From Verrucomicrobiota bacterium (GTDB lineage: Bacteria > Verrucomicrobiota > Verrucomicrobiia > Limisphaerales > JACQFS01), in the NCBI GenBank assembly GCA_016199935.1, contig JACQFS010000053.1:1-52815 (forward strand): a DNA stretch of 52,815 bases, written 5' to 3'. The position numbers were made by a program, and so were the translations under genes. Shown here one piece after another: positions 1 to 52,815 of the stretch (position 1 is its first letter; each line of letters opens with the position of its first letter). A model generated the notes under the pieces. The model was not told the origin of the DNA and did no database searches. It saw nothing but the letters and a program-made list of their open reading frames with translations.

Positions 1-1581
1 GGCCACGACACGCGGAAAGTTTTTGCCGCCTTCAAGGCCGCGACGGAGCACAAGGGTCAGCCCACCGTCATTCTCGCGAAGACGATCAAGGGCTACGGCC
101 TCGGCGAAGCCGGCGAGGGCCGCAACATTTCGCACCAGCAGAAAAAGATGAACGAGCGCGAGCTGCGCGAGTTCCGCGAGCGCTTCGAGATTCCCGTGAG
201 CGACGAGGAAATCGCCGACACGCCGTTTTACAAACCCGCGCCGGACAGCCCGGAGATCAAGTATTTGATGGAGCGGCGCAAGGCCCTCGGCGGTTCCATT
301 CCCAAGCGCACCGTCACCGCGCCAATGCTGAAGACGCCGACGCTCGCCGAGTTCGGCGACTTCCTGAAAGGCGCGGCGAAATCCGAGGTCAGCACCACGA
401 TGGCGTTCGTGCGCATGTTGAGCTTCCTGCTGCGCAACAAGGAAATCGGCCAGCGCATCGTGCCCATCATTCCCGACGAGGCGCGCACGTTCGGCATGGA
501 CGCGCTCTTCCGCGAGATCGGCATCTACTCCGCCAAGGGCCAGCTCTACCGGCCCGTGGATCACAAGTCGCTGCTCTACTATCGCGAGACGAAGGACGGA
601 CAGATTCTCGAAGAGGGCATCAGCGAGGCGGGCTCGATGGCGTCGTTTGTCGCGGCGGGCACGGCCTACGCGAGCCACGGCGTCGCGACGATTCCGTTCT
701 ACATTTACTATTCGATGTTCGGCTTCCAGCGCGTCGGCGATCAGATCTGGCTCGCGGGCGATCAGCGCACGAAAGGTTTTCTCCTCGGCGCAACCGCCGG
801 CCGCACGACGCTCAATGGCGAAGGGCTTCAGCACCAGGATGGCCACTCGCTTTTGCACGCGAGCACCGTCCCCAATCTGCGCGCCTACGATCCGGCGTTC
901 GCCTACGAAATCGCCGTCATCATCCAGAACGGACTCCAGCGGATGTATGGCGAGGGCGAGGAAATTTTTTATTACCTCACGCTCTACAACGAAAACTACG
1001 AGATGCCCGCGATGCCCGCCGGCGTCGAGGACGGCATCATCAAGGGCCTCTACAAATTCCGCGCGGGCGCGGACGGACTCAAGCACAAGGCCCAGCTCAT
1101 CGGCAGCGGGACGATCCTGAAGCAGGCCCTGCGCGCGCAGGAAATTCTCGCGGAAAAATTCGGGGTGAGCGCGGACGTGTGGAGCGCGACCAGTTTCAAG
1201 CGCCTGCGCAACGACGCGCTCAATGCGCAACGCTGGAACATGCTCCACCCGACCGAGACGCCCCGACAGTCGCACCTCGAGACCGCGCTCGCGAATCAGC
1301 CCGGCCCGTTCGTCGCCGTGAGTGACCACATGAAGATCGTCGCGGACCAGATTGCGCCGTGGGTTCCCGGCGGACTTTTCACGCTCGGCACGGATGGCTT
1401 CGGCCGCAGCGACACGCGGCAGGCTTTGCGGCGCTTCTTTGAGATTGATGCTGAGTGCACCGTCATCGGCGTGCTCTACGCGCTCGCGCGCAAGGGCACG
1501 ATCCCGATGAGCGAGGTCGCCCGCGCGATCAAGGAGCTCCATGTGAATCCTGAGAAGGTGTTCCCCGTGTTGGCGGTTTGA
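1..1581 (+). CDS. aceE: Pyruvate dehydrogenase E1 component, homodimeric type (5' end outside window)
   Basis: This is the thiamine-diphosphate-dependent E1 subunit that decarboxylates pyruvate and acetylates the E2 lipoyl group. The frame is open from the first base, so the gene enters from the left; 526 residues are present against about 890 in the family, so roughly the C-terminal 60% is here. The stretch KTIKGYGLGEAGEGRNISHQ (about residues 27-46 of the visible part) is the end of the ThDP domain and is diagnostic of AceE over the alpha/beta E1 type. Further on are the transketolase-like middle domain and the C-terminal domain ending in NPEKVFPVLAV. An internal ATG at 148 is not the true start. 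It is followed after 94 bases by aceF and then lpdA on the same strand, giving a complete complex operon. Confidence 0.96.
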   Translation, partial: GHDTRKVFAAFKAATEHKGQPTVILAKTIKGYGLGEAGEGRNISHQQKKMNERELREFRERFEIPVSDEEIADTPFYKPAPDSPEIKYLMERRKALGGSIPKRTVTAPMLKTPTLAEFGDFLKGAAKSEVSTTMAFVRMLSFLLRNKEIGQRIVPIIPDEARTFGMDALFREIGIYSAKGQLYRPVDHKSLLYYRETKDGQILEEGISEAGSMASFVAAGTAYASHGVATIPFYIYYSMFGFQRVGDQIWLAGDQRTKGFLLGATAGRTTLNGEGLQHQDGHSLLHASTVPNLRAYDPAFAYEIAVIIQNGLQRMYGEGEEIFYYLTLYNENYEMPAMPAGVEDGIIKGLYKFRAGADGLKHKAQLIGSGTILKQALRAQEILAEKFGVSADVWSATSFKRLRNDALNAQRWNMLHPTETPRQSHLETALANQPGPFVAVSDHMKIVADQIAPWVPGGLFTLGTDGFGRSDTRQALRRFFEIDAECTVIGVLYALARKGTIPMSEVARAIKELHVNPEKVFPVLAV

Positions 1582-1675
1582 TGCCGCCGCTTTACTTCCG
1601 CCACGAATGCGCTTATTCCATCCGCCTTTCGCGCCCTGCGCGTGAGGCGCAGCGCGAACTCAGAACCGAATTTTT

Positions 1676-2956
1676 ATGGACGTGAAACTTCCTAACCTCG
1701 GCGAAGGCGCCGATAGCGGCACCGTCGTCAGCCTCCTCGTGAAGGAGGGCGACACCGTTGAGAAAGGCCAGACCATCCTCGAACTCGAAAGCGAGAAGGC
1801 CGTCGCGCCGATTCCCGCCTCCGCCGCCGGAAAGGTCGCCAAGATTCATGTGAAAATGGGCGACCGCATCTCCGCCGGCGCGCGCATCCTCACCCTCGGC
1901 GACGCCGCCGGTGCCGCGAGTTCGCCGACTGCCGCTGCTCCCGCCGCCGCGCCGAAGGCGGCAAACGCTTCCACGCCCGTCGCGCAGCCCGAGGTCATCG
2001 CCGACGCCGGTGACGCCGGGGAAATTCCCGCCGACATGCCCGTGCCGCCCGCCTCGCCCGGCGCGCGGAAAATGGCGGGCGATCTCGGCATTGACCTCCG
2101 CCGCGTCCAGAGCGGCCGGCCCAACGGCCGCGTGACGATGGAAGACCTGCGCGCCTACGTGCAGGGCGCCATCGCGCTCTCCCGGCAAAAAAAAACGACT
2201 GGTAGCGCCGTCCGCGGCGGACGCGTGGCCGACTCGGTGGATTTTTCGCAATGGGGCGCGGTCACCAAGCAGCCGCTCACGCAGCTCCGCAAGGTCATCG
2301 CCCGCCGCATGGGCGAGAGTAACTCGGCCGTGCCGCGCGTCACGCAGTTCGACGAGGCGGACATCACGGGCCTGCTGGAACTGCGGAAAAAATACGTCGA
2401 AGCTTACAAGGCGAAGGGCGCGAGCCTCACCGTCACCTGCTTCGCATTGAAGGCCGTGGTCGCCGCGCTCAAGAAGCATCCGATCTTCAACGCCAGCCTC
2501 GACGAGGCCGCGCAGGAGATTGTTTTCAAAAACTACTTCCACATCGGCATGGCCGTGGACACCGAGCAGGGGCTGATCGTTCCCGTCCTCCGCGATGTGG
2601 ACAAGAAGAGCCTGCTCGAAGTCGCGAAGGAACTCGCCTCGCTCGCTGAGCGCACACGCGACCGCAAGGTCACGACCGATGAAATGAAGGGCGGCACGTT
2701 CACCATTTCAAATCAGGGCGCTATTGGCGGCGCGCACTTCACGCCCATCGTGAATCTGCCGGAGGTCGCCATCCTCGGCCTCGGCAAAGGAACGCTGAAG
2801 CCAGCCGTGGTGAACGGAAAGATCGAAGCCCGCACGCTGCTCCCGATCACCATCAGCTACGACCACCGCGTGATTGACGGCGGCACCGCCGCGCGCTTCA
2901 CCGTGGACCTGGTCGCCGCGCTCACGAACTTCCCCGAGAGTGACGTGAAGCTTTGA
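1676..2956 (+). CDS. aceF: Dihydrolipoamide acetyltransferase, E2 of pyruvate dehydrogenase
   Basis: E2 transfers the acetyl group from lipoamide to CoA and forms the core of the complex. The 426-residue protein has one lipoyl domain (residues 1-75, lipoyl lysine K41 in ELESEKAVAP), an Ala/Pro-rich linker (about 80-125), a peripheral subunit-binding domain (about 125-162) and a CoA-acyltransferase catalytic domain with H397 and D401 in SYDHRVIDGG. Gammaproteobacterial partners of homodimeric E1 often have several lipoyl domains, so the single domain is a short but common form. A small GC hairpin (about 1647-1663) lies just upstream. The identity as pyruvate E2, not 2-oxoglutarate E2, rests on the aceE neighbour. 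Confidence 0.95.
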   Translation: MDVKLPNLGEGADSGTVVSLLVKEGDTVEKGQTILELESEKAVAPIPASAAGKVAKIHVKMGDRISAGARILTLGDAAGAASSPTAAAPAAAPKAANASTPVAQPEVIADAGDAGEIPADMPVPPASPGARKMAGDLGIDLRRVQSGRPNGRVTMEDLRAYVQGAIALSRQKKTTGSAVRGGRVADSVDFSQWGAVTKQPLTQLRKVIARRMGESNSAVPRVTQFDEADITGLLELRKKYVEAYKAKGASLTVTCFALKAVVAALKKHPIFNASLDEAAQEIVFKNYFHIGMAVDTEQGLIVPVLRDVDKKSLLEVAKELASLAERTRDRKVTTDEMKGGTFTISNQGAIGGAHFTPIVNLPEVAILGLGKGTLKPAVVNGKIEARTLLPITISYDHRVIDGGTAARFTVDLVAALTNFPESDVKL

Positions 2957-2965
2957 GCGATCCGC

Positions 2966-2998
2966 AAATCGTAAATCACAAATCGTAAATCATAAATC
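2966..2998. repeat. Short AT-rich direct repeats between aceF and lpdA
   Basis: The 12-mer aaatcgtaaatc occurs at 2966-2977 and again at 2980-2991 (period 14), followed by a partial third copy ending at 2998. The repeats stand out against GC-rich surroundings and end just before the lpdA start at 3006. They resemble other A/T-rich word repeats in this window (20361-20390, 46171-46302). Confidence 0.7.
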
Positions 2999-3005
2999 TC
3001 CCCCC

Positions 3006-4430
3006 ATGTCCTCCATCCAAACTGAAGTAGTCGTCCTCGGTGCCGGCCCCGGCGGATACGCCGCCGCGTTTTACGCCGCCGACCTCGGCAAGAAGGTCAT
3101 CCTCGTCGAGCAGGAGAGCCGGCTCGGCGGCGTGTGCCTCAACCGCGGGTGCATCCCCTCCAAGGCGCTCATCCACGCCACCAGCGTCATCAACGACTCG
3201 CGCCACGCCGCCGCGCACGGCCTCACGTTCGAGCCGCCGAAGATTGATCTCGCGAAGATGCGCGCGTGGAAGGAGGCGATTTTGCAGAAGCTCTCCGGCG
3301 GCATCGCCGGTCTCGCCAAAGCGCGTGGCGTGCAGGTCATCACCGGGCGCGGCCATTTTGAAAATTCCACCACGCTGCGCGTCGAGACCAGCGACGGGCA
3401 GAAGTTCATCAGCTACGACAAGGCCGTCGTCGCCGTCGGCTCCAAGCCCGCGCTGCCCAAGGCGTGGGACCTCGGCAACCCGCGCGTGATGACCAGCACC
3501 GAGGCGCTCGCGCTGGAGGAAATCCCGGAGACGCTCCTCGTCATCGGCGGCGGCTACATCGGCATGGAGTTGAGCCTCGTGTATGCGGCGCTCGGCAGCA
3601 AAGTCGTCATCACCGAGGCGCTCGACAGCATCCTCATGGGCGCGGACCCGGACCTCGTGCGCCCCGTGCAGAAGGCGGCGGAGAAAGTGGTGAAGGAATT
3701 CCGCTTCAAGGCCAAGGTGCAGAAGCTCGCGACCGTCGGGAAACAGATCAAGGTCGTCACCGAGTTCAACGGGCAGATGCTGGAGGAACTTTACGACCGC
3801 GTGCTCGTGAGCGTGGGCCGCGTGCCGAACAGCGAAAATCTCGGCCTCGAAAACACCAAGGTGAAACTCGACGACAAAGGTTTCATCAAGGTGGACGCCA
3901 AGCAGCAGACCGACGACGCGAACATCTTCGCCATCGGCGACATCGCCGGCGGCATCCTGCTCGCGCACAAGGCGACCAAGGAGGGCCGCATCGCCGTCGA
4001 GAACATCGTGGGCGACGCGACCGAGTTCCGCGATGTGGTGATTCCCGCCGTCGTCTTCACCGCGCCGGAAATCGCGTGGTGCGGCCTCACCGAGACCGAG
4101 GCGAAGGCGAAGGGCATCGAGGTGAAAGTCGTGCGCTTCCCGTGGGCCGCGTCCGGCCGCGCGCTGACGTTCGACAAGACCGACGGCGTGACGAAGCTCA
4201 TCATTGACCCGAAGACCGAGCGCATCCTCGGCGTGGGCATCTGCGGTCACGGCGCGGGCGAGTTGATTGCCGAGGGCGTGGTGGCCGTGGAAATGGGCGC
4301 GACCGCGACCGACCTCGCGCTCTGCGTGCACCCGCACCCGACGCTTTCGGAGACGGTGATGGAGGCGGCGGAAATTTTCCTCGGCCACGCGACGCACTAT
4401 GCCCCGCCGAAGAAGGCGCAGGCACATTGA
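3006..4430 (+). CDS. lpdA: Dihydrolipoamide dehydrogenase, E3
   Basis: E3 reoxidises dihydrolipoamide on E2 with FAD and NAD+. In the 474-residue protein the FAD dinucleotide-binding motif GAGPGGYAA lies at residues 12-20, the redox-active disulfide is C44/C49 in GGVCLNRGCIPSKAL, the NAD motif GGGYIGME is near residue 180, an FAD-binding GD pair occurs in IFAIGDIAGG, and the His-Glu pair of the dimer partner is H444/E449 in HPHPTLSE. Length and order are standard. The gene is third in the PDH operon, 49 bases after aceF. A second, diverged relative (20412-21824) is elsewhere, so this copy is the E3 dedicated to pyruvate dehydrogenase. Confidence 0.96.
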   Translation: MSSIQTEVVVLGAGPGGYAAAFYAADLGKKVILVEQESRLGGVCLNRGCIPSKALIHATSVINDSRHAAAHGLTFEPPKIDLAKMRAWKEAILQKLSGGIAGLAKARGVQVITGRGHFENSTTLRVETSDGQKFISYDKAVVAVGSKPALPKAWDLGNPRVMTSTEALALEEIPETLLVIGGGYIGMELSLVYAALGSKVVITEALDSILMGADPDLVRPVQKAAEKVVKEFRFKAKVQKLATVGKQIKVVTEFNGQMLEELYDRVLVSVGRVPNSENLGLENTKVKLDDKGFIKVDAKQQTDDANIFAIGDIAGGILLAHKATKEGRIAVENIVGDATEFRDVVIPAVVFTAPEIAWCGLTETEAKAKGIEVKVVRFPWAASGRALTFDKTDGVTKLIIDPKTERILGVGICGHGAGELIAEGVVAVEMGATATDLALCVHPHPTLSETVMEAAEIFLGHATHYAPPKKAQAH

Positions 4431-4487
4431 CCGCCACTTGGGCGAATGTTTTCTGGATCGCCGCGTCCAAAGCCCACGCAAAAAATC

Positions 4488-5420
4488 ATGACTGCATTCC
4501 TTCGTCGCTTCGCCATCTCACTTTTAGTTTTCACCGCTGCCTTCACCGCGCTGGCTGAGCGGCGCGCGGAGCACGTGTTCATCATCAGCATTGACGGCGG
4601 CAAGCCCGCGGTCATCCAGCAGAGCGCGATGCCGGTCTTGAAGAAGCTCGTCGCCGAGGGCGCACACACGTGGACGGCCCAGACGATTTACCCGAGCAAG
4701 ACGCTGCCCTCGCACACCTCGATGCTCACCGGCGTCGGCCCGGACAAGCACATGATCTCGTGGAACAACTGGCTGCCGACCAACGGACTCGTCAGTGTGC
4801 CGACCGTTTTCTCCGAGGCGAAGCACGCGGGGCTTTCGACGGGCATGTTTGTCGGCAAGGAAAAGTTCCGCCACCTCGCGCTGCCGGGCACGCTCGACAT
4901 TTTCGACTACAACAAGGCCGCTTCCGGAGTCGGCGTGGACAAGACGATGGCCGGCCAGGCGCTCGCGACGAAGGAGGGCACCGTGCTGGCCAAGACCGTC
5001 GCCGCCGACGTCGCGCCCTTCATCAAGGAGAAGAAGCCGAACCTCTGCATGATTCATTTCACGGACACCGACAACACCGGTCACAAATCCGGCTGGGGTT
5101 CCACGAATCAAATGCAGGCCTTCGCCGATACCGACGCCGCGCTCGGCGTGGTGGTGAAGGCGATTCAGGACGCGGGCATCGCGGATACGAGCGTCATCCT
5201 CATCAGCGCCGACCACGGCGGGCACGACAAGACGCACGGCTTCAACACGCCCGACGACATGACCATCCCGTGGATCGCGTGGGGCAAAGGCGTGAAGAAA
5301 GGTTTCGCTATCGACGCGCCCGTGACGACTTACGACATGGCGGCGACGGCGCTGTGGCTGCTGGATGTGAAACGCCCGGAAAGTTTCGACGGCCAGCCGG
5401 TCGCGACGGCCTTCGAGTGA
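4488..5420 (+). CDS. Exported type I phosphodiesterase / nucleotide pyrophosphatase family protein
   Basis: A member of the alkaline-phosphatase superfamily, NPP branch, hydrolysing phosphodiester or related substrates outside the cytoplasm. The ATG at 4488 gives a clean signal peptide (residues 1-23, ending FTALA); an ATG 42 bases upstream would add a charged tail in front of it and is less likely. Metal and catalytic residues are visible: D36 in ISIDGG, the likely nucleophile T72 in YPSKTLPSHTSMLTG, HFTDTDNTGH near residue 200, and SADHGGHDKTHG near 245. At 310 residues it is shorter than eukaryotic NPPs and typical of bacterial ones. The substrate cannot be told from sequence. Its stop codon directly abuts the stop of the convergent Sel1 gene. 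Confidence 0.85.
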   Translation: MTAFLRRFAISLLVFTAAFTALAERRAEHVFIISIDGGKPAVIQQSAMPVLKKLVAEGAHTWTAQTIYPSKTLPSHTSMLTGVGPDKHMISWNNWLPTNGLVSVPTVFSEAKHAGLSTGMFVGKEKFRHLALPGTLDIFDYNKAASGVGVDKTMAGQALATKEGTVLAKTVAADVAPFIKEKKPNLCMIHFTDTDNTGHKSGWGSTNQMQAFADTDAALGVVVKAIQDAGIADTSVILISADHGGHDKTHGFNTPDDMTIPWIAWGKGVKKGFAIDAPVTTYDMAATALWLLDVKRPESFDGQPVATAFE

Positions 5421-6476
5421 TCAGGAGACCGCTTCCGTTTCCTCTTCCTCATCTTCGAGCGGGTTCTCGCGCAGCACCACGGCAGGATTTGCCCGCACGA
5501 AGGCGAGCAGGCGCACGCGGCCTTCGGAGAGCTGGTGCGGCGTGAGCCGCGTCGTGAAGCGATCGAGTTCAGCCATGCCGCGCGCGTCGAGATTCTTCGC
5601 GGCGAGACCAAACCACACGTAAGCCTCGACGAAATCCTTTTCCACCCCGCGCCCTTTCTCGAAGCAGTTGCCGAGCGCGACCTGCGCGATGGGGAGGCCC
5701 TGCTCGGCAGCGGGGCGATACCAAGCGATGGCCGTCTCGAGATTGACCGGCCAGCCGATGCCCTTCTCGTGCGCGAGGCCGACTTCGTATTCCGCCTCGG
5801 CGAGACCTTTGCCGGCGGCTTTGTAATACCAGCCCATCGCCTCGAGTTCGTCCACGCCCGCGCCGTAGCCGTTGTGGTAGCACGCGCCGACGCTGAACTC
5901 GCCCATCGCGTCCCCCTGCCCCGCGGCTTTGAGATACCACGCGAACGCCGCAGCGTGGTCGCGCTGAATGCCGTCGCCGTTCTGGTAGCAGATGCCGAGG
6001 CTGACCTGCGCGGCCGCGTAACCCTTTTCCGCCGCCTTGCGGAACCAGGTCACGGCCCGGGCGGGATCTTTGCCAATGCCCTGGCCGTTCGCGTGGCAAA
6101 TGCCGAGGCTGTTTTCGGCAGGCGCGAATCCCTGCTTGGCGGAACGCTCGAACCACTTCACGGCCTCGCCGTAGTCCATCGCGACGACCTGGCCGTTGGC
6201 GTAACACGCACCGAGCCGGAACTGCGCCTCGGCGTTGCCGGACTCGGCGAGCGCGCGGAGTTTCTGCAACTCGCGCTCGGCCTCGCTCGCCTGCATATCG
6301 GGCGCGGGCGCGTGCCGCGGGCGCACGATGCGGACGACGACGGGCTTTTGGGTTTCGGCGGCCTTGTCGGCGTCATCGCGCGCTCCGGATTTTTTCTGCT
6401 TCGATTTCGCGAGGAGCTTGCGGAAGCCGAAAATCAATTCCCAGATTCCGACGAAGATGGCGCGGATTGGGTTCAC
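5421..6476 (-). CDS. Sel1-repeat (TPR-like) protein
   Basis: The 351-residue protein holds six consecutive Sel1-like repeats of about 36 residues (roughly residues 80-300), each with the pattern A-Q-x-x-L-G-x-C-Y-x-N-G followed by A-x-x-W-Y/F-x-K-A-A-x-x-G. Such alpha-solenoids mediate protein-protein contacts. The N-terminus has one short hydrophobic stretch (IRAIFVGIWELIFGF, residues 4-18) then a basic linker, so it may be membrane-anchored or membrane-associated. The start is a GTG at 6476; no ATG is available before the repeats. The gene lies downstream of the ThuA-like gene on the same strand, separated by a long imperfect inverted repeat. Specific role unknown. Confidence 0.85.
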   Translation of the reverse strand: MNPIRAIFVGIWELIFGFRKLLAKSKQKKSGARDDADKAAETQKPVVVRIVRPRHAPAPDMQASEAERELQKLRALAESGNAEAQFRLGACYANGQVVAMDYGEAVKWFERSAKQGFAPAENSLGICHANGQGIGKDPARAVTWFRKAAEKGYAAAQVSLGICYQNGDGIQRDHAAAFAWYLKAAGQGDAMGEFSVGACYHNGYGAGVDELEAMGWYYKAAGKGLAEAEYEVGLAHEKGIGWPVNLETAIAWYRPAAEQGLPIAQVALGNCFEKGRGVEKDFVEAYVWFGLAAKNLDARGMAELDRFTTRLTPHQLSEGRVRLLAFVRANPAVVLRENPLEDEEEETEAVS

Positions 6477-6556
6477 GGCGGCAGCCTAGCGCAACCGCTC
6501 GCAAGCGTCAGCTTAAATGACTCCCCGGAGATTGTTGTAAGCGGCTGCCGCTCGCG

Positions 6557-6625
6557 TGCTCGTCTTCGTCGTCGTATTCATCGTCACCCTCGAAACCATT
6601 TCCAATAGGACGACGAGGACGAGCA
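6557..6625. repeat. Imperfect inverted repeat, possible terminator, between ThuA-like and Sel1 genes
   Basis: Arms 6557-6573 and 6609-6625 pair over 17 positions with one G-U-type mismatch, around a 35-base loop. The arms are made of cgtcgt-type words. It lies downstream of the ThuA-like gene and upstream of the Sel1 gene on the minus strand. There is no T-run, so factor-independent termination is uncertain. Confidence 0.5.
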
Positions 6626-6650
6626 GGACGATGATGATCGCCCCACGCGC

Positions 6651-7625
6651 TTACTTTTTCTTCGGCGCGGCTTTCTTCGGCGCGGCGGGCGGGTCTTGTG
6701 GCGGAATCTCCGCGTAGCCGGGCGCGGCGGCCTGAAGATTCGGCGGGATCGGGACATTCACCCGGCCCGTCGCCCAGCCGAGCGCGGCCACGACGATGTC
6801 CTGGAAGATCGGGTTGGTCCACACGTCCTCGCGATGGCCCATCGAGGTGTAGAAGACGCGGCCGTGGCCGTGCATGCGCGCCCACGTCGCGGGATACGGC
6901 GCGCGCTTATAAACGTTGCCCTCCATGCCCGCGGTCTCCTGCACGAGCAGGACGTGCAGGTTGCTCGCGAAATCCTTGAGCGAATACCACTCCTCGGTCA
7001 GCTCGAACTTGCCTCCGAGTTTGGCGAAGCCGGGGAAGTTCGGGTCCACCACGCGCATCACGGAGTTCTGCTGCTTGCCGTGCTTGATGAACTCGCCGCC
7101 GAGCATCTTGATATACGGATCAGCCGCGTCGCCGTAATTTTTGTAGCGTCCGCCGCGCTCGGTCGGATTGCCGCCGCCGGATTCGCCGGTGTGGAACGTG
7201 TCGCTCGCGCTGTGTGAGCCGACGTAGCCCTTGCCGTTTTTGATCGCGTCGAGGAACGCCTGCTTGCCCTCGGGCGTCATCGGCGGATTCTTGTCGGTGC
7301 CCGCGGTCGTGAGATCGCCGGTCGTGTAAAAGAAAAACGTGTCGAACCCGGCGAGATACTGCGGCGTGAAAAGGCTGCCGTCCTTGCTGAAGGTGATGTC
7401 GAAGCCGTGCTTTGGCCCGAGCTCGGTGAGCACGGCCTCGGCAGGGCTGGGCTCGCCGCCCTTGCCGCGGCGAATCGCGCTGTGCTCGAAGCCGGCGGAC
7501 TTGGTGAAGAAAAGAATTTTCTTCCGCTGCAAGGAAGCCGACGGCGTGCTGCAGCCGAGGAACGAGGTGAGGGACAATCCGAGCGCAGCGGCGCCGGAAC
7601 GGGTGATCATTTCGCGACGATTCAT
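6651..7625 (-). CDS. ThuA-like domain protein, exported lipoprotein
   Basis: The 324-residue product has a twin-arginine-like start (MNRREMITRSGAAALG) followed by a lipobox ending at Cys (SFLGC, residue 25), so it is probably exported and lipid-anchored. The body matches the ThuA-like (trehalose-utilisation) glutamine-amidotransferase-like fold: KKILFFTKSAGFEH at the first strand, FDTFFFYTTGDL, GYVGSHSASDTFH, PVTW-like PATWARMHGHGRVFYTSMGH near the end. In PVC bacteria such proteins are abundant near sugar and oxidoreductase genes; their enzymatic activity is not established. The start at 7625 was chosen over upstream codons because the upstream translation is the repeat element at 7685-7793. 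The C-terminus is Ala/Pro/Lys-rich. Confidence 0.85.
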   Translation of the reverse strand: MNRREMITRSGAAALGLSLTSFLGCSTPSASLQRKKILFFTKSAGFEHSAIRRGKGGEPSPAEAVLTELGPKHGFDITFSKDGSLFTPQYLAGFDTFFFYTTGDLTTAGTDKNPPMTPEGKQAFLDAIKNGKGYVGSHSASDTFHTGESGGGNPTERGGRYKNYGDAADPYIKMLGGEFIKHGKQQNSVMRVVDPNFPGFAKLGGKFELTEEWYSLKDFASNLHVLLVQETAGMEGNVYKRAPYPATWARMHGHGRVFYTSMGHREDVWTNPIFQDIVVAALGWATGRVNVPIPPNLQAAAPGYAEIPPQDPPAAPKKAAPKKK

Positions 7626-7684
7626 AGGTGTGGCGCGGAGCATCGGGGAAAATGCCGGCGGAAGGAAAGCGCGAAGTGGGCGGC

Positions 7685-7793
7685 GGAGCGCGGGCCGTCC
7701 CGGCCCGCAGCGCGTGAGCAGTTTGCGGGCTGGCGGATTTGCCGAACGCGGCCGACCGCCGTGGCCGCTGCGAGCCGGGACGGCTCGCGCTCC
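7685..7793. repeat. Composite palindrome A (REPIN-like)
   Basis: Two 28-base arms, 7685-7712 and 7766-7793, are reverse complements of each other except at two positions. Each arm is itself a hairpin: gcgggcc-gtccc-ggcccgc in the left one, and the same with compensating G/A and C/T changes in the right one. The 53-base spacer is GC-rich. It sits in the 306-base divergent gap between the ThuA-like gene and the secreted protein at 7932. A second copy of the same family is at 36448-36560. No REP-associated transposase (RAYT) is in the window. Confidence 0.8.
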
Positions 7794-7931
7794 GTCCGCA
7801 ACTATCCCGCCGCGTTTACCCACGATGAAAAGATGCGCCCGCCGAAGCGGTCACATGACATTTCGCTGGCGCGGCCCGCCCGCCAGCGTATTCTCTCGCC
7901 CGTTCCCGAAACCCCACACGAAAGACTCGTT

Positions 7932-9095
7932 ATGAAACTGCCAAAAGTTCTCCTCCTCGCCGCCGTCGCCTGCACCGCGGGCGCGCTGCTCGTCACCCAT
8001 TCCGTCCGCGCCGCCGCGAAGGCCGGCTCGGCCAAAGATTTTCTGAAAGCCGCGCAACACGGCGACCCGAAGCTCGCGTCGGCCGGCGCGATCAGCTTCG
8101 GCCCGCACGGGCTCCTGCTCATTGCCGAGACGAAGGGTGCGAGTATCGTCGCCGTGGACACCGGCGATGCCGGTCCCGTGAAGAAGCTCAAGCACCGCGT
8201 GGACGATGTCGCGAACCTCGTCGCCGCCAAACTCGGCGCGCCCGCGGGCGGCGTGAAGATCGTGGACCTCGCCGTGAATCCGGCGAGCGGCAAGATTTAT
8301 CTCTCCGTCCTCCGCACGGCCGGCGCGCTGCCCGCCATCGTGGTCATCGATGCCGACGGTGCCGTGAACGACCTCGCGTTCGACAAACTCGCGTGGGTCC
8401 GCGTGCCGCTGCCCGCGAAGGAGGGCGCGAAGATCGGCAACATCACCGACGTGGCGTTCGCCGGCGACCGCGTGGTGGCCGCCGGCGCGTCGAGCGAGGA
8501 GTTCAACAGCAAGATTTTCTCGCTGCCCCTCCCGCTCGAACACGGCCAGGGCGCGGCGGTGTTCAGCGCCGAGACCTACCACGTCTCGCACGGCAAGTGG
8601 GAGACGCGCGCACCCATCTCGAGCTTCGTGCCCTACGAGGAGAACGGGAAACACTACATCGTCGGCGCGTTCGCCTGCACGCCCATCGCGAAGTTCCCGC
8701 TCGACGGCCTGAGCAGCGGTGCGAACGTCCGCGGCACGAGCTTCCTCGAACTCGGTTCCCAGAACCGGCCGCTCGACATGTTCACTTACGAAAAGGGCGG
8801 CAAGCGCTGGCTCGTCACGCACACGCAGCGTTTCGGAAAAAATCTTTTCGGCCCGAGCAAATACTGGGGCGTGCGCATTGACATGAATTACGTCGCGCTC
8901 ACCGACGCCGAGAAAATCAACGAGAAAGCCGCCCATCGCGACACCAAACAGAAGTCCGGGCCCGCCGGCATCGAGATCGTGGACTCGCTCTTCGGCGCGG
9001 TGCACGTGGACAAACTCGACAACGACGATGCCATCGTGCTGCGCGAGACCGAGGGCAGCGACAAACTCGTGCTCGAAATGGCGAAGCTGCCGTGA
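7932..9095 (+). CDS. Secreted protein of unknown function, probably beta-propeller-like
   Basis: The 387-residue product starts with a signal peptide (MKLPKVLLLAAVACTAGALLV, cleavage probably after SVRAAA, about residue 28). The rest is a series of beta-rich segments with propeller-like phrases such as GPHGLLLIAETKGASIVAVD, VVDLAVNPASGKIYLSV and ITDVAFAGDRVVAAG, which suggests a WD/NHL-like fold, but no catalytic motif was recognised. The ATG at 7932 is chosen because the in-frame extension upstream runs through the non-coding repeat at 7685-7793 and lacks protein character. Transcribed divergently from the ThuA-like gene. Function not assigned. Confidence 0.8.
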   Translation: MKLPKVLLLAAVACTAGALLVTHSVRAAAKAGSAKDFLKAAQHGDPKLASAGAISFGPHGLLLIAETKGASIVAVDTGDAGPVKKLKHRVDDVANLVAAKLGAPAGGVKIVDLAVNPASGKIYLSVLRTAGALPAIVVIDADGAVNDLAFDKLAWVRVPLPAKEGAKIGNITDVAFAGDRVVAAGASSEEFNSKIFSLPLPLEHGQGAAVFSAETYHVSHGKWETRAPISSFVPYEENGKHYIVGAFACTPIAKFPLDGLSSGANVRGTSFLELGSQNRPLDMFTYEKGGKRWLVTHTQRFGKNLFGPSKYWGVRIDMNYVALTDAEKINEKAAHRDTKQKSGPAGIEIVDSLFGAVHVDKLDNDDAIVLRETEGSDKLVLEMAKLP

Positions 9096-9168
9096 ACTGC
9101 GGTGTTCGCGCCTCTCCCCCCGTGGAGAAGGTGACGGTGGTGCCGTGAGTGGGGCGATCCCCTCAACC

Positions 9169-9229
9169 AGTAAGAAGTAATCCGTAATCCGATGCCGGGC
9201 TGCTTCTTCCTTACGCATCACTCCTTACT
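9169..9229. repeat. Inverted word repeat upstream of the VOC gene
   Basis: The left arm at 9169-9188 (agtaagaagtaatccgtaat) and the right arm at 9211-9229 are imperfect reverse complements (most positions match). The words are AT-rich compared with the flanks. The element occupies most of the 145-base gap between the secreted protein gene and the VOC gene and could affect transcript ends. Confidence 0.55.
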
Positions 9230-9240
9230 CCTTAACCCCC

Positions 9241-9630
9241 ATGCGCCTCACCGGCATCCATCACGTCTCCATCCTCGTCAGCGATGTGCCGCGCGCGATT
9301 GCGTTCTACCGCGACGGCCTCGGGCTGCGGCAGGTCGAGCGGCCTTCCACCTTCACCGCGCCGGAGTTGCGCGACGTGATCTGGTTCGAGTTGGGCGACC
9401 AACAACTCCACCTCCTGCCCGCACCCGTCGCCGACGTGCCCGCGCGCCGCCACTTCGCACTGCACATTGACGACGCGGCCGCCGCGCGCGCCGAGCTGCA
9501 GCGCAAGGGCGTCGTCGTTCGCGAGACGACGCCGATCCCCGGCGCGGATCGTTTCTTCGTCAATGACCCAGACGGCAACCGCATCGAGCTGATCCAGTGG
9601 AAGGAAATGTATCCGGTGAAATATCTGTAG
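9241..9630 (+). CDS. VOC (glyoxalase/bleomycin-resistance/dioxygenase) superfamily protein
   Basis: A 129-residue single VOC domain built of two beta-alpha-beta-beta-beta modules: module one begins GIHHVSILVSDVPRAIAFYRDGLGL, and module two holds HFALHIDDAAAARAEL and ends FFVNDPDGNRIELIQW. Candidate metal ligands are H8 in module one and the E of RIELIQW. Members include glyoxalase I, resistance proteins and dioxygenases; nothing here decides between them. The ATG is followed immediately by the fold, so the start is secure. A hairpin cluster begins two bases after the stop codon. Confidence 0.85.
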   Translation: MRLTGIHHVSILVSDVPRAIAFYRDGLGLRQVERPSTFTAPELRDVIWFELGDQQLHLLPAPVADVPARRHFALHIDDAAAARAELQRKGVVVRETTPIPGADRFFVNDPDGNRIELIQWKEMYPVKYL

Positions 9631-9632
9631 CC

Positions 9633-9715
9633 GCCGGCTTTAGCCGGCGTCGGCGGCGTTCCGGTGGGTGGCGAGGTGGGACCCCCGATCACCGGGGGCG
9701 CAAGCTGAAGCTTGC
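9633..9715. repeat. Cluster of three hairpins downstream of the VOC gene
   Basis: Three short perfect hairpins follow one another: gccggc-ttta-gccggc (9633-9648), cccccg-atcac-cggggg (9682-9698) and gcaagct-ga-agcttgc (9700-9715). The first begins two bases after the VOC stop codon. No T-run follows, so these look more like repetitive palindromes than a classical terminator. The rest of the gap to 9914 shows nothing recognisable. Confidence 0.65.
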
Positions 9716-9913
9716 GGCTGCAAGCGGGTCCGCGTGGCGCGCGGGAATCACCTTGCCCCGCCGCGTGAAAATCGGTTATCCACTCACGAGGAAAACGTCC
9801 ACGACGCATCGTCACCTCCGGCCCCGCGTCCCGCGCCACGAGTTGGGGGAAGCGCAAACCATCGGGGCCGGAGACGAGGTCGTGACCAACGCGACCGCAA
9901 CCGACACGCCGCC

Positions 9914-12900
9914 ATGAAAACCTTCCGCGCCCTTGTCCACCTCCTCGCCCTCGCCGCCGGGTTCGCCTGGCTCACCGGCACCTTGCCGGCGCAAAGCGCA
10001 CCGGCCTCCGCCACAAACAGCATCATTTACAAGCGCTGGTTCACCGAGTGGCAGAAGCGCGCCTACCCGATCAACCGCATCCCCGACGGCGCACGGGCGC
10101 AGGCGCTCGCGCAGATCGCGGCGAGCAAAAACCCTGGCGCGAAGGGCGGCGCGCCCGCGAATCTCGCGGTCGCCTCCGGCCCGTGGGTCAACATCGGCCC
10201 CAAGCCGCAGCTCAACGGCCAGATCGGCCGCACGCTCAACACGCGGGCGATGAGCGGGCGCGTGGCCACCATCGCCGTCGCGCCGAACAACAACAATCAC
10301 TGGCTCATCGGCGCGGCGCACGGCGGCGTTTGGGAAACCACCGACGCCGGCAATTCGTGGACGCCGCGCACGGACGACATGCCGTCGCTCGCGATGGGCG
10401 CAATCACGTTCGCGCCGGGGAATTCTTCGATCGTCTATGCCGGCACGGGCGAGGGCGTGTTCAGCGGCGACGCGTTCGCCGGCGGCGGAATGTTGAAATC
10501 CACCGACGGCGGCACCACGTGGAGCGTGATCGCGAACACACCGTTCACCGGCGCTTCGGTTTCGGACATCCAGGTGAATCCGGCGGATGCGACCATGCTC
10601 GTCGCCGCGACCGTGTATGGTTATGCGGGCGAGGATTTCAGCTTTCCGCCCAGCGTGCCGAGCCGCGGCGTGTATAAGTCCGTCAACGGCGGCGCGAACT
10701 GGACGCAGCGCCTGGTCGCCGACTGCACGAGCCTCAAGTCCGATCCGGGAAATTTCAGCCGCCAATACGCGGGCCTCCGCGGCGGCGGCGTCTCCCGCTC
10801 GCTCGACGGCGGCGACAACTGGGCGGCGATCACCGGCCCGTGGGGCGCAGCCAATCTCGGCCGCGCGGAACTGGCGATCGCGCCCTCCGATCCGAACGTC
10901 ATCTACGTGAGCGTGGCGAACGCCGCGACCGGCGGCACGCTCGGCCTGTGGCGCACCGCCAACGCGTGGATCGCCACGCCGACTTGGACGCAGGTGCCGC
11001 TCGGCCAGACCGACGACGGCAGCGGGACGTTCGGGTGCTGCGGCTGGGACGCCGCGTTCAACTCCGCGTCGAAGCAGTGCTGGTATAGTCACGTGTTGAG
11101 CGTGGACCCGGCCAACTCCTCGACGCTCTACTTCGGCGGCATTCCGCTTTGGAAATATGACGGCGTGAACTGGACCGAGGTGAGCAAGACCGCGAACGAT
11201 CCGTTCCACGGCATCCACGTGGACCAGCACGCGATGGCGTGGGCGGGCACGCGGCTCATTTCCGGCAACGACGGCGGCGTGTGGAGCACCACCGACGGCG
11301 GCGCGTCGTGGAACGATCACAACACCTCGCTCGCCATCGCCAATTTTTATTTCGGCGCGGTGCATCCCACCGACCGCAACTTCGCCATCGGCGGTCTCCA
11401 GGACAACGGCTCCGCGAAATGGACCGGCGCGGATGGCTGGCCCACGATTTATTTCGGTGACGGCACGGGCTGCGCCGTCTCCAGCCGGAACCCCAACACC
11501 GACTGGGCCGTCTCCTCGCAGAACCTGAACCTGGTGCGCACGCGCGATGGCGGAAATTCCTTCAGCGACGCGAGCGGCGGCATCGACAAGCGCGACGCCA
11601 ATTTTGTGTCGCAAGTGGAGATGCATCCCTCCGAGCCGGACCGCGTGATCGTCGGCACGGACCGCGTCTGGCGGACGGACGGCTTTTTCTCCGCGGCGAC
11701 GCCCACGTGGACGATGAACAGTCCCGACTTCGGCGGCAAAGTTGTGACGCTCGCCTTCGCGCCGTCGGACGCGAGCGGCAACATTTACGCGGTGGGCACC
11801 AGCAGCGGCGCGCTCCAGATCACGCTCAACGGCGGTGCCACCTGGACGGACCTCGACGCGGCCGACGCGGTGCCGGACCGTTTCGTCACCGGCCTCGCGT
11901 TCGATCCGCAGAACCCGAGCATCCTCTACGTGACGCTCTCGGGCTTCGACGAGGGCACGCCAGGCAAGCCGGGGCACGTTTTCAAAACCACCTCCGCACG
12001 CAGCGGGGCCGCCGCGTGGGTCAACATCAGCCCGCCGGCGAACCTGCCGCATGATTGCATCGTCGTGGATCCCGGCGCGGCCAACGCCATCTATGCCGGC
12101 ACCGACATCGGCCTGTGGCGCAGCCTCGACGGCGGCGCGAACTGGACGCACATGGGGCCCGAGTCCGGGATGCCGAACGTGCCGGTGTTCGATCTCCAGG
12201 CCGGCACCGGCACGCGCCGCATCTTTGCGTTCACGCACGGCCGCGGCGTGTTTCGCCTCGACCCGGACGCGCAGGACAACACGCCCTCGATCACCAGCCT
12301 CGCGCCCGCGAGCGGCGCGCCGGGCTCGACCGTTGCGATCACGGGCAACAAACTCAATGGCGCGACCGCCGTGAATTTCAACGGCCTCGCCGCGACGTTC
12401 ACCGTCAACTCCGCGTCGAGCATCAGCGCCACCGTGCCCGCCGGTGCGACCACCGGCCTGGTGTCGGTGACCACGCCCGGCGGCAGCGCGAACAGTCCGG
12501 GAAATTTCACGGTCATCAACTCGCCGCTCGTCACCGGCTTCACGCCTCCGTCCGGTGGCATCGGCACCGACGTAACGATCACCGGCTTCAACTTCACCGG
12601 TGCGACGAGCGTGAAGTTCAACGGCGCCACCGCGGTGTTCAACGTGGACTCCGCGACGCAAATCTCCACGACCGTCCCCGCGGCCGCGACCTCCGGGCGC
12701 CTCAGCGTCACGACGCCGGGCGGCACGGTCAACAGCGTCGCCGCGTTCACCGTCACCGCGCTGCCGGTCGTCAGCGGCTTCTCGCCGCCGAGCGGACCGG
12801 CGGCGACGCAGGTGATCATCACCGGCGCGAACTTCACCGGCGCGACGAGCGTGAAGTTCAATGGCACGACCGCGACCTTCGCCGTGAACAACGCCGGGCA

Positions 12901-15900
12901 GATCACGGCCAACGTCCCCGGCGGCGCGACCACCGGCCCCATCGCCGTCACCACCGCCAACGGCACGGGAACGAGCGCGAATAATTTTCTCTTCGTCTCG
13001 GCCGCGAGCGTCGCGAGCTTCACGCCGGCCAGCGGCACCGCCGGCACGTCGGTCACGGTCACGGGCGCGAATTTTTCCAACGTCACCGCCGTGGCCTTCA
13101 ACGGCACGGCCGCGCCGCAGTTCCGCGTGAACTCCCCGACGCAGCTCACGGTGGATGCGCCCGCGGGCGCGACCACCGGGCCGATTTCCGTGACGGCGCT
13201 CGGCGGCAGCGGCGCGAGCGCGACGCCGTTCACCTACCTCGCGCCGCCGGGCAACGACAACTTTGCCGCCGCCACGATCATCAGCGGCAACGCCGGCTCC
13301 GCGACGACGAACAACATTGCGGCCACGAAGCAGGCCGGCGAACCCGATCACGCGGCCAACCCCGGCGGCAAGTCGGTGTGGTTCAAGTGGACCGCGCCGG
13401 CCGGCGGCGCGTGGACTTTTGACACCGCGGGCAGCGGCTTCGACACGTTGCTGGCCGTTTACACCGGCGCGAGCGTGAACGCGCTCACGCCCATCGCGAG
13501 CAACGACAACACCGGCGTCGGCCGCACGAGCAGCGTCACGTTCACGGCCGTCAACGGCACGACGTATTTCATCGCCGTGGACGGCTTCAAGGAGGACGCC
13601 GCGGTGGACCCGGACGCGCCGCCGTTGCAGACGGCCTCGGGCGCGCTCGTGTTGAACTGGGTGAAGCTCGCGACCGGCCCCGCGATCACGGGCTTCACGC
13701 CGGCGACCGGAATTCCGGGAACAATGGTCGTCATCCGCGGCACCAATTTTGGCGGCGCGACGGCCGTCGCGTTCAACGGCGTGAGCGCGACAAACTTCAC
13801 CGTGGTCTCCGTGGTGGAAATTGACGCCGCGGTTCCGGCCGCCGCGACCACGGGCCCGATCAGCGTCACCACGCCGGCGGGCGGCATCGCCAGCGCGACC
13901 AATTTCACGGTGATCAGCGGCCCCGCGAACGACGCCTTTGCCGCGCCGCAAAATCTGACCGGCGCTTCCGGCACGTTCAACGGCACGACGGTTGGCGCGA
14001 GCAAGGAAGTCAACGAGCCGAATCACTCGACCAACGCCGGCGGCGCGTCGGTGTGGTTCACGTGGACCGCGCCGTCCTCCGGCGTGTGGAGTTTCGACAC
14101 GGCGGGCAGCGCGTTCGACACGCTGCTCGCGGTCTATACCGGCAATGCGCTCGCGTCGCTCGTGCAAGTCGCCGCGAACGACGACACCGGCGGCGGGCAA
14201 TCGAGTTTGGTTTCCTTCACCGCCGGGTCGGGCACGCAGTATCGCCTCGCGGTGGATGGCTTCGGCGGGGCGGCGGGAATTTACGCGCTGCACTGGGCGT
14301 TGACGGCGAGCCAGCCGGTGATCACGGGCTTCACGCCCACGAGCGGCACGGCGGGCACGACTGTCTCGGTGAGCGGATCGAACTTCACCGGCGCGACGAG
14401 CGTGAAGTTCAACGGCACCGCCGCCGGATTCGTCGTCAACTCGGCGACGAACCTTTCCGCCACTGTCCCGGCGAGCGCCGGGACTGGACCGATCAGCGTG
14501 AGCACTCCGGCAGGCACGGCGACCAGCGCGGGGAATTTCGTCTTCACCGGCGGCTCGGTGGGGAATGATTCGTTCGCCAACGCCATTGTGCTCACGGGCA
14601 GCGCCGCGGCGGTCACGGGCAACAACAGCGCCGCGACCAAGGAGGCCGGCGAGCCGAGCCACGCCGGCAACGCGGGCGGCAAGTCGCTCTGGTATCGCTG
14701 GACCGCGCCGGCCACCGGCCAGTGGACGCTCGACACGATCGGCAGCGGCTTCGACACCATTCTCGCGGTCTATACCGGCTCGGCCGTGAACGCGCTCACG
14801 CCCGTCGCCTCCGATGACGACAGCGGCGGCAACACCACGAGCAAGCTCACGTTCAACGCGACCTCGAACGTGACCTATCGCATTGCGGTGGATGGCTACG
14901 CCGGCGCGTCGGGGGATTTCGGCCTGCACCTGTTGCCCGCGAGCGCGATCACGACGATCTACACCACGGGCTTCGAGCCGGGGGAAGGCTACAGCACCGC
15001 GCTTTCCTGGTCGGGTCAGGGCGGCTGGAATCAGGCGAACACCGGCGGCAACGGCATCGTGTCCAATTTTTTCGCCGGCCTGGGGCAGCAGGCTTACCTC
15101 GGCTACGATGCGCCCAACTTCGGCGACAACAACGGCCTGCTCCTCTACCGCCCGATCAACCACACGCCCGACACGAACGCGCGCCCGGTCGTGCGCTTCT
15201 CCGTGCTGATGGAAGTCGTGGATTCGTCGAACGGCAGCTACGATGATTTCCGCTGGCACGTCTTCAACCAAGGTCTCTCGAACCTCTTCACGCTTGCCTT
15301 CGACAACTTCGACCTCGGCATTTACTACCGGCTCGACGACGGGGCCGGCTTCAAATACACGGGCATCAACTTCAACGACAACACGCCCTACCTGCTGGAG
15401 ATCACGATGGACTTCGCGCGCAACCGCTGGTCCGCCACGCTCAACGACGGCGTGACCGCGCTCGTGACGCTGGTGAACAACCTCCCCATCACGACCACCG
15501 GCGCGACGCTGGACCTCGGGCAGATTGATCCGCAGTGGATTCTCGGCGTCCCAAACTTTCCCGGCGACAACTACCTGCTGCTCGACAACTTCTCCGTCAT
15601 CGCCGAGGCGAGCGCGAAGCCGTTCATCCTCGCGCAACCGCTGGGCCAGGCTGTCGCGCTCGGCAGCAACGTCACGCTCACCGTCGGCGCGTCCGGCGCG
15701 GCGCCGCTGACGTATCAGTGGTTCTTCAACACCAACGCCCTCGCCGGGGCCAACGCGCCCGCGCTCGACCTCAAGGGCGTCACGCCCGCGGCGGCCGGCG
15801 CCTATTTCGTGATCGTGAGCAACTCCGCCGGCACCGCGACCAGCTCGAATGCCCTCCTCACCGTCACGCTGCCCACACTCCCGCTCGGCGACGCGGTGGA

Positions 15901-16462
15901 CCGCACCAACCTCGTGTGGGCCACGAGCGGAAACGGCGCGTGGTTCGGCCAGACCTTCACCACCTTCGACGGCGTGGACGCGGCGCAGAGCGGATTCATC
16001 ACGAACAACCAGCAGTCCGTGTTGCAGACCACCGTGAGCAACGCGGGCACGCTGGCGTTTTACTGGAAGGTCTCGTCGGAAACAAATTTTGATTTCCTCA
16101 CGCTCGTGCTCGACGGCACGAATCAGTCCGCGATCTCCGGCGAGGTGAACTGGCAGGCCGCGCAACTCGTCATCCCCGCCGGCACGCACACGGTGCAATG
16201 GATTTACTCCAAGGACGTGAGCGTGTCCGCCGGCCAGGACGCTGCGTGGGTGGATCAGGTGACGTTCGCCGCGTCGTTCACCTCCAGCAATCAGCCGGCG
16301 CAACTCGCCATCCCGACGCGCCTGACGAATGGCCAGGAGCAGTTCACTTTCTCGGGAACCGCGGGCGGCACCTACGTCATCGAAGCTTCCTCGAATCTTG
16401 TCGGGTGGGTGGCTGGAGGTCGTGTCGCTACTGCTGTCGGAGGAATGGGTGGCGGAGTATGA
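9914..16462 (+). CDS. Giant secreted protein: Asp-box propeller, IPT/TIG repeats, PPC-like repeats, Ig-like domain; C-terminus lost
   Basis: The 2182-residue product starts MKTFRALVHLLALAAGFAWL (signal peptide). Residues about 90-790 are a sialidase/sortilin-type propeller with many Asp-box motifs (STDGGTTW, TTDAGNSW, SLDGGANW). From 790 come four IPT/TIG domains of about 80 residues, then PPC-like module (about 1112-1254), IPT, PPC-like (about 1335-1464), IPT, PPC-like (about 1549-1675), a jelly-roll-like region (to about 1900), an Ig-like domain (about 1904-1986) and another beta domain (to about 2125). The final EASSNL segment normally continues for some 30 more residues; here the frame runs into methyltransferase sequence and stops at 16462. 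Three IPT units share nearly identical DNA near 12595, 12833 and 14389. Likely a surface or secreted binding protein; ligand unknown. A longer upstream frame is not used because it lacks a signal. Confidence 0.88.
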   Translation: MKTFRALVHLLALAAGFAWLTGTLPAQSAPASATNSIIYKRWFTEWQKRAYPINRIPDGARAQALAQIAASKNPGAKGGAPANLAVASGPWVNIGPKPQLNGQIGRTLNTRAMSGRVATIAVAPNNNNHWLIGAAHGGVWETTDAGNSWTPRTDDMPSLAMGAITFAPGNSSIVYAGTGEGVFSGDAFAGGGMLKSTDGGTTWSVIANTPFTGASVSDIQVNPADATMLVAATVYGYAGEDFSFPPSVPSRGVYKSVNGGANWTQRLVADCTSLKSDPGNFSRQYAGLRGGGVSRSLDGGDNWAAITGPWGAANLGRAELAIAPSDPNVIYVSVANAATGGTLGLWRTANAWIATPTWTQVPLGQTDDGSGTFGCCGWDAAFNSASKQCWYSHVLSVDPANSSTLYFGGIPLWKYDGVNWTEVSKTANDPFHGIHVDQHAMAWAGTRLISGNDGGVWSTTDGGASWNDHNTSLAIANFYFGAVHPTDRNFAIGGLQDNGSAKWTGADGWPTIYFGDGTGCAVSSRNPNTDWAVSSQNLNLVRTRDGGNSFSDASGGIDKRDANFVSQVEMHPSEPDRVIVGTDRVWRTDGFFSAATPTWTMNSPDFGGKVVTLAFAPSDASGNIYAVGTSSGALQITLNGGATWTDLDAADAVPDRFVTGLAFDPQNPSILYVTLSGFDEGTPGKPGHVFKTTSARSGAAAWVNISPPANLPHDCIVVDPGAANAIYAGTDIGLWRSLDGGANWTHMGPESGMPNVPVFDLQAGTGTRRIFAFTHGRGVFRLDPDAQDNTPSITSLAPASGAPGSTVAITGNKLNGATAVNFNGLAATFTVNSASSISATVPAGATTGLVSVTTPGGSANSPGNFTVINSPLVTGFTPPSGGIGTDVTITGFNFTGATSVKFNGATAVFNVDSATQISTTVPAAATSGRLSVTTPGGTVNSVAAFTVTALPVVSGFSPPSGPAATQVIITGANFTGATSVKFNGTTATFAVNNAGQITANVPGGATTGPIAVTTANGTGTSANNFLFVSAASVASFTPASGTAGTSVTVTGANFSNVTAVAFNGTAAPQFRVNSPTQLTVDAPAGATTGPISVTALGGSGASATPFTYLAPPGNDNFAAATIISGNAGSATTNNIAATKQAGEPDHAANPGGKSVWFKWTAPAGGAWTFDTAGSGFDTLLAVYTGASVNALTPIASNDNTGVGRTSSVTFTAVNGTTYFIAVDGFKEDAAVDPDAPPLQTASGALVLNWVKLATGPAITGFTPATGIPGTMVVIRGTNFGGATAVAFNGVSATNFTVVSVVEIDAAVPAAATTGPISVTTPAGGIASATNFTVISGPANDAFAAPQNLTGASGTFNGTTVGASKEVNEPNHSTNAGGASVWFTWTAPSSGVWSFDTAGSAFDTLLAVYTGNALASLVQVAANDDTGGGQSSLVSFTAGSGTQYRLAVDGFGGAAGIYALHWALTASQPVITGFTPTSGTAGTTVSVSGSNFTGATSVKFNGTAAGFVVNSATNLSATVPASAGTGPISVSTPAGTATSAGNFVFTGGSVGNDSFANAIVLTGSAAAVTGNNSAATKEAGEPSHAGNAGGKSLWYRWTAPATGQWTLDTIGSGFDTILAVYTGSAVNALTPVASDDDSGGNTTSKLTFNATSNVTYRIAVDGYAGASGDFGLHLLPASAITTIYTTGFEPGEGYSTALSWSGQGGWNQANTGGNGIVSNFFAGLGQQAYLGYDAPNFGDNNGLLLYRPINHTPDTNARPVVRFSVLMEVVDSSNGSYDDFRWHVFNQGLSNLFTLAFDNFDLGIYYRLDDGAGFKYTGINFNDNTPYLLEITMDFARNRWSATLNDGVTALVTLVNNLPITTTGATLDLGQIDPQWILGVPNFPGDNYLLLDNFSVIAEASAKPFILAQPLGQAVALGSNVTLTVGASGAAPLTYQWFFNTNALAGANAPALDLKGVTPAAAGAYFVIVSNSAGTATSSNALLTVTLPTLPLGDAVDRTNLVWATSGNGAWFGQTFTTFDGVDAAQSGFITNNQQSVLQTTVSNAGTLAFYWKVSSETNFDFLTLVLDGTNQSAISGEVNWQAAQLVIPAGTHTVQWIYSKDVSVSAGQDAAWVDQVTFAASFTSSNQPAQLAIPTRLTNGQEQFTFSGTAGGTYVIEASSNLVGWVAGGRVATAVGGMGGGV

Positions 16463-17084
16463 AAAACTTTTCGCCACGTGGCCCGCGCGCGTGCCGCTTT
16501 ACGTCGCGAAGAAACCGCTGCTCAACACGCTCGCCGGTTTCGATCTGTATCAGGGCGTGCTCGCCATCGCGAAGATCCCGCCGCCGCCGTCGCTCGCCGA
16601 GGTGATCGCGCGCGCGGCGTCCCTAAAATTGTTCGTCGCGCTGGACGGGCTGACGAACGCGGAGAATCTCGGTGTGCTGGTGCGCACGGCGGTGGCGTTT
16701 GGCGCGCAGGGCGTGCTGGCGGGCGAGACGTGCCCGAGCCCGTGGCTGCGGCGCGCGGTGCGCAACTCGATGGGCGCGATGTTCCGCGTGCCGGTGCTGG
16801 AGCTGGCGTCGCTGCCGGACGCGCTGCGGCAGTTGCGCGCGAGCGGCGTGCATTGCGTCGGCGCGCATCCGCACACGGACCGCCGCACGCTCTCGCAAGC
16901 CGACTTCACGCGCGACTGCTGCCTCGTGTTCGGCAGCGAAGGCGACGGCATCTCGGAGGAAGTCCGCTCATTGTGCGATGAACTCGTGGCGATCCCGATG
17001 GCGGCGGACGTGGATTCACTGAACGTCTCCGCCGCGTGCGCCGCGTTCTTCTACGAGGCGGCGCGGCAACGTGGAAAGACGTGA
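16329..17084 (+). CDS. SpoU/TrmH-family RNA 2'-O-methyltransferase, N-terminus lost by fusion
   Basis: The SPOUT catalytic domain is complete: motif 1 LDGLTNAENLGVLVRTAVAFGA, motif 2 LVFGSEGDGIS and motif 3 IPMAADVDSLNVSAACAAFFYEA. It would methylate a ribose 2'-OH in rRNA or tRNA using SAM. Family members of this type have a substrate-binding domain of about 50-60 further residues before SLLLSEEW; here homology begins abruptly near 16405. The only upstream ATG in frame (16329) lies in sequence that belongs to the secreted protein in another frame, so the first 27 or so residues are not native. GTG at 16422 is an alternative start. The gene may be inactive. The exact RNA target cannot be named. 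Confidence 0.75.
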   Translation: MARSSSLSREPRAAPTSSKLPRILSGGWLEVVSLLLSEEWVAEYEKLFATWPARVPLYVAKKPLLNTLAGFDLYQGVLAIAKIPPPPSLAEVIARAASLKLFVALDGLTNAENLGVLVRTAVAFGAQGVLAGETCPSPWLRRAVRNSMGAMFRVPVLELASLPDALRQLRASGVHCVGAHPHTDRRTLSQADFTRDCCLVFGSEGDGISEEVRSLCDELVAIPMAADVDSLNVSAACAAFFYEAARQRGKT

Positions 17085-17154
17085 TCGCCTTCCGGCTTTT
17101 CGTTTGACCCTGCTGAATAGCCCCCGCTAGGCTCCGTCAGTTCACCGTCACGCT

Positions 17155-18195
17155 ATGCGCAAAACCCATCTGGCTCTTCTCACCGCCTTCGCTTCGCTCG
17201 CCCTTTCCCTGTTTGCCGCCGAAGAAGGCGTAAAGCTGACCGACGACGGCAAAGGAACCGTGCGCGTGGACATCAACGGCAAACTTTTCACCGAGTATCA
17301 TTACGCGGGCGCGCGCCGGCCCTATCTTTATCCGATCATCGGTCCGACCGGCGCGGGCATGACGCGCAACTGGCCGCTGAAGGAAGGCGTCGCCGGTGAG
17401 GAAACCGATCACGTGCATCACAAGGGCCTCTGGTATGGCCACCGCAGCGTGAACGGTTACGGCTTCTGGGAGGACGTGGGCAAGGCCGACGCGAAGCTCG
17501 GGCAGATCAAGCACGACAGCTTCGTCCACGTGCGCAGCGGCCGCGAAGCGGGCGAGTTGCGTTCGATCAACAAGTGGGTCGCCGACGACGGCAAGCTCGT
17601 GCTGACCGACGATCGCACGATTCGCATCCAGGGCCGCAAGGAAGGACCGACGTTGGATTTTGAAATCACCTTCACCGCACCGACCACGGGCGACGTGGTG
17701 TTCGGCGACGACAAGGACGGCGCGATGGCCACGCGCATCACCGAGACGATGCGGTTGAGCAAGCCGAAGGAAAAGGGAAAGAAGACAGCGACGCCCGGCG
17801 ACGGCCACATCGTGTTGAGCACCGGCGCGCGCGACGGCGAGACGTGGGGCAAGCGCGCCGAGTGGTGCGATTACTCCGGGCCGGTCGAGGGCAAGACCGT
17901 GGGCATCGCGATCTTCGATCACCCGAACAACCCGCGGCACCCGACGTGGTGGCACGTGCGCGACTACGGACTCTTCGCGGCGAATCCGTTCGGGCAGGCG
18001 CAGTTCGAGAAGCTCGACGACAAGAAGGCCGGTGAGTTCAAGATCGTCGCCGGGCAGAGCGTGACCTTCCGCTACCGTTTCTTCTGGCACGAGGGCGACG
18101 AGCAGCAGGCCAAGGTCGCCGACCGCTACAAGGAATACGTCTGGCAAACCACGTCCAAGCCCGCAGCCAAAAAAGCCACGCCGAAGAAGAAATAG
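17155..18195 (+). CDS. DUF6807 (PmoA-like) secreted protein
   Basis: The 346-residue product has a signal peptide (MRKTHLALLTAFASLALSLFA) and the DUF6807/PmoA-like beta-sandwich hallmarks: ARRPYLYPIIGPTGAGMTRNWP, DHVHHKGLWYGHRSVNGYGFW with several conserved histidines (about residues 84-92), and near the end IFDHPNNPRHPTWWHVRDYGLFAANPF. It ends with a Lys-rich tail. These proteins are common in PVC bacteria and usually adjoin Gfo/Idh/MocA oxidoreductases, as here (41 bases to the next gene, same strand), suggesting a shared carbohydrate-related pathway. Activity is not established. Despite the name, no relation to methane oxidation is implied. Confidence 0.85.
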   Translation: MRKTHLALLTAFASLALSLFAAEEGVKLTDDGKGTVRVDINGKLFTEYHYAGARRPYLYPIIGPTGAGMTRNWPLKEGVAGEETDHVHHKGLWYGHRSVNGYGFWEDVGKADAKLGQIKHDSFVHVRSGREAGELRSINKWVADDGKLVLTDDRTIRIQGRKEGPTLDFEITFTAPTTGDVVFGDDKDGAMATRITETMRLSKPKEKGKKTATPGDGHIVLSTGARDGETWGKRAEWCDYSGPVEGKTVGIAIFDHPNNPRHPTWWHVRDYGLFAANPFGQAQFEKLDDKKAGEFKIVAGQSVTFRYRFFWHEGDEQQAKVADRYKEYVWQTTSKPAAKKATPKKK

Positions 18196-18236
18196 TTTCC
18201 CACCGTCACGATCCCGTTCCCGATCTACAAAAACCT

Positions 18237-19763
18237 ATGAGCACACTGAACCGTCGCAACTTCCTCAAAACCTCGCTCTACACCGGCGCCACGCTCGCGT
18301 GGACCGCGAAATCCTGGGCCGCCGTCAAGGGCGCCAACGACTCGATCCGCGTCGGCGTCATCGGCTTCAACGGCCGCGGCCAGTCGCACATCAAGGGCTA
18401 CCGCGACCTCGCCGCCGAGGGCGTGAAGATCGCCGGCTATTGCGACGTGGACCAGAAGGTCCTCGACAAGCAGCTCGCCGACGCCGGCAAGAAGGGCGAG
18501 GACGCGAAGGGCTTCACCGACATGCGCGTGATGCTGGAGAAGCAGCAACTCGACGCCGTTTCCATCGCCACGCCGAATCACTGGCACTCACTCGCCGCCA
18601 TCTGGGCGATCCAGGCGGGCAAGGATGTGTATTGCGAGAAGCCCGTCTCCAACTGCGTGTGGGAGGGCCGGAAAATTGTCGAGGCCGCGCGCAAATACAA
18701 CCGCATCGTCCAGACCGGCACGCAGAGCCGCAGCAGCGCCAACATCGCCGAGGCCGTCAAGCAGATCGCCGCCGGCAAACTCGGCAAGGTCAACATCGTC
18801 CGCGGCCTCTGCTACAAGCGCCGCGACTCCATCGGCAAGACCGACGGCCCGCAGGAAGTGCCCGCGAACATCAACTACGATCTGTGGTGTGGCCCCGCTC
18901 CGCTCACGCCGCCGCGCCGCAACGGCGGCAAGGGCTCGATCCATTACGACTGGCACTGGTTCTGGGACTACGGCGCGGGCGACCTCGGCAACCAGGGCAT
19001 CCACCAGATGGACATCGCGCGATGGTTCCTCGGCGTGAACGAACTTTCGCCCCGCGTGTGGAGCATCGGCGGCCGCGTCGGCTACGTGGACGACGCCGAG
19101 ACGCCGAACACGCAGATCGTCTATCACGAATACAAAAAGGCTCCGCTCATTTTTGAAGTGCGCGGCCTCCCCTCCGAACCCGTCACCGCGGACAAACCGG
19201 CCAAGGCCGAAAAGGACGGCAAGAAAGGCAAGAAGAGCAAGACCGAGACGATGGATTCCTACAAGGGCGCGAGCATCGGCGTGATCGTCGAGTGCGAAAA
19301 CGGCTACGTCAGCGTGCCGAACTACGTCAGCGCGATTTTCTACGACAACGACGGCAAGAAAATCCAGGAACTCAAGGGCGGCGAGGAGGGCAACGCGCAC
19401 TTCGACAATTTCATCGCCGCCGTGAAGAGCCGCAAGCGCTCCGACCTCCACGCGGAAATCTGGGAAGGCCACCTCTCCAGCGCGCTCTGCCACACCGGCA
19501 ACATCTCCTATCGCCTCGGCCACAAGGCCGCGCCAGGCGAGATGATGGAGCAGCTCAAGTCGCTCAAGGGCATCGAGGAATCCTTCGGCCGCATGAAGGA
19601 GCACCTCGCGAAGAACAACGTGGACATCGAGAGCACCAAGCTCACCATCGGCCCCGTGCTCGACATGGACCCGAAGGTCGAAAAATTCGTCGGCAACCTC
19701 GACGCCGACAAGTTGCTCCGCCGCGAATATCGCGCGCCCTACGTGGTGCCCGACAAGGTCTGA
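18237..19763 (+). CDS. Gfo/Idh/MocA family oxidoreductase with Tat signal
   Basis: The 508-residue product opens with a Tat signal (MSTLNRRNFLKTSLYTGATL). The Rossmann nucleotide motif follows (VGVIGFNGRGQSH, about residues 38-50), then CEKPVSNCVWEG with the usual catalytic-region lysine, and GNQGIHQMDIARWFLG for the C-terminal domain. Family members oxidise or isomerise sugars with bound NAD(P). An extra Lys-rich insertion (about residues 320-342) breaks the C-terminal domain. A strong terminator lies just after the stop. It forms an apparent two-gene operon with the DUF6807 gene. Export by Tat fits a cofactor-loaded periplasmic enzyme; the sugar substrate is unknown. Confidence 0.9.
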   Translation: MSTLNRRNFLKTSLYTGATLAWTAKSWAAVKGANDSIRVGVIGFNGRGQSHIKGYRDLAAEGVKIAGYCDVDQKVLDKQLADAGKKGEDAKGFTDMRVMLEKQQLDAVSIATPNHWHSLAAIWAIQAGKDVYCEKPVSNCVWEGRKIVEAARKYNRIVQTGTQSRSSANIAEAVKQIAAGKLGKVNIVRGLCYKRRDSIGKTDGPQEVPANINYDLWCGPAPLTPPRRNGGKGSIHYDWHWFWDYGAGDLGNQGIHQMDIARWFLGVNELSPRVWSIGGRVGYVDDAETPNTQIVYHEYKKAPLIFEVRGLPSEPVTADKPAKAEKDGKKGKKSKTETMDSYKGASIGVIVECENGYVSVPNYVSAIFYDNDGKKIQELKGGEEGNAHFDNFIAAVKSRKRSDLHAEIWEGHLSSALCHTGNISYRLGHKAAPGEMMEQLKSLKGIEESFGRMKEHLAKNNVDIESTKLTIGPVLDMDPKVEKFVGNLDADKLLRREYRAPYVVPDKV

Positions 19764-19793
19764 GGAGCCGTTCAGAAAACTGACTCAACACAA

Positions 19794-19820
19794 AAGCCCG
19801 CGGATGATCTCCGCGGGCTT
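19794..19820 (+). terminator. Rho-independent-type terminator after the Gfo/Idh/MocA gene
   Basis: A perfect 10-bp stem (aagcccgcgg at 19794-19803 with ccgcgggctt at 19811-19820) encloses the 7-base loop atgatct. It is flanked by AA on the left and TT on the right, so it may work in both directions between these convergent genes. Only a short T-rich tail follows on the plus strand. Confidence 0.75.
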
Positions 19821-19826
19821 TCGCTT

Positions 19827-19898
19827 GGAGCGCGGAGTTCCAGCTCCGCGCGGTCATGCTGGCGCGCGCCAACACGCAGAGCTGGAGTTCTGCGCTCC
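19827..19898. repeat. Composite palindrome C (REPIN-like)
   Basis: Arms 19827-19849 and 19876-19898 are reverse complements at 19 of 23 positions. Each arm is its own hairpin (cgcggag-ttccag-ctccgcg on the left; gcaga...tctgc on the right), and the differences between arms preserve pairing within each. The element ends two bases before the stop codon of the DUF5069 gene. Same architecture as the elements at 7685 and 36448 but a different sequence. Confidence 0.7.
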
Positions 19899-19900
19899 GT

Positions 19901-20326
19901 TCACTTCCGCTTCTCGTCCGCGTCGATGAAGTCGGCGAACGTCTTGATGTCGTCGCGGTTTGCCATGCCGGCGGCCTCCTTGCGCTGAAGCAGGCGTTCC
20001 TGCATCGCGGCATCGTCAGCCGGCGGGTAGTTCAGAATTTCATCGGCCAGCGCGCGCTTCTGCGCGTCGGTGCGTTTTACGTTCTCGCGCACCCAGTCAG
20101 CCACCTGCCCGTCGGTGATCGTGTTTTTGACAACGGCGAGGAACTGCTCGTGGGTCAGGCCGGCGGCCTTGAGCCAGCGGCCGTCGTGACCCACACCGAG
20201 GTTGCCCTGATAGTCGGCGTGCAGTTTGCCGGCGAGGTGCAGGCGGATTTTATCAATGTAACGCGGGAGGTGGACCCATCCGCCCATCGTCTCGCGGATG
20301 CTCCGGGGATAAATGATGTCGCTCAT
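19901..20326 (-). CDS. DUF5069 domain protein
   Basis: A 141-residue soluble protein beginning MSDIIYPRSIRETMGGWVHL. It shows the DUF5069 pattern: an opening P-R-S-x-R-E, then GGWVHLPRYIDKIRLHLAGKL, followed by GHDGRWLKAAGLTHEQFL and a helical C-terminus. Function is unknown for the family. The start at 20326 is preferred over the longer frame because upstream residues are low-complexity and outside the family. Convergent with the Gfo/Idh/MocA gene and divergent from the flavoprotein gene. Confidence 0.75.
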   Translation of the reverse strand: MSDIIYPRSIRETMGGWVHLPRYIDKIRLHLAGKLHADYQGNLGVGHDGRWLKAAGLTHEQFLAVVKNTITDGQVADWVRENVKRTDAQKRALADEILNYPPADDAAMQERLLQRKEAAGMANRDDIKTFADFIDADEKRK

Positions 20327-20360
20327 GCGCGCATGATGCCGGTGCCTCGTGGTGATTTGC

Positions 20361-20390
20361 AATTTTCAATTCTCAATTGGCAATCCGCCT
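20361..20390. repeat. AT-rich word repeat caatt(n)
   Basis: Three close copies of a caatt word (caattttcaattctcaattgg) lie in the short divergent gap upstream of the flavoprotein gene. This is one of several A/T-rich word repeats at gene borders in this window. Confidence 0.5.
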
Positions 20391-20411
20391 AGCCGCTTCC
20401 ATTCTCGCCGC

Positions 20412-21824
20412 ATGAGCAAGCGCAGGGATAAGTTCGACTTCGACGTGGCCGTCGTCGGTGGCGGCAGCGGCGGCTACGCGGCCGCACGCACTGCTGCCGC
20501 GGCCGGATTGAAGACCGTTGTCATCGAGGGCGGCGCGGAAGTCGGCGGCCTGTGCATCCTGCGCGGCTGCATGCCCACCAAAGCGCTGCTCTATGCTGCT
20601 GAAGTGCGCCATCTCGCGCAGCACGGCGCAACGTGGGGCCTGAAGCCCGGCCGCATCGGTTTCGACTGGACCCGGGTGATGGCCCGGAAAGATGCGATGA
20701 TCGGGGACTTCGCCGCCTTCCGCCGCCAGCAACTCAGCGACGGCCGGTTCAAGTTCCTCCGCGCGACCGCGCGCTTCACCGATCCGCACACGCTCGAACT
20801 CAGCACCGGCCGCACGTTGCGCGCGCGCCATTTTGTCGTCACCACCGGCTCTGTCGTCGCGCCGGCTCCCCTGCCCTCGCTCGCGACGGCTGGCTACCTC
20901 ACGAGTGACGCGGCGCTCGCGCTCCCGCGCGCGCCCAAGTCGCTCATCGTCCTCGGCGCCGGCGCGGTCGGCGCCGAGTTCGCGCAGTTTTTCGCGCGGT
21001 TCGGCACGAAGGTGACGCTCCTCCAGCGCAGCGGACATGTGCTCAAGGATTTCGATGCGGAGGCTGGCGCGGTCATCGAAAAAGTTTTTCGGCGCGAGGG
21101 CCTGAAACTGTTCACCAACACCAAGCTCCTCGGCGCGCGCCGCGTGAAGGGCGGAAAGGAAGTGACCTTCGCGCACACGGGCAAAACCCGGCGCGTGGTC
21201 GCGGAGGAAATCCTCTTCGCCCTCGGCCGTGTGCCGAACACCACCGCCCTCCGGCTCGATCGCGCAGAGGTGCGCACGGAGAACGGCCGCATCCTCACCA
21301 ACGCGCGGATGCAAACGAGCGCGCCGCATATCTTCGCCGCGGGCGATTGCGCCAGCCCCTACGAAATCGTCCACCTCGCGGTCATGCAGGGCGAGATCGC
21401 CGCGCACAACATCACCACACCGCGACGTCCGCGCGCGATGGACTACCGCCTCCTCATCAATGTCGTGTTCACCGACCCGCAGATCGCGACCGTCGGCCTG
21501 ACTGAGAAGGAGGCGCGCGCGCGCGGAGTGAAATATCTGACGGCGAGCTATCCGTTCCACGACCACGGCAAGTCCATGATCATGGAGGCGCTCGACGGCT
21601 TCGTGAAACTCCTCTGCGACCCGCGCACCGGTGAAATCCTCGGCGGCTGCTGCACCGGCCCCATCGGCGGCGAACTCATCCACGTGATCGTCGCCGCGAT
21701 GGCTAGGCGCATGACCGTGCGCGAACTGGCAGCGATGCCGCACTATCACCCGACGCTGGCGGAAATCTGGACGTATCCGGCGGAGGAGTTGGCGGAGAAA
21801 ACCACCAGTTCCCGCACAAACTGA
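20412..21824 (+). CDS. Class I pyridine nucleotide-disulfide oxidoreductase (lipoamide dehydrogenase / mercuric reductase-like)
   Basis: The 470-residue flavoprotein has an FAD motif (VVGGGSGGYAAARTAAAAG, near residue 13), a redox disulfide in GGLCILRGCMPTKALL (about residues 45-50), an NAD(P) motif (LGAGAVGAEFAQFFARFG, near 180) and a terminal MPHYHPTLAE carrying the His-Glu pair. It belongs to the lipoamide dehydrogenase branch. It is not next to any acyltransferase, differs clearly from LpdA at 3006, and lacks the C-terminal vicinal cysteines and N-terminal metal-binding domain of MerA, so its substrate is open. The ATG at 20412 is preferred; upstream in-frame codons cross the AT-rich repeat. 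The protein ends in a Ser/Thr-rich tail. Confidence 0.85.
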   Translation: MSKRRDKFDFDVAVVGGGSGGYAAARTAAAAGLKTVVIEGGAEVGGLCILRGCMPTKALLYAAEVRHLAQHGATWGLKPGRIGFDWTRVMARKDAMIGDFAAFRRQQLSDGRFKFLRATARFTDPHTLELSTGRTLRARHFVVTTGSVVAPAPLPSLATAGYLTSDAALALPRAPKSLIVLGAGAVGAEFAQFFARFGTKVTLLQRSGHVLKDFDAEAGAVIEKVFRREGLKLFTNTKLLGARRVKGGKEVTFAHTGKTRRVVAEEILFALGRVPNTTALRLDRAEVRTENGRILTNARMQTSAPHIFAAGDCASPYEIVHLAVMQGEIAAHNITTPRRPRAMDYRLLINVVFTDPQIATVGLTEKEARARGVKYLTASYPFHDHGKSMIMEALDGFVKLLCDPRTGEILGGCCTGPIGGELIHVIVAAMARRMTVRELAAMPHYHPTLAEIWTYPAEELAEKTTSSRTN

Positions 21825-21835
21825 AAGATTTCGTC

Positions 21836-22240
21836 CAGCCCGGATGCCGGACAGGGGTGTGCAAGCCTTACCGGGGGCTGTCGGGATGCCGAACAGGGGT
21901 GTGCAAGCGTTACACGAGCCTGTTCGGCTGTCCGACAGAGGTGTGTAAGCGTTACCGAGGGCTGCCGGACTGTCCAACAGAGGTGTGCAAGCGTTACACG
22001 GGCCTGTCCGGCTGCCCGGCAGGGGTGTGTAAGCGTCACCGGGGGCTGCCGGGTTGTCCGACAGCGGTCGGTAAGCGTTACCGAGGGCTGCCGGGCATTT
22101 CGGCGGGAGTCGGTAAGCGCCGCTGCGGGCTGCCGAGAATCCGGGCATCGGTGGGCAAGCGTCACCAATGGCAACCCGGAAAACCGGCGGTGGTCGGCGA
22201 GCGTCACGAAGCGCTGCCCGGCTTTGCACTCCGGCTAGGT
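21836..22240. repeat. Degenerate 42-bp tandem repeat array (about nine units)
   Basis: Eight consecutive 42-bp units (21872-22207) are preceded by a partial unit (to 21871) and followed by a degraded one (to about 22240). A typical unit ends gtgtgYaagcgttac and carries gggctgccgg. The first units alternate two subtypes (acgRgcctgt... and cgRgggctgc...), giving an 84-bp higher-order period; divergence increases toward the right. Because 42 is a multiple of three, several frames stay open, but there is no ribosome site or ATG, so it is judged non-coding. It fills the 458-base gap between two convergent genes. Confidence 0.85.
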
Positions 22241-22282
22241 CTCAGTTTCTGAACGGGCGGCCCCCGCTCCCTCCGGCTCGAA

Positions 22283-23053
22283 TCACTTGATCGGCGAGAA
22301 ATCCACGGCCTTCATGTAGGTGGACTTCACGCCGCCCTTGATGGTGAGTGAACCGCCGGCCTTTTCCTCGGACGCCTTGCGCGCGGCCTGCCAGTCGGGG
22401 TCGGCACCGAATTCCTTGAAGTTCGCCAGGCCGCCTTCCTTGCTCGGATGCGCCACGATGTAGATGAGCCGTGAACCAGCGCCCTGGGCCGCGTCCGTGG
22501 GATGCCAGTAGCCGAGGTTCACGATGCCGTGCTTCTCGAACAACTTGATCGTGTGGTCGCGGAAGCGGGCGTCAATCGCCGCCACCTTGCCGTCGGGCGT
22601 GGTGTAGTCGCGCAGTTCAAACACCCGCGGAGCCTTGCCCGCGCCGAGCTTGAGCGCGGGCGAAAAATCCGCGAAGTCCATGAAGATCGCCTCGGGCGGC
22701 TTGGCGAGAATTTTGCCGCTCTCCTCGCTCGCCTTGCGCGCGGCCTGCCACGCGGGATCCTTCTGGAACGCGGCCCAGTTGGCCTTCGCGGCGTCGCGGC
22801 TCTCGTGCGCGATGATGTAGTAGAGCGTGTTGTCACGGCCCTTGTCCTCGTCCAGCGGCACCCAGTAGCCGATGTTCTCCATGCCGTGCTGCTCAAATAT
22901 TTTGCACGTGTGGTCGCGGAAGCGCGCCAGCAGCGCATCGAGCCGGCCCGGCTCGGTGGTGTAGATGCGCAGTTCGTAAACCTTGGCGTCGGCGGCGGTG
23001 GCGAAACCGGCGAGCAGCGCGGCGGCGAGGAGGAGGCGGAGGAAGGTTTTCAT
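22283..23053 (-). CDS. Secreted double NIPSNAP-domain protein
   Basis: The 256-residue product has a signal peptide (MKTFLRLLLAAALLAGFATAADA). Two NIPSNAP domains of about 100 residues follow: the first opens KVYELRIYTTEPGRLDALLAR and holds HGMENIGYWVP; the second opens RVFELRDYTTPDGKVAAID and holds HGIVNLGYWHP. The ferredoxin-like fold usually dimerises; two domains in one chain form a pseudo-dimer, an arrangement common in Verrucomicrobia and Planctomycetes. The biochemical role is unknown. It is followed upstream (minus strand) by the sensor kinase, 80 bases away. Confidence 0.9.
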   Translation of the reverse strand: MKTFLRLLLAAALLAGFATAADAKVYELRIYTTEPGRLDALLARFRDHTCKIFEQHGMENIGYWVPLDEDKGRDNTLYYIIAHESRDAAKANWAAFQKDPAWQAARKASEESGKILAKPPEAIFMDFADFSPALKLGAGKAPRVFELRDYTTPDGKVAAIDARFRDHTIKLFEKHGIVNLGYWHPTDAAQGAGSRLIYIVAHPSKEGGLANFKEFGADPDWQAARKASEEKAGGSLTIKGGVKSTYMKAVDFSPIK

Positions 23054-23133
23054 TGGTGGAATGTTCGTGTGGGCGTGATGGCAGCTTCAATCCGGGCCGT
23101 GGTCAAAGAAAAAACGCCGCGTTGTGCGAGGCG

Positions 23134-26100
23134 CTACACCCGCACGCGGTCGAGGCATTCGCGGACTTTGCGCGCAAGGTCGGCGGGGTTGTAGGGCTTC
23201 TCCATGAAGACCACGTCGTCGCGCGTCTTGAAACGGCGGCTGACAATTTCCGCGCTGTAGCCGCTGCAGCAGATGACCCGCAGGCCCGGCTTGTCGGCGG
23301 TGAGGCGGTCGGCGAGTTCGCCGCCGGAGACGCCCTCGGGCATGACCATGTCGGTGAGCAGGAGGTCCACCTCGTGCGCGTGCTCGCGCCAGAGTTTGAG
23401 CGCGGCCTGGCCGTTGGCGGCGGAGAGGATGCGGTAGCCGTAATCCTGCAGCACGCCACAGACGAGGCGGCGCACCGCGGGTTCATCCTCGACGATCAGG
23501 ATGGTCTCATGTCCGCGCGGAACGGGGGTGCTCGGGGCGGTTTCCGCCACGCTTTCCATCGGCTTGGCCTGGTAGGGAAGGTAAATCCGGAAGCTCGTGC
23601 CCTGGCGCACGGAACTTTCCACCTCCACCCAGCCGTGGTGCTGCTTGACGATGCCGTAAACCATCGAGAGGCCGAGGCCGGTGCCCTTGCCGACCTCCTT
23701 GGTGGTGAAGAACGGCTCGAAAATGTGGCTCAATGTTTCGCTGTCCATGCCGCAGCCGGTGTCGGTGACCGTGAGGCAGACGAATTTGCCGGCCCGGCGC
23801 TCGGGATTCGCGTGGGGGTTGGTGGTCTCGAGGTTGACGAGCAGTGAGCCGATCACCACGCGGCCGCCGCGCGGCATGGCGTCGCGCGCGTTGACGCACA
23901 GGTTGACGAGCACCTGCTCCAGCATGCCCCCGTCGGCGAACACGTGGGCCGACGAACGCGACAGGTTGAACTCGAGCGCAATGTCCTCGCCGAGCAGGCG
24001 CTGGAGCATCCGGGAAACCTGCTGGACCACTTCGTTAAGATCGAGCGCGTGCGGGGCGAGCACGTTCTTGCGGCTGAAGGTCAGGAGCTGGCGGATGAGC
24101 CGCGCGCCGCGTTCCGCCGCGGCCGCAATTTCCTTGAGCGACTCCGTGGTGTCGTCGTTCTTCGCGGACTTGAGCATGAGCAGGCCGGCCCGGCCCTGGA
24201 TGACGGTGAGCAGGTTGTTGAAATCGTGGGCCACACCGGCGGCGAGCTGGCCGACGGCGTCCATCTTTTGCGCGTGCCGAAGCTGCGCCTCCAGTTCGAA
24301 CCGGCGCGTGATGTCAGTCGCCGTCCCGGTCGCGCCGATGATGCGGCCGGCGTCATCGCGCACGGGAATGGCGTTGAAGCTCACGTGGACCGGCTGGCCG
24401 TCGCGCCGGACGGCGGTGGTCTCGAACTGGATGACCACTTCGCCATTCCTGAGGCGTTGGAAAACCTCGGCCGTGCGCGGCGCCAACTCGGGGAGGACGA
24501 ACTCGCTGAAATTCCGCCCGATGACCTCGGCGGGCAGGTAGCCGTAGGTCGCCTTGAGGGCCCGCTCGTTGGCGAACGTCAGCTCGCCGCGGGCGTTGAC
24601 GGACCAGATGAGGTCGCTCGAGGTCTCGACGAGGTTGCGGTAAAGGCTTTCGCTGACCTGGAGTTTTTCCTCCGACTGGATGCGGTCGGTGATGTCCTCC
24701 ACCAGCGACGCGACGCCGGTGACGCGGTCGTCGGCGTCCACGAGCGGGGCGTTATACCAGGAGCAGATGATCGTGCGGCCGTCCTGGGTGCAGTTTTCGT
24801 TGGTGCTGTGGAAGCCGCCCTGCCGGCTGATGAGCCGCCGCCAGACTTCGCCGACGTGCTCGCGGACCGCCGGTGGCACGATCGGGTCGGCGGTCCGGCC
24901 CAGCATCTCGCGTTCGGTGAAACCGAAGATGCGCTCGGCGGAACGGTTCCACTCGCGCGCACGAAACTGATCGTCCCACACGATGACCCCGAGGGGACTT
25001 TCCTGGATGAGCAGGCCGAGGCGTTGTTGCGAGGTGCGTAGTTCGTTTTCGACGCGTTTGCGATCCGTGAGGTCGCGCGCGATGCACTCGGCCCCGGAGA
25101 AGCTCCCGTTTTCGTGCAGCAACTGCGCGCTGATCTCCAGCGCAATGTGCCGGCCGTCCTTCGCGCGGATGACCACCTCCTGCGGCAGGAGACACGAGGG
25201 ATTTTGCGACGCGGCCTTCAGGGCGCGAAGGATGTCGCGTGACTCCGGCGCGAGCAGTTCCGCGAAGCTCATCTGGAACGCTTCGGTCGCGGAGTAACCG
25301 GTGAGCCGCTCGCCCGCGGGGTTGACGGACGTGAACCGGCCGCGCGCGTCCACGGTGAAGACAAAGTCGCGCGCGTTCTCCACCAGTTCCCGGCACCGGG
25401 TCTCGGTGGCGCATTGCGCCTGCATCTGTCGCGCGATGCGGCCGGTCTGCTCGGCGACGCGCCTTCGCAGTTGCACGACCCACATGCCCGCGAACGCGAC
25501 GCCGGCCGCGAGCACGCCGGCCACGGCCACGAGGCGCGGCAGCGTCCACCACGGCGGCGCGGCGAGCACGGTCACATCGGCTGGCGAACGCAGCAGGAGC
25601 CGGTAGGATTGTTGTGTGTCGCTGATGTCCGATTGCTGGAGCCAGATGCCGGTCACCTCCAATTCGCTCCCCGCGCGAAGGTCGAGCCGCGCGCCGGCGA
25701 ATTCCTCCGGGAGATCCGCGTTGAAGACATGCGCACCGGACTGGAGCGTGAGGCGCTGCTCGGCGGCGTTCTCCAGTTGATCCACCAGCCGCGCGCGGAG
25801 GCGGACGAGTTGCGAGTCATGCCGGCCGGTCCACGCCTCGCGCACCTCGACGGCGGCGGGCTCCGGCGGCGGGCCATTGGCCAGCTTGCGGAAGCTGGCG
25901 TTGTTCAACACCAGCCGCCGGCGGACGACATCCTTGAAACCCACCACGTCCACCACGTCACCGGGCCGCACGGCCAGATTCTGCCGGGACTGCACGAGCA
26001 CGTCGCCGGTCGCGTCCTGCACAAAGAGCGTATGCCCGGAACGCTGGTAGGTGACGATGCCCCGCACGTGCACGCGCCGGCCCGATGCCCCATCGGCCGC

Positions 26101-26847
26101 GTAACGGCCGAGCGCGCCGATGGACGTGATCGCCACCGCGAACGGATCGGCGGGCGACGGCTCCACCACGACCACGTCCTCCGCGCGCGGCGTCAGCAGC
26201 CGGACGCCGATGAGTTGGCTCTTCTGGTTCAACTGCGCCCGCGGCACGCCGCGCAGTCGGATGCGCGCTCCCACCAACCGCTCCGCCTCCGGAATGGCGT
26301 CCGGCGGCAAGGTCGCGCGAATCAATTTGTCGGCGGGATCAGAAACTTCGAGCACGAGTTCGCTGCGGCCGATGACGACGGCGCACACGACCCCGTGCAA
26401 CTCGACCCAATGCCCGCACCACTGGCCGGTGAGGAGTTCGCCCGCCGACAATGGGCGCGCCTTGGGCAGCGCCGCTTCGCCACGGACGGTGATCGCGGCC
26501 TTGCGCACATGGGGGACGTAGTAGCCGGGGCCACTGACGCCGGCCACATCCACGAACGCGCCGGGTTTCAGAACCAGATCATCGGACGGCAGTTCCACAA
26601 ACACGCCGCCAGAATCGTCCTCCACCGCCGCCAGCTTCGACGCCGCGTCCGACCAGGTCACTACGCCGCGCAAAGTGACCGGGTGTGACCGCGCCGCCTC
26701 CTCGGTGCCGAGCTTGAGCATGTCGAGCGCCCGCGTGATTTCCACCGGCGCGGCCGCGGAACCGGGCGACAGGGGGAACAGGAGCGGAAGAAAAAAAACC
26801 GCCGCACGTGCGAAAGCTCGCATGCCGGTGGTTCGGGTCTGCTTCAT
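23134..26847 (-). CDS. Membrane hybrid sensor histidine kinase with three PAS domains and receiver
   Basis: The 1237-residue protein has an N-terminal signal/anchor, a long exported beta-rich region with OB-like segments (about residues 50-420; [31 protein letters not shown]), one membrane segment (about 431-452), three PAS domains (about 475-590, 600-720, 730-850), a HisKA helix with phospho-acceptor H874 in [12 protein letters not shown], an ATPase domain with [11 protein letters not shown], and a C-terminal receiver with phospho-Asp D1166 in [11 protein letters not shown]. Autophosphorylation should pass to its own receiver. No separate response regulator is adjacent. Start at 26847 (ATG) is preferred; 26823 is also possible and better resembles a signal start; the longest frame uses GTG. 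Confidence 0.9.
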
Positions 26848-27010
26848 ACGCGAGACAGAAGGGTTGGTTCTGCACTCGGTCACAACTTCGGGCTGATAGC
26901 CGAGAGGTTAGGCCGCACGTTCCGGCCCGCAACAAAATTTCTCGGAAACGTTCGCGATGCCCAAGCAGACCGTGCGCCAAACCCACTCCGCCAGCCGCGA
27001 AGCCGGGGTG

Positions 27011-27046
27011 GAAAAGAAAGAGCCGGCTGGACGATCCAACCGGCTC
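27011..27046 (-). terminator. Terminator of rpmB
   Basis: On the minus strand an 11-bp stem with one mismatch (arms 27036-27046 and 27020-27030, 5-base loop) is followed by a T-rich tail (TTTCTTTTC). It lies 43 bases past the rpmB stop codon. The remaining gap to the kinase start shows nothing else. Confidence 0.7.
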
Positions 27047-27088
27047 GGAGATTCCACCGCCGTTGTGTTCAGCGGATGAACACGGCGT

Positions 27089-27358
27089 TCAGGCCGCCTT
27101 CGGCACGGGCTTTTTCCAAGTCCGCTTCGGCGCCTTGACGACGAGGCCCTTCTTGATCGCGCGGACCGACACGCGCATATAGCGCACCTCGCCCGAGGGC
27201 AGGAGGAGCTTCACGCGCTGGAGGTTCGGAAAGAAGCGGCGCTTGGTCATCGCCGTCACGTGCATGCCGATGCCGCCCTTTTTCTTCGCCTTACCGGAGC
27301 GCCAGATGTGGTGCCCCTTGATGGGGCGGATGCCGAGGATTGGACAAATGCGTGCCAT
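27089..27358 (-). CDS. rpmB: 50S ribosomal protein bL28
   Basis: An 89-residue basic protein of the large ribosomal subunit. The sequence MARICPILGIRPIKGHHIWR then TKRRFFPNLQRVKLLLPSGE and VRYMRVSVRAIKKGLV is the bL28 pattern; CPILGIRP replaces the C-x-x-T-G-K-x-P start of many orthologues, as in some PVC members, and the cysteine-rich zinc variant is not present. The ATG at 27358 fits; the longer frame runs into promoter and tRNA-like sequence. A promoter is predicted just upstream and a terminator downstream, so it is probably a single-gene unit. Confidence 0.93.
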   Translation of the reverse strand: MARICPILGIRPIKGHHIWRSGKAKKKGGIGMHVTAMTKRRFFPNLQRVKLLLPSGEVRYMRVSVRAIKKGLVVKAPKRTWKKPVPKAA

Positions 27359-27393
27359 AAAATCTAATTTCTGTAATCGTTCAAGAGCCGCGG

Positions 27394-27421
27394 AAAATAG
27401 CAACGCACCCCGCCCTTGCAA
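27394..27421 (-). promoter_or_regulatory. Predicted sigma70-type promoter of rpmB
   Basis: Reading the minus strand, TTGCAA (27416-27421) and TATTTT (27394-27399) are separated by 16 bases, about 36 bases upstream of the rpmB start codon. This is a visual match only. It lies between rpmB and the tRNA-Gly fragment. Confidence 0.4.
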
Positions 27422-27440
27422 GCAGATTGTCGCCAAAAAA

Positions 27441-27470
27441 TGGTGCGGGTGAAGAGAATCGAACCCTCGT
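27441..27470 (-). repeat. Detached 3' end of tRNA-Gly (att-like direct repeat)
   Basis: These 30 bases match the 3' terminal 30 bases of the intact tRNA-Gly (30444-30473), including the T arm, acceptor strand and encoded CCA, with two mismatches. The similarity stops at the T arm; no 5' half of a tRNA follows, so this is not a tRNA gene. Both copies point the same way, about 3 kb apart, the layout left by integration into a tRNA 3' end. Confidence 0.75.
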
Positions 27471-27505
27471 TTCTCTTTCACGACAGGCCCGATCGCGCCA
27501 TTTTC

Positions 27506-27719
27506 CGACGGCGTTTGTCATGGTGAGGGGATTCGGGGTAAACGCAGTCGGGGCGGTGCCGGCGAGAAATTCCTGAAAGTTCGTCAGACCGTCGCGATCG
27601 GCATCAATGTTCGCGGCGGCGTTTGCGTTCGTTGTGCCACCGAAGTGCGCGAGCTTCCATTGCTGGAAAGCGGCGAGGACAAGCAACTTCACGGAGCCGG
27701 GGGTGGCGATGTCGAGCAC
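27506..27719 (-). pseudogene. Remnant of a secreted protein C-terminus with a calcium-binding-type repeat
   Basis: The minus-strand frame encodes FQQWKLAHFGGTTNANAA, then NIDADRDGLTNFQEFLAGT, then NPLTMTNA. The D-x-D-x-D-G-L-T-N-x-Q-E pattern is the EF-hand/thrombospondin-3-like end repeat found in many Verrucomicrobia secreted proteins. Only about 55 such residues remain; there is no signal peptide, and after the repeat the frame runs into the tRNA fragment. It is therefore a gene remnant located at the far end of the putative island. Confidence 0.6.
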
Positions 27720-27721
27720 GT

Positions 27722-27752
27722 AAAAAATCCAGGTGGAATCGCGTCCACTGGA
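27722..27752 (-). terminator. Rho-independent terminator of the hexuronate transporter gene
   Basis: On the minus strand a stem CCAGTGGA / TCCACCTGG (one bulged C, 6-base loop) is directly followed by ATTTTTTA. It starts three bases after the transporter stop codon, so it should end the uxaE-transporter transcript. Confidence 0.7.
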
Positions 27753-27755
27753 CGC

Positions 27756-29027
27756 TCAAACTTTCGCCGGCTCCAGTTTCGGAGCGAGCGCGTGGAGGAT
27801 GGCCAGCGCGATGAGATACGCCGAGCCGGCGATGAGGAAGAGCACGGTGTAACTTCCGGTGCGCTCCAGGATGTAACCCGTCAGCTTCAAAATCCCCATC
27901 GCGCCGAGCGCGCCGGCCATCCCGCCGAGGCCGACCATGGACCCGACCGCCTGCTTGGGAAACATATCCGATGCGGTCGTATAAAGGTTCGCCGACCAGC
28001 CTTGGTGCGCCGCCGCCGCGAGGCCGACGAGCCACACCGCCGTCCACATGCCGGATACTTGCGTTACCAGCACGACCGGCACCACGCAGATCGCGCAAAC
28101 GAGCATCGCCGTCTTGCGCCCCGCGTTCACTGACCAGCCGCGCTTGATGAGATGCGACGAGAGCCAGCCGCCGCCGATGCTGCCCACGTCGGCCAGGCAG
28201 TAGATGAGCAGGAACGGCGGGCCGAAGCTTTTTATGTCGAGCTTGAAGGTCGTGTTGAAAAAAAGCGGGAGCAGGTAGAGATACCAGCGCCAGATCGAGT
28301 CCGTGAGAAATTTCGCCAGCACGTAGGCGACGGTCTGCCGATGGGGCAACAGACGAAACCACGGGATCTTCTCCAGCGATTCCGCCGGGTCGCTGCGGAT
28401 GTAGGCGAGTTCGCCCGGAGAAAGCCGCGGATGTTTTTCCGGCTGGCGAAAGGCGCGCAGCCAAAAGACCAGCCAGACGAGACCGATCGCGCCCGTGGCA
28501 ATGAACGCCCATTGCCATCCCCAACTCACATAAATCCACGGCACGGCGAGCGGGGCGACGATCGCGCCGACGTTTGATCCGGCGTTGAAGACGCCGGTGG
28601 CCAGTGCGCGCTCCTTTTTAGGAAACCACTCGGCCACCGTTTTGATGGACGCGGGAAAGTTGCCCGACTCGCCCAGGCCGAGAAGAAAACGCGCGAGGCC
28701 AAACCCCGCGATGCTGCCCATGGCCGCATGGAGCATCGAAGCACCGCTCCAAAAAAACATCGCGATGGCAAAGCCGAGGAACGTGCCGATGCGGTCGAGG
28801 AACCGGCCCGCGAGGAGTTGCCCGACGGCGTAGGCGACCTCAAACCAGAACACGATGTCGGTGTAGTTCGTGTCGGTCCAACCGAAGATCTTCTTCATCT
28901 CTGGCGCGAGGATGCCGAAGACCTGGCGGTCGATGTAGCTGATGGTCGTGGCGAAAAAGAGCAGCGCGCAGATGACCCAGCGGTAACGGCCCGGCGCGCC
29001 GGATGGCTGGGTCTGCTCCGCGGGCAT
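27756..29027 (-). CDS. MFS transporter, hexuronate (ExuT-like) / anion:cation symporter family
   Basis: A 423-residue inner-membrane protein with about 12 membrane helices. The start region RYRWVICALLFFATTISYID-RQ, the GRFLDRIGTFLGFAIAMFFW loop and ARFLLGLGESGNFPASIKTV match the ACS family (hexuronate, glucarate and phthalate transporters), with ExuT the closest known type; proton symport is the family mechanism. It lies nine bases downstream of the uxaE-like gene, which supports galacturonate or tagaturonate-yielding substrates. ATG at 29027 is preferred over GTG at 29033. A terminator follows the stop. Confidence 0.88.
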   Translation of the reverse strand: MPAEQTQPSGAPGRYRWVICALLFFATTISYIDRQVFGILAPEMKKIFGWTDTNYTDIVFWFEVAYAVGQLLAGRFLDRIGTFLGFAIAMFFWSGASMLHAAMGSIAGFGLARFLLGLGESGNFPASIKTVAEWFPKKERALATGVFNAGSNVGAIVAPLAVPWIYVSWGWQWAFIATGAIGLVWLVFWLRAFRQPEKHPRLSPGELAYIRSDPAESLEKIPWFRLLPHRQTVAYVLAKFLTDSIWRWYLYLLPLFFNTTFKLDIKSFGPPFLLIYCLADVGSIGGGWLSSHLIKRGWSVNAGRKTAMLVCAICVVPVVLVTQVSGMWTAVWLVGLAAAAHQGWSANLYTTASDMFPKQAVGSMVGLGGMAGALGAMGILKLTGYILERTGSYTVLFLIAGSAYLIALAILHALAPKLEPAKV

Positions 29028-29036
29028 GGGCACGGC

Positions 29037-30302
<1,266 letters not shown>

Positions 30303-30395
30303 AGGTGATTGAATTGTTGGTCGGAGCCGGTCCAAAGTGGCAACCCGAAAATCACTCTTTTACGCCGGCGTGTTTGAAAATTCAGAGGCCGGCAT

Positions 30396-30424
30396 GAAAC
30401 ACGTTTTCCCGAAAACCTTGTTTC
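30396..30424. promoter_or_regulatory. Imperfect 29-bp palindrome upstream of uxaE, candidate operator
   Basis: Outer gaaac/gtttc and inner gttttc/gaaaac halves surround the centre, with few mismatches. It lies 93 bases upstream of the uxaE start and 19 bases from the tRNA-Gly 3' end. The size and symmetry suit a dimeric LacI- or GntR-type repressor site, but no regulator gene is nearby and the assignment is inference. Confidence 0.35.
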
Positions 30425-30443
30425 CATTGGCGATGACTGAAAG

Positions 30444-30517
30444 TGGAGCGGGTGAAGGGAATCGAACCCTCGTAACTAGTTTGGAAGACTAGCGCTCTAC
30501 CATTGAGCTACACCCGC
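30444..30517 (-). tRNA. tRNA-Gly (anticodon TCC), CCA encoded
   Basis: Read on the minus strand the gene starts GCGGGTGTAGCTCAATGGTA and ends CACCCGC-T-CCA. The acceptor stem GCGGGTG/CACCCGC pairs over 7 bp, the D arm is AGCTCAATGGTAGAGC, the anticodon loop CTTCCAA gives anticodon TCC, and the T arm contains GGTTCGATTCC. It reads GGA codons and wobble GGG. Its 3' end points into the hexuronate cassette. Confidence 0.95.
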
Positions 30518-30527
30518 GACGCGACGC

Positions 30528-30556
30528 ACCTTGCCTGCCCGCGCTTGCCTTGTCAA
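30528..30556 (-). promoter_or_regulatory. Candidate promoter of tRNA-Gly
   Basis: On the minus strand a perfect TTGACA (30551-30556) is followed after 17 bases by CAAGGT (30528-30533), a weak -10, ending ten bases before the tRNA 5' end. The -35 box is convincing; the -10 is not. Confidence 0.35.
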
Positions 30557-30582
30557 CGCGCGCCCCCGTATCCTCCGCCCGC

Positions 30583-31953
30583 ATGAGTTCGCTCCTCATT
30601 TCCGGCGGCCGCGTCCTCGACCCCGCCAATGACCTCGACGCCATCGCTGATGTGCTGATTGTGGACGGGAAAATTTCCGCCGTCGGCAAGGACGCCGCGA
30701 AGCACGCGCCCGCGAAAATTTCCAAACTCGACGCGAAGGGTCTGGTCGTCTGCCCCGGCCTGATTGATTTGCACGTGCATCTGCGCGAGCCGGGCCAGTC
30801 GGCCAAGGAAACCATCGCCACCGGCACGGCCGCGGCGGCGCGCGGCGGGTTCACCACCATCGTCTGCATGCCGAACACTTCGCCGGCCATTGACAACTCC
30901 GGCACCGTCGCGCTCATCCACGAACGCGCCGCGAGCGACGGCAAGGTGAACGTCTTCGTCACCGGCGCCATCACCAAGGGCATCGCCGGCGAGGAACTCG
31001 CGCCGATCGGTTCGCTGAAACGCGCCGGCGTCGTCGCCATCACGGACGACGGGCATTGCGTGCAGAACAACGACCTGATGCGCCGCGCGCTCGAATACGC
31101 GCGCATGTTCGATCTGCCCGCGATGGATCATTGCCAGGACTACTCGATGGTGACGGATGGCGTGATGCACGAAGGTTTCTGGAGCGCGTCGCTCGGATTG
31201 CGCGGCTGGCCGGCGGCGGGCGAGGAATCCATCGTCGCGCGCAACATCCTGCTCGCGGAACTCACCGGCACGCGCGTTCATTGCCAGCACCTCAGCAGCG
31301 CCGGCAGCGTGCGATTGTTGCGCGAGGCGAAGAAGCGCGGCGTCCCGATCAGTGGCGAGGCCTGCCCGCATCACTTCGTGCTGACTGACACGTGCATCGC
31401 CGGCAGCGCGAAATTTTGGGAACACGACGCCCAGGGTTTGTCCGCCGCGTTCAACACCACGAAGAAGGCGAAGCCCACGTGGCCCAACTACGACACCAAT
31501 TTCAAAATGAATCCCCCGCTCCGCTCCGCCGCGGATCGCGAGGCGATTCTCGACGGCCTCACCGACGGCACCATCGAGGTCCTGTGCAGCGACCACGCGC
31601 CGCATTGTGATTACGAGAAGGAGGTGGAGTTTGACTACGCGCCCTTCGGCATCACCGGACTCGAGACCGAACTCGCGCTCTCGCTCATGCAGCTTTACCA
31701 CGGCAAGCGCCTCACGCTCGCGCAGGTCATCGAGAAATTCACCGTCGCGCCCGCGAAGCTGCTGCGGCTGGCGAAGGGCACGCTCAGCGCCGGCGCGGAC
31801 GGCGACGTGACCGTGCTCGACCCCGACGCCGAGTGGGTTTGCAAGAACGAGGACTCGCTCAGCAAATCAAAGAACAATCCCTTTCACGGCTGGACCCTCA
31901 AGGGCAAGGCCGTCGCCACCGTCGTCGCCGGGAAAATCGCTTGGCGGGAATGA
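30583..31953 (+). CDS. pyrC: Dihydroorotase, class I
   Basis: Cyclises N-carbamoyl-aspartate to dihydroorotate in pyrimidine synthesis. The 456-residue amidohydrolase has the metal pair in LIDLHVHLREPGQ, MDHCQD, the CQHLSS histidine, GEACPHH and the catalytic Asp in CSDHAPH, with GITGLETELAL after it. Length and the DLHVHLRE start fit the class I (PyrC/PyrX-like) type. Between GEACPHHF and the NPPLR substrate loop there are about 20-25 extra residues (AGSAKFWEHDAQGLSAAFN and following), longer than common orthologues. ATG at 30583 is preferred over TTG at 30550. The gene is divergent from tRNA-Gly, and a thioredoxin-like gene follows by 34 bases. No aspartate carbamoyltransferase is adjacent in this window. 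Confidence 0.93.
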   Translation: MSSLLISGGRVLDPANDLDAIADVLIVDGKISAVGKDAAKHAPAKISKLDAKGLVVCPGLIDLHVHLREPGQSAKETIATGTAAAARGGFTTIVCMPNTSPAIDNSGTVALIHERAASDGKVNVFVTGAITKGIAGEELAPIGSLKRAGVVAITDDGHCVQNNDLMRRALEYARMFDLPAMDHCQDYSMVTDGVMHEGFWSASLGLRGWPAAGEESIVARNILLAELTGTRVHCQHLSSAGSVRLLREAKKRGVPISGEACPHHFVLTDTCIAGSAKFWEHDAQGLSAAFNTTKKAKPTWPNYDTNFKMNPPLRSAADREAILDGLTDGTIEVLCSDHAPHCDYEKEVEFDYAPFGITGLETELALSLMQLYHGKRLTLAQVIEKFTVAPAKLLRLAKGTLSAGADGDVTVLDPDAEWVCKNEDSLSKSKNNPFHGWTLKGKAVATVVAGKIAWRE

Positions 31954-31987
31954 ACGCGGTGCTACTTTCCGCCGTCAATCAACCAAC

Positions 31988-32428
31988 ATGAAAACGCTCC
32001 TCACCACCCTCGCCCTCACCCTTCTAGCCTGCACCGGCCTGCGCGCCGAGGAAGGCTGGCTCACCGACTTCGACAAGGCCATCGCCCAGGCGAAGAAGGA
32101 AAACAAAATCGTCCTCGCCGATTTCAACGGCTCCGACTGGTGCCCGCCGTGCAAGGCGCTGCGCAAGGACGTGTTCTCCGACCAGACGTTCATCGCCTTC
32201 GCCAAGGACAATCTGGTGCTGCTCGACGTGGACTTCCCGCGCGGCAAGAAGCAGAGCGAGGAGTTGCAGAAGCACAACGAGAAGCTCCAGGACAAATTCA
32301 ACGTGGACGGCTTCCCGACCGTGGTCATCCTCAATGCCGAGGGCAAAGTGCTCGCCAAGGAAGTGGGCTACGACGGCGAGACCGCCAACGACTACATCAA
32401 GAAGCTGAAAAAGCTGAAGGCCAAGTAA
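31988..32428 (+). CDS. Exported thioredoxin-family protein
   Basis: The 146-residue product has a signal sequence (MKTLLTTLALTLLACTGLRA; C15 could serve as a lipobox cysteine) and a thioredoxin fold with active site WCPPC (C52/C55) in LADFNGSDWCPPCKALRKDV. The cis-Pro segment VDGFPTVVILNAEGKVL is also present. It is of the single-domain DsbD-C/'thioredoxin_7'-like type that often acts as a periplasmic disulfide reductase or oxidase. Redox direction and partner are unknown. A strong terminator follows. Confidence 0.88.
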   Translation: MKTLLTTLALTLLACTGLRAEEGWLTDFDKAIAQAKKENKIVLADFNGSDWCPPCKALRKDVFSDQTFIAFAKDNLVLLDVDFPRGKKQSEELQKHNEKLQDKFNVDGFPTVVILNAEGKVLAKEVGYDGETANDYIKKLKKLKAK

Positions 32429-32454
32429 GCCGCTTCCACCAAAAGATTTTGCGC

Positions 32455-32492
32455 ACAGGCGCGGCTGCTGACGGCCGCGCCTGTTTCTTTTC
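32455..32492 (+). terminator. Rho-independent terminator after the thioredoxin-like gene
   Basis: A perfect 11-bp stem (acaggcgcggc at 32455-32465 with gccgcgcctgt at 32474-32484) has an 8-base loop and is followed by ttcttttc. It separates the plus-strand thioredoxin gene from the convergent PEP-CTERM gene. Confidence 0.85.
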
Positions 32493-32515
32493 GGTGAACC
32501 GCCCGCGCCGCCGGC

Positions 32516-35155
32516 TCAGCGCCTCAGCACACGACGGACGCGCTGCCTCTCGCGCCAGCCGAGCAGGCTGAGCAGCGCGCACGCGGCGAGCACCGTGGCG
32601 GGTTCAGGCACGGGCACGACCTCGCCGTTGCTTAGGATGGTGGCGTCGAAGATTCCGGAGCCGAAGTCGAACGGGTTGACGAATTTGATCTGCGCCAGTT
32701 GCGCGGGCGTCAGGCCGCTCGTGCTGTTGCCGAGGATCAACTGGTCCGTGCCGCCGCCGTTCACCGAGCCGCTCCAGTTCTGGATGTTCAACTGCGCGCC
32801 GCCGGTCCAGCCCGCGCCGGAGCTGTTGAGGAAATGGAGGAGGCTCGCGCCAGAGCCGAGATCAATCACCGAACTCGCGTTGAGCGTGAGCGTGCCGGCG
32901 CTGTCGCTGAGGCCGGCGGTCTTGAGCGTGCCGCCGGAGAGTTTCACCGAAGCCACGCCGCCGAGCCGGCCGGTCATCGTCGCCGGGCCGCCGAGGAGCA
33001 GCGTGCCGCCGTTCACATCAATCTCGGGGGTGAAGACTTTCGCGTTGAGCAACTGCACCAAGGCGCCGGCCGCGACCGCGAGGCCGTTGACGAAGCGGTG
33101 CTCGTTGGTGCCTACGCCATCGAGGTCCATCTGGGCGAACTGCACGCCGTCGCCCACGGTGTAGGGGAGGCTGTTGCTGACGAACGTGCCGCGCGTGCGG
33201 AAATAGCCGGCGTTGAAAAGATTCGTCGCCAGAGTGTTGGTCATCACGAAGCGATCGGCCTCGTTGGTGCCGCCGTTGAAGAGGAGCGTGCCGCGACGCA
33301 CGCTGAGCACGGCGTTCGTGGTCGCGTTGGTCACGGTGAGCTTGCCGTTGCCCACGTTCAACAGGTTGTTGGAGGAACTCACTCCGAAACCCACCTCCAC
33401 TTTGCCGGCCTCCACCGTGCCGCCGTTGGTGATGAGCAGCGTGTTGAACGATCCGGAATTGCCGACCCAAAGCTCGATGTTGGTCCACTTCGAGTTGGCA
33501 CCGGTCACGACGACCTGGTTGTTGTTCGCGCCGGGGTCATAGCCAATTACACTAAAGCGGTCAGCCACCGCGCCGCCGTTGGAGACGATCAGCGCGTTAA
33601 AGGACCCCGAGTTGCCGATGTAGAGATCGCCGTAGTTGGTCCAAAGCGAATTGGGACCGGCGATGATGGCGAGGTTGTTCGTGGAGCCGACGTTCCTGCT
33701 GAGGCTGCTGGTGCCGATGACAGTCAAAGTCGCGCCATTGGTCACAAGCAGCGTGGTATTGGCGGCGTTGGAGCCGAGGTCGAGTCCGTAGTAAACCACG
33801 GGCGGCGTGGCGTTGCTGCGCACGTCCCAGGTGTCCGGGCCAAAGTCGGCGTTGGCACCCACCACGAATTGAAGCCCGTTGCTGATAATGCCACCACCCG
33901 TGATAAGCGTTCCTCCCTTGAAGGTGAAGGGGAAGGGGCCGGTTGGACTTCTCATGAGCACGAACTGATCAGCGGTGAGCGTTCCGCCGTTAAACTGAAA
34001 GTCGGCCTGCGATCCGTTGGTCATCAACAGCCGGTTCGCCTGAATGAGACCACTGTTCAAGACCACGGTGCCGCGGCGGACGTCCAGCGTGCCGTTGCCG
34101 GTGACATTGGTTACACGCAACGTCCCCCCCTCCACCGTCAGGCGGTTGCTTACGGAACTTGGGTCAAAACCCAAAGTGAGATTGGTCGCGGTGACTGTGC
34201 CGCCGTTGCTGATGACCAAGGTGTTGAATGGACTGTCGTAGCCGAGATAAATAGTTCCCCGATTGCTCCACAGCGAGTTGACACCCGCTACAGTAATCCA
34301 ATTGTCGCTCGCATATGATACCACGCCAACATAAGCTCTCCCGTCCTCCACACGGCCGCCATCTGCGATCAGCAGGGCGTTGGACGCGCCAGCTTCGCCG
34401 ATATGAAGGTCGCCGCTGTTGAACCAAAGTGAGTTTGTGCCCGTCACTGTGACCTGATTATTTCTCCCCGAGGGGTCATAGCCGACGAGGCCACTAAAGT
34501 TTCCCACCTGGCCACCATTGGTAATGAGCATTGCGTTGGAAGAACCAGAACCGCCGATAATGATGGAGCCGCTATTAGTCCAAAGCGCATTGTCAGTCAC
34601 GATGGCCCGATTATTGTTTGCACCAGCGTAGTAGCCGACCGCACTGAACCAGTTCGCAACTTTGGCCCCGTTGGTAATGAGCAGCGTATTCGAAGAACCT
34701 GACAAGCCGATGTAGACTTGGCCCGTATTGGTCACGCCGACGTTGGTCCACACAGAGTTGCTGCCAGTCACAGTGATCTGATTGTTGTTCGCGCCCGCGC
34801 TGAAGCCGATGATACCGAACGCGTTTGCGACTGTCCCTCCATTAGCAATCAGGAACGAGTTGAAGGAACCACTAGTCCCGACATCCAACTCACCGCCAAG
34901 GCTCCAGCCTGCATTCGTGCCCTGCACCGCGACGGTGTTGCTGTTCGCTCCGGCGTTGAGACCGATGGTGCCGGTGCCCGAATTGGTCAGCAGCGCGCCA
35001 TTGGTGAGAACAAGGCCCGTGTTTGAGCCGTTGGTGCCCACGGTCACGTTGCCGGCAATGACGTTCGTCACACTATCGAGTGTGTTCGTGTGCCCGTCCT
35101 GCACCACCTGTGCCGGCGCGGGGCGCGCGGCGAGCAGCAGGCAAAGCAAAACCAT
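32516..35155 (-). CDS. Exported beta-repeat protein with PEP-CTERM sorting tail
   Basis: The 879-residue product has a hydrophobic signal (MVLLCLLLAARPAPAQ) and a long array of beta repeats of about 45-50 residues carrying phrases like GSSNTLLITNGGKVA, VGYYAGANNNRAIVT and TGTNSLWFNSGDLHIG, reminiscent of autotransporter-type right-handed beta-helix passengers. The C-terminus VPEPATVLAACALLSLLGW-RER is a PEP-CTERM signal: PEP motif, membrane segment, basic end, processed by exosortase. An adhesin or exopolysaccharide-associated surface protein is a fair guess. The start is uncertain: the ATG at 35155 lacks a basic n-region, and the frame stays open to a TTG at 35260. No exosortase gene is in the window. 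Confidence 0.85.
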   Translation of the reverse strand: MVLLCLLLAARPAPAQVVQDGHTNTLDSVTNVIAGNVTVGTNGSNTGLVLTNGALLTNSGTGTIGLNAGANSNTVAVQGTNAGWSLGGELDVGTSGSFNSFLIANGGTVANAFGIIGFSAGANNNQITVTGSNSVWTNVGVTNTGQVYIGLSGSSNTLLITNGAKVANWFSAVGYYAGANNNRAIVTDNALWTNSGSIIIGGSGSSNAMLITNGGQVGNFSGLVGYDPSGRNNQVTVTGTNSLWFNSGDLHIGEAGASNALLIADGGRVEDGRAYVGVVSYASDNWITVAGVNSLWSNRGTIYLGYDSPFNTLVISNGGTVTATNLTLGFDPSSVSNRLTVEGGTLRVTNVTGNGTLDVRRGTVVLNSGLIQANRLLMTNGSQADFQFNGGTLTADQFVLMRSPTGPFPFTFKGGTLITGGGIISNGLQFVVGANADFGPDTWDVRSNATPPVVYYGLDLGSNAANTTLLVTNGATLTVIGTSSLSRNVGSTNNLAIIAGPNSLWTNYGDLYIGNSGSFNALIVSNGGAVADRFSVIGYDPGANNNQVVVTGANSKWTNIELWVGNSGSFNTLLITNGGTVEAGKVEVGFGVSSSNNLLNVGNGKLTVTNATTNAVLSVRRGTLLFNGGTNEADRFVMTNTLATNLFNAGYFRTRGTFVSNSLPYTVGDGVQFAQMDLDGVGTNEHRFVNGLAVAAGALVQLLNAKVFTPEIDVNGGTLLLGGPATMTGRLGGVASVKLSGGTLKTAGLSDSAGTLTLNASSVIDLGSGASLLHFLNSSGAGWTGGAQLNIQNWSGSVNGGGTDQLILGNSTSGLTPAQLAQIKFVNPFDFGSGIFDATILSNGEVVPVPEPATVLAACALLSLLGWRERQRVRRVLRR

Positions 35156-35292
35156 CGCGCCCAGTGGGCGAAGCAACGGAGGGTGAGCGTTGACCGCTTG
35201 CTCGCTGGAATGGTTCCAGTGAATGGGGCCGTTACTACGACAACCGCCCACGCCCGGCAAGCCCTTTGCGCCGGGCCCGGAGCCGGGTTCTT

Positions 35293-35369
35293 AGCCACGG
35301 ATGGAACAGGAATAAACACGGAAGGAGTCTTTCCGCCATCGGTGTTCAATCCGTGTTTCATCCGTGGCT
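35293..35369. repeat. Inverted repeat agccacggat ... atccgtggct
   Basis: The left arm at 35293-35322 (agccacggat, then aaacacgga) and the right arm at 35350-35369 (tccgtgttt, then catccgtggct) are reverse complements. It lies in the roughly 600-base gap between the PEP-CTERM gene and trpF, which also holds the 21-bp repeat; no gene was seen in that gap. A similar palindrome is common in other bacterial genomes of this kind. Confidence 0.7.
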
Positions 35370-35481
35370 CAAAGGCGGCGGTGCCGGCGGGTTCGGGGAC
35401 AGGGAAACCCAGCCGGCCAGGCTTCTTTTGGCTGATAATGCTTGTTTTTTAGTCGTTCCTGGCGGCCCCGGTCAGCCAGAG

Positions 35482-35649
35482 GCCGTCGCTGGCGGCGTCT
35501 GTGCCGTCGCTGGCGGCGTCTGTGCCGTCGCTGGCGGCGTCTGTGCCGTCGCTGGCGGCGTCTGTGCCGTCGCTGGCGGCGTCTGTGCCGTCGCTGGCGG
35601 CGTCTGTGCCGTCGCTGGCGGCGTCTGTGCCGTCGCTGGCGGCGTCTGT
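35482..35649. repeat. Perfect 21-bp tandem repeat, eight copies
   Basis: The unit gccgtcgctggcggcgtctg-t (21 bases) is repeated eight times without a mismatch; degenerate versions continue to about 35740. Twenty-one is a multiple of three, so frames stay open on both strands, but no start with a ribosome site exists. Lack of divergence points to recent expansion, a likely VNTR. Confidence 0.9.
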
Positions 35650-35765
35650 AGCCGTGCCGGTGACGCCAGTCGTCTCCCCGGTGGCGTCAGGCACGGCACT
35701 GGTATGAGCGGTTGGATCGCCGGAAGCGTCAGTAGCGACGCTGGCTAGGCCGGCACCGTCCCCGG

Positions 35766-36392
35766 TCAGCCGGGCGACGCGCCCTTGGCCGCCGCGATGA
35801 ACGCCCGGACCTTCGCCGCGTCCTTCACGCCGGGCGCGGACTCGACGCTGCTGGACACATCCACGCCGAAGGGCTGCACCTTCGCCACCGCGGCGGCCAC
35901 ATTCTCCGGCGTGAGGCCGCCGGCGAGGAAGATGGGTTTGCCGAGCGCCTTCGCCTCGACGGCGAGATCCCAGTTGAACGTCGCACCCGTGCCCCCGCGC
36001 GCGTCCGGCGCGAAGGCGTCGAGGAGAAACGCATCGGTGGAATAATCCGCGAGTGCGCGGAGGGAGGCGGCGTCGCGGATGCGGAAAGCCTTCATGCTCA
36101 TCACGCCGAACTGCGTGCAGAACTCCGGCGGCTCCTCGCCGTGGAACTGAAGGAGGTTGAGCTGGCACTCGGCGATGGCGCGCGTGACGTCGTCCTCGCT
36201 CGGGTTGACGAACACGCCGACGCGCAGCACGAAGGGCGGCAGCTCGCGCGCGATCTCCTTCGCCGCCGCGAGCGTGAGGAAACGCGGGCTGCCCTCGAAG
36301 AACATCAGCCCGAGGGCATCTGCGCCGGCCGCCGCCGCGTCGAGCGCGTCGTGGACGCTGGTGAGGCCGCAAATTTTCACCCGCACACTCAT
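35766..36392 (-). CDS. trpF: Phosphoribosylanthranilate isomerase
   Basis: Catalyses the Amadori rearrangement of PRA to CdRP in tryptophan synthesis. The 208-residue TIM barrel opens with VKICGLTSVHDAL (catalytic base C8), continues with GADALGLMFFEGSPRFL, LLQFHGEEPPEFC, LLDAFAPDARGGTGATFNWDL (catalytic Asp and phosphate region), and closes LAGGLTPENVAAAV and GVDVSSSVESAPGVKD. Length is standard. No other trp genes are adjacent, so the pathway is dispersed. Starts at an ATG; transcribed away from aroE with composite palindrome B between them. Confidence 0.95.
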   Translation of the reverse strand: MSVRVKICGLTSVHDALDAAAAGADALGLMFFEGSPRFLTLAAAKEIARELPPFVLRVGVFVNPSEDDVTRAIAECQLNLLQFHGEEPPEFCTQFGVMSMKAFRIRDAASLRALADYSTDAFLLDAFAPDARGGTGATFNWDLAVEAKALGKPIFLAGGLTPENVAAAVAKVQPFGVDVSSSVESAPGVKDAAKVRAFIAAAKGASPG

Positions 36393-36447
36393 GCGGGGAG
36401 TTTCGGGCGTCGGCTGGCGCGTTGCAAGGTGAAGCCGTGGTGCGCCA

Positions 36448-36560
36448 CGGACCGCGGGCCGTCCCGGCCCGCAGCGGCCAGGGAGGTTTGGGCGCGTTCA
36501 AGTTTCACCAACCCGTCACGCCCGGAGGAGCCGCTGCGAGCCGGGACGGCTCGCGGTCCG
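36448..36560. repeat. Composite palindrome B (REPIN-like), same family as element A
   Basis: Arms 36448-36478 and 36530-36560 are reverse complements with few mismatches; each arm contains the same gcgggccgtcccggcccgc-type hairpin found at 7685-7793. The core arms of A and B share their central 20 bases. The 51-base spacer differs from that of A. It lies in the trpF-aroE gap, ending 54 bases before the aroE GTG start. Confidence 0.8.
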
Positions 36561-36614
36561 CGCGTCAGAAGTTGGCGCTTGGCTCGCGCCGCCGCGCCTC
36601 CTACGCTCCGCCGC

Positions 36615-37541
36615 GTGTCCGGCCCGAAACCGCTCCTCACCATTGATGCCACCACGCGCCTCTGCGCGGTGTATGGGCATCCCGTGAAGCATTCGGCCTC
36701 GCCGGCGATGCACAACGCCGCGCTCGAGGCGCTCGGCCTCAACTGGCGCTACCTCGCCTTCTACGTGCATCCGGACAATCTGCGCGCCGCCATCGCCGGC
36801 GCGAAGGCGATGCGCTTTCTCGGCCTCAACCTCACCGTGCCGCACAAGCTGCTCGCCGTGGAAATGGTGGACGTGCTCGACGAATCCGCGCGCACCTGGG
36901 GCGCGGTGAATACCATCCGCTTCGAAGCGCGCGACGCGCACGGAGAGTGGCGGCCGCTCGGACTGCTCGACGCGGACGCCGCGACGGAAATCCGCTCGCA
37001 CGGATTCAACACCGACGCCGACGCGATCGTGCGCGCGGTGTGGGAAGACCTCCGTATCCATCCGGCGCAGGCGCGCGTGCTCCTGCTCGGCGCGGGCGGC
37101 GCGGGTCGCACGGCGGCGCTGCGCCTCGCCGCCGGCGGCGCGCGCGACCTCTGGCTCGTGAACCGCACCGAGAGCAAAGCCGCCGAACTCGCGCGCGAGA
37201 TCGCGCAACTTTTCCCGACGGTGAACGTCCACGTCGGCTATCCCGATTCGCCGGTGGAGCTGATCCTCAACGCCACGTCGCTCGGCCTGAAGCCGGCCGA
37301 TCCGTCGCCGCTCGACACGTCGCGCTTCCCGGTGACACGGGCGGACGCCGTTTACGACATGATCTACCGCCCGGCGGAGACGCCGCTGCTCCGCGCCGCG
37401 CTCGACGCCGGCCGGCGCGCGGCCAACGGCCTCGGGATGCTGCTGTATCAGGGCGCGGCGGCGCTCGAACTCTGGGCCGGCCAGCCCGCGCCCGTCGCCG
37501 TGATGCGCGCGGCGCTGGAGAAAAATATTTATGGCAACTGA
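36615..37541 (+). CDS. aroE: Shikimate dehydrogenase
   Basis: Reduces 3-dehydroshikimate to shikimate with NADPH. The 308-residue protein has the shikimate-binding start YGHPVKHSASPAMHNAA, the catalytic lysine K78 in LNLTVPHK, the FNTD block with N132/D134, NADP motif LLLGAGGAGRTAALRLA near 180, the NRT phosphate loop, and VYDMIYRP near the C-terminus. Between AVNTIRFE and FNTDADA are about 30 residues, some 15-20 more than usual. Start is a GTG at 36615, because no ATG occurs upstream of the substrate motif and the longer frame covers palindrome B. The gap to pilD is 15 bases. Confidence 0.93.
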   Translation: MSGPKPLLTIDATTRLCAVYGHPVKHSASPAMHNAALEALGLNWRYLAFYVHPDNLRAAIAGAKAMRFLGLNLTVPHKLLAVEMVDVLDESARTWGAVNTIRFEARDAHGEWRPLGLLDADAATEIRSHGFNTDADAIVRAVWEDLRIHPAQARVLLLGAGGAGRTAALRLAAGGARDLWLVNRTESKAAELAREIAQLFPTVNVHVGYPDSPVELILNATSLGLKPADPSPLDTSRFPVTRADAVYDMIYRPAETPLLRAALDAGRRAANGLGMLLYQGAAALELWAGQPAPVAVMRAALEKNIYGN

Positions 37542-37556
37542 CCCCGGCGCTTCCTG

Positions 37557-38705
37557 ATGTTCTCCAAAATGCTCAACCCCGACATCTGGACCGCGGTGCC
37601 CTTCGGATTCTGGGCGCTGTGCTTTTTTGTCTTCGGCGCGATCACCGGCAGCTTCCTCAACGTCTGCATCTACCGGCTGCCGCGCGGCGAGAGCATCGTT
37701 TCGCCGCCGTCGCATTGCCCGCACTGCGGCTACAGCATCCCGTGGTGGCTGAACATCCCGCTCGTCACGTGGCTCTGGCTGCGCGCGAAATGCGCGAACT
37801 GCCACGCGCACATCTCGGCGCGCTACTTTCTCGTCGAACTCCTCACCGCCCTGCTCTTCCTCGCGTGCTGGCTGGCGACGGACAAAGCCACCGATCCGCT
37901 GCCCGCGCTCCCGCTCGCGGTGGCGTTCTGCCTGTTCACCGCCGGGTTGATCACCGCCACCTTCATTGACTTCGAGCACTTCATCATCCCGGATGAAATC
38001 ACCTACGGCGGAATGGCCGCCGGGTTCATCCTCTCCTTCGCGATCCCGTCCTTGCACGGGCCGCTGGCCACGCGGCCGTCGGCGCTCACGGCGAGCTTCG
38101 CGGGCATCGTCGCCGGCGCGGGGATTATTTACAGCGTGCTCATGCTCGGCAAATGGCTCTTCGGCCGGCAGCGTTTCAAACTCGAAGCCGGCAGCCCGGT
38201 GACGTTCACAGAGCACGCGCTCCAGATGCCGGCGCAGGAAATTCCCTTCGAGGATATTTTCTACCGCCGCAGCGACCACATCGCGCTCCAGGCCGCGACG
38301 TGCCGGGTTTTTCTGCGCGACGCGGAGGCGACCCCGCGCGAGTTCGCCGACACGGCGGTGCGCCTGACGATGCGCGTGCTCACGGTGGGCGGGGAAACTT
38401 TTGATCCGGAAAAAGTCGCGCGCGTCGAGTGCGTGACGGACGAGGTGGAGGCGACGCGCGAGGCGATGGGCCTGGGCGACGTGAAGTTCATGGCCGCGAT
38501 CGGGTCGTTCATCGGCTGGCAGGGCGCGATCTTCTCGCTGGTGGCGAGTTCGGTGCTCGGCGTGGCCGTGTCGCTTCTTCTCGTCGCCGCGCGGCGCAAG
38601 GAGTTGTGGTCGAGCAAAATTCCCTACGGCCCCTACATCGCGGCGGCGGCGCTGATCTGGGTGCTCGGCGGCGGCGCGTGGGTGATGCGCCTGCTGCATC
38701 CCTGA
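37557..38705 (+). CDS. Prepilin peptidase (type IV leader peptidase, A24) with large insertion
   Basis: Cleaves and N-methylates type IV prepilins or type II pseudopilins at the inner membrane. The 382-residue protein has the N-terminal methyltransferase zinc domain (C54/C57 and C79/C82; CPHC, CANC), and catalytic aspartates D138 in TFIDFEHFIIPDE and D308 in GLGDVKFMAAIG. Common orthologues are about 250-290 residues; an insertion of about 95 residues (about 205-300) between the two aspartates accounts for the excess and contains polar sequence with no recognised domain. It overlaps no neighbour; aroE is 15 bases upstream. No pilin genes are in the window. Confidence 0.9.
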   Translation: MFSKMLNPDIWTAVPFGFWALCFFVFGAITGSFLNVCIYRLPRGESIVSPPSHCPHCGYSIPWWLNIPLVTWLWLRAKCANCHAHISARYFLVELLTALLFLACWLATDKATDPLPALPLAVAFCLFTAGLITATFIDFEHFIIPDEITYGGMAAGFILSFAIPSLHGPLATRPSALTASFAGIVAGAGIIYSVLMLGKWLFGRQRFKLEAGSPVTFTEHALQMPAQEIPFEDIFYRRSDHIALQAATCRVFLRDAEATPREFADTAVRLTMRVLTVGGETFDPEKVARVECVTDEVEATREAMGLGDVKFMAAIGSFIGWQGAIFSLVASSVLGVAVSLLLVAARRKELWSSKIPYGPYIAAAALIWVLGGGAWVMRLLHP

Positions 38706-38717
38706 CGCGGAGGCACG

Positions 38718-39092
38718 ATGACACTGCGGCAGCTATTGATCGGCGTCACGATCTGGCTCGCGCTGCTGGCGCTCGGCATCACGTGGGCTTCCGGGCCATT
38801 CCGCTGGATCAACGCCCTCACCTCCTTTCCGGACGAGGTCCGCATCGAGGACGTGAAGAAACAATTTCCGATCCGCTTCGCACCGCTGCCGGTTTCCGAA
38901 TTGAAGAAGCGCATGAGCCAGATCGAAAACGACGAGCAGGCGGCCCCGCCGGACTTCGACGCCGCCGACTGGGCGATGCGCGAGTCCCGCTACCGCGGGC
39001 TGCTCGTCTTTGCGCTGTGGATGTTCAGCGGCGTGGTCCTCCACTGGTTCATTGGCAAAGTGCTCCGAGGCGAAAAAGATTTCTCTCGCTGA
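38718..39092 (+). CDS. Small membrane protein of unknown function
   Basis: The 124-residue protein has an N-terminal membrane helix (LLIGVTIWLALLALGITWAS), a soluble stretch of about 60 residues and a second helix (GLLVFALWMFSGVVLHWFIG). No family was recognised. A GGAGG at 38709-38713, 4 bases before the ATG at 38718, supports translation, and the gap to the prepilin peptidase gene is 12 bases, suggesting cotranscription. It is possibly a pseudopilin-associated or peptidase-associated protein by context only. Confidence 0.7.
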   Translation: MTLRQLLIGVTIWLALLALGITWASGPFRWINALTSFPDEVRIEDVKKQFPIRFAPLPVSELKKRMSQIENDEQAAPPDFDAADWAMRESRYRGLLVFALWMFSGVVLHWFIGKVLRGEKDFSR

Positions 39093-39119
39093 CTCCGCCT
39101 CGCGCGCGCGGATCGCCGT

Positions 39120-39584
39120 TCACTTCGGCGCGTCCGGCATCTCCGCGCGGCGCTTCACGTCATCGAGCACCCGCTGGCAGGCCGAGCGATGCGTCGTCCC
39201 CATTTTGGATTCCTCCTCGAAGACCGTCTGCCCCGCGCTCTGCACCATGAAGACATCCGCCGCGACGAGCCAGGGCCCCTCGTCCATCCCATCGACTTTC
39301 ACCTTCACGCGCACAGTGACGGTGTCCCACGCGCCGAAGACGAGGCCGTTGACGAAGCCGCCGGGCTTTTCAAAGACGAGCGGGTCGGATTTCGACTTGG
39401 GCTTGAAACCGTCGGCGTCAAACGCCGCGCGCACGGCGTTGAGCAGACGTTCCTGGTCGCAGCCGCGGATCTCGACGGCCGCAATCGCGCCGCTGCGGAT
39501 CTGCTCGGGCGTGGACGTGCAACCAGCCGCGGCCAGCAGCGCCCCGAGCGTCACGAGTCGCGCAAGAAAGCAAAAGGTTTTCAT
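39120..39584 (-). CDS. Putative lipoprotein of unknown function
   Basis: The 154-residue product has a lipobox (MKTFCFLARLVTLGALLAAAGC) with acylation cysteine C22. The mature part shows alpha/beta segments such as LLNAVRAAFDADGFKPK and VTVRVKVKVDGMDEGPW, but no recognised domain. The ATG at 39584 is chosen because it starts the signal; the longer frame upstream overlaps a terminator. Convergent with the membrane protein gene. Confidence 0.7.
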   Translation of the reverse strand: MKTFCFLARLVTLGALLAAAGCTSTPEQIRSGAIAAVEIRGCDQERLLNAVRAAFDADGFKPKSKSDPLVFEKPGGFVNGLVFGAWDTVTVRVKVKVDGMDEGPWLVAADVFMVQSAGQTVFEEESKMGTTHRSACQRVLDDVKRRAEMPDAPK

Positions 39585-39678
39585 CACGCGGGATGGTCTA
39601 CCGCCGGAGCCGGTGACTTTGCGAGCGGAATCCGAGTCCGGCAAACGGGCAACGCGCGTCGGCGCACGCCGGGTCCGC

Positions 39679-39708
39679 AAAAAAAGGAGGGGCTCCTCCA
39701 GGAGCCCC
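39679..39708 (-). terminator. Rho-independent terminator of the PVC cytochrome gene
   Basis: On the minus strand the perfect 8-bp stem GGGGCTCC/GGAGCCCC (39701-39708 with 39689-39696; 4-base loop) is followed by CCTTTTTTT. It lies between the cytochrome gene stop at 39816 and the lipoprotein gene start. Confidence 0.88.
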
Positions 39709-39815
39709 AGCACGTCCCGCTGGATAACCATGAAGTGCAAGCACGCCACGGTGGGAACGCGGCGGCACAGTAGGCGCGCGCTGCCGAAGTGTCAACCGGC
39801 TGGGAGGCACCGCCG

Positions 39816-42758
39816 TCACTTCAGCGTCTGCAAATACGCCTGGATGTCTTCGAGTTCCTGCGGGCCGAAAATGTCGCCCATCGGCGGCATCGGCGAGATG
39901 CCGAGTTGCTCGTAGCCTTTCGCGAGCACCTTGTTCGGCTCCAGCAGACTCTCGCGGATGTATTCCTTCGTGCCGCGCGTCGCGATGCCGTCGAGCACGG
40001 GGCCGACGGTGCTGCCCTGCCCCTTGATCGTGTGGCAGAGGATGCACGCGGCGGCGTGCTTGAAGACAATGTTCTCGCCGCGCTTCACGTCGCCGGGCGT
40101 GAGTTTCACCGCATCGTCAACGGAGACCACTTCGCAAAACTTCACGTCACCGAAGTAGCTGTCGCCCTTCCCGACGTGCAGAAGATTTATACTCGCGGTA
40201 GTCCGGGTGCCGCTGTTGAAGACGACATCCACCTCGGCCCAGTCCGACTCGCGCGCGGTGACGCGCTCGGTCTCCGCGCGGCCCAAGTGATCGTTGAGGC
40301 TGGCCTTGCCCTTGAGCGCGTGCGTCTTGATCCAGCCGGAGAGCCGGTATTGCGTGTTGGGCTTCACGGCCACGTCGGCGTGCAGGCTCGTGTCGCCGTC
40401 GTCGCGCGTGATGCAGCGCACGGACGTGCTGCCGCCGTGGGACTGGCCCGCGCCCTTGACGATCTTCCACTCGGCGTCCGCATTTCCCTCGCGCTTGCCG
40501 TAGTCGCGGCGCGTCCAGCCATCGGGCAAATCATTCTTGCCGACAATCTCAAAGCCGGAATTCGGCAGCAGGTTCGGACCTTCCTTGAACAGTTCGGTCT
40601 TGTGCTTGCGTGCGAGCAACCGCGCCGCGTCGCTCAGCCAGTCGTCGGCGCGGTTGGCGGGATTGCGCGCGATGCTGGCGACGAGCGTCTGGATGTCCTG
40701 CTTGGTCGGAAACTCCGCGAGCTTCACGAACGCCGCGAGCTTTGTGGTCGGGTTCGGGTCGCTCATCACGCCGGAGCTGAAGAAAAGTTTGTGCGCGTGC
40801 TCGTCGGCGCCGAGGGCGCGCACGGCGTTGCGGCGGAGCGCGGCATCCTTCGCCGTCAACGCGGCGATGTGCGTCGCGTCGTCGAGCTTACCCAACCCGT
40901 GCAACGTCCAAAGCGCGTGGATCGCGGCGATGCCGGAGTTGTTGGTCACCGTGTTCTTGAGCGAGGCGACCGCGTCCATTCGCTTTCCCTCGACGAGCAA
41001 ACGCTGCGCGGTGAGCCGCCACAACTGTGTGCTGTCGCCGAGTGCGGCGACGAGTTGCGGCGCGCTCGCGTCCTTGAGCGAAGTGATCGCTGGCTTCTTC
41101 GCGTCGTTCCACACGACGCGGTAGATGCGCCCGCGCGCGTGGTCGCGCAGCGGATTCTCGTGCGCGCCACCGACGCCGGTCTTCGCGGGATAGCCGCCGC
41201 GATCCACGCTCGGCGTGGGGTTGTGCTGGATGATGAAATTCTGCCAATCGGCAAACCACGCCGCGCCGTCCGGCCCGACCTCGGCGAAGACGGGCGACAT
41301 CCATTCATCGCTGCTCGCAACGAGATTGTAGCCGTCCTTCGCCACGTAGCCCGCGCCGTCGGGTTGCACGTCCATGAGCGCGATGAGCTTCATCGTCGGC
41401 TCGCAGACCATCGCCTTGCCTTGGAGGCGCGGCGGGAGATTTGCCGACGAGATGAACGCGCTGCCCGCCGCCGCCGTGTAGCCGCCGAACACGTCCACCT
41501 GCCGGAAGTTCGGCGTGATGGGATGGCATTTGTCCTGAACATTGATGCGCTTGGCAGTCATCACGCGCACGCCTGCGGGCACGACGGTCGCCGGGATGCC
41601 GCCGAAAAAAATCGGCGCGTTGTTCGCCGTGCCGCCGAACTGATCCCCCGCGTCGTTGGCGCTGTGGCCCCACGCGTTGTTCGAGAACTGGTGCAGAAAT
41701 TCCAGCGCTGAGCCGTCGGCCTTGAAGCGATACGTGCCCATCGTGAACTTCTTCGTCACGCCACGCACCTTGCCGTCGAAGCCCGAGTAGCCGACGCAAC
41801 CGTAGAGCCAGTTGTCGAGGCCGTAGTGGAGGTTGTTCGCCGTCGCGTGCGTGTCGCGAATGCCCCAGCCCGTGATGATCTCCTCGCGGATGTCGGCCTT
41901 GTCGTCGCCGTTGGAGTCCTTGAGGAAAAGAAAACGCGGCGACTGCGAAACGATCACGCCGCCGTGCGCGAACACGAGCGCGGTGGGGATATTCAGGTGA
42001 TCCGCAAACACGGTGAACTTGTCCGCGCGCCCGTCGCCATCGGTGTCTTCGCAGATTACGATGCGGTCGTTGCCCATGCCATCGCGCTTCACGTCGTGCG
42101 GATAGTCGCGCGTCTCGGCGACCCAGAGCCGCCCGCGCTCGTCCCACGCGAAGGCGATGGGCTTGCCGATTTGCGGCTCGGACGCGAACAACTCCAGGTG
42201 CATGTCCGCCGGCACCTGCGTGCGCTCCTTGCTGCCCTTCACGCTGAACGGATGCTGGAAAGTGACGGCGGCTGGGCGTTTCTCGTAATTCGCGACCGTC
42301 GGACTCTCCTCGCGTTTCTCCGGCTCGCGTTGCGTGAGGAATTTTTCCCAGTCCTTGCGCCGTGCATCGCCGACGGTGGCCAGCACCGCCATGCGAACCC
42401 GTTCGGCCGACACGTTGGACCCCATCCTGATGACGCCGACCGATTCGCCTGTGGGAAGTTTGATGCGACCGTTCAACGCAGGCGAACCGTCCGCTTTCGG
42501 CCGCACCACAAGCGCATCGTAAGGAATCAGATCTGCGGCACTCGGGGTCGCGCCCGTGGTGTAATCAAACCAGATCGCGTCGCGCCCCAACTCCCGCATC
42601 GCATCGTGCAACGGCCCGAGCGTGGTCTGCTCTCCGCCTGTCGCATCGAAATAGAGCACGCGGATCGGGCCAGTCGCCGCGGGTGCGGCAAGTGTGAGGA
42701 AAATGATGAGAAGGGCCGCGACGCGGACGGCGGCAGAGAGGCGCAAGTTGCGGAACAT
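39816..42758 (-). CDS. PVC-type haem-binding CxxCH protein, membrane-bound dehydrogenase-like
   Basis: A 980-residue exported protein: signal peptide (MFRNLRLSAAVRVAALLIIFL), a small ThuA-like stretch (about 33-100), a PQQ/propeller-like dehydrogenase domain (about 190-560; FASEPQIGKPIAFAWDERG, VAETRDYPHDV, GLDNWLYGCVGYSG, GPDGAAWFADWQN), a HEAT-like helical segment (about 580-720), a carbohydrate-binding-like beta domain (about 735-870), and a C-terminal c-type cytochrome domain with CILCH at 905-909 and candidate axial Met957/960 in SPMPPM. Such proteins are a PVC hallmark; substrates are probably sugars or alcohols but unproven. ATG at 42758 is chosen over TTG at 42767. Confidence 0.9.
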   Translation of the reverse strand: MFRNLRLSAAVRVAALLIIFLTLAAPAATGPIRVLYFDATGGEQTTLGPLHDAMRELGRDAIWFDYTTGATPSAADLIPYDALVVRPKADGSPALNGRIKLPTGESVGVIRMGSNVSAERVRMAVLATVGDARRKDWEKFLTQREPEKREESPTVANYEKRPAAVTFQHPFSVKGSKERTQVPADMHLELFASEPQIGKPIAFAWDERGRLWVAETRDYPHDVKRDGMGNDRIVICEDTDGDGRADKFTVFADHLNIPTALVFAHGGVIVSQSPRFLFLKDSNGDDKADIREEIITGWGIRDTHATANNLHYGLDNWLYGCVGYSGFDGKVRGVTKKFTMGTYRFKADGSALEFLHQFSNNAWGHSANDAGDQFGGTANNAPIFFGGIPATVVPAGVRVMTAKRINVQDKCHPITPNFRQVDVFGGYTAAAGSAFISSANLPPRLQGKAMVCEPTMKLIALMDVQPDGAGYVAKDGYNLVASSDEWMSPVFAEVGPDGAAWFADWQNFIIQHNPTPSVDRGGYPAKTGVGGAHENPLRDHARGRIYRVVWNDAKKPAITSLKDASAPQLVAALGDSTQLWRLTAQRLLVEGKRMDAVASLKNTVTNNSGIAAIHALWTLHGLGKLDDATHIAALTAKDAALRRNAVRALGADEHAHKLFFSSGVMSDPNPTTKLAAFVKLAEFPTKQDIQTLVASIARNPANRADDWLSDAARLLARKHKTELFKEGPNLLPNSGFEIVGKNDLPDGWTRRDYGKREGNADAEWKIVKGAGQSHGGSTSVRCITRDDGDTSLHADVAVKPNTQYRLSGWIKTHALKGKASLNDHLGRAETERVTARESDWAEVDVVFNSGTRTTASINLLHVGKGDSYFGDVKFCEVVSVDDAVKLTPGDVKRGENIVFKHAAACILCHTIKGQGSTVGPVLDGIATRGTKEYIRESLLEPNKVLAKGYEQLGISPMPPMGDIFGPQELEDIQAYLQTLK

Positions 42759-42822
42759 GGCGCGCAAAATAGTCAGCCCGTGCCCGGGATGCCAAGAGAT
42801 TCCGCAGCGGCTGGCCAGCGCT

Positions 42823-43797
42823 TTATCGCTTCGGCTCGCCGAGGTGCCTCTTGAAAAATGCGGCGGCGATTTCCACCGTCTCGTCGCACCACGGCTGGCT
42901 CATCCAGAACGGATGCGGCGCGTCCTTGAGCGTGTGGACGGCGGTCTCGATGCCGAGCGCGCGGAGCTTCTCCATCATCTCGGCGCGGCCGATCTTGAGC
43001 GTGTCCTTCTCGCCCTCGATGAAAATGGTGGGCGGCACCCCGGCGCGGACGTGCGCAATGGGCGAGGCTTGTTTGTAAATCTCCGGCCGCTCAGCGAAGG
43101 AGCCGCCGAAGAACATCACGGCGTTGGTCGAAGCCTGGCCCTGGTTCGCTGCCACGAGATCCTGCGTCGCGGCCATGATGATGCACGCCTGCACGCGACT
43201 GGAAAATTTTTCGTTCCCGCCCGGTCCGTCGAACTCCGGCAGTCCACTCGTCATCCCGACGAGGCCCGAGAGATGCCCGCCCGCCGAGCCGCCCATGCAG
43301 CCGATGCGCTCGGGATCAATCTTGAACTTCGTCGCGTTCGCGCGCAGCCAGCGCAGCGCCGCTTTGCAGTCGTAAATCGCGGCGGGATACTTCGCCTCCT
43401 GCGCCAGCCGATAGCTCACGAGCGCGGTCACGAAGCCGCGCGCGGCAAGGCGCTCCATCATCGGCTTGTCGCTCTCGACCTGGCGCGCGGTCCAGCCGCC
43501 GCCGTGAATGTCGAGCACGCACGGGAAAAGTCCCGGCGTCTGCGGCGCGTAGATGACCAACTCGGCGTCGTGCTCGGGATACGCGGCCACGAGGTTCGTG
43601 GTGCAGGTGAAACCGGGCGGCGTCTGCGGTAAAACTTTTTTCCAGCCGGGTCCGTTCTTGCTCGCGGGCTTCTTCGTATCAGACTTTTTGTCCGCGCCAA
43701 AGGCCGAGCCCGCGAGCAGCGCGGTGGCGAGCGCAAAAGCGAGGGCGAGGGCAAGAGTCGGGCGGAGCCGAAGAGCGAGTGAGCAGATTGGTTTCAT
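42823..43797 (-). CDS. Exported alpha/beta hydrolase, BD-FAE-like esterase
   Basis: The 324-residue product has a long signal (MKPICSLALRLRPTLALALA and following) and an alpha/beta-hydrolase fold of the BD-FAE/esterase type: oxyanion motif DIHGGGW, nucleophile elbow GCMGGSAGGHLSG, then IEGEKDTLKIG (acid) and DAPHPFW (His). A carboxylesterase or glucuronoyl/acetyl esterase on polysaccharides is plausible; the target is unknown. The longer frame to 44196 overlaps the divergent gene and is discarded. It lies 64 bases downstream of, and on the same strand as, the gene start region of none; the cytochrome gene follows after 64 bases. Confidence 0.87.
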   Translation of the reverse strand: MKPICSLALRLRPTLALALAFALATALLAGSAFGADKKSDTKKPASKNGPGWKKVLPQTPPGFTCTTNLVAAYPEHDAELVIYAPQTPGLFPCVLDIHGGGWTARQVESDKPMMERLAARGFVTALVSYRLAQEAKYPAAIYDCKAALRWLRANATKFKIDPERIGCMGGSAGGHLSGLVGMTSGLPEFDGPGGNEKFSSRVQACIIMAATQDLVAANQGQASTNAVMFFGGSFAERPEIYKQASPIAHVRAGVPPTIFIEGEKDTLKIGRAEMMEKLRALGIETAVHTLKDAPHPFWMSQPWCDETVEIAAAFFKRHLGEPKR

Positions 43798-43848
43798 GTG
43801 TCGGTGAACAGGATTTAAGCGGCGCGCGTCGGACTGTGCGACAAGATT

Positions 43849-44499
43849 ATGAACCTCCGCAAACACGCCGCCCTCCTCGCCACCCTGATCACCGCCCTTG
43901 CTTTGCACGCCGCCGACCTTGAGCCGAAGCTCGGCGCCAAGGGCAAGGTGCTGCTCGAAGAAAAGTTCGACGGCGAAAAAGTCCCGGCGGGTTGGAACAA
44001 GAACACCGGAAAAATTTCCGTCGCCGAAGGCGTGTTGCACGCGAGCGAACTCGCCAGTGACATGCACATCGGCGCATTCCGCAAGGCGCTGCCGGTGCAG
44101 GACTGCGCGATCCAGCTCGATTTCAAGTTTGCCGGCGCGCGGACGTTCAATGTGGGCTTCGACCCCGCGCCGGGTGAGTTGAAGAAGAAGGGCCACCTGT
44201 TCTCGCTCGCGATCACGGCGGAGTCATGGAACATCACCGAGCACAACGACAAGGCCGATCCGAATTCCAAGAACGTCGCGCGCGCCAAGGCCGCGGTGAA
44301 GTTCGAGGCGGGCCAGTGGCACACGCTCCTGCTCGAAGTGAAGGGCAACGACGTGGTCGCTCAAGTTGCAGGCCGGGAGCCGCTGCGCGCCACGGCGAAG
44401 GATTTCCACGTCAAGAAACCCGGCCTCGTCTTCCGTGTCGGCGGCAAGGACGGACAGGAGGTGCTGTTCGACAACGTGAAGGTGTGGGAGCTGAAGTAA
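43849..44499 (+). CDS. Secreted jelly-roll (LamG/DUF1080-like) protein
   Basis: The 216-residue product has a signal peptide (MNLRKHAALLATLITALALHA) and a beta-sandwich of the kind seen in DUF1080 and family-16-like carbohydrate proteins: LLEEKFDGEKVPAGWN at the start, SLAITAESWNITEHND, KFEAGQWHTLLLEVKGNDV in the centre, and VLFDNVKVWELK at the end. It may bind or cleave sugars; catalytic residues were not identified. Divergent from the hydrolase gene with 51 bases between, which must hold both promoters. Confidence 0.75.
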   Translation: MNLRKHAALLATLITALALHAADLEPKLGAKGKVLLEEKFDGEKVPAGWNKNTGKISVAEGVLHASELASDMHIGAFRKALPVQDCAIQLDFKFAGARTFNVGFDPAPGELKKKGHLFSLAITAESWNITEHNDKADPNSKNVARAKAAVKFEAGQWHTLLLEVKGNDVVAQVAGREPLRATAKDFHVKKPGLVFRVGGKDGQEVLFDNVKVWELK

Positions 44500-44517
44500 C
44501 CGGACGGAAGCGCCCGT

Positions 44518-44955
44518 TCACCGGCGGAGTTCCGCGTCCACCGCGTTGAGCGAGAGGTGCAGGTCGCGGAGGAACAACAGCAGAGCCCCGATCAGGCTCA
44601 CGAGGCTCGCCGCAAACAACGCGAGCACGAGGTGCTGGAGCGTCACGCCGAAGACCGCCATTACAAAGATCACGAGCACCTCCACGCTCGACAGCAGCGC
44701 GCAGCCGGCGGCACAGCTCGCCGCCGCCCGCAACAGCCGGGCGCGACGCAGCAGGATTGCGATCTGTTCGTCCAACCGCACGCTCCCGCCGTCGCCCACG
44801 TGCCCTTTCGCGGCGAGCTCGCGGAGCCGATCGGTCACGCGGCTGAAACGGTTCGTCAGCGACAAGATCAGCAACCCCACGCCGGACACCAGCGCCACCG
44901 GCGAGATGCTCGCCTGCAACACGTGCGTCAGGGACTCGATGTTGGAAATCTCCAC
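44518..44955 (-). CDS. DUF2721 membrane protein
   Basis: A 145-residue inner-membrane protein with three predicted helices (residues about 12-32, 72-105, 108-128) and the DUF2721 layout: LQASISPVALVSGVGLLILSL, then NRFSRVTDRLREL and a cytosolic helical turn, then two adjoining helices. Function unknown. A GTG at 44955 is favoured over TTG at 44961, since GAAGAA stands at a suitable distance before it. Convergent with the jelly-roll gene, divergent from the SMP-30 gene. Confidence 0.78.
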   Translation of the reverse strand: MEISNIESLTHVLQASISPVALVSGVGLLILSLTNRFSRVTDRLRELAAKGHVGDGGSVRLDEQIAILLRRARLLRAAASCAAGCALLSSVEVLVIFVMAVFGVTLQHLVLALFAASLVSLIGALLLFLRDLHLSLNAVDAELRR

Positions 44956-45053
44956 GCGCAATTCTTCGCACGCCCGCGCGCCGTTGCCAAGTCCCGTCGA
45001 AGGCGGTGCTCCTTTTGCTTGAATTTCCGCCGCGCCTTCGCAACCTCACCGCC

Positions 45054-46148
45054 ATGCACAACTCCCCCGCCCTCTCGCGCCGTTCCTTTCTCACCGCCAC
45101 CGCCGCGACCACCGCCGGGTTGCTCGCCGCGAATAAACTTTCCGCCGAGCGCGACTGGAGCGGCAAGACGCCGACGCGTTATCCGGACCAGGACATCCTT
45201 TCGCTCGATCCGAAGTTCGACAAATACAAGATCGGCAACACACCGCTTCAGCGCATCTACCACAGCGACTCGATGATGTGGGCCGAGGGCATCATCTGGA
45301 ATGGCGTGGGGCGTTACGTCACGTGGAGCGACATTCCAAATGACCGTCAGCTCCGCTGGCTTGAGGAGGACTCGCACGTGAGCGTGTTCCGCCAACCCGC
45401 CGGGAACAGCAACGGCAACACGCTTGATTACGAGGGCCGCCAGATTTCCTGCGAACACGGCAACCGGCGCGTCGTCCGCTACGAAGCGAGCGGCGCGGTC
45501 ACGGTGCTCGCCGACAAGTTCAACGGCAAACGTTTCAACGCGCCCAACGACGTGGTCGTGCATCCCGACGGCGGCATCTGGTTCACCGACCCCGGCTACG
45601 GCAGCATGATGAATTACGAGGGCAACAAGGGGCCGCTCGAAATCAAGGAGGCCGTGTATCGCATTGAACCGAAATCCGGAAACATCGAGAAAGTCTCCGA
45701 CGAACTCGAGAAGCCCAACGGCATCTGCTTTTCGCCGGACTACAAAAAACTCTACGTCGCCGACACCGGCAAACCGCGCGACATCCAGGTCTTCGATGTG
45801 GACGGGACGAAATTGAAAAGGCGCCGGCAGTTTGTGGACATGGCCTTGAAGGAGACGCGCGTCAAGATCTCGCCCACCAAAGTTCGCATCCTCCGGGGCA
45901 ATGGCGGCTCCGACGGCATCCGCTGCGACGTGGACGGCAACGTCTGGTCCGCCGCCGGCTGGGCGGGCGACGGCTTCGATGGCGTGCATTGCTTCAGCCC
46001 CGAGGGCCAGCGCATCGGCGTGATTCTCCTGCCGGAAATCTGTGCGAACCTCTGTTTCGGCGGGCGCAAACGCAACCGCCTCTTCATGGCCGCGAGCACG
46101 AGCATCTACGCGATGTATGTCGAGACGCAGGGCGCGCACATCACGTGA
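45054..46148 (+). CDS. SMP-30/gluconolactonase-like protein with Tat signal
   Basis: The 364-residue product has a Tat signal (MHNSPALSRRSFLTATAATT) and a six-bladed propeller of the SMP-30/gluconolactonase family. Visible pieces: AEGIIWNGVGRYVTWSDIPN with the metal Glu, FNAPNDVVVHPDGGIWFTDP (metal Asn/Asp), EKPNGICFSPDYKKLYVAD and SDGIRCDVDGNVWSAAG (metal Asp). It probably hydrolyses a sugar lactone in the periplasm. The ATG at 45054 is used since upstream codons give no signal. A possible terminator hairpin (46153-46168) follows. Confidence 0.9.
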   Translation: MHNSPALSRRSFLTATAATTAGLLAANKLSAERDWSGKTPTRYPDQDILSLDPKFDKYKIGNTPLQRIYHSDSMMWAEGIIWNGVGRYVTWSDIPNDRQLRWLEEDSHVSVFRQPAGNSNGNTLDYEGRQISCEHGNRRVVRYEASGAVTVLADKFNGKRFNAPNDVVVHPDGGIWFTDPGYGSMMNYEGNKGPLEIKEAVYRIEPKSGNIEKVSDELEKPNGICFSPDYKKLYVADTGKPRDIQVFDVDGTKLKRRRQFVDMALKETRVKISPTKVRILRGNGGSDGIRCDVDGNVWSAAGWAGDGFDGVHCFSPEGQRIGVILLPEICANLCFGGRKRNRLFMAASTSIYAMYVETQGAHIT

Positions 46149-46170
46149 GCGACCGCCGCCTGCGGCGGAC

Positions 46171-46302
46171 ATCCGAAGCTCGCAATCCGCAATCCGAAAC
46201 AATTCCGAATTCCAAAATCCGAACGGGCAAACGGCCCGCGCGGACGTTTTGATCATTTCACAATTCGGGTTTTGGATTTGTTTCGGATTTCGAGCTTCGG
46301 AT
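46171..46302. repeat. Long inverted AT-rich word repeat downstream of the SMP-30 gene
   Basis: The left arm begins atccgaagctcgcaatccgc (46171) and continues with aatccg/aattcc words; the right arm ends tttcgagcttcggat (46302). The outer 12 bases (atccgaagctcg) are perfectly inverted, and inner words match loosely (gttttggat, ttcggatttc). The A/T-rich words contrast with the GC-rich flanks. It fills the 210-base gap between the SMP-30 gene and the next gene. Confidence 0.7.
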
Positions 46303-46358
46303 TTCATTCCCCGAGCGCGTTTGATTTCCCCAGCACCACTCGCTAGCTTCGCCGCGAC

Positions 46359-46997
46359 ATGGCTCCGTTTCACAACCCCGCGCTGGCCGCGTTCACGCGC
46401 GCGCTCGGCGAAGAGTTCCGGCTCGCGCAGGTGCTCATCCGCCGCGACGGCGTCGGCTGGGAACTGCGCCAAGCTGAAGACCACGCGCGCGGCACGACGG
46501 AGTTGCGGATGTTGATGCTGGAGGAAGTGCGCGCCGTGGCGCAGTTCACGGCCGAAGGAGAATTTCGCCCGCTCAAGTCCGCGCCGACCCTCGTCGCCGG
46601 CTGGCGTTGCGTCGTGAACTCGCCGACGGAATTGGAGGACGCGCTCAACCGCCTTTACCCCGGCGCGATTGCGGACTGGTTCGCGGCGCGGACCGAGCCG
46701 CCGCCGGTTACGAGCTACCGTGAGTTCACCGGCCGCCAGTCCGGAATGTATCGCGTCACCACGATGCTCGACGACGCGCAGACGGCCGGGGTCATCCGTG
46801 TTTGCTGCGATGCGCGCGCGTGCCTCAAGCGGCGGAGGTGGACCGTGGACGGCCTCGGGCCAGACGCGCCCGAGACGAAGAGTGCGATCCCCTGCCTCGA
46901 ACCGTGCGCGGTGTTGCTCGACGCGGCACGCCGGACCGCCAAGGCGATGAACGACGCGCGCGCGATGTCGGAAGCGTCCGCGCCCGATCCAGACTGA
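46359..46997 (+). CDS. Putative 4Fe-4S cluster-binding protein, DR2241-like
   Basis: A 212-residue soluble protein. Its C-terminal half has four cysteines spaced to bind a cluster: VCCDARACLKRRRW and IPCLEPCAVLLDAAR, preceded by GRQSGMYRVTTMLDDA. This resembles the iron-sulfur domain of the DR2241 family, whose members accompany or fuse to CbiX-like chelatases; no chelatase is adjacent here. The N-terminal half (about 1-120) is unassigned. Family placement is from memory of the motif and is moderate at best. Confidence 0.55.
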   Translation: MAPFHNPALAAFTRALGEEFRLAQVLIRRDGVGWELRQAEDHARGTTELRMLMLEEVRAVAQFTAEGEFRPLKSAPTLVAGWRCVVNSPTELEDALNRLYPGAIADWFAARTEPPPVTSYREFTGRQSGMYRVTTMLDDAQTAGVIRVCCDARACLKRRRWTVDGLGPDAPETKSAIPCLEPCAVLLDAARRTAKAMNDARAMSEASAPDPD

Positions 46998-47091
46998 ACA
47001 TGAAATCCGCGTCCGCCATCGCCTCGTTGTCCGCGCGCCCCGAGTAGCGTCGCGGGTGTGTTGAGGCTTGGCAGTCGCGCCGGTGGCGGTC

Positions 47092-47535
47092 ATGCTCGCG
47101 CGCATGGATTGCCTGCTTCTCGCCGCCGCGGCCGAGGGAAAATTCCTCGGCCTCGATCCGCATTTTTGGAAGATCATCGGCTGGATGGCGAACGGGATTT
47201 TCGCCGCGCGGTTCCTCGTGCAGTGGTATGCGACCGAGCGCAAAGGGCAAGTGACAATCCCGCTGACGTTCTGGTGGCTGAGCCTGGCGGGATCGTTCCT
47301 CATGCTGGCCTACGCGCTGTGTTACAATCAGGACCTCGTGTTCATCTTCTCCAACGCCTTCAACTGGATTCCCTACTTGCGCAACGTGATCATTCATCAT
47401 CGCCACAAGGCGGCACACCGCGACTGCGCGCAATGCGGCGCGGCGTGCCCGCCGGTGGCGAAGTTCTGCTCACAGTGCGGAACGCGAGTGGAGGAAGTGG
47501 AAAGCTCGAAGCTCAAGGCTCAAAGTCCAAAGTGA
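47092..47535 (+). CDS. LAB_N (lipid-A-disaccharide synthase N-terminal-like) membrane protein with C-terminal zinc ribbon
   Basis: The 147-residue product has the LAB_N region with several membrane helices (FWKIIGWMANGIFAARFLVQW, then IPLTFWWLSLAGSFLMLAYAL, then DLVFIFSNAFNWIPYLRN). After IIHHRHK it adds a zinc ribbon with C112-x2-C115 and C126-x2-C129 (CAQCGAACPPVAKFCSQCG). LAB_N proteins stand alone or precede LpxB domains; zinc ribbon additions are unusual. The last residues (SSKLKAQSPK) come from an intergenic word repeat that has entered the frame. ATG at 47092 or 47104 may be the start; TTG at 47068 is less likely. Confidence 0.78.
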   Translation: MLARMDCLLLAAAAEGKFLGLDPHFWKIIGWMANGIFAARFLVQWYATERKGQVTIPLTFWWLSLAGSFLMLAYALCYNQDLVFIFSNAFNWIPYLRNVIIHHRHKAAHRDCAQCGAACPPVAKFCSQCGTRVEEVESSKLKAQSPK

Positions 47536-47658
47536 GCTCCGAGGTTCAAGGCAGGAACGCGATCCAACGTCGGCAAGTCCGCCAAGGCTCCTCCGACGCC
47601 GCATTCCCCTGATTGGACTCGGATTTTTCGCGGGGCTTTGAACTCCCCACCGCCCCGC

Positions 47659-48036
47659 TCACTTCTTCGGCGGGGCGACCGGCTTCGCGGGAGCCGCGGC
47701 GGGGGCCGGAGCGGGCGCGACCTGATGCTTGGCGAGCACCTGGGCGAACGCCAGGTCGCGTTGCGCGTAAACGTAGAGGTTCTGGAGAAGCACGTTCGCC
47801 ACGGGTTTGAAATTCTGCTCGAACTCACCGGCCGCGCCCCTGACTTGTGCTTCGCTGATGTCCACCTGGCGGCCGAGGCCGGCGACCTGTTTGTAAACAA
47901 ACAGATTCACGCTGCCGGTGGCGATGATCAGGAGCACCAACGCGGCGTTGAGGATGTGGCGGAGGGTATTGACCTCCTGCTGGACGGAGTCGTTCGCGGC
48001 CGCGCCGGGAACGGGTTTGTTTTCAACAGTATCCAT
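47659..48036 (-). CDS. Small membrane protein, unknown (second of pair)
   Basis: The 125-residue protein has one membrane helix (ILNAALVLLIIATGSVNLFVY, about residues 27-47), an outer helical segment (about 50-100) and an Ala/Pro/Lys-rich tail. No family was recognised. It follows the 93-residue gene by five bases on the same strand, so the two are translationally close and probably act together. Confidence 0.65.
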   Translation of the reverse strand: MDTVENKPVPGAAANDSVQQEVNTLRHILNAALVLLIIATGSVNLFVYKQVAGLGRQVDISEAQVRGAAGEFEQNFKPVANVLLQNLYVYAQRDLAFAQVLAKHQVAPAPAPAAAPAKPVAPPKK

Positions 48037-48041
48037 GAGCG

Positions 48042-48323
48042 TCAGCGTTTGGGTGCGGCGGGCGCGGGCTTGGCGGGCGGCGCGGGTTTGAGGCCGACCT
48101 GCTGAAGGATGGGATCAATGGCCGGGTTGGTCTTGCTGTATTCCACCGCATCGCGCGCGACCGCGAGGACGGCGTTGCGGCGGCGGGTGAGGTCGTCAAG
48201 CTGTGCCTGCAACACCCGGGCGCGATTGATGGAATGGCGAAAAACCAGGACGAGCGCGGCGGCGGCCAGCGCGTTCACGGCGAGCACCACCAAAAGTGCG
48301 TAAGTCACGAGGTTCTTGTTCAT
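48042..48323 (-). CDS. Small membrane protein, unknown (first of pair)
   Basis: The 93-residue protein has a membrane helix (LVTYALLVVLAVNALAAAALVLVF, residues 5-28), a likely coiled coil (INRARVLQAQLDDLTRRRNA) and a Pro/Ala-rich tail much like that of its partner at 47659. Function unknown. The ATG at 48323 is chosen because the longer frame lacks protein character. Divergent from infA; the 177-base gap between them holds no other recognised feature. Confidence 0.65.
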   Translation of the reverse strand: MNKNLVTYALLVVLAVNALAAAALVLVFRHSINRARVLQAQLDDLTRRRNAVLAVARDAVEYSKTNPAIDPILQQVGLKPAPPAKPAPAAPKR

Positions 48324-48500
48324 GAGCGGCGGGCGGACTGTAGCCGTCAGGTGTTGAGTGTCACGCCATTTTCGCCATTTCGGACCTGCCTTCGTCACGA
48401 AAAATCGCCCAATTCGCGGCAAGTTTAATGGCTCTCCAGTCAAACCGGCGACCTCACGAAGGCGTCGGTGCGCGGCGGAATTGATCGAAGCTTTTTTGGT

Positions 48501-48719
48501 GTGACAAAAAAAAGAGCATATCGAACTGACCGGAACCGTCACCCAGATCCTGCCCGGCATGATGTTTCGCGTGACTCTCCCCAACGGTCACGAAGTCCTG
48601 CGCACATTTCCGGGAAGATGCGCAAGCCTTTCATCCGCATCAGCCTCGGCGACAAGGTGAACGTCGAGATGTCGCCCTACGATCTGAACAAGGCGCGCGT
48701 CACGTTTCGCGAACGGTGA
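48501..48719 (+). pseudogene. infA: Translation initiation factor IF-1, with two frame breaks
   Basis: IF-1 binds the ribosomal A site during initiation and is normally essential. Three segments of the protein are recognisable but in two frames. The start (GTG 48501, MTKK) is in the same frame as the C-terminal half ([36 protein letters not shown]). The middle ([29 protein letters not shown]) reads one base later. Correcting the A8 run at 48506-48513 to A7 and adding one G near 48600 restores a normal IF-1 of about 72 residues. The through-frame from 48501 to 48719 stays open, replacing about 28 residues. Sequencing error, a decayed duplicate, or slippage are all possible. Whether another infA exists cannot be seen. 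Confidence 0.8.
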
Positions 48720-48733
48720 GCCCCGCTGCGCGG

Positions 48734-48860
48734 AAGCTCCAAAGCCCAAGCTCCAAGCTCCAGAGAAATTTCAGAGGACGCCGACACGGGTCCGGCGACG
48801 GTGAATTGGAGATTGGATCTTGGGAATTCTCTGGCGCTTGGAGCTTGGGCTTTGGAGCTT
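48734..48860. repeat. Long inverted repeat between infA and apaG
   Basis: Arms 48734-48770 and 48825-48860 pair nearly perfectly over 36 bases (aagctccaaagcccaagctc and continuing), with one extra base and two substitutions. The loop is 54 bases and has its own GC hairpin. The right arm ends immediately before the apaG stop codon at 48861. It can act as a bidirectional transcript end for these convergent genes. Confidence 0.85.
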
Positions 48861-49250
48861 TCACTCCGGCACCACCATTTTGAACATCGGAATCCTCGTC
48901 CGCACCTTCCGCCCCTCGCTGTCCACGCCGAAGAAACTGCCCACCGCCTCCGCGCGCTCGGTGTCGAGCAGATGGTAGCTGTTGTAGCTGAACTCACCGC
49001 CCGGCTCGATGCACGGCTGCTGCCCGACCACACCCTCACCCTCGACGACCGTCAGTTCCCCGCGCGCATTCGTCACCACCCACTTGCGCGCGCGGATGGT
49101 CACGGGCAGTTCCGTGTCGTTGTGGATGGTGAGGTAATAGGCGAAGCAATGCGGCATCTCCGGCGGCGTCTGCGCCTCGGGGTGATGCACCACGCGGTCC
49201 ACCGTCACGAACAGTCCTTCCGGGTCCAGAAATTTTTCGGCGTCGCTCAC
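48861..49250 (-). CDS. apaG: ApaG domain protein
   Basis: The 129-residue protein is a single ApaG (Fn3-like) domain: FVTVDRVVHHPEAQTPPE, CFAYYLTIHNDTELPVTIRA, VVGQQPCIEPGGEFSYNSYH and GSFFGVDSEGRKVRTRIPMF. The G-x-x-P-x-I-x-P-G-x-x-F-x-Y block is the family signature. It may bind nucleotides or metal; the cellular role is not settled. A GTG at 49250 gives the usual length, and the longer TTG-initiated frame adds unrelated residues. Divergent from the lipid-modification-like cluster by 135 bases. Confidence 0.85.
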   Translation of the reverse strand: MSDAEKFLDPEGLFVTVDRVVHHPEAQTPPEMPHCFAYYLTIHNDTELPVTIRARKWVVTNARGELTVVEGEGVVGQQPCIEPGGEFSYNSYHLLDTERAEAVGSFFGVDSEGRKVRTRIPMFKMVVPE

Positions 49251-49385
49251 GCGCGAATGGAGACGGCCGGCGACACGAAGCGCAAGCGGGAAAGAGCGGG
49301 CCGCGCCGGGTGGAATCGCAATCCTCAATGAGCCGCGTGGCTTTTTCGATTACGCGGCACGACCAGCGTGTGCTACAACGCCCGC

Positions 49386-49763
49386 GTGAATTGCCCGCAC
49401 TGCCAGAAAGAGCAGCCGCCCAATTACTCGCCCGAGTGGTGTCGGTTTTGCGGGCGTGATTTGTTTCCAGATCAGATTTCATCAGTCGAGTCGCCAGGAA
49501 TAAACTGGCCAATTTTTTTCGCCGTGCTACTCGCGCCGGCCATCCTGTCATTGATTGGATTAGCTCTGAAAGTCGGTGGATTGGTGCTAATCGCCACCTT
49601 CGGTGGAAGTTTGATTGCGGGCAAGGTTTGCAGTGCCATGCTCGATGAGCGCTGGGGAATGTCCTCGGTGGTTCAATGGTTGCTTGCCATCGTGCTTGCC
49701 ATGTTGAGCTTTCTTCTTTGCTTCGGCGGCTGCCTCGCAGGTGCAGTAATCACAAGCCGCTGA
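49386..49763 (+). CDS. Small membrane protein with N-terminal zinc ribbon (first of the radical SAM cluster)
   Basis: The 125-residue product has a zinc ribbon at the N-terminus (C3, C6, C19, C22: CPHC, CRFC), then membrane helices (FFAVLLAPAILSLIGLALKV, GLVLIATFGGSLIAGKV) and a last hydrophobic segment ending LLCFGGCLAGAV. The membrane part resembles the small proteins at 51212 and 51715 (PA-x-L, LIG, C-S and G-C-L-A spots). Starts with GTG, as ATG is absent. It lies nine bases upstream of the radical SAM gene. Function unknown; base composition is somewhat less GC-rich than around it. Confidence 0.7.
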   Translation: MNCPHCQKEQPPNYSPEWCRFCGRDLFPDQISSVESPGINWPIFFAVLLAPAILSLIGLALKVGGLVLIATFGGSLIAGKVCSAMLDERWGMSSVVQWLLAIVLAMLSFLLCFGGCLAGAVITSR

Positions 49764-49772
49764 CATCAGTTT

Positions 49773-51215
49773 ATGCCCACACTCCCACTTTCCCTCGCCG
49801 CGCAGCAGCAACTCCTCAAGCGCACGCGCTCCCGCTGCCCCGTCTGCCACGCCCCCTGCCCCGCCGAGGTCTGGAAACTCGGCGACGCGCCCGCGAAAAT
49901 TTTCCTCAAGCGCACCTGCCCCGAACACGGCGAGGCCACCGCGTGCATCGCTTCCGATGCGCGCTTCTACTGGCTCGCGCAGGGCAAGGCGGAAAACTCC
50001 GGTGCCTGCTGCGGTGCCTCCCGCCCGACTCCCAACTCTCAACTCTCAACCACCCCCGGCTCCTGCTGCTCCGCCGACGGCGCGCGCTCCGGCACGCTTG
50101 GCCGCAACGCCGACCCCGGCGACGCGCTCGGCGTGCAGGAAAAACTTTCCACCTGCCTCGCGCTCATCGAGCTCGTCCACTCGTGCAATCTCGCCTGCCC
50201 CACCTGCTACGCCGGTTCGCCCGTCGGCGCGGGCGCGCACGTGGACGCCGTGCCGCTCGCCGATTTGCAGCGGCGCATCCAGGGCGTGATTGATCGCAAG
50301 GGCGAAATCGAAATCCTCCAGCTCTCCGGCGGCGAGCCCACGCTGCACCCGCAGTTCTTCGAGTTCATCGAATGGGCGCAGGCGCACCCGCGCATCGGCT
50401 ACCTGTTGCTCAATACCAACGGCGTCCGCCTCGCGCAGGACGACGCGTTTGCGGACCGGCTCGCGAAAACTTTTCGCTACGGAAAATTCCAGCTCTATCT
50501 CCAGTTCGACGGCGTGCAGGAAGCCGCGCAGAAAACACTGCGCGGCGCCGACCTCCGCGCGCTGCGCGAGCGCGCGCTCGAACGCTGCCACGCGATGAAC
50601 CTCCCCGTAACCCTCGCCATGACCGTGACGCCAGAAAATCTCCCGCACCTATGGGACGCCGTAGAGTTCGGCCTGAAGTTTCCGCACGTGCGGGGAATCA
50701 GTTTCCAACCGATGTTCACCAGCGGACGCATTCCGCCATCGCGCAATGCGCCGCACGCATCGCCCACCGCGCGCCTGAACACCGCGGACATCATCCTGGC
50801 CACCGTTGAACAATCCCTCGGCGTCCTGAGTTTCGATGACTTCACGCCCCTGCCCTGCGGCGACCCGAACTGCGCGACCATAGGCTACCTGCTGAAAGTC
50901 GGCGGGCAGGTGCGCAGCGTGAGCGACTTCGTGGACTTCAGCGCGGTGCAGGGATTTCTTCGCGACAAGGTGCGCTACCAGCTCAGCGACCTGTCGAACT
51001 GCGGCTGCGAATCCGAGCCGCTCGGCGCGCTGCTCAAGCAGTTCGAACTCGACGAGACCCACACCTTCCGCCTTTTCATCAAGCCGTTCATGGACGCGTG
51101 GTCGTGGGACGAGGACCGCATTGACCGCTGCTGCACCCACGTCATCCGCCCGGATGGAAAACTGGATTCGTTCTGCCGCTACTACTCGGGCTTTGCTGAT
51201 TGCAAAACGAAATGA
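49773..51215 (+). CDS. Radical SAM protein of the MJ0619/tetraether-synthase-like family
   Basis: The 480-residue protein has an N-terminal zinc-ribbon-like region (C22, C25, C29, C49: CPVCHAPCPAEVW, RTCPEHG), the radical SAM cluster motif C138-x3-C142-x2-C145 (HSCNLACPTCYAGSP), the SAM-binding QLSGGEPTLHP, and a distinctive end DRCCTHVIRPDGKLDSFCRY (C453, C454, C468). The 'CPEHG' ribbon and the C-terminal 'CC-H-V-I-x-P-D-G-x-x-x-x-F-C' pattern are features of the MJ0619 type, which includes archaeal tetraether lipid synthase and related bacterial enzymes. This suggests a role in lipid tail coupling or methylation, but the substrate is unproven. About 20 residues (80-99) look like inserted repeat. 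Confidence 0.75.
   Translation: MPTLPLSLAAQQQLLKRTRSRCPVCHAPCPAEVWKLGDAPAKIFLKRTCPEHGEATACIASDARFYWLAQGKAENSGACCGASRPTPNSQLSTTPGSCCSADGARSGTLGRNADPGDALGVQEKLSTCLALIELVHSCNLACPTCYAGSPVGAGAHVDAVPLADLQRRIQGVIDRKGEIEILQLSGGEPTLHPQFFEFIEWAQAHPRIGYLLLNTNGVRLAQDDAFADRLAKTFRYGKFQLYLQFDGVQEAAQKTLRGADLRALRERALERCHAMNLPVTLAMTVTPENLPHLWDAVEFGLKFPHVRGISFQPMFTSGRIPPSRNAPHASPTARLNTADIILATVEQSLGVLSFDDFTPLPCGDPNCATIGYLLKVGGQVRSVSDFVDFSAVQGFLRDKVRYQLSDLSNCGCESEPLGALLKQFELDETHTFRLFIKPFMDAWSWDEDRIDRCCTHVIRPDGKLDSFCRYYSGFADCKTK
50031..50057. repeat. caactct word repeat inside the radical SAM gene
   Basis: The stretch cccaactctcaactctcaac followed by cacccc lies in frame inside the coding sequence and encodes PNSQLSTTP in a Ser/Thr/Pro loop. 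The word resembles AT-rich word repeats otherwise seen between genes. It interrupts the spacer between the zinc ribbon and the radical SAM domain and is not expected in orthologues. Confidence 0.55.
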
Positions 51216-51546
51216 GTCTCATGGAAAATAATCCAAGCCCACCTCAAGTAAAAATTGAAACGAGAAAGTCGCTAACCCATGCACTGGCTTTGGCATTCGC
51301 GCCTGCGGCGTTGGCACTGGGAGTATTCACCATTGCAGTAACCGACTTTTTCCCAACCATCACAACATTCTGGCAGCATTTAATTGGTTGGGTTTGTTGC
51401 GTGTTAAGCCTTTTTTGTTGTGTGGTTGCTTCGATGATCATGTTCCAAAGACAAACATTTTAGCCGTTGTGGTGGGTCTTCTGTTGTTGTTGGTAAACGC
51501 GTTCATAGCATTTTGCTTTGGTTGTGCAGCCATAATCAAATTTTGA
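51212..51546 (+). pseudogene. Small membrane protein, frameshifted copy (second of cluster)
   Basis: The frame opens ATGA, sharing bases with the radical SAM stop codon, and encodes MSLMENNPSPPQV, LALAFAPAALALGVFTI, LIGWVCCVLSLFCCVVASMI, FQRQT before a stop at 51463. One base earlier the other frame continues ILAVVVGLLLLLVNAFIAFC and ends at 51546, exactly matching the last part of the paralogue at 51715. A single-base loss near 51455 therefore splits the gene (about 111 residues if intact). The region is AT-richer than both neighbours. Either a decayed copy or an assembly error. Confidence 0.65.
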
Positions 51547-51605
51547 TGCTGATATTTCCTGATTCCGCCGCCGACGGCTTGCCGAAGCTCGCGAAAGTTT
51601 CCGAG

Positions 51606-51701
51606 GGCATTGACCGTTGCTGCACGCACGTCATTCGCCCGGATGGGAAATTGGATTCCTTCTGCCGCTACTACTCGGGCTTCACGGATTGCACACACTA
51701 A
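51606..51701 (+). pseudogene. Duplicated 3' fragment of the radical SAM gene
   Basis: The frame encodes GIDRCCTHVIRPDGKLDSFC, then RYYSGFTDCTH and a stop, nearly the last 27 codons of the full radical SAM gene (49773-51215) with some silent and a few coding changes. There is no start or upstream catalytic part. Together with the following small membrane gene it repeats the layout 'radical SAM end + small membrane gene', so it marks a partial tandem duplication. Confidence 0.8.
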
Positions 51702-51714
51702 AACCAAATCGTTT

Positions 51715-52029
51715 ATGGAAACCCCGCCACTGCTCCCGCCGGACCACCAACCCAAACCCTCGCCCGCCCTCGCGCTCATCCTCGGCTTCGTGCCGGCTGC
51801 GCTCGGGCTGCTGCTCATGGCCTCGAATCCCGGCAAGAAGGAATTGGTGCCGCTGCTCATCGGCCTCGCCGTCGGGAGCCTCGTCTGCTGCCTCGCGTCG
51901 TCGCTGCTGCTTTTCCGGCGGCACACCGGCGGCGCAATTGCGGGTGCCATCGTGTTCCTGCTGCTCAACGGCTTCATCGCCTTCTTCTCCGGCTGCCTCG
52001 CGCTGTTCAGCAACACGAATTTCCATTGA
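51715..52029 (+). CDS. Small membrane protein (third of the cluster)
   Basis: The 104-residue protein has about three membrane segments: LALILGFVPAALGLLLMA, LVPLLIGLAVGSLVCCLASS and IAGAIVFLLLNGFIAFFSGC, with a proline-rich cytosolic or outer N-terminus (METPPLLPPDHQPKPSP). It is the intact paralogue of the frameshifted gene at 51212. Its TGA overlaps the ATG of the Lgt-like gene (TGATG), indicating translational coupling. No known family was recognised. Confidence 0.75.
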   Translation: METPPLLPPDHQPKPSPALALILGFVPAALGLLLMASNPGKKELVPLLIGLAVGSLVCCLASSLLLFRRHTGGAIAGAIVFLLLNGFIAFFSGCLALFSNTNFH

Positions 52030-52733
52030 TGCCCCTGCCGCAATCCACCGCCTATGGCTGGCTGATGCTCGCGGGCATCGCGGTGAGCATCCTGTTCTGG
52101 TCGCGGCTCGCGCGGCGCGACTCGCGGCTCGTGCTCATCTACGTCGCCGCGCTCACGGGCGCGTTTCTCGGCGCGAAAATCATCTACCTCCTCGCCGAGG
52201 GCTGGCTCCATTTCGGCGCGGAAGATTTCTGGCTCCAGATCGCCACTGGCAAGAGCGTGCTCGGCGCGTTGCTCGGTGGCTACGCAGCGGTCGAGGCCGC
52301 GAAAAAGTTCACCGGCTACGCGGGCGTGACCGGCGATTGGTTTGCCACCATCGCGCCGCTCGGGATTTTGCTCGGCCGCGTCGGCTGCCTCTTGCACGGC
52401 TGTTGTCTCGGCCGCGCGTGCGACGCCGCGTGGTTCACGCTTGCGGACAACGAAGGCGTCGCGCGCTGGCCGGCGGTGCCGGTGGAGATCGGTTTCAACG
52501 CGGCGTGCCTCGTGGCCCTCCTCGCCCTGCGCCGCGCGGGAAAATTTCCCGGCCAGCATTTTCATCTCTACCTCATCGCCTACGGCCTCTTTCGTTTCGT
52601 GCATGAGTTTCTCCGCGACACGCCGCGCGTGTTCGCGGGCCTGAGCGGTTATCAATTCGCCGCGCTCGCTTGCGCGGCGCTCGGCGCGTGGCGATTCCGG
52701 CAGCGCCGTGCCGTTGTTGCGTCGCCGGGCTGA
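52029..52733 (+). CDS. Lgt-like (prolipoprotein diacylglyceryl transferase family) membrane protein
   Basis: The 234-residue polytopic protein resembles Lgt: GKSVLGALLGGYAAVEAAKK, then the signature-like IAPLGILLGRVGCLLHGCCL (R117), and YGLFRFVHEFLRDTP near the C-terminus with the second conserved arginine. Real Lgt transfers diacylglyceryl from phosphatidylglycerol to lipoprotein cysteine. The essential histidine of E. coli Lgt (H103) aligns with L78, and the N of GNF is a cysteine, so this is probably a paralogue with a different lipid-related reaction. Start ATG overlaps the previous stop. Position after the radical SAM gene supports joint action on membrane lipids or lipoproteins. Confidence 0.78.
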   Translation: MPLPQSTAYGWLMLAGIAVSILFWSRLARRDSRLVLIYVAALTGAFLGAKIIYLLAEGWLHFGAEDFWLQIATGKSVLGALLGGYAAVEAAKKFTGYAGVTGDWFATIAPLGILLGRVGCLLHGCCLGRACDAAWFTLADNEGVARWPAVPVEIGFNAACLVALLALRRAGKFPGQHFHLYLIAYGLFRFVHEFLRDTPRVFAGLSGYQFAALACAALGAWRFRQRRAVVASPG

Positions 52734-52757
52734 ATCTCTCCGCCACGAGCACGCAAC

Positions 52758-52815
52758 TCAACGCTGGCACTTGGCGCAGTAGAATGTGCTCCGCGCCGCC
52801 TGCACGATGCGCTTC
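52758..52815 (-). CDS. mutM: Formamidopyrimidine-DNA glycosylase, C-terminal end only
   Basis: The minus-strand frame entering from the right edge encodes KRIVQAARSTFYCAKCQR and a stop. This is the end of the Fpg zinc finger (second C-x-x-C pair of the finger) with the RSTFYC core that closes MutM proteins, so the glycosylase that removes oxidised purines starts beyond the window. Only 18 residues are visible. It converges on the Lgt-like gene. Confidence 0.8.
   Translation of the reverse strand, partial: KRIVQAARSTFYCAKCQR

Follow-up and report, generated by a model that had tools for sequence, protein, structure and literature searches.

The window analyzed here, a stretch of 52,815 nucleotides from a Verrucomicrobiota bacterium of the order Limisphaerales, contains two copies, A and B, of a short element made of two facing hairpins (Table 1). 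The reading that we favor, and consider probable, is that these elements are REPINs of a RAYT system, and that in this genome some REPINs are nested in promoter-targeting MITEs of the ISKra4 type. A more specific proposal, that orphaned REPINs of a GGAG-tagged RAYT persist as the bodies of ISKra4-type MITEs carried upstream of sigma70 promoters, is offered tentatively, as a possibility that falls somewhat short of an even chance.

Table 1. Coordinates of the features (window positions, except for the last row)
Feature	Position	Strand	Description
Element A	7685-7793		two facing hairpins around spacer
A left REP arm	7685-7711	+	GGAGC + GCGGGCCG-TCC-CGGCCCGC + AGC; arm score 22/22
A spacer, variable	7712-7766	no strand	
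A right REP arm	7767-7793	-	GGAGC + GCGAGCCG-TCC-CGGCTCGC + AGC on minus strand
ISKra4-type TIR adjoining A	7818-7840	-	GGGCGCATCTTTTCATCGTGGGT on minus strand; 0 mismatches to TIR pattern
ThuA-domain protein gene (PF06283), left of A	6651-7625	-	reads away from A
Gene without Pfam match, right of A	7932-9095	+	reads away from A
Element B	36449-36559		two facing hairpins around spacer
B left REP arm	36449-36475	+	GGACC + GCGGGCCG-TCC-CGGCCCGC + AGC
B spacer, variable	36476-36532	no strand	
B right REP arm	36533-36559	-	GGACC + GCGAGCCG-TCC-CGGCTCGC + AGC on minus strand
Predicted promoter-like site right of B	36579-36607	+	TTGGCT, 17 nt, TACGCT; weak match 7/12
Phosphoribosylanthranilate isomerase gene (PF00697, trpF-like), left of B	35766-36392	-	reads away from B
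Shikimate dehydrogenase gene (PF08501, PF18317; aroE-like), right of B	36615-37541	+	reads away from B
tRNA gene	30447-30517	-	Rfam RF00005
IS200-type ORF at locus L032	1405-1860	-	own contig C171; positions within L032

The general form of the arm is GGASC-GCGNNNNG-TCC-CNNNNCGC-AGC, that is, GGA(G/C)C, an 8-bp stem GCGNNNNG, the loop TCC, the return stem and AGC; the loop reads TCC in one arm and GGA in the facing arm. An earlier note on this DNA had recognized the paired, facing palindromic hairpins, and its extent for A holds, while B runs one nucleotide shorter at each end than the 36448-36560 given there. The left and right arm stems of both elements differ by a compensated G/A change (GCGGGCCG/CGGCCCGC versus GCGAGCCG/CGGCTCGC). 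These hairpins are not a product of chance: the window holds 4 arm matches where 0.46 are expected, none of 100 shuffles reaches 4, single-strand folding of A and B gives z = -6.5 and -5.5, and the genome-wide core count and inverted pairs (see below) lead to the same conclusion. The two elements are in different states. A is a worn composite with one clean TIR; the matching left TIR is decayed or absent, and the match expected of a target duplication is only 5/9, so that none is left. B, with no TIR on either side where one was looked for, is a bare REPIN. It lies between the divergent trpF-like and aroE-like genes, and the predicted promoter-like site to its right stops 7 nt short of the start codon of aroE.

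The family is abundant in the genome of origin, whose assembly (260 contigs) is 97.68% complete. In 5.03 Mb there are 144 occurrences of the core GCCGTCCCGGC, compared to 9 of the reversed pattern, and 44 exact inverted pairs, compared to none for the reversed control. Structure and spacing were analyzed in a sample of 893,395 bases, consisting of the window and 80 further stretches that were mostly picked for holding the core and are not random. With a looser arm score, this 0.89-Mb sample yielded 62 dimers plus 12 single arms. The dimers have a nearly constant length of 108-112 bp from GGA to TCC, a regularity beyond what the earlier note described; both arms are perfect in 36 of them, one in 24 and none in 2. 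The earlier suggestion that copies share a hairpin core but not a spacer was borne out, with mean pairwise identities over the 62 copies of 47% for spacers and 90-92% for arms, with the caveat that the arms helped choose the copies. Among the 124 perfect GCG...CGC 8-bp hairpins with a 3-nt loop in the sample, 117 have the loop TCC/GGA, and the stems are exchangeable (variants AGCC, 75; GGCC, 32; GACG, 6; ACCG, 2; GCCC, 2). At L172:11093-11323 and L157:9918 (own contigs C127 and C5), two elements stand 9 bp apart, joined by CTTCCACGC; this linker and the second element travelled, or were copied, as a unit.

The arm is also found in relatives. Records with the extended arm (10 stretches) come from Limisphaerales, Pedosphaera and other Verrucomicrobiota assemblies. 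The frame GGASCGCGNNNNGTCCCNNNNCGCAGC, which demands no pairing at its N positions, is present in exact form in 24 of 146 Limisphaerales genomes, including the genome of origin, and its reversed pattern in none of the 146. The highest counts are 143 (G080), 136 (the genome of origin), 50 (G036), 46 (G068), 43 (G054), 39 (G133) and 13 (G089), with 6 or fewer exact frames in each remaining frame-bearing genome. For 44 distinct arms, taken from among the matches listed for the 146 genomes, 92.6% of the cells are paired versus 76.7% after shuffling, and 60 cells are changed on both sides versus 21.4 in shuffles. The covariation score is 0.405 versus 0.124 in shuffles, with none of 500 shuffles reaching it; kinship of sequences can inflate such scores, and slid versions, a control free of that effect, score at most 0.078. 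The feature that is kept is the structure rather than the letters, in agreement with the earlier observation that base changes within the arms keep pairing. In G036, GGAG-type dimers at L144 and L145 lie within another outer palindrome (CAGGGCGGCG...GCAACC), and nesting in other inverted repeats recurs.

The assignment of the A/B family to the RAYT-REP families is based on RAYT genes that lie between the same hairpins, in relatives only. At L287 (G068, contig C53), the RAYT ORF 2604-3320 lies between an arm at 2444 on the plus strand and one at 3373 on the minus strand, with one dimer before the ORF and a run of arms in alternating direction after it. At L284 (G089), the RAYT ORF 268-963 is placed between arms 90+/173- and 965+/1047-. 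Both proteins exceed the cut-off of 80 bits for the NCBIfam REP-associated tyrosine transposase model NF047646 (L287, 83.9; L284, 81.3) and carry the motifs NHVH ... YIENNP, and the L287 protein matches the solved TnpA-REP 4er8 (E 2.6e-5). Proteins of the L287 clade (E 1e-45 or better) are found in 33 of the 146 genomes of the order and, in a sample of 194 genomes from the phylum, in 4. Y1_Tnp is present in all of the twelve arm-bearing genomes searched. It counts against the favored reading that, in a scan of 50 Y1_Tnp loci (L257-L306, a set in which some loci show the same gene in overlapping stretches), high-scoring arms with the exact frame occur at only two, with two weak arms at one more (L290) and none at the others. 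The L287 region shows a further regularity: between 2315 and 3915, 12 alternating arms with a 129-bp period lie around and behind the RAYT gene, in a BIME-like array.

The situation differs in the genome of origin, where no arm lies near any of the four Y1_Tnp matches; for this reason we infer, rather than observe, mobilization by a RAYT at present. The cognate RAYT is absent from the assembly, and the sole RAYT-type match is the C16 gene, at 41% identity. The four genes were each considered as the cognate transposase and rejected. Those on C260 and C171 are IS200-type by NF033573 and are bracketed by CCGTAGG-type and CTTTAG-type hairpins, respectively; the C16 gene is RAYT-type (79.9 bits, cut-off 80) but is flanked by GTAG hairpins; and scans of the C184 ORF and its flanks found no arm. 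The REPIN reading of the earlier note is in this way upheld by the copies, their spacing, the compensated stems and the RAYT flanked by the same hairpin in two relatives, a check that the note had itself proposed, and falls short at the lack of a cognate RAYT, so flanked, in the genome of origin.

The tags of these hairpins were tallied as every 4-mer located 0-2 nt before hairpins of at least 7 bp within 450 bp of a RAYT. At 34 RAYT loci chosen by likeness to the L287 RAYT, with five duplicate loci left out, GGAG is the commonest 4-mer (60 of 135 hairpins; 21 loci, 12 of them on both sides), followed by CGGA (58 of 135), whose letters overlap GGAG. Near nine less closely related RAYTs, the C16 one among them, CGTA (24 of 56 hairpins) and GTAG (21 of 56) are commonest. 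Hairpins far from the RAYT at the same loci have GGAG in 12 of 46 cases and GTAG in 0 of 46; the GGAG tag is common in these regions at large, beyond the RAYT-adjacent hairpins. On a tree of 45 proteins, from which the same five duplicates were left out and in which 23 rows have no tag label, GGAG and GTAG require a single change (branch support 88/100), and none of 500 label shuffles is as low. The tag of the A/B family is GGAG/GGAC, and GTAG or GTGG was not found at its hairpin foot; the family is therefore filed as a variant class rather than as a GTAG REP.

Known REP systems provide a framework for this class. GTAG/GTGG tags have been reported together with RAYTs (PMC3733652, PMC6006769, PMC8266576), and the A/B family resembles those REPs and REPINs: its hairpins are short and carry a 5' tag, it forms facing dimers and arrays, its copy number is high, its stems vary, and hairpins flank a RAYT (here in relatives). 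It differs in its GGAG/GGAC tag and in having no cognate RAYT in its own genome. The CGTC-tagged REPs, for which the available text of PMC3733652 gives no transposase association, likewise have stems of 8-9 bp (8 bp here) and facing dimers, with a different tag. Class 3 TnpA-Y1 proteins, described in the corresponding part of PMC6006769, have CnGA feet and the motif YV..EQ. The A/B arms share with them a non-GTAG foot, and the CGGA of the arms fits CnGA two nucleotides from the stem, whereas the L287 protein has YIENNP and matches NF047646, and the YV..EQ motif was not encountered in it. The claim that such elements were not described for this lineage has to be narrowed, since REPs with a GTAG tag have been published for Verrucomicrobia (O. 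terrae; PMC3733652). A REP/RAYT class with a GGAG tag did not turn up in the literature searched, a set that excludes figures and most subscription papers, and GGAG is absent from the accessible main text of PMC6006769 and PMC8266576.

A second set of sequences surrounds some of the dimers. The TIR of the family has the tip GGGCGCATC and the longer form GGGCGCATC(T/C)NNNCATCGTGGGT; the tip occurs at fixed offsets on both sides of 14 of the 62 dimers, on one side of 13 and on neither side of 35, where a random side passes in 2.65% of cases. Nine of the 14 dimers with two TIRs have target duplications of 9 bp in exact register that match at 7/9 or better, and perfect duplications lie directly outside the TIR at L051, L068, L078 and L158. 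The spacers at L068 and L078 are 96% alike and the perfect duplications differ (ACTCCGAAG and CAAGCCAGG), as is expected after transposition. RAYT mobilization, as the earlier note had it, leaves these features unexplained, and 27 of the 62 copies carry such TIRs, some with 9-bp duplications. Copies without TIRs have no consistent duplication at their edges. In a raw census of TIRs with duplications, 28 pairs were found versus 5, 0, 26, 13 and 25 for five shuffled TIRs, and only the short pairs separate from the controls (13 of 100-250 bp versus 0, 0, 3, 2 and 1). A free search for duplications gave 159 matches, many of low complexity, versus 67 (largest 92) in a swapped-flank null; counted as elements, the result was 40 versus 27.4 (largest 36).

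GGG tips and 9-bp duplications fit the ISKra4 group. A search with the ISKra4 transposase model gave no match in the genome of origin and matches in 73 of the 146 genomes of the order. ISKra4 ends with perfect 9-bp duplications were resolved at 11 of 30 loci examined in the order, where the tips are GGGCGC/GGGTG; four of the 11 (L210-L213) have GGGCGCA, and the element end at L211 has 17 nt in common with the MITE at L052:800-1018. The TIR of the A/B family shares only its first 9-10 nt with the ISKra4 insertion sequences, and no autonomous ISKra4 element with the exact longer TIR was found by patterns in the genome of origin or at the 30 loci. An autonomous element with the family TIRs in the genome of origin was considered and rejected; the pattern searches gave short spacings only. 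The ISKra4 group (p-MULT 4) belongs to the Mutator superfamily, and several members insert upstream of sigmaA/sigma70 promoters, according to the available text of PMC3942029. The MITEs and insertion sequences described there resemble ours in the tip GGGCGC, the 9-bp duplication and insertion upstream of promoters; the differences are that the MITE body here is a REPIN and that the genome lacks the transposase. Judged by their titles, none of the papers found on ISKra4 together with MITEs deals with such elements.

The genome also contains MITEs that share this tip and enclose different double hairpins (L184, L185, L186, L052). At L184 (own contig C36), the two adjacent MITEs at 191-539 have a single 9-bp target copy in common (ACTTTCGCC, GCTTTCGCC, GCTTTCGCC), as would result from insertion of the second beside the first. 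At L032, an IS200-type gene is bracketed by the inverted double hairpins CACCCCGCTTTAGCGGGGTG and AACCGTTTTAACGGTT (1355-1953), and this double-hairpin layout forms the body of the L052 MITE, whose ends are of the ISKra4 type and whose 9-bp duplication matches at 8/9.

The TIRs are also placed at a fixed distance from promoters. With a threshold of 8/12 or better and a promoter model that comes from another phylum, a sigma70-like -35 box lies 26-27 nt outside the TIR on 10 of 33 TIR-bearing, gene-facing sides (0 of 5000 permutations), and no other offset holds more than one. The 9-bp duplication and a further 17-18 nt up to the -35 box add up to this distance. A figure legend in PMC3942029 gives 13-17 bp to the promoter, and our 26-27 nt from TIR end to -35 box is either a different measure or a different value. 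The duplications and the fixed promoter distance are what one expects of ISKra4-type MITEs, not of REPINs alone. Promoter distances anchored on the start codon show no peak, and a search so anchored found good promoters on 15 of 73 scored element sides (0.205) versus a fraction of 0.193 of 353 controls, with no excess. At L079, one of the promoters at 26-27 nt precedes what by eye is a tRNA-like gene.

Could the elements be plain ISKra4-type MITEs, with the double hairpin as mere interior, the TIR-less copies as old MITEs with worn ends, and no RAYT involved here? The TIRs and 9-bp duplications, the same-tip MITEs with other hairpins, the fixed promoter distance and the missing cognate RAYT all fit this explanation. 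Against it, the arms of copies whose ends are gone are as perfect (54 of 70) as those of TIR-bearing copies (22 of 28). Likeness between related copies also stops at the arm edge where there is no TIR (L172:11213 versus L157:9918, 95% alike; TIR-less L074 versus TIR-bearing L070, 88%), which suggests, from sequence comparison, that a REPIN can exist on its own and perhaps also move by itself. The same arm frame in addition flanks RAYT genes in relatives, and we regard the plain-MITE explanation as unlikely.

Another explanation would be that the hairpin pair is a functional site kept by selection, such as a binding site or transcribed structure upstream of genes, with mobility a thing of the past. 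The conserved arms and differing spacers are compatible with this, as is placement: divergent genes flank 28 of the 55 intergenic copies, as against 87 of the 392 remaining stretches between genes (Fisher p 2e-5), a preference that differs from the unidirectional and convergent locations given for REPs in the available text of PMC3733652. These counts come from a home-made gene caller that called 6 of the 62 copies genic, A among them, with the start of the neighboring gene set too far upstream (7761 instead of 7932). On TIR-less sides, most promoter-like sites stand at a distance of 13-20 nt from the arm (10 cases, a number reached in 0 of 5000 permutations), which is weaker evidence because the same sides are also near start codons. 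Targeted insertion accounts for the position, however, the arrays of G068 fit a mobile REP, no Rfam family matches the hairpin element, and the four neighboring genes of A and B that were examined have no common function; selection for a site is an improbable account. That these are ordinary RAYT REPINs only, with TIRs and duplications arising by coincidence or from a REPIN preference for palindromes, finds a parallel in REP dimers within palindromes in other species (PMC3733652, in part) and is scarcely credible given the perfect duplications directly outside the TIR at four loci, a promoter distance that counts from the TIR end, and a pattern search that met no empty TIR palindrome lacking an interior.

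The favored reading, REPINs of which some are nested in MITEs, can be laid out as a sequence of steps. A and B consist of facing GGAG/GGAC-tagged REP hairpins (stem GCGNNNNG, loop TCC) that enclose a spacer of free sequence, and the family would belong to a Limisphaerales RAYT system in which, as seen in relatives, these hairpins border the transposase gene. By analogy with GTAG systems (PMC8266576), tag and hairpin may form the single-stranded substrate for binding and cleavage by the RAYT. The cognate RAYT has probably been lost from this genome, or lies outside the assembly. Part of the REPINs would then have become the body of ISKra4-type MITEs, moved with 9-bp duplication by an ISKra4-type DDE transposase that is now absent here, and the landing site of these MITEs would be a fixed place upstream of sigma70 promoters. 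The anatomy, the copy number, the covarying stems, the arm-flanked RAYTs of relatives, the TIRs, the duplications and the fixed promoter distance are observations; we infer both the order of events and that the RAYT and ISKra4 transposases did the moving. Against this reading stand an assembly with neither transposase, the dimers that carry no TIR (35 of 62) and show no consistent duplication at their edges, the failure to find an autonomous ISKra4 element with exactly these TIRs, the GGAG tags on hairpins far from the RAYT, and movement that is deduced rather than observed.

If the reading is true, a double-strand (DDE) transposase spreads a single-strand (HUH) element, with a possible rewiring of gene control, which may explain how REPINs persist where the cognate RAYT is gone. 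REPINs would be found inside DDE-type MITEs with exact duplications, and the insertion rule (9 bp plus 17-18 nt) is directly testable. A GGAG guide class would be added to the known GTAG and CGTC REPs, and a RAYT clade whose tag is one base off that of its nearest relatives here would provide a natural test of cut-site choice.

The window contains several other repeats. Two inverted repeats, at 48734-48860 (34-nt arms, 97% complementary) and 46188-46292 (36-nt arms, 75%), are unrelated to A and B. Tandem repeats lie within reading frames at 35440-35733 (21 bp, 10 copies) and 21838-22173 (42 bp, 6 copies), and an 87-nt direct repeat occurs at 51118-51204 and 51607-51693, the two copies being 90% alike and 489 bp apart.
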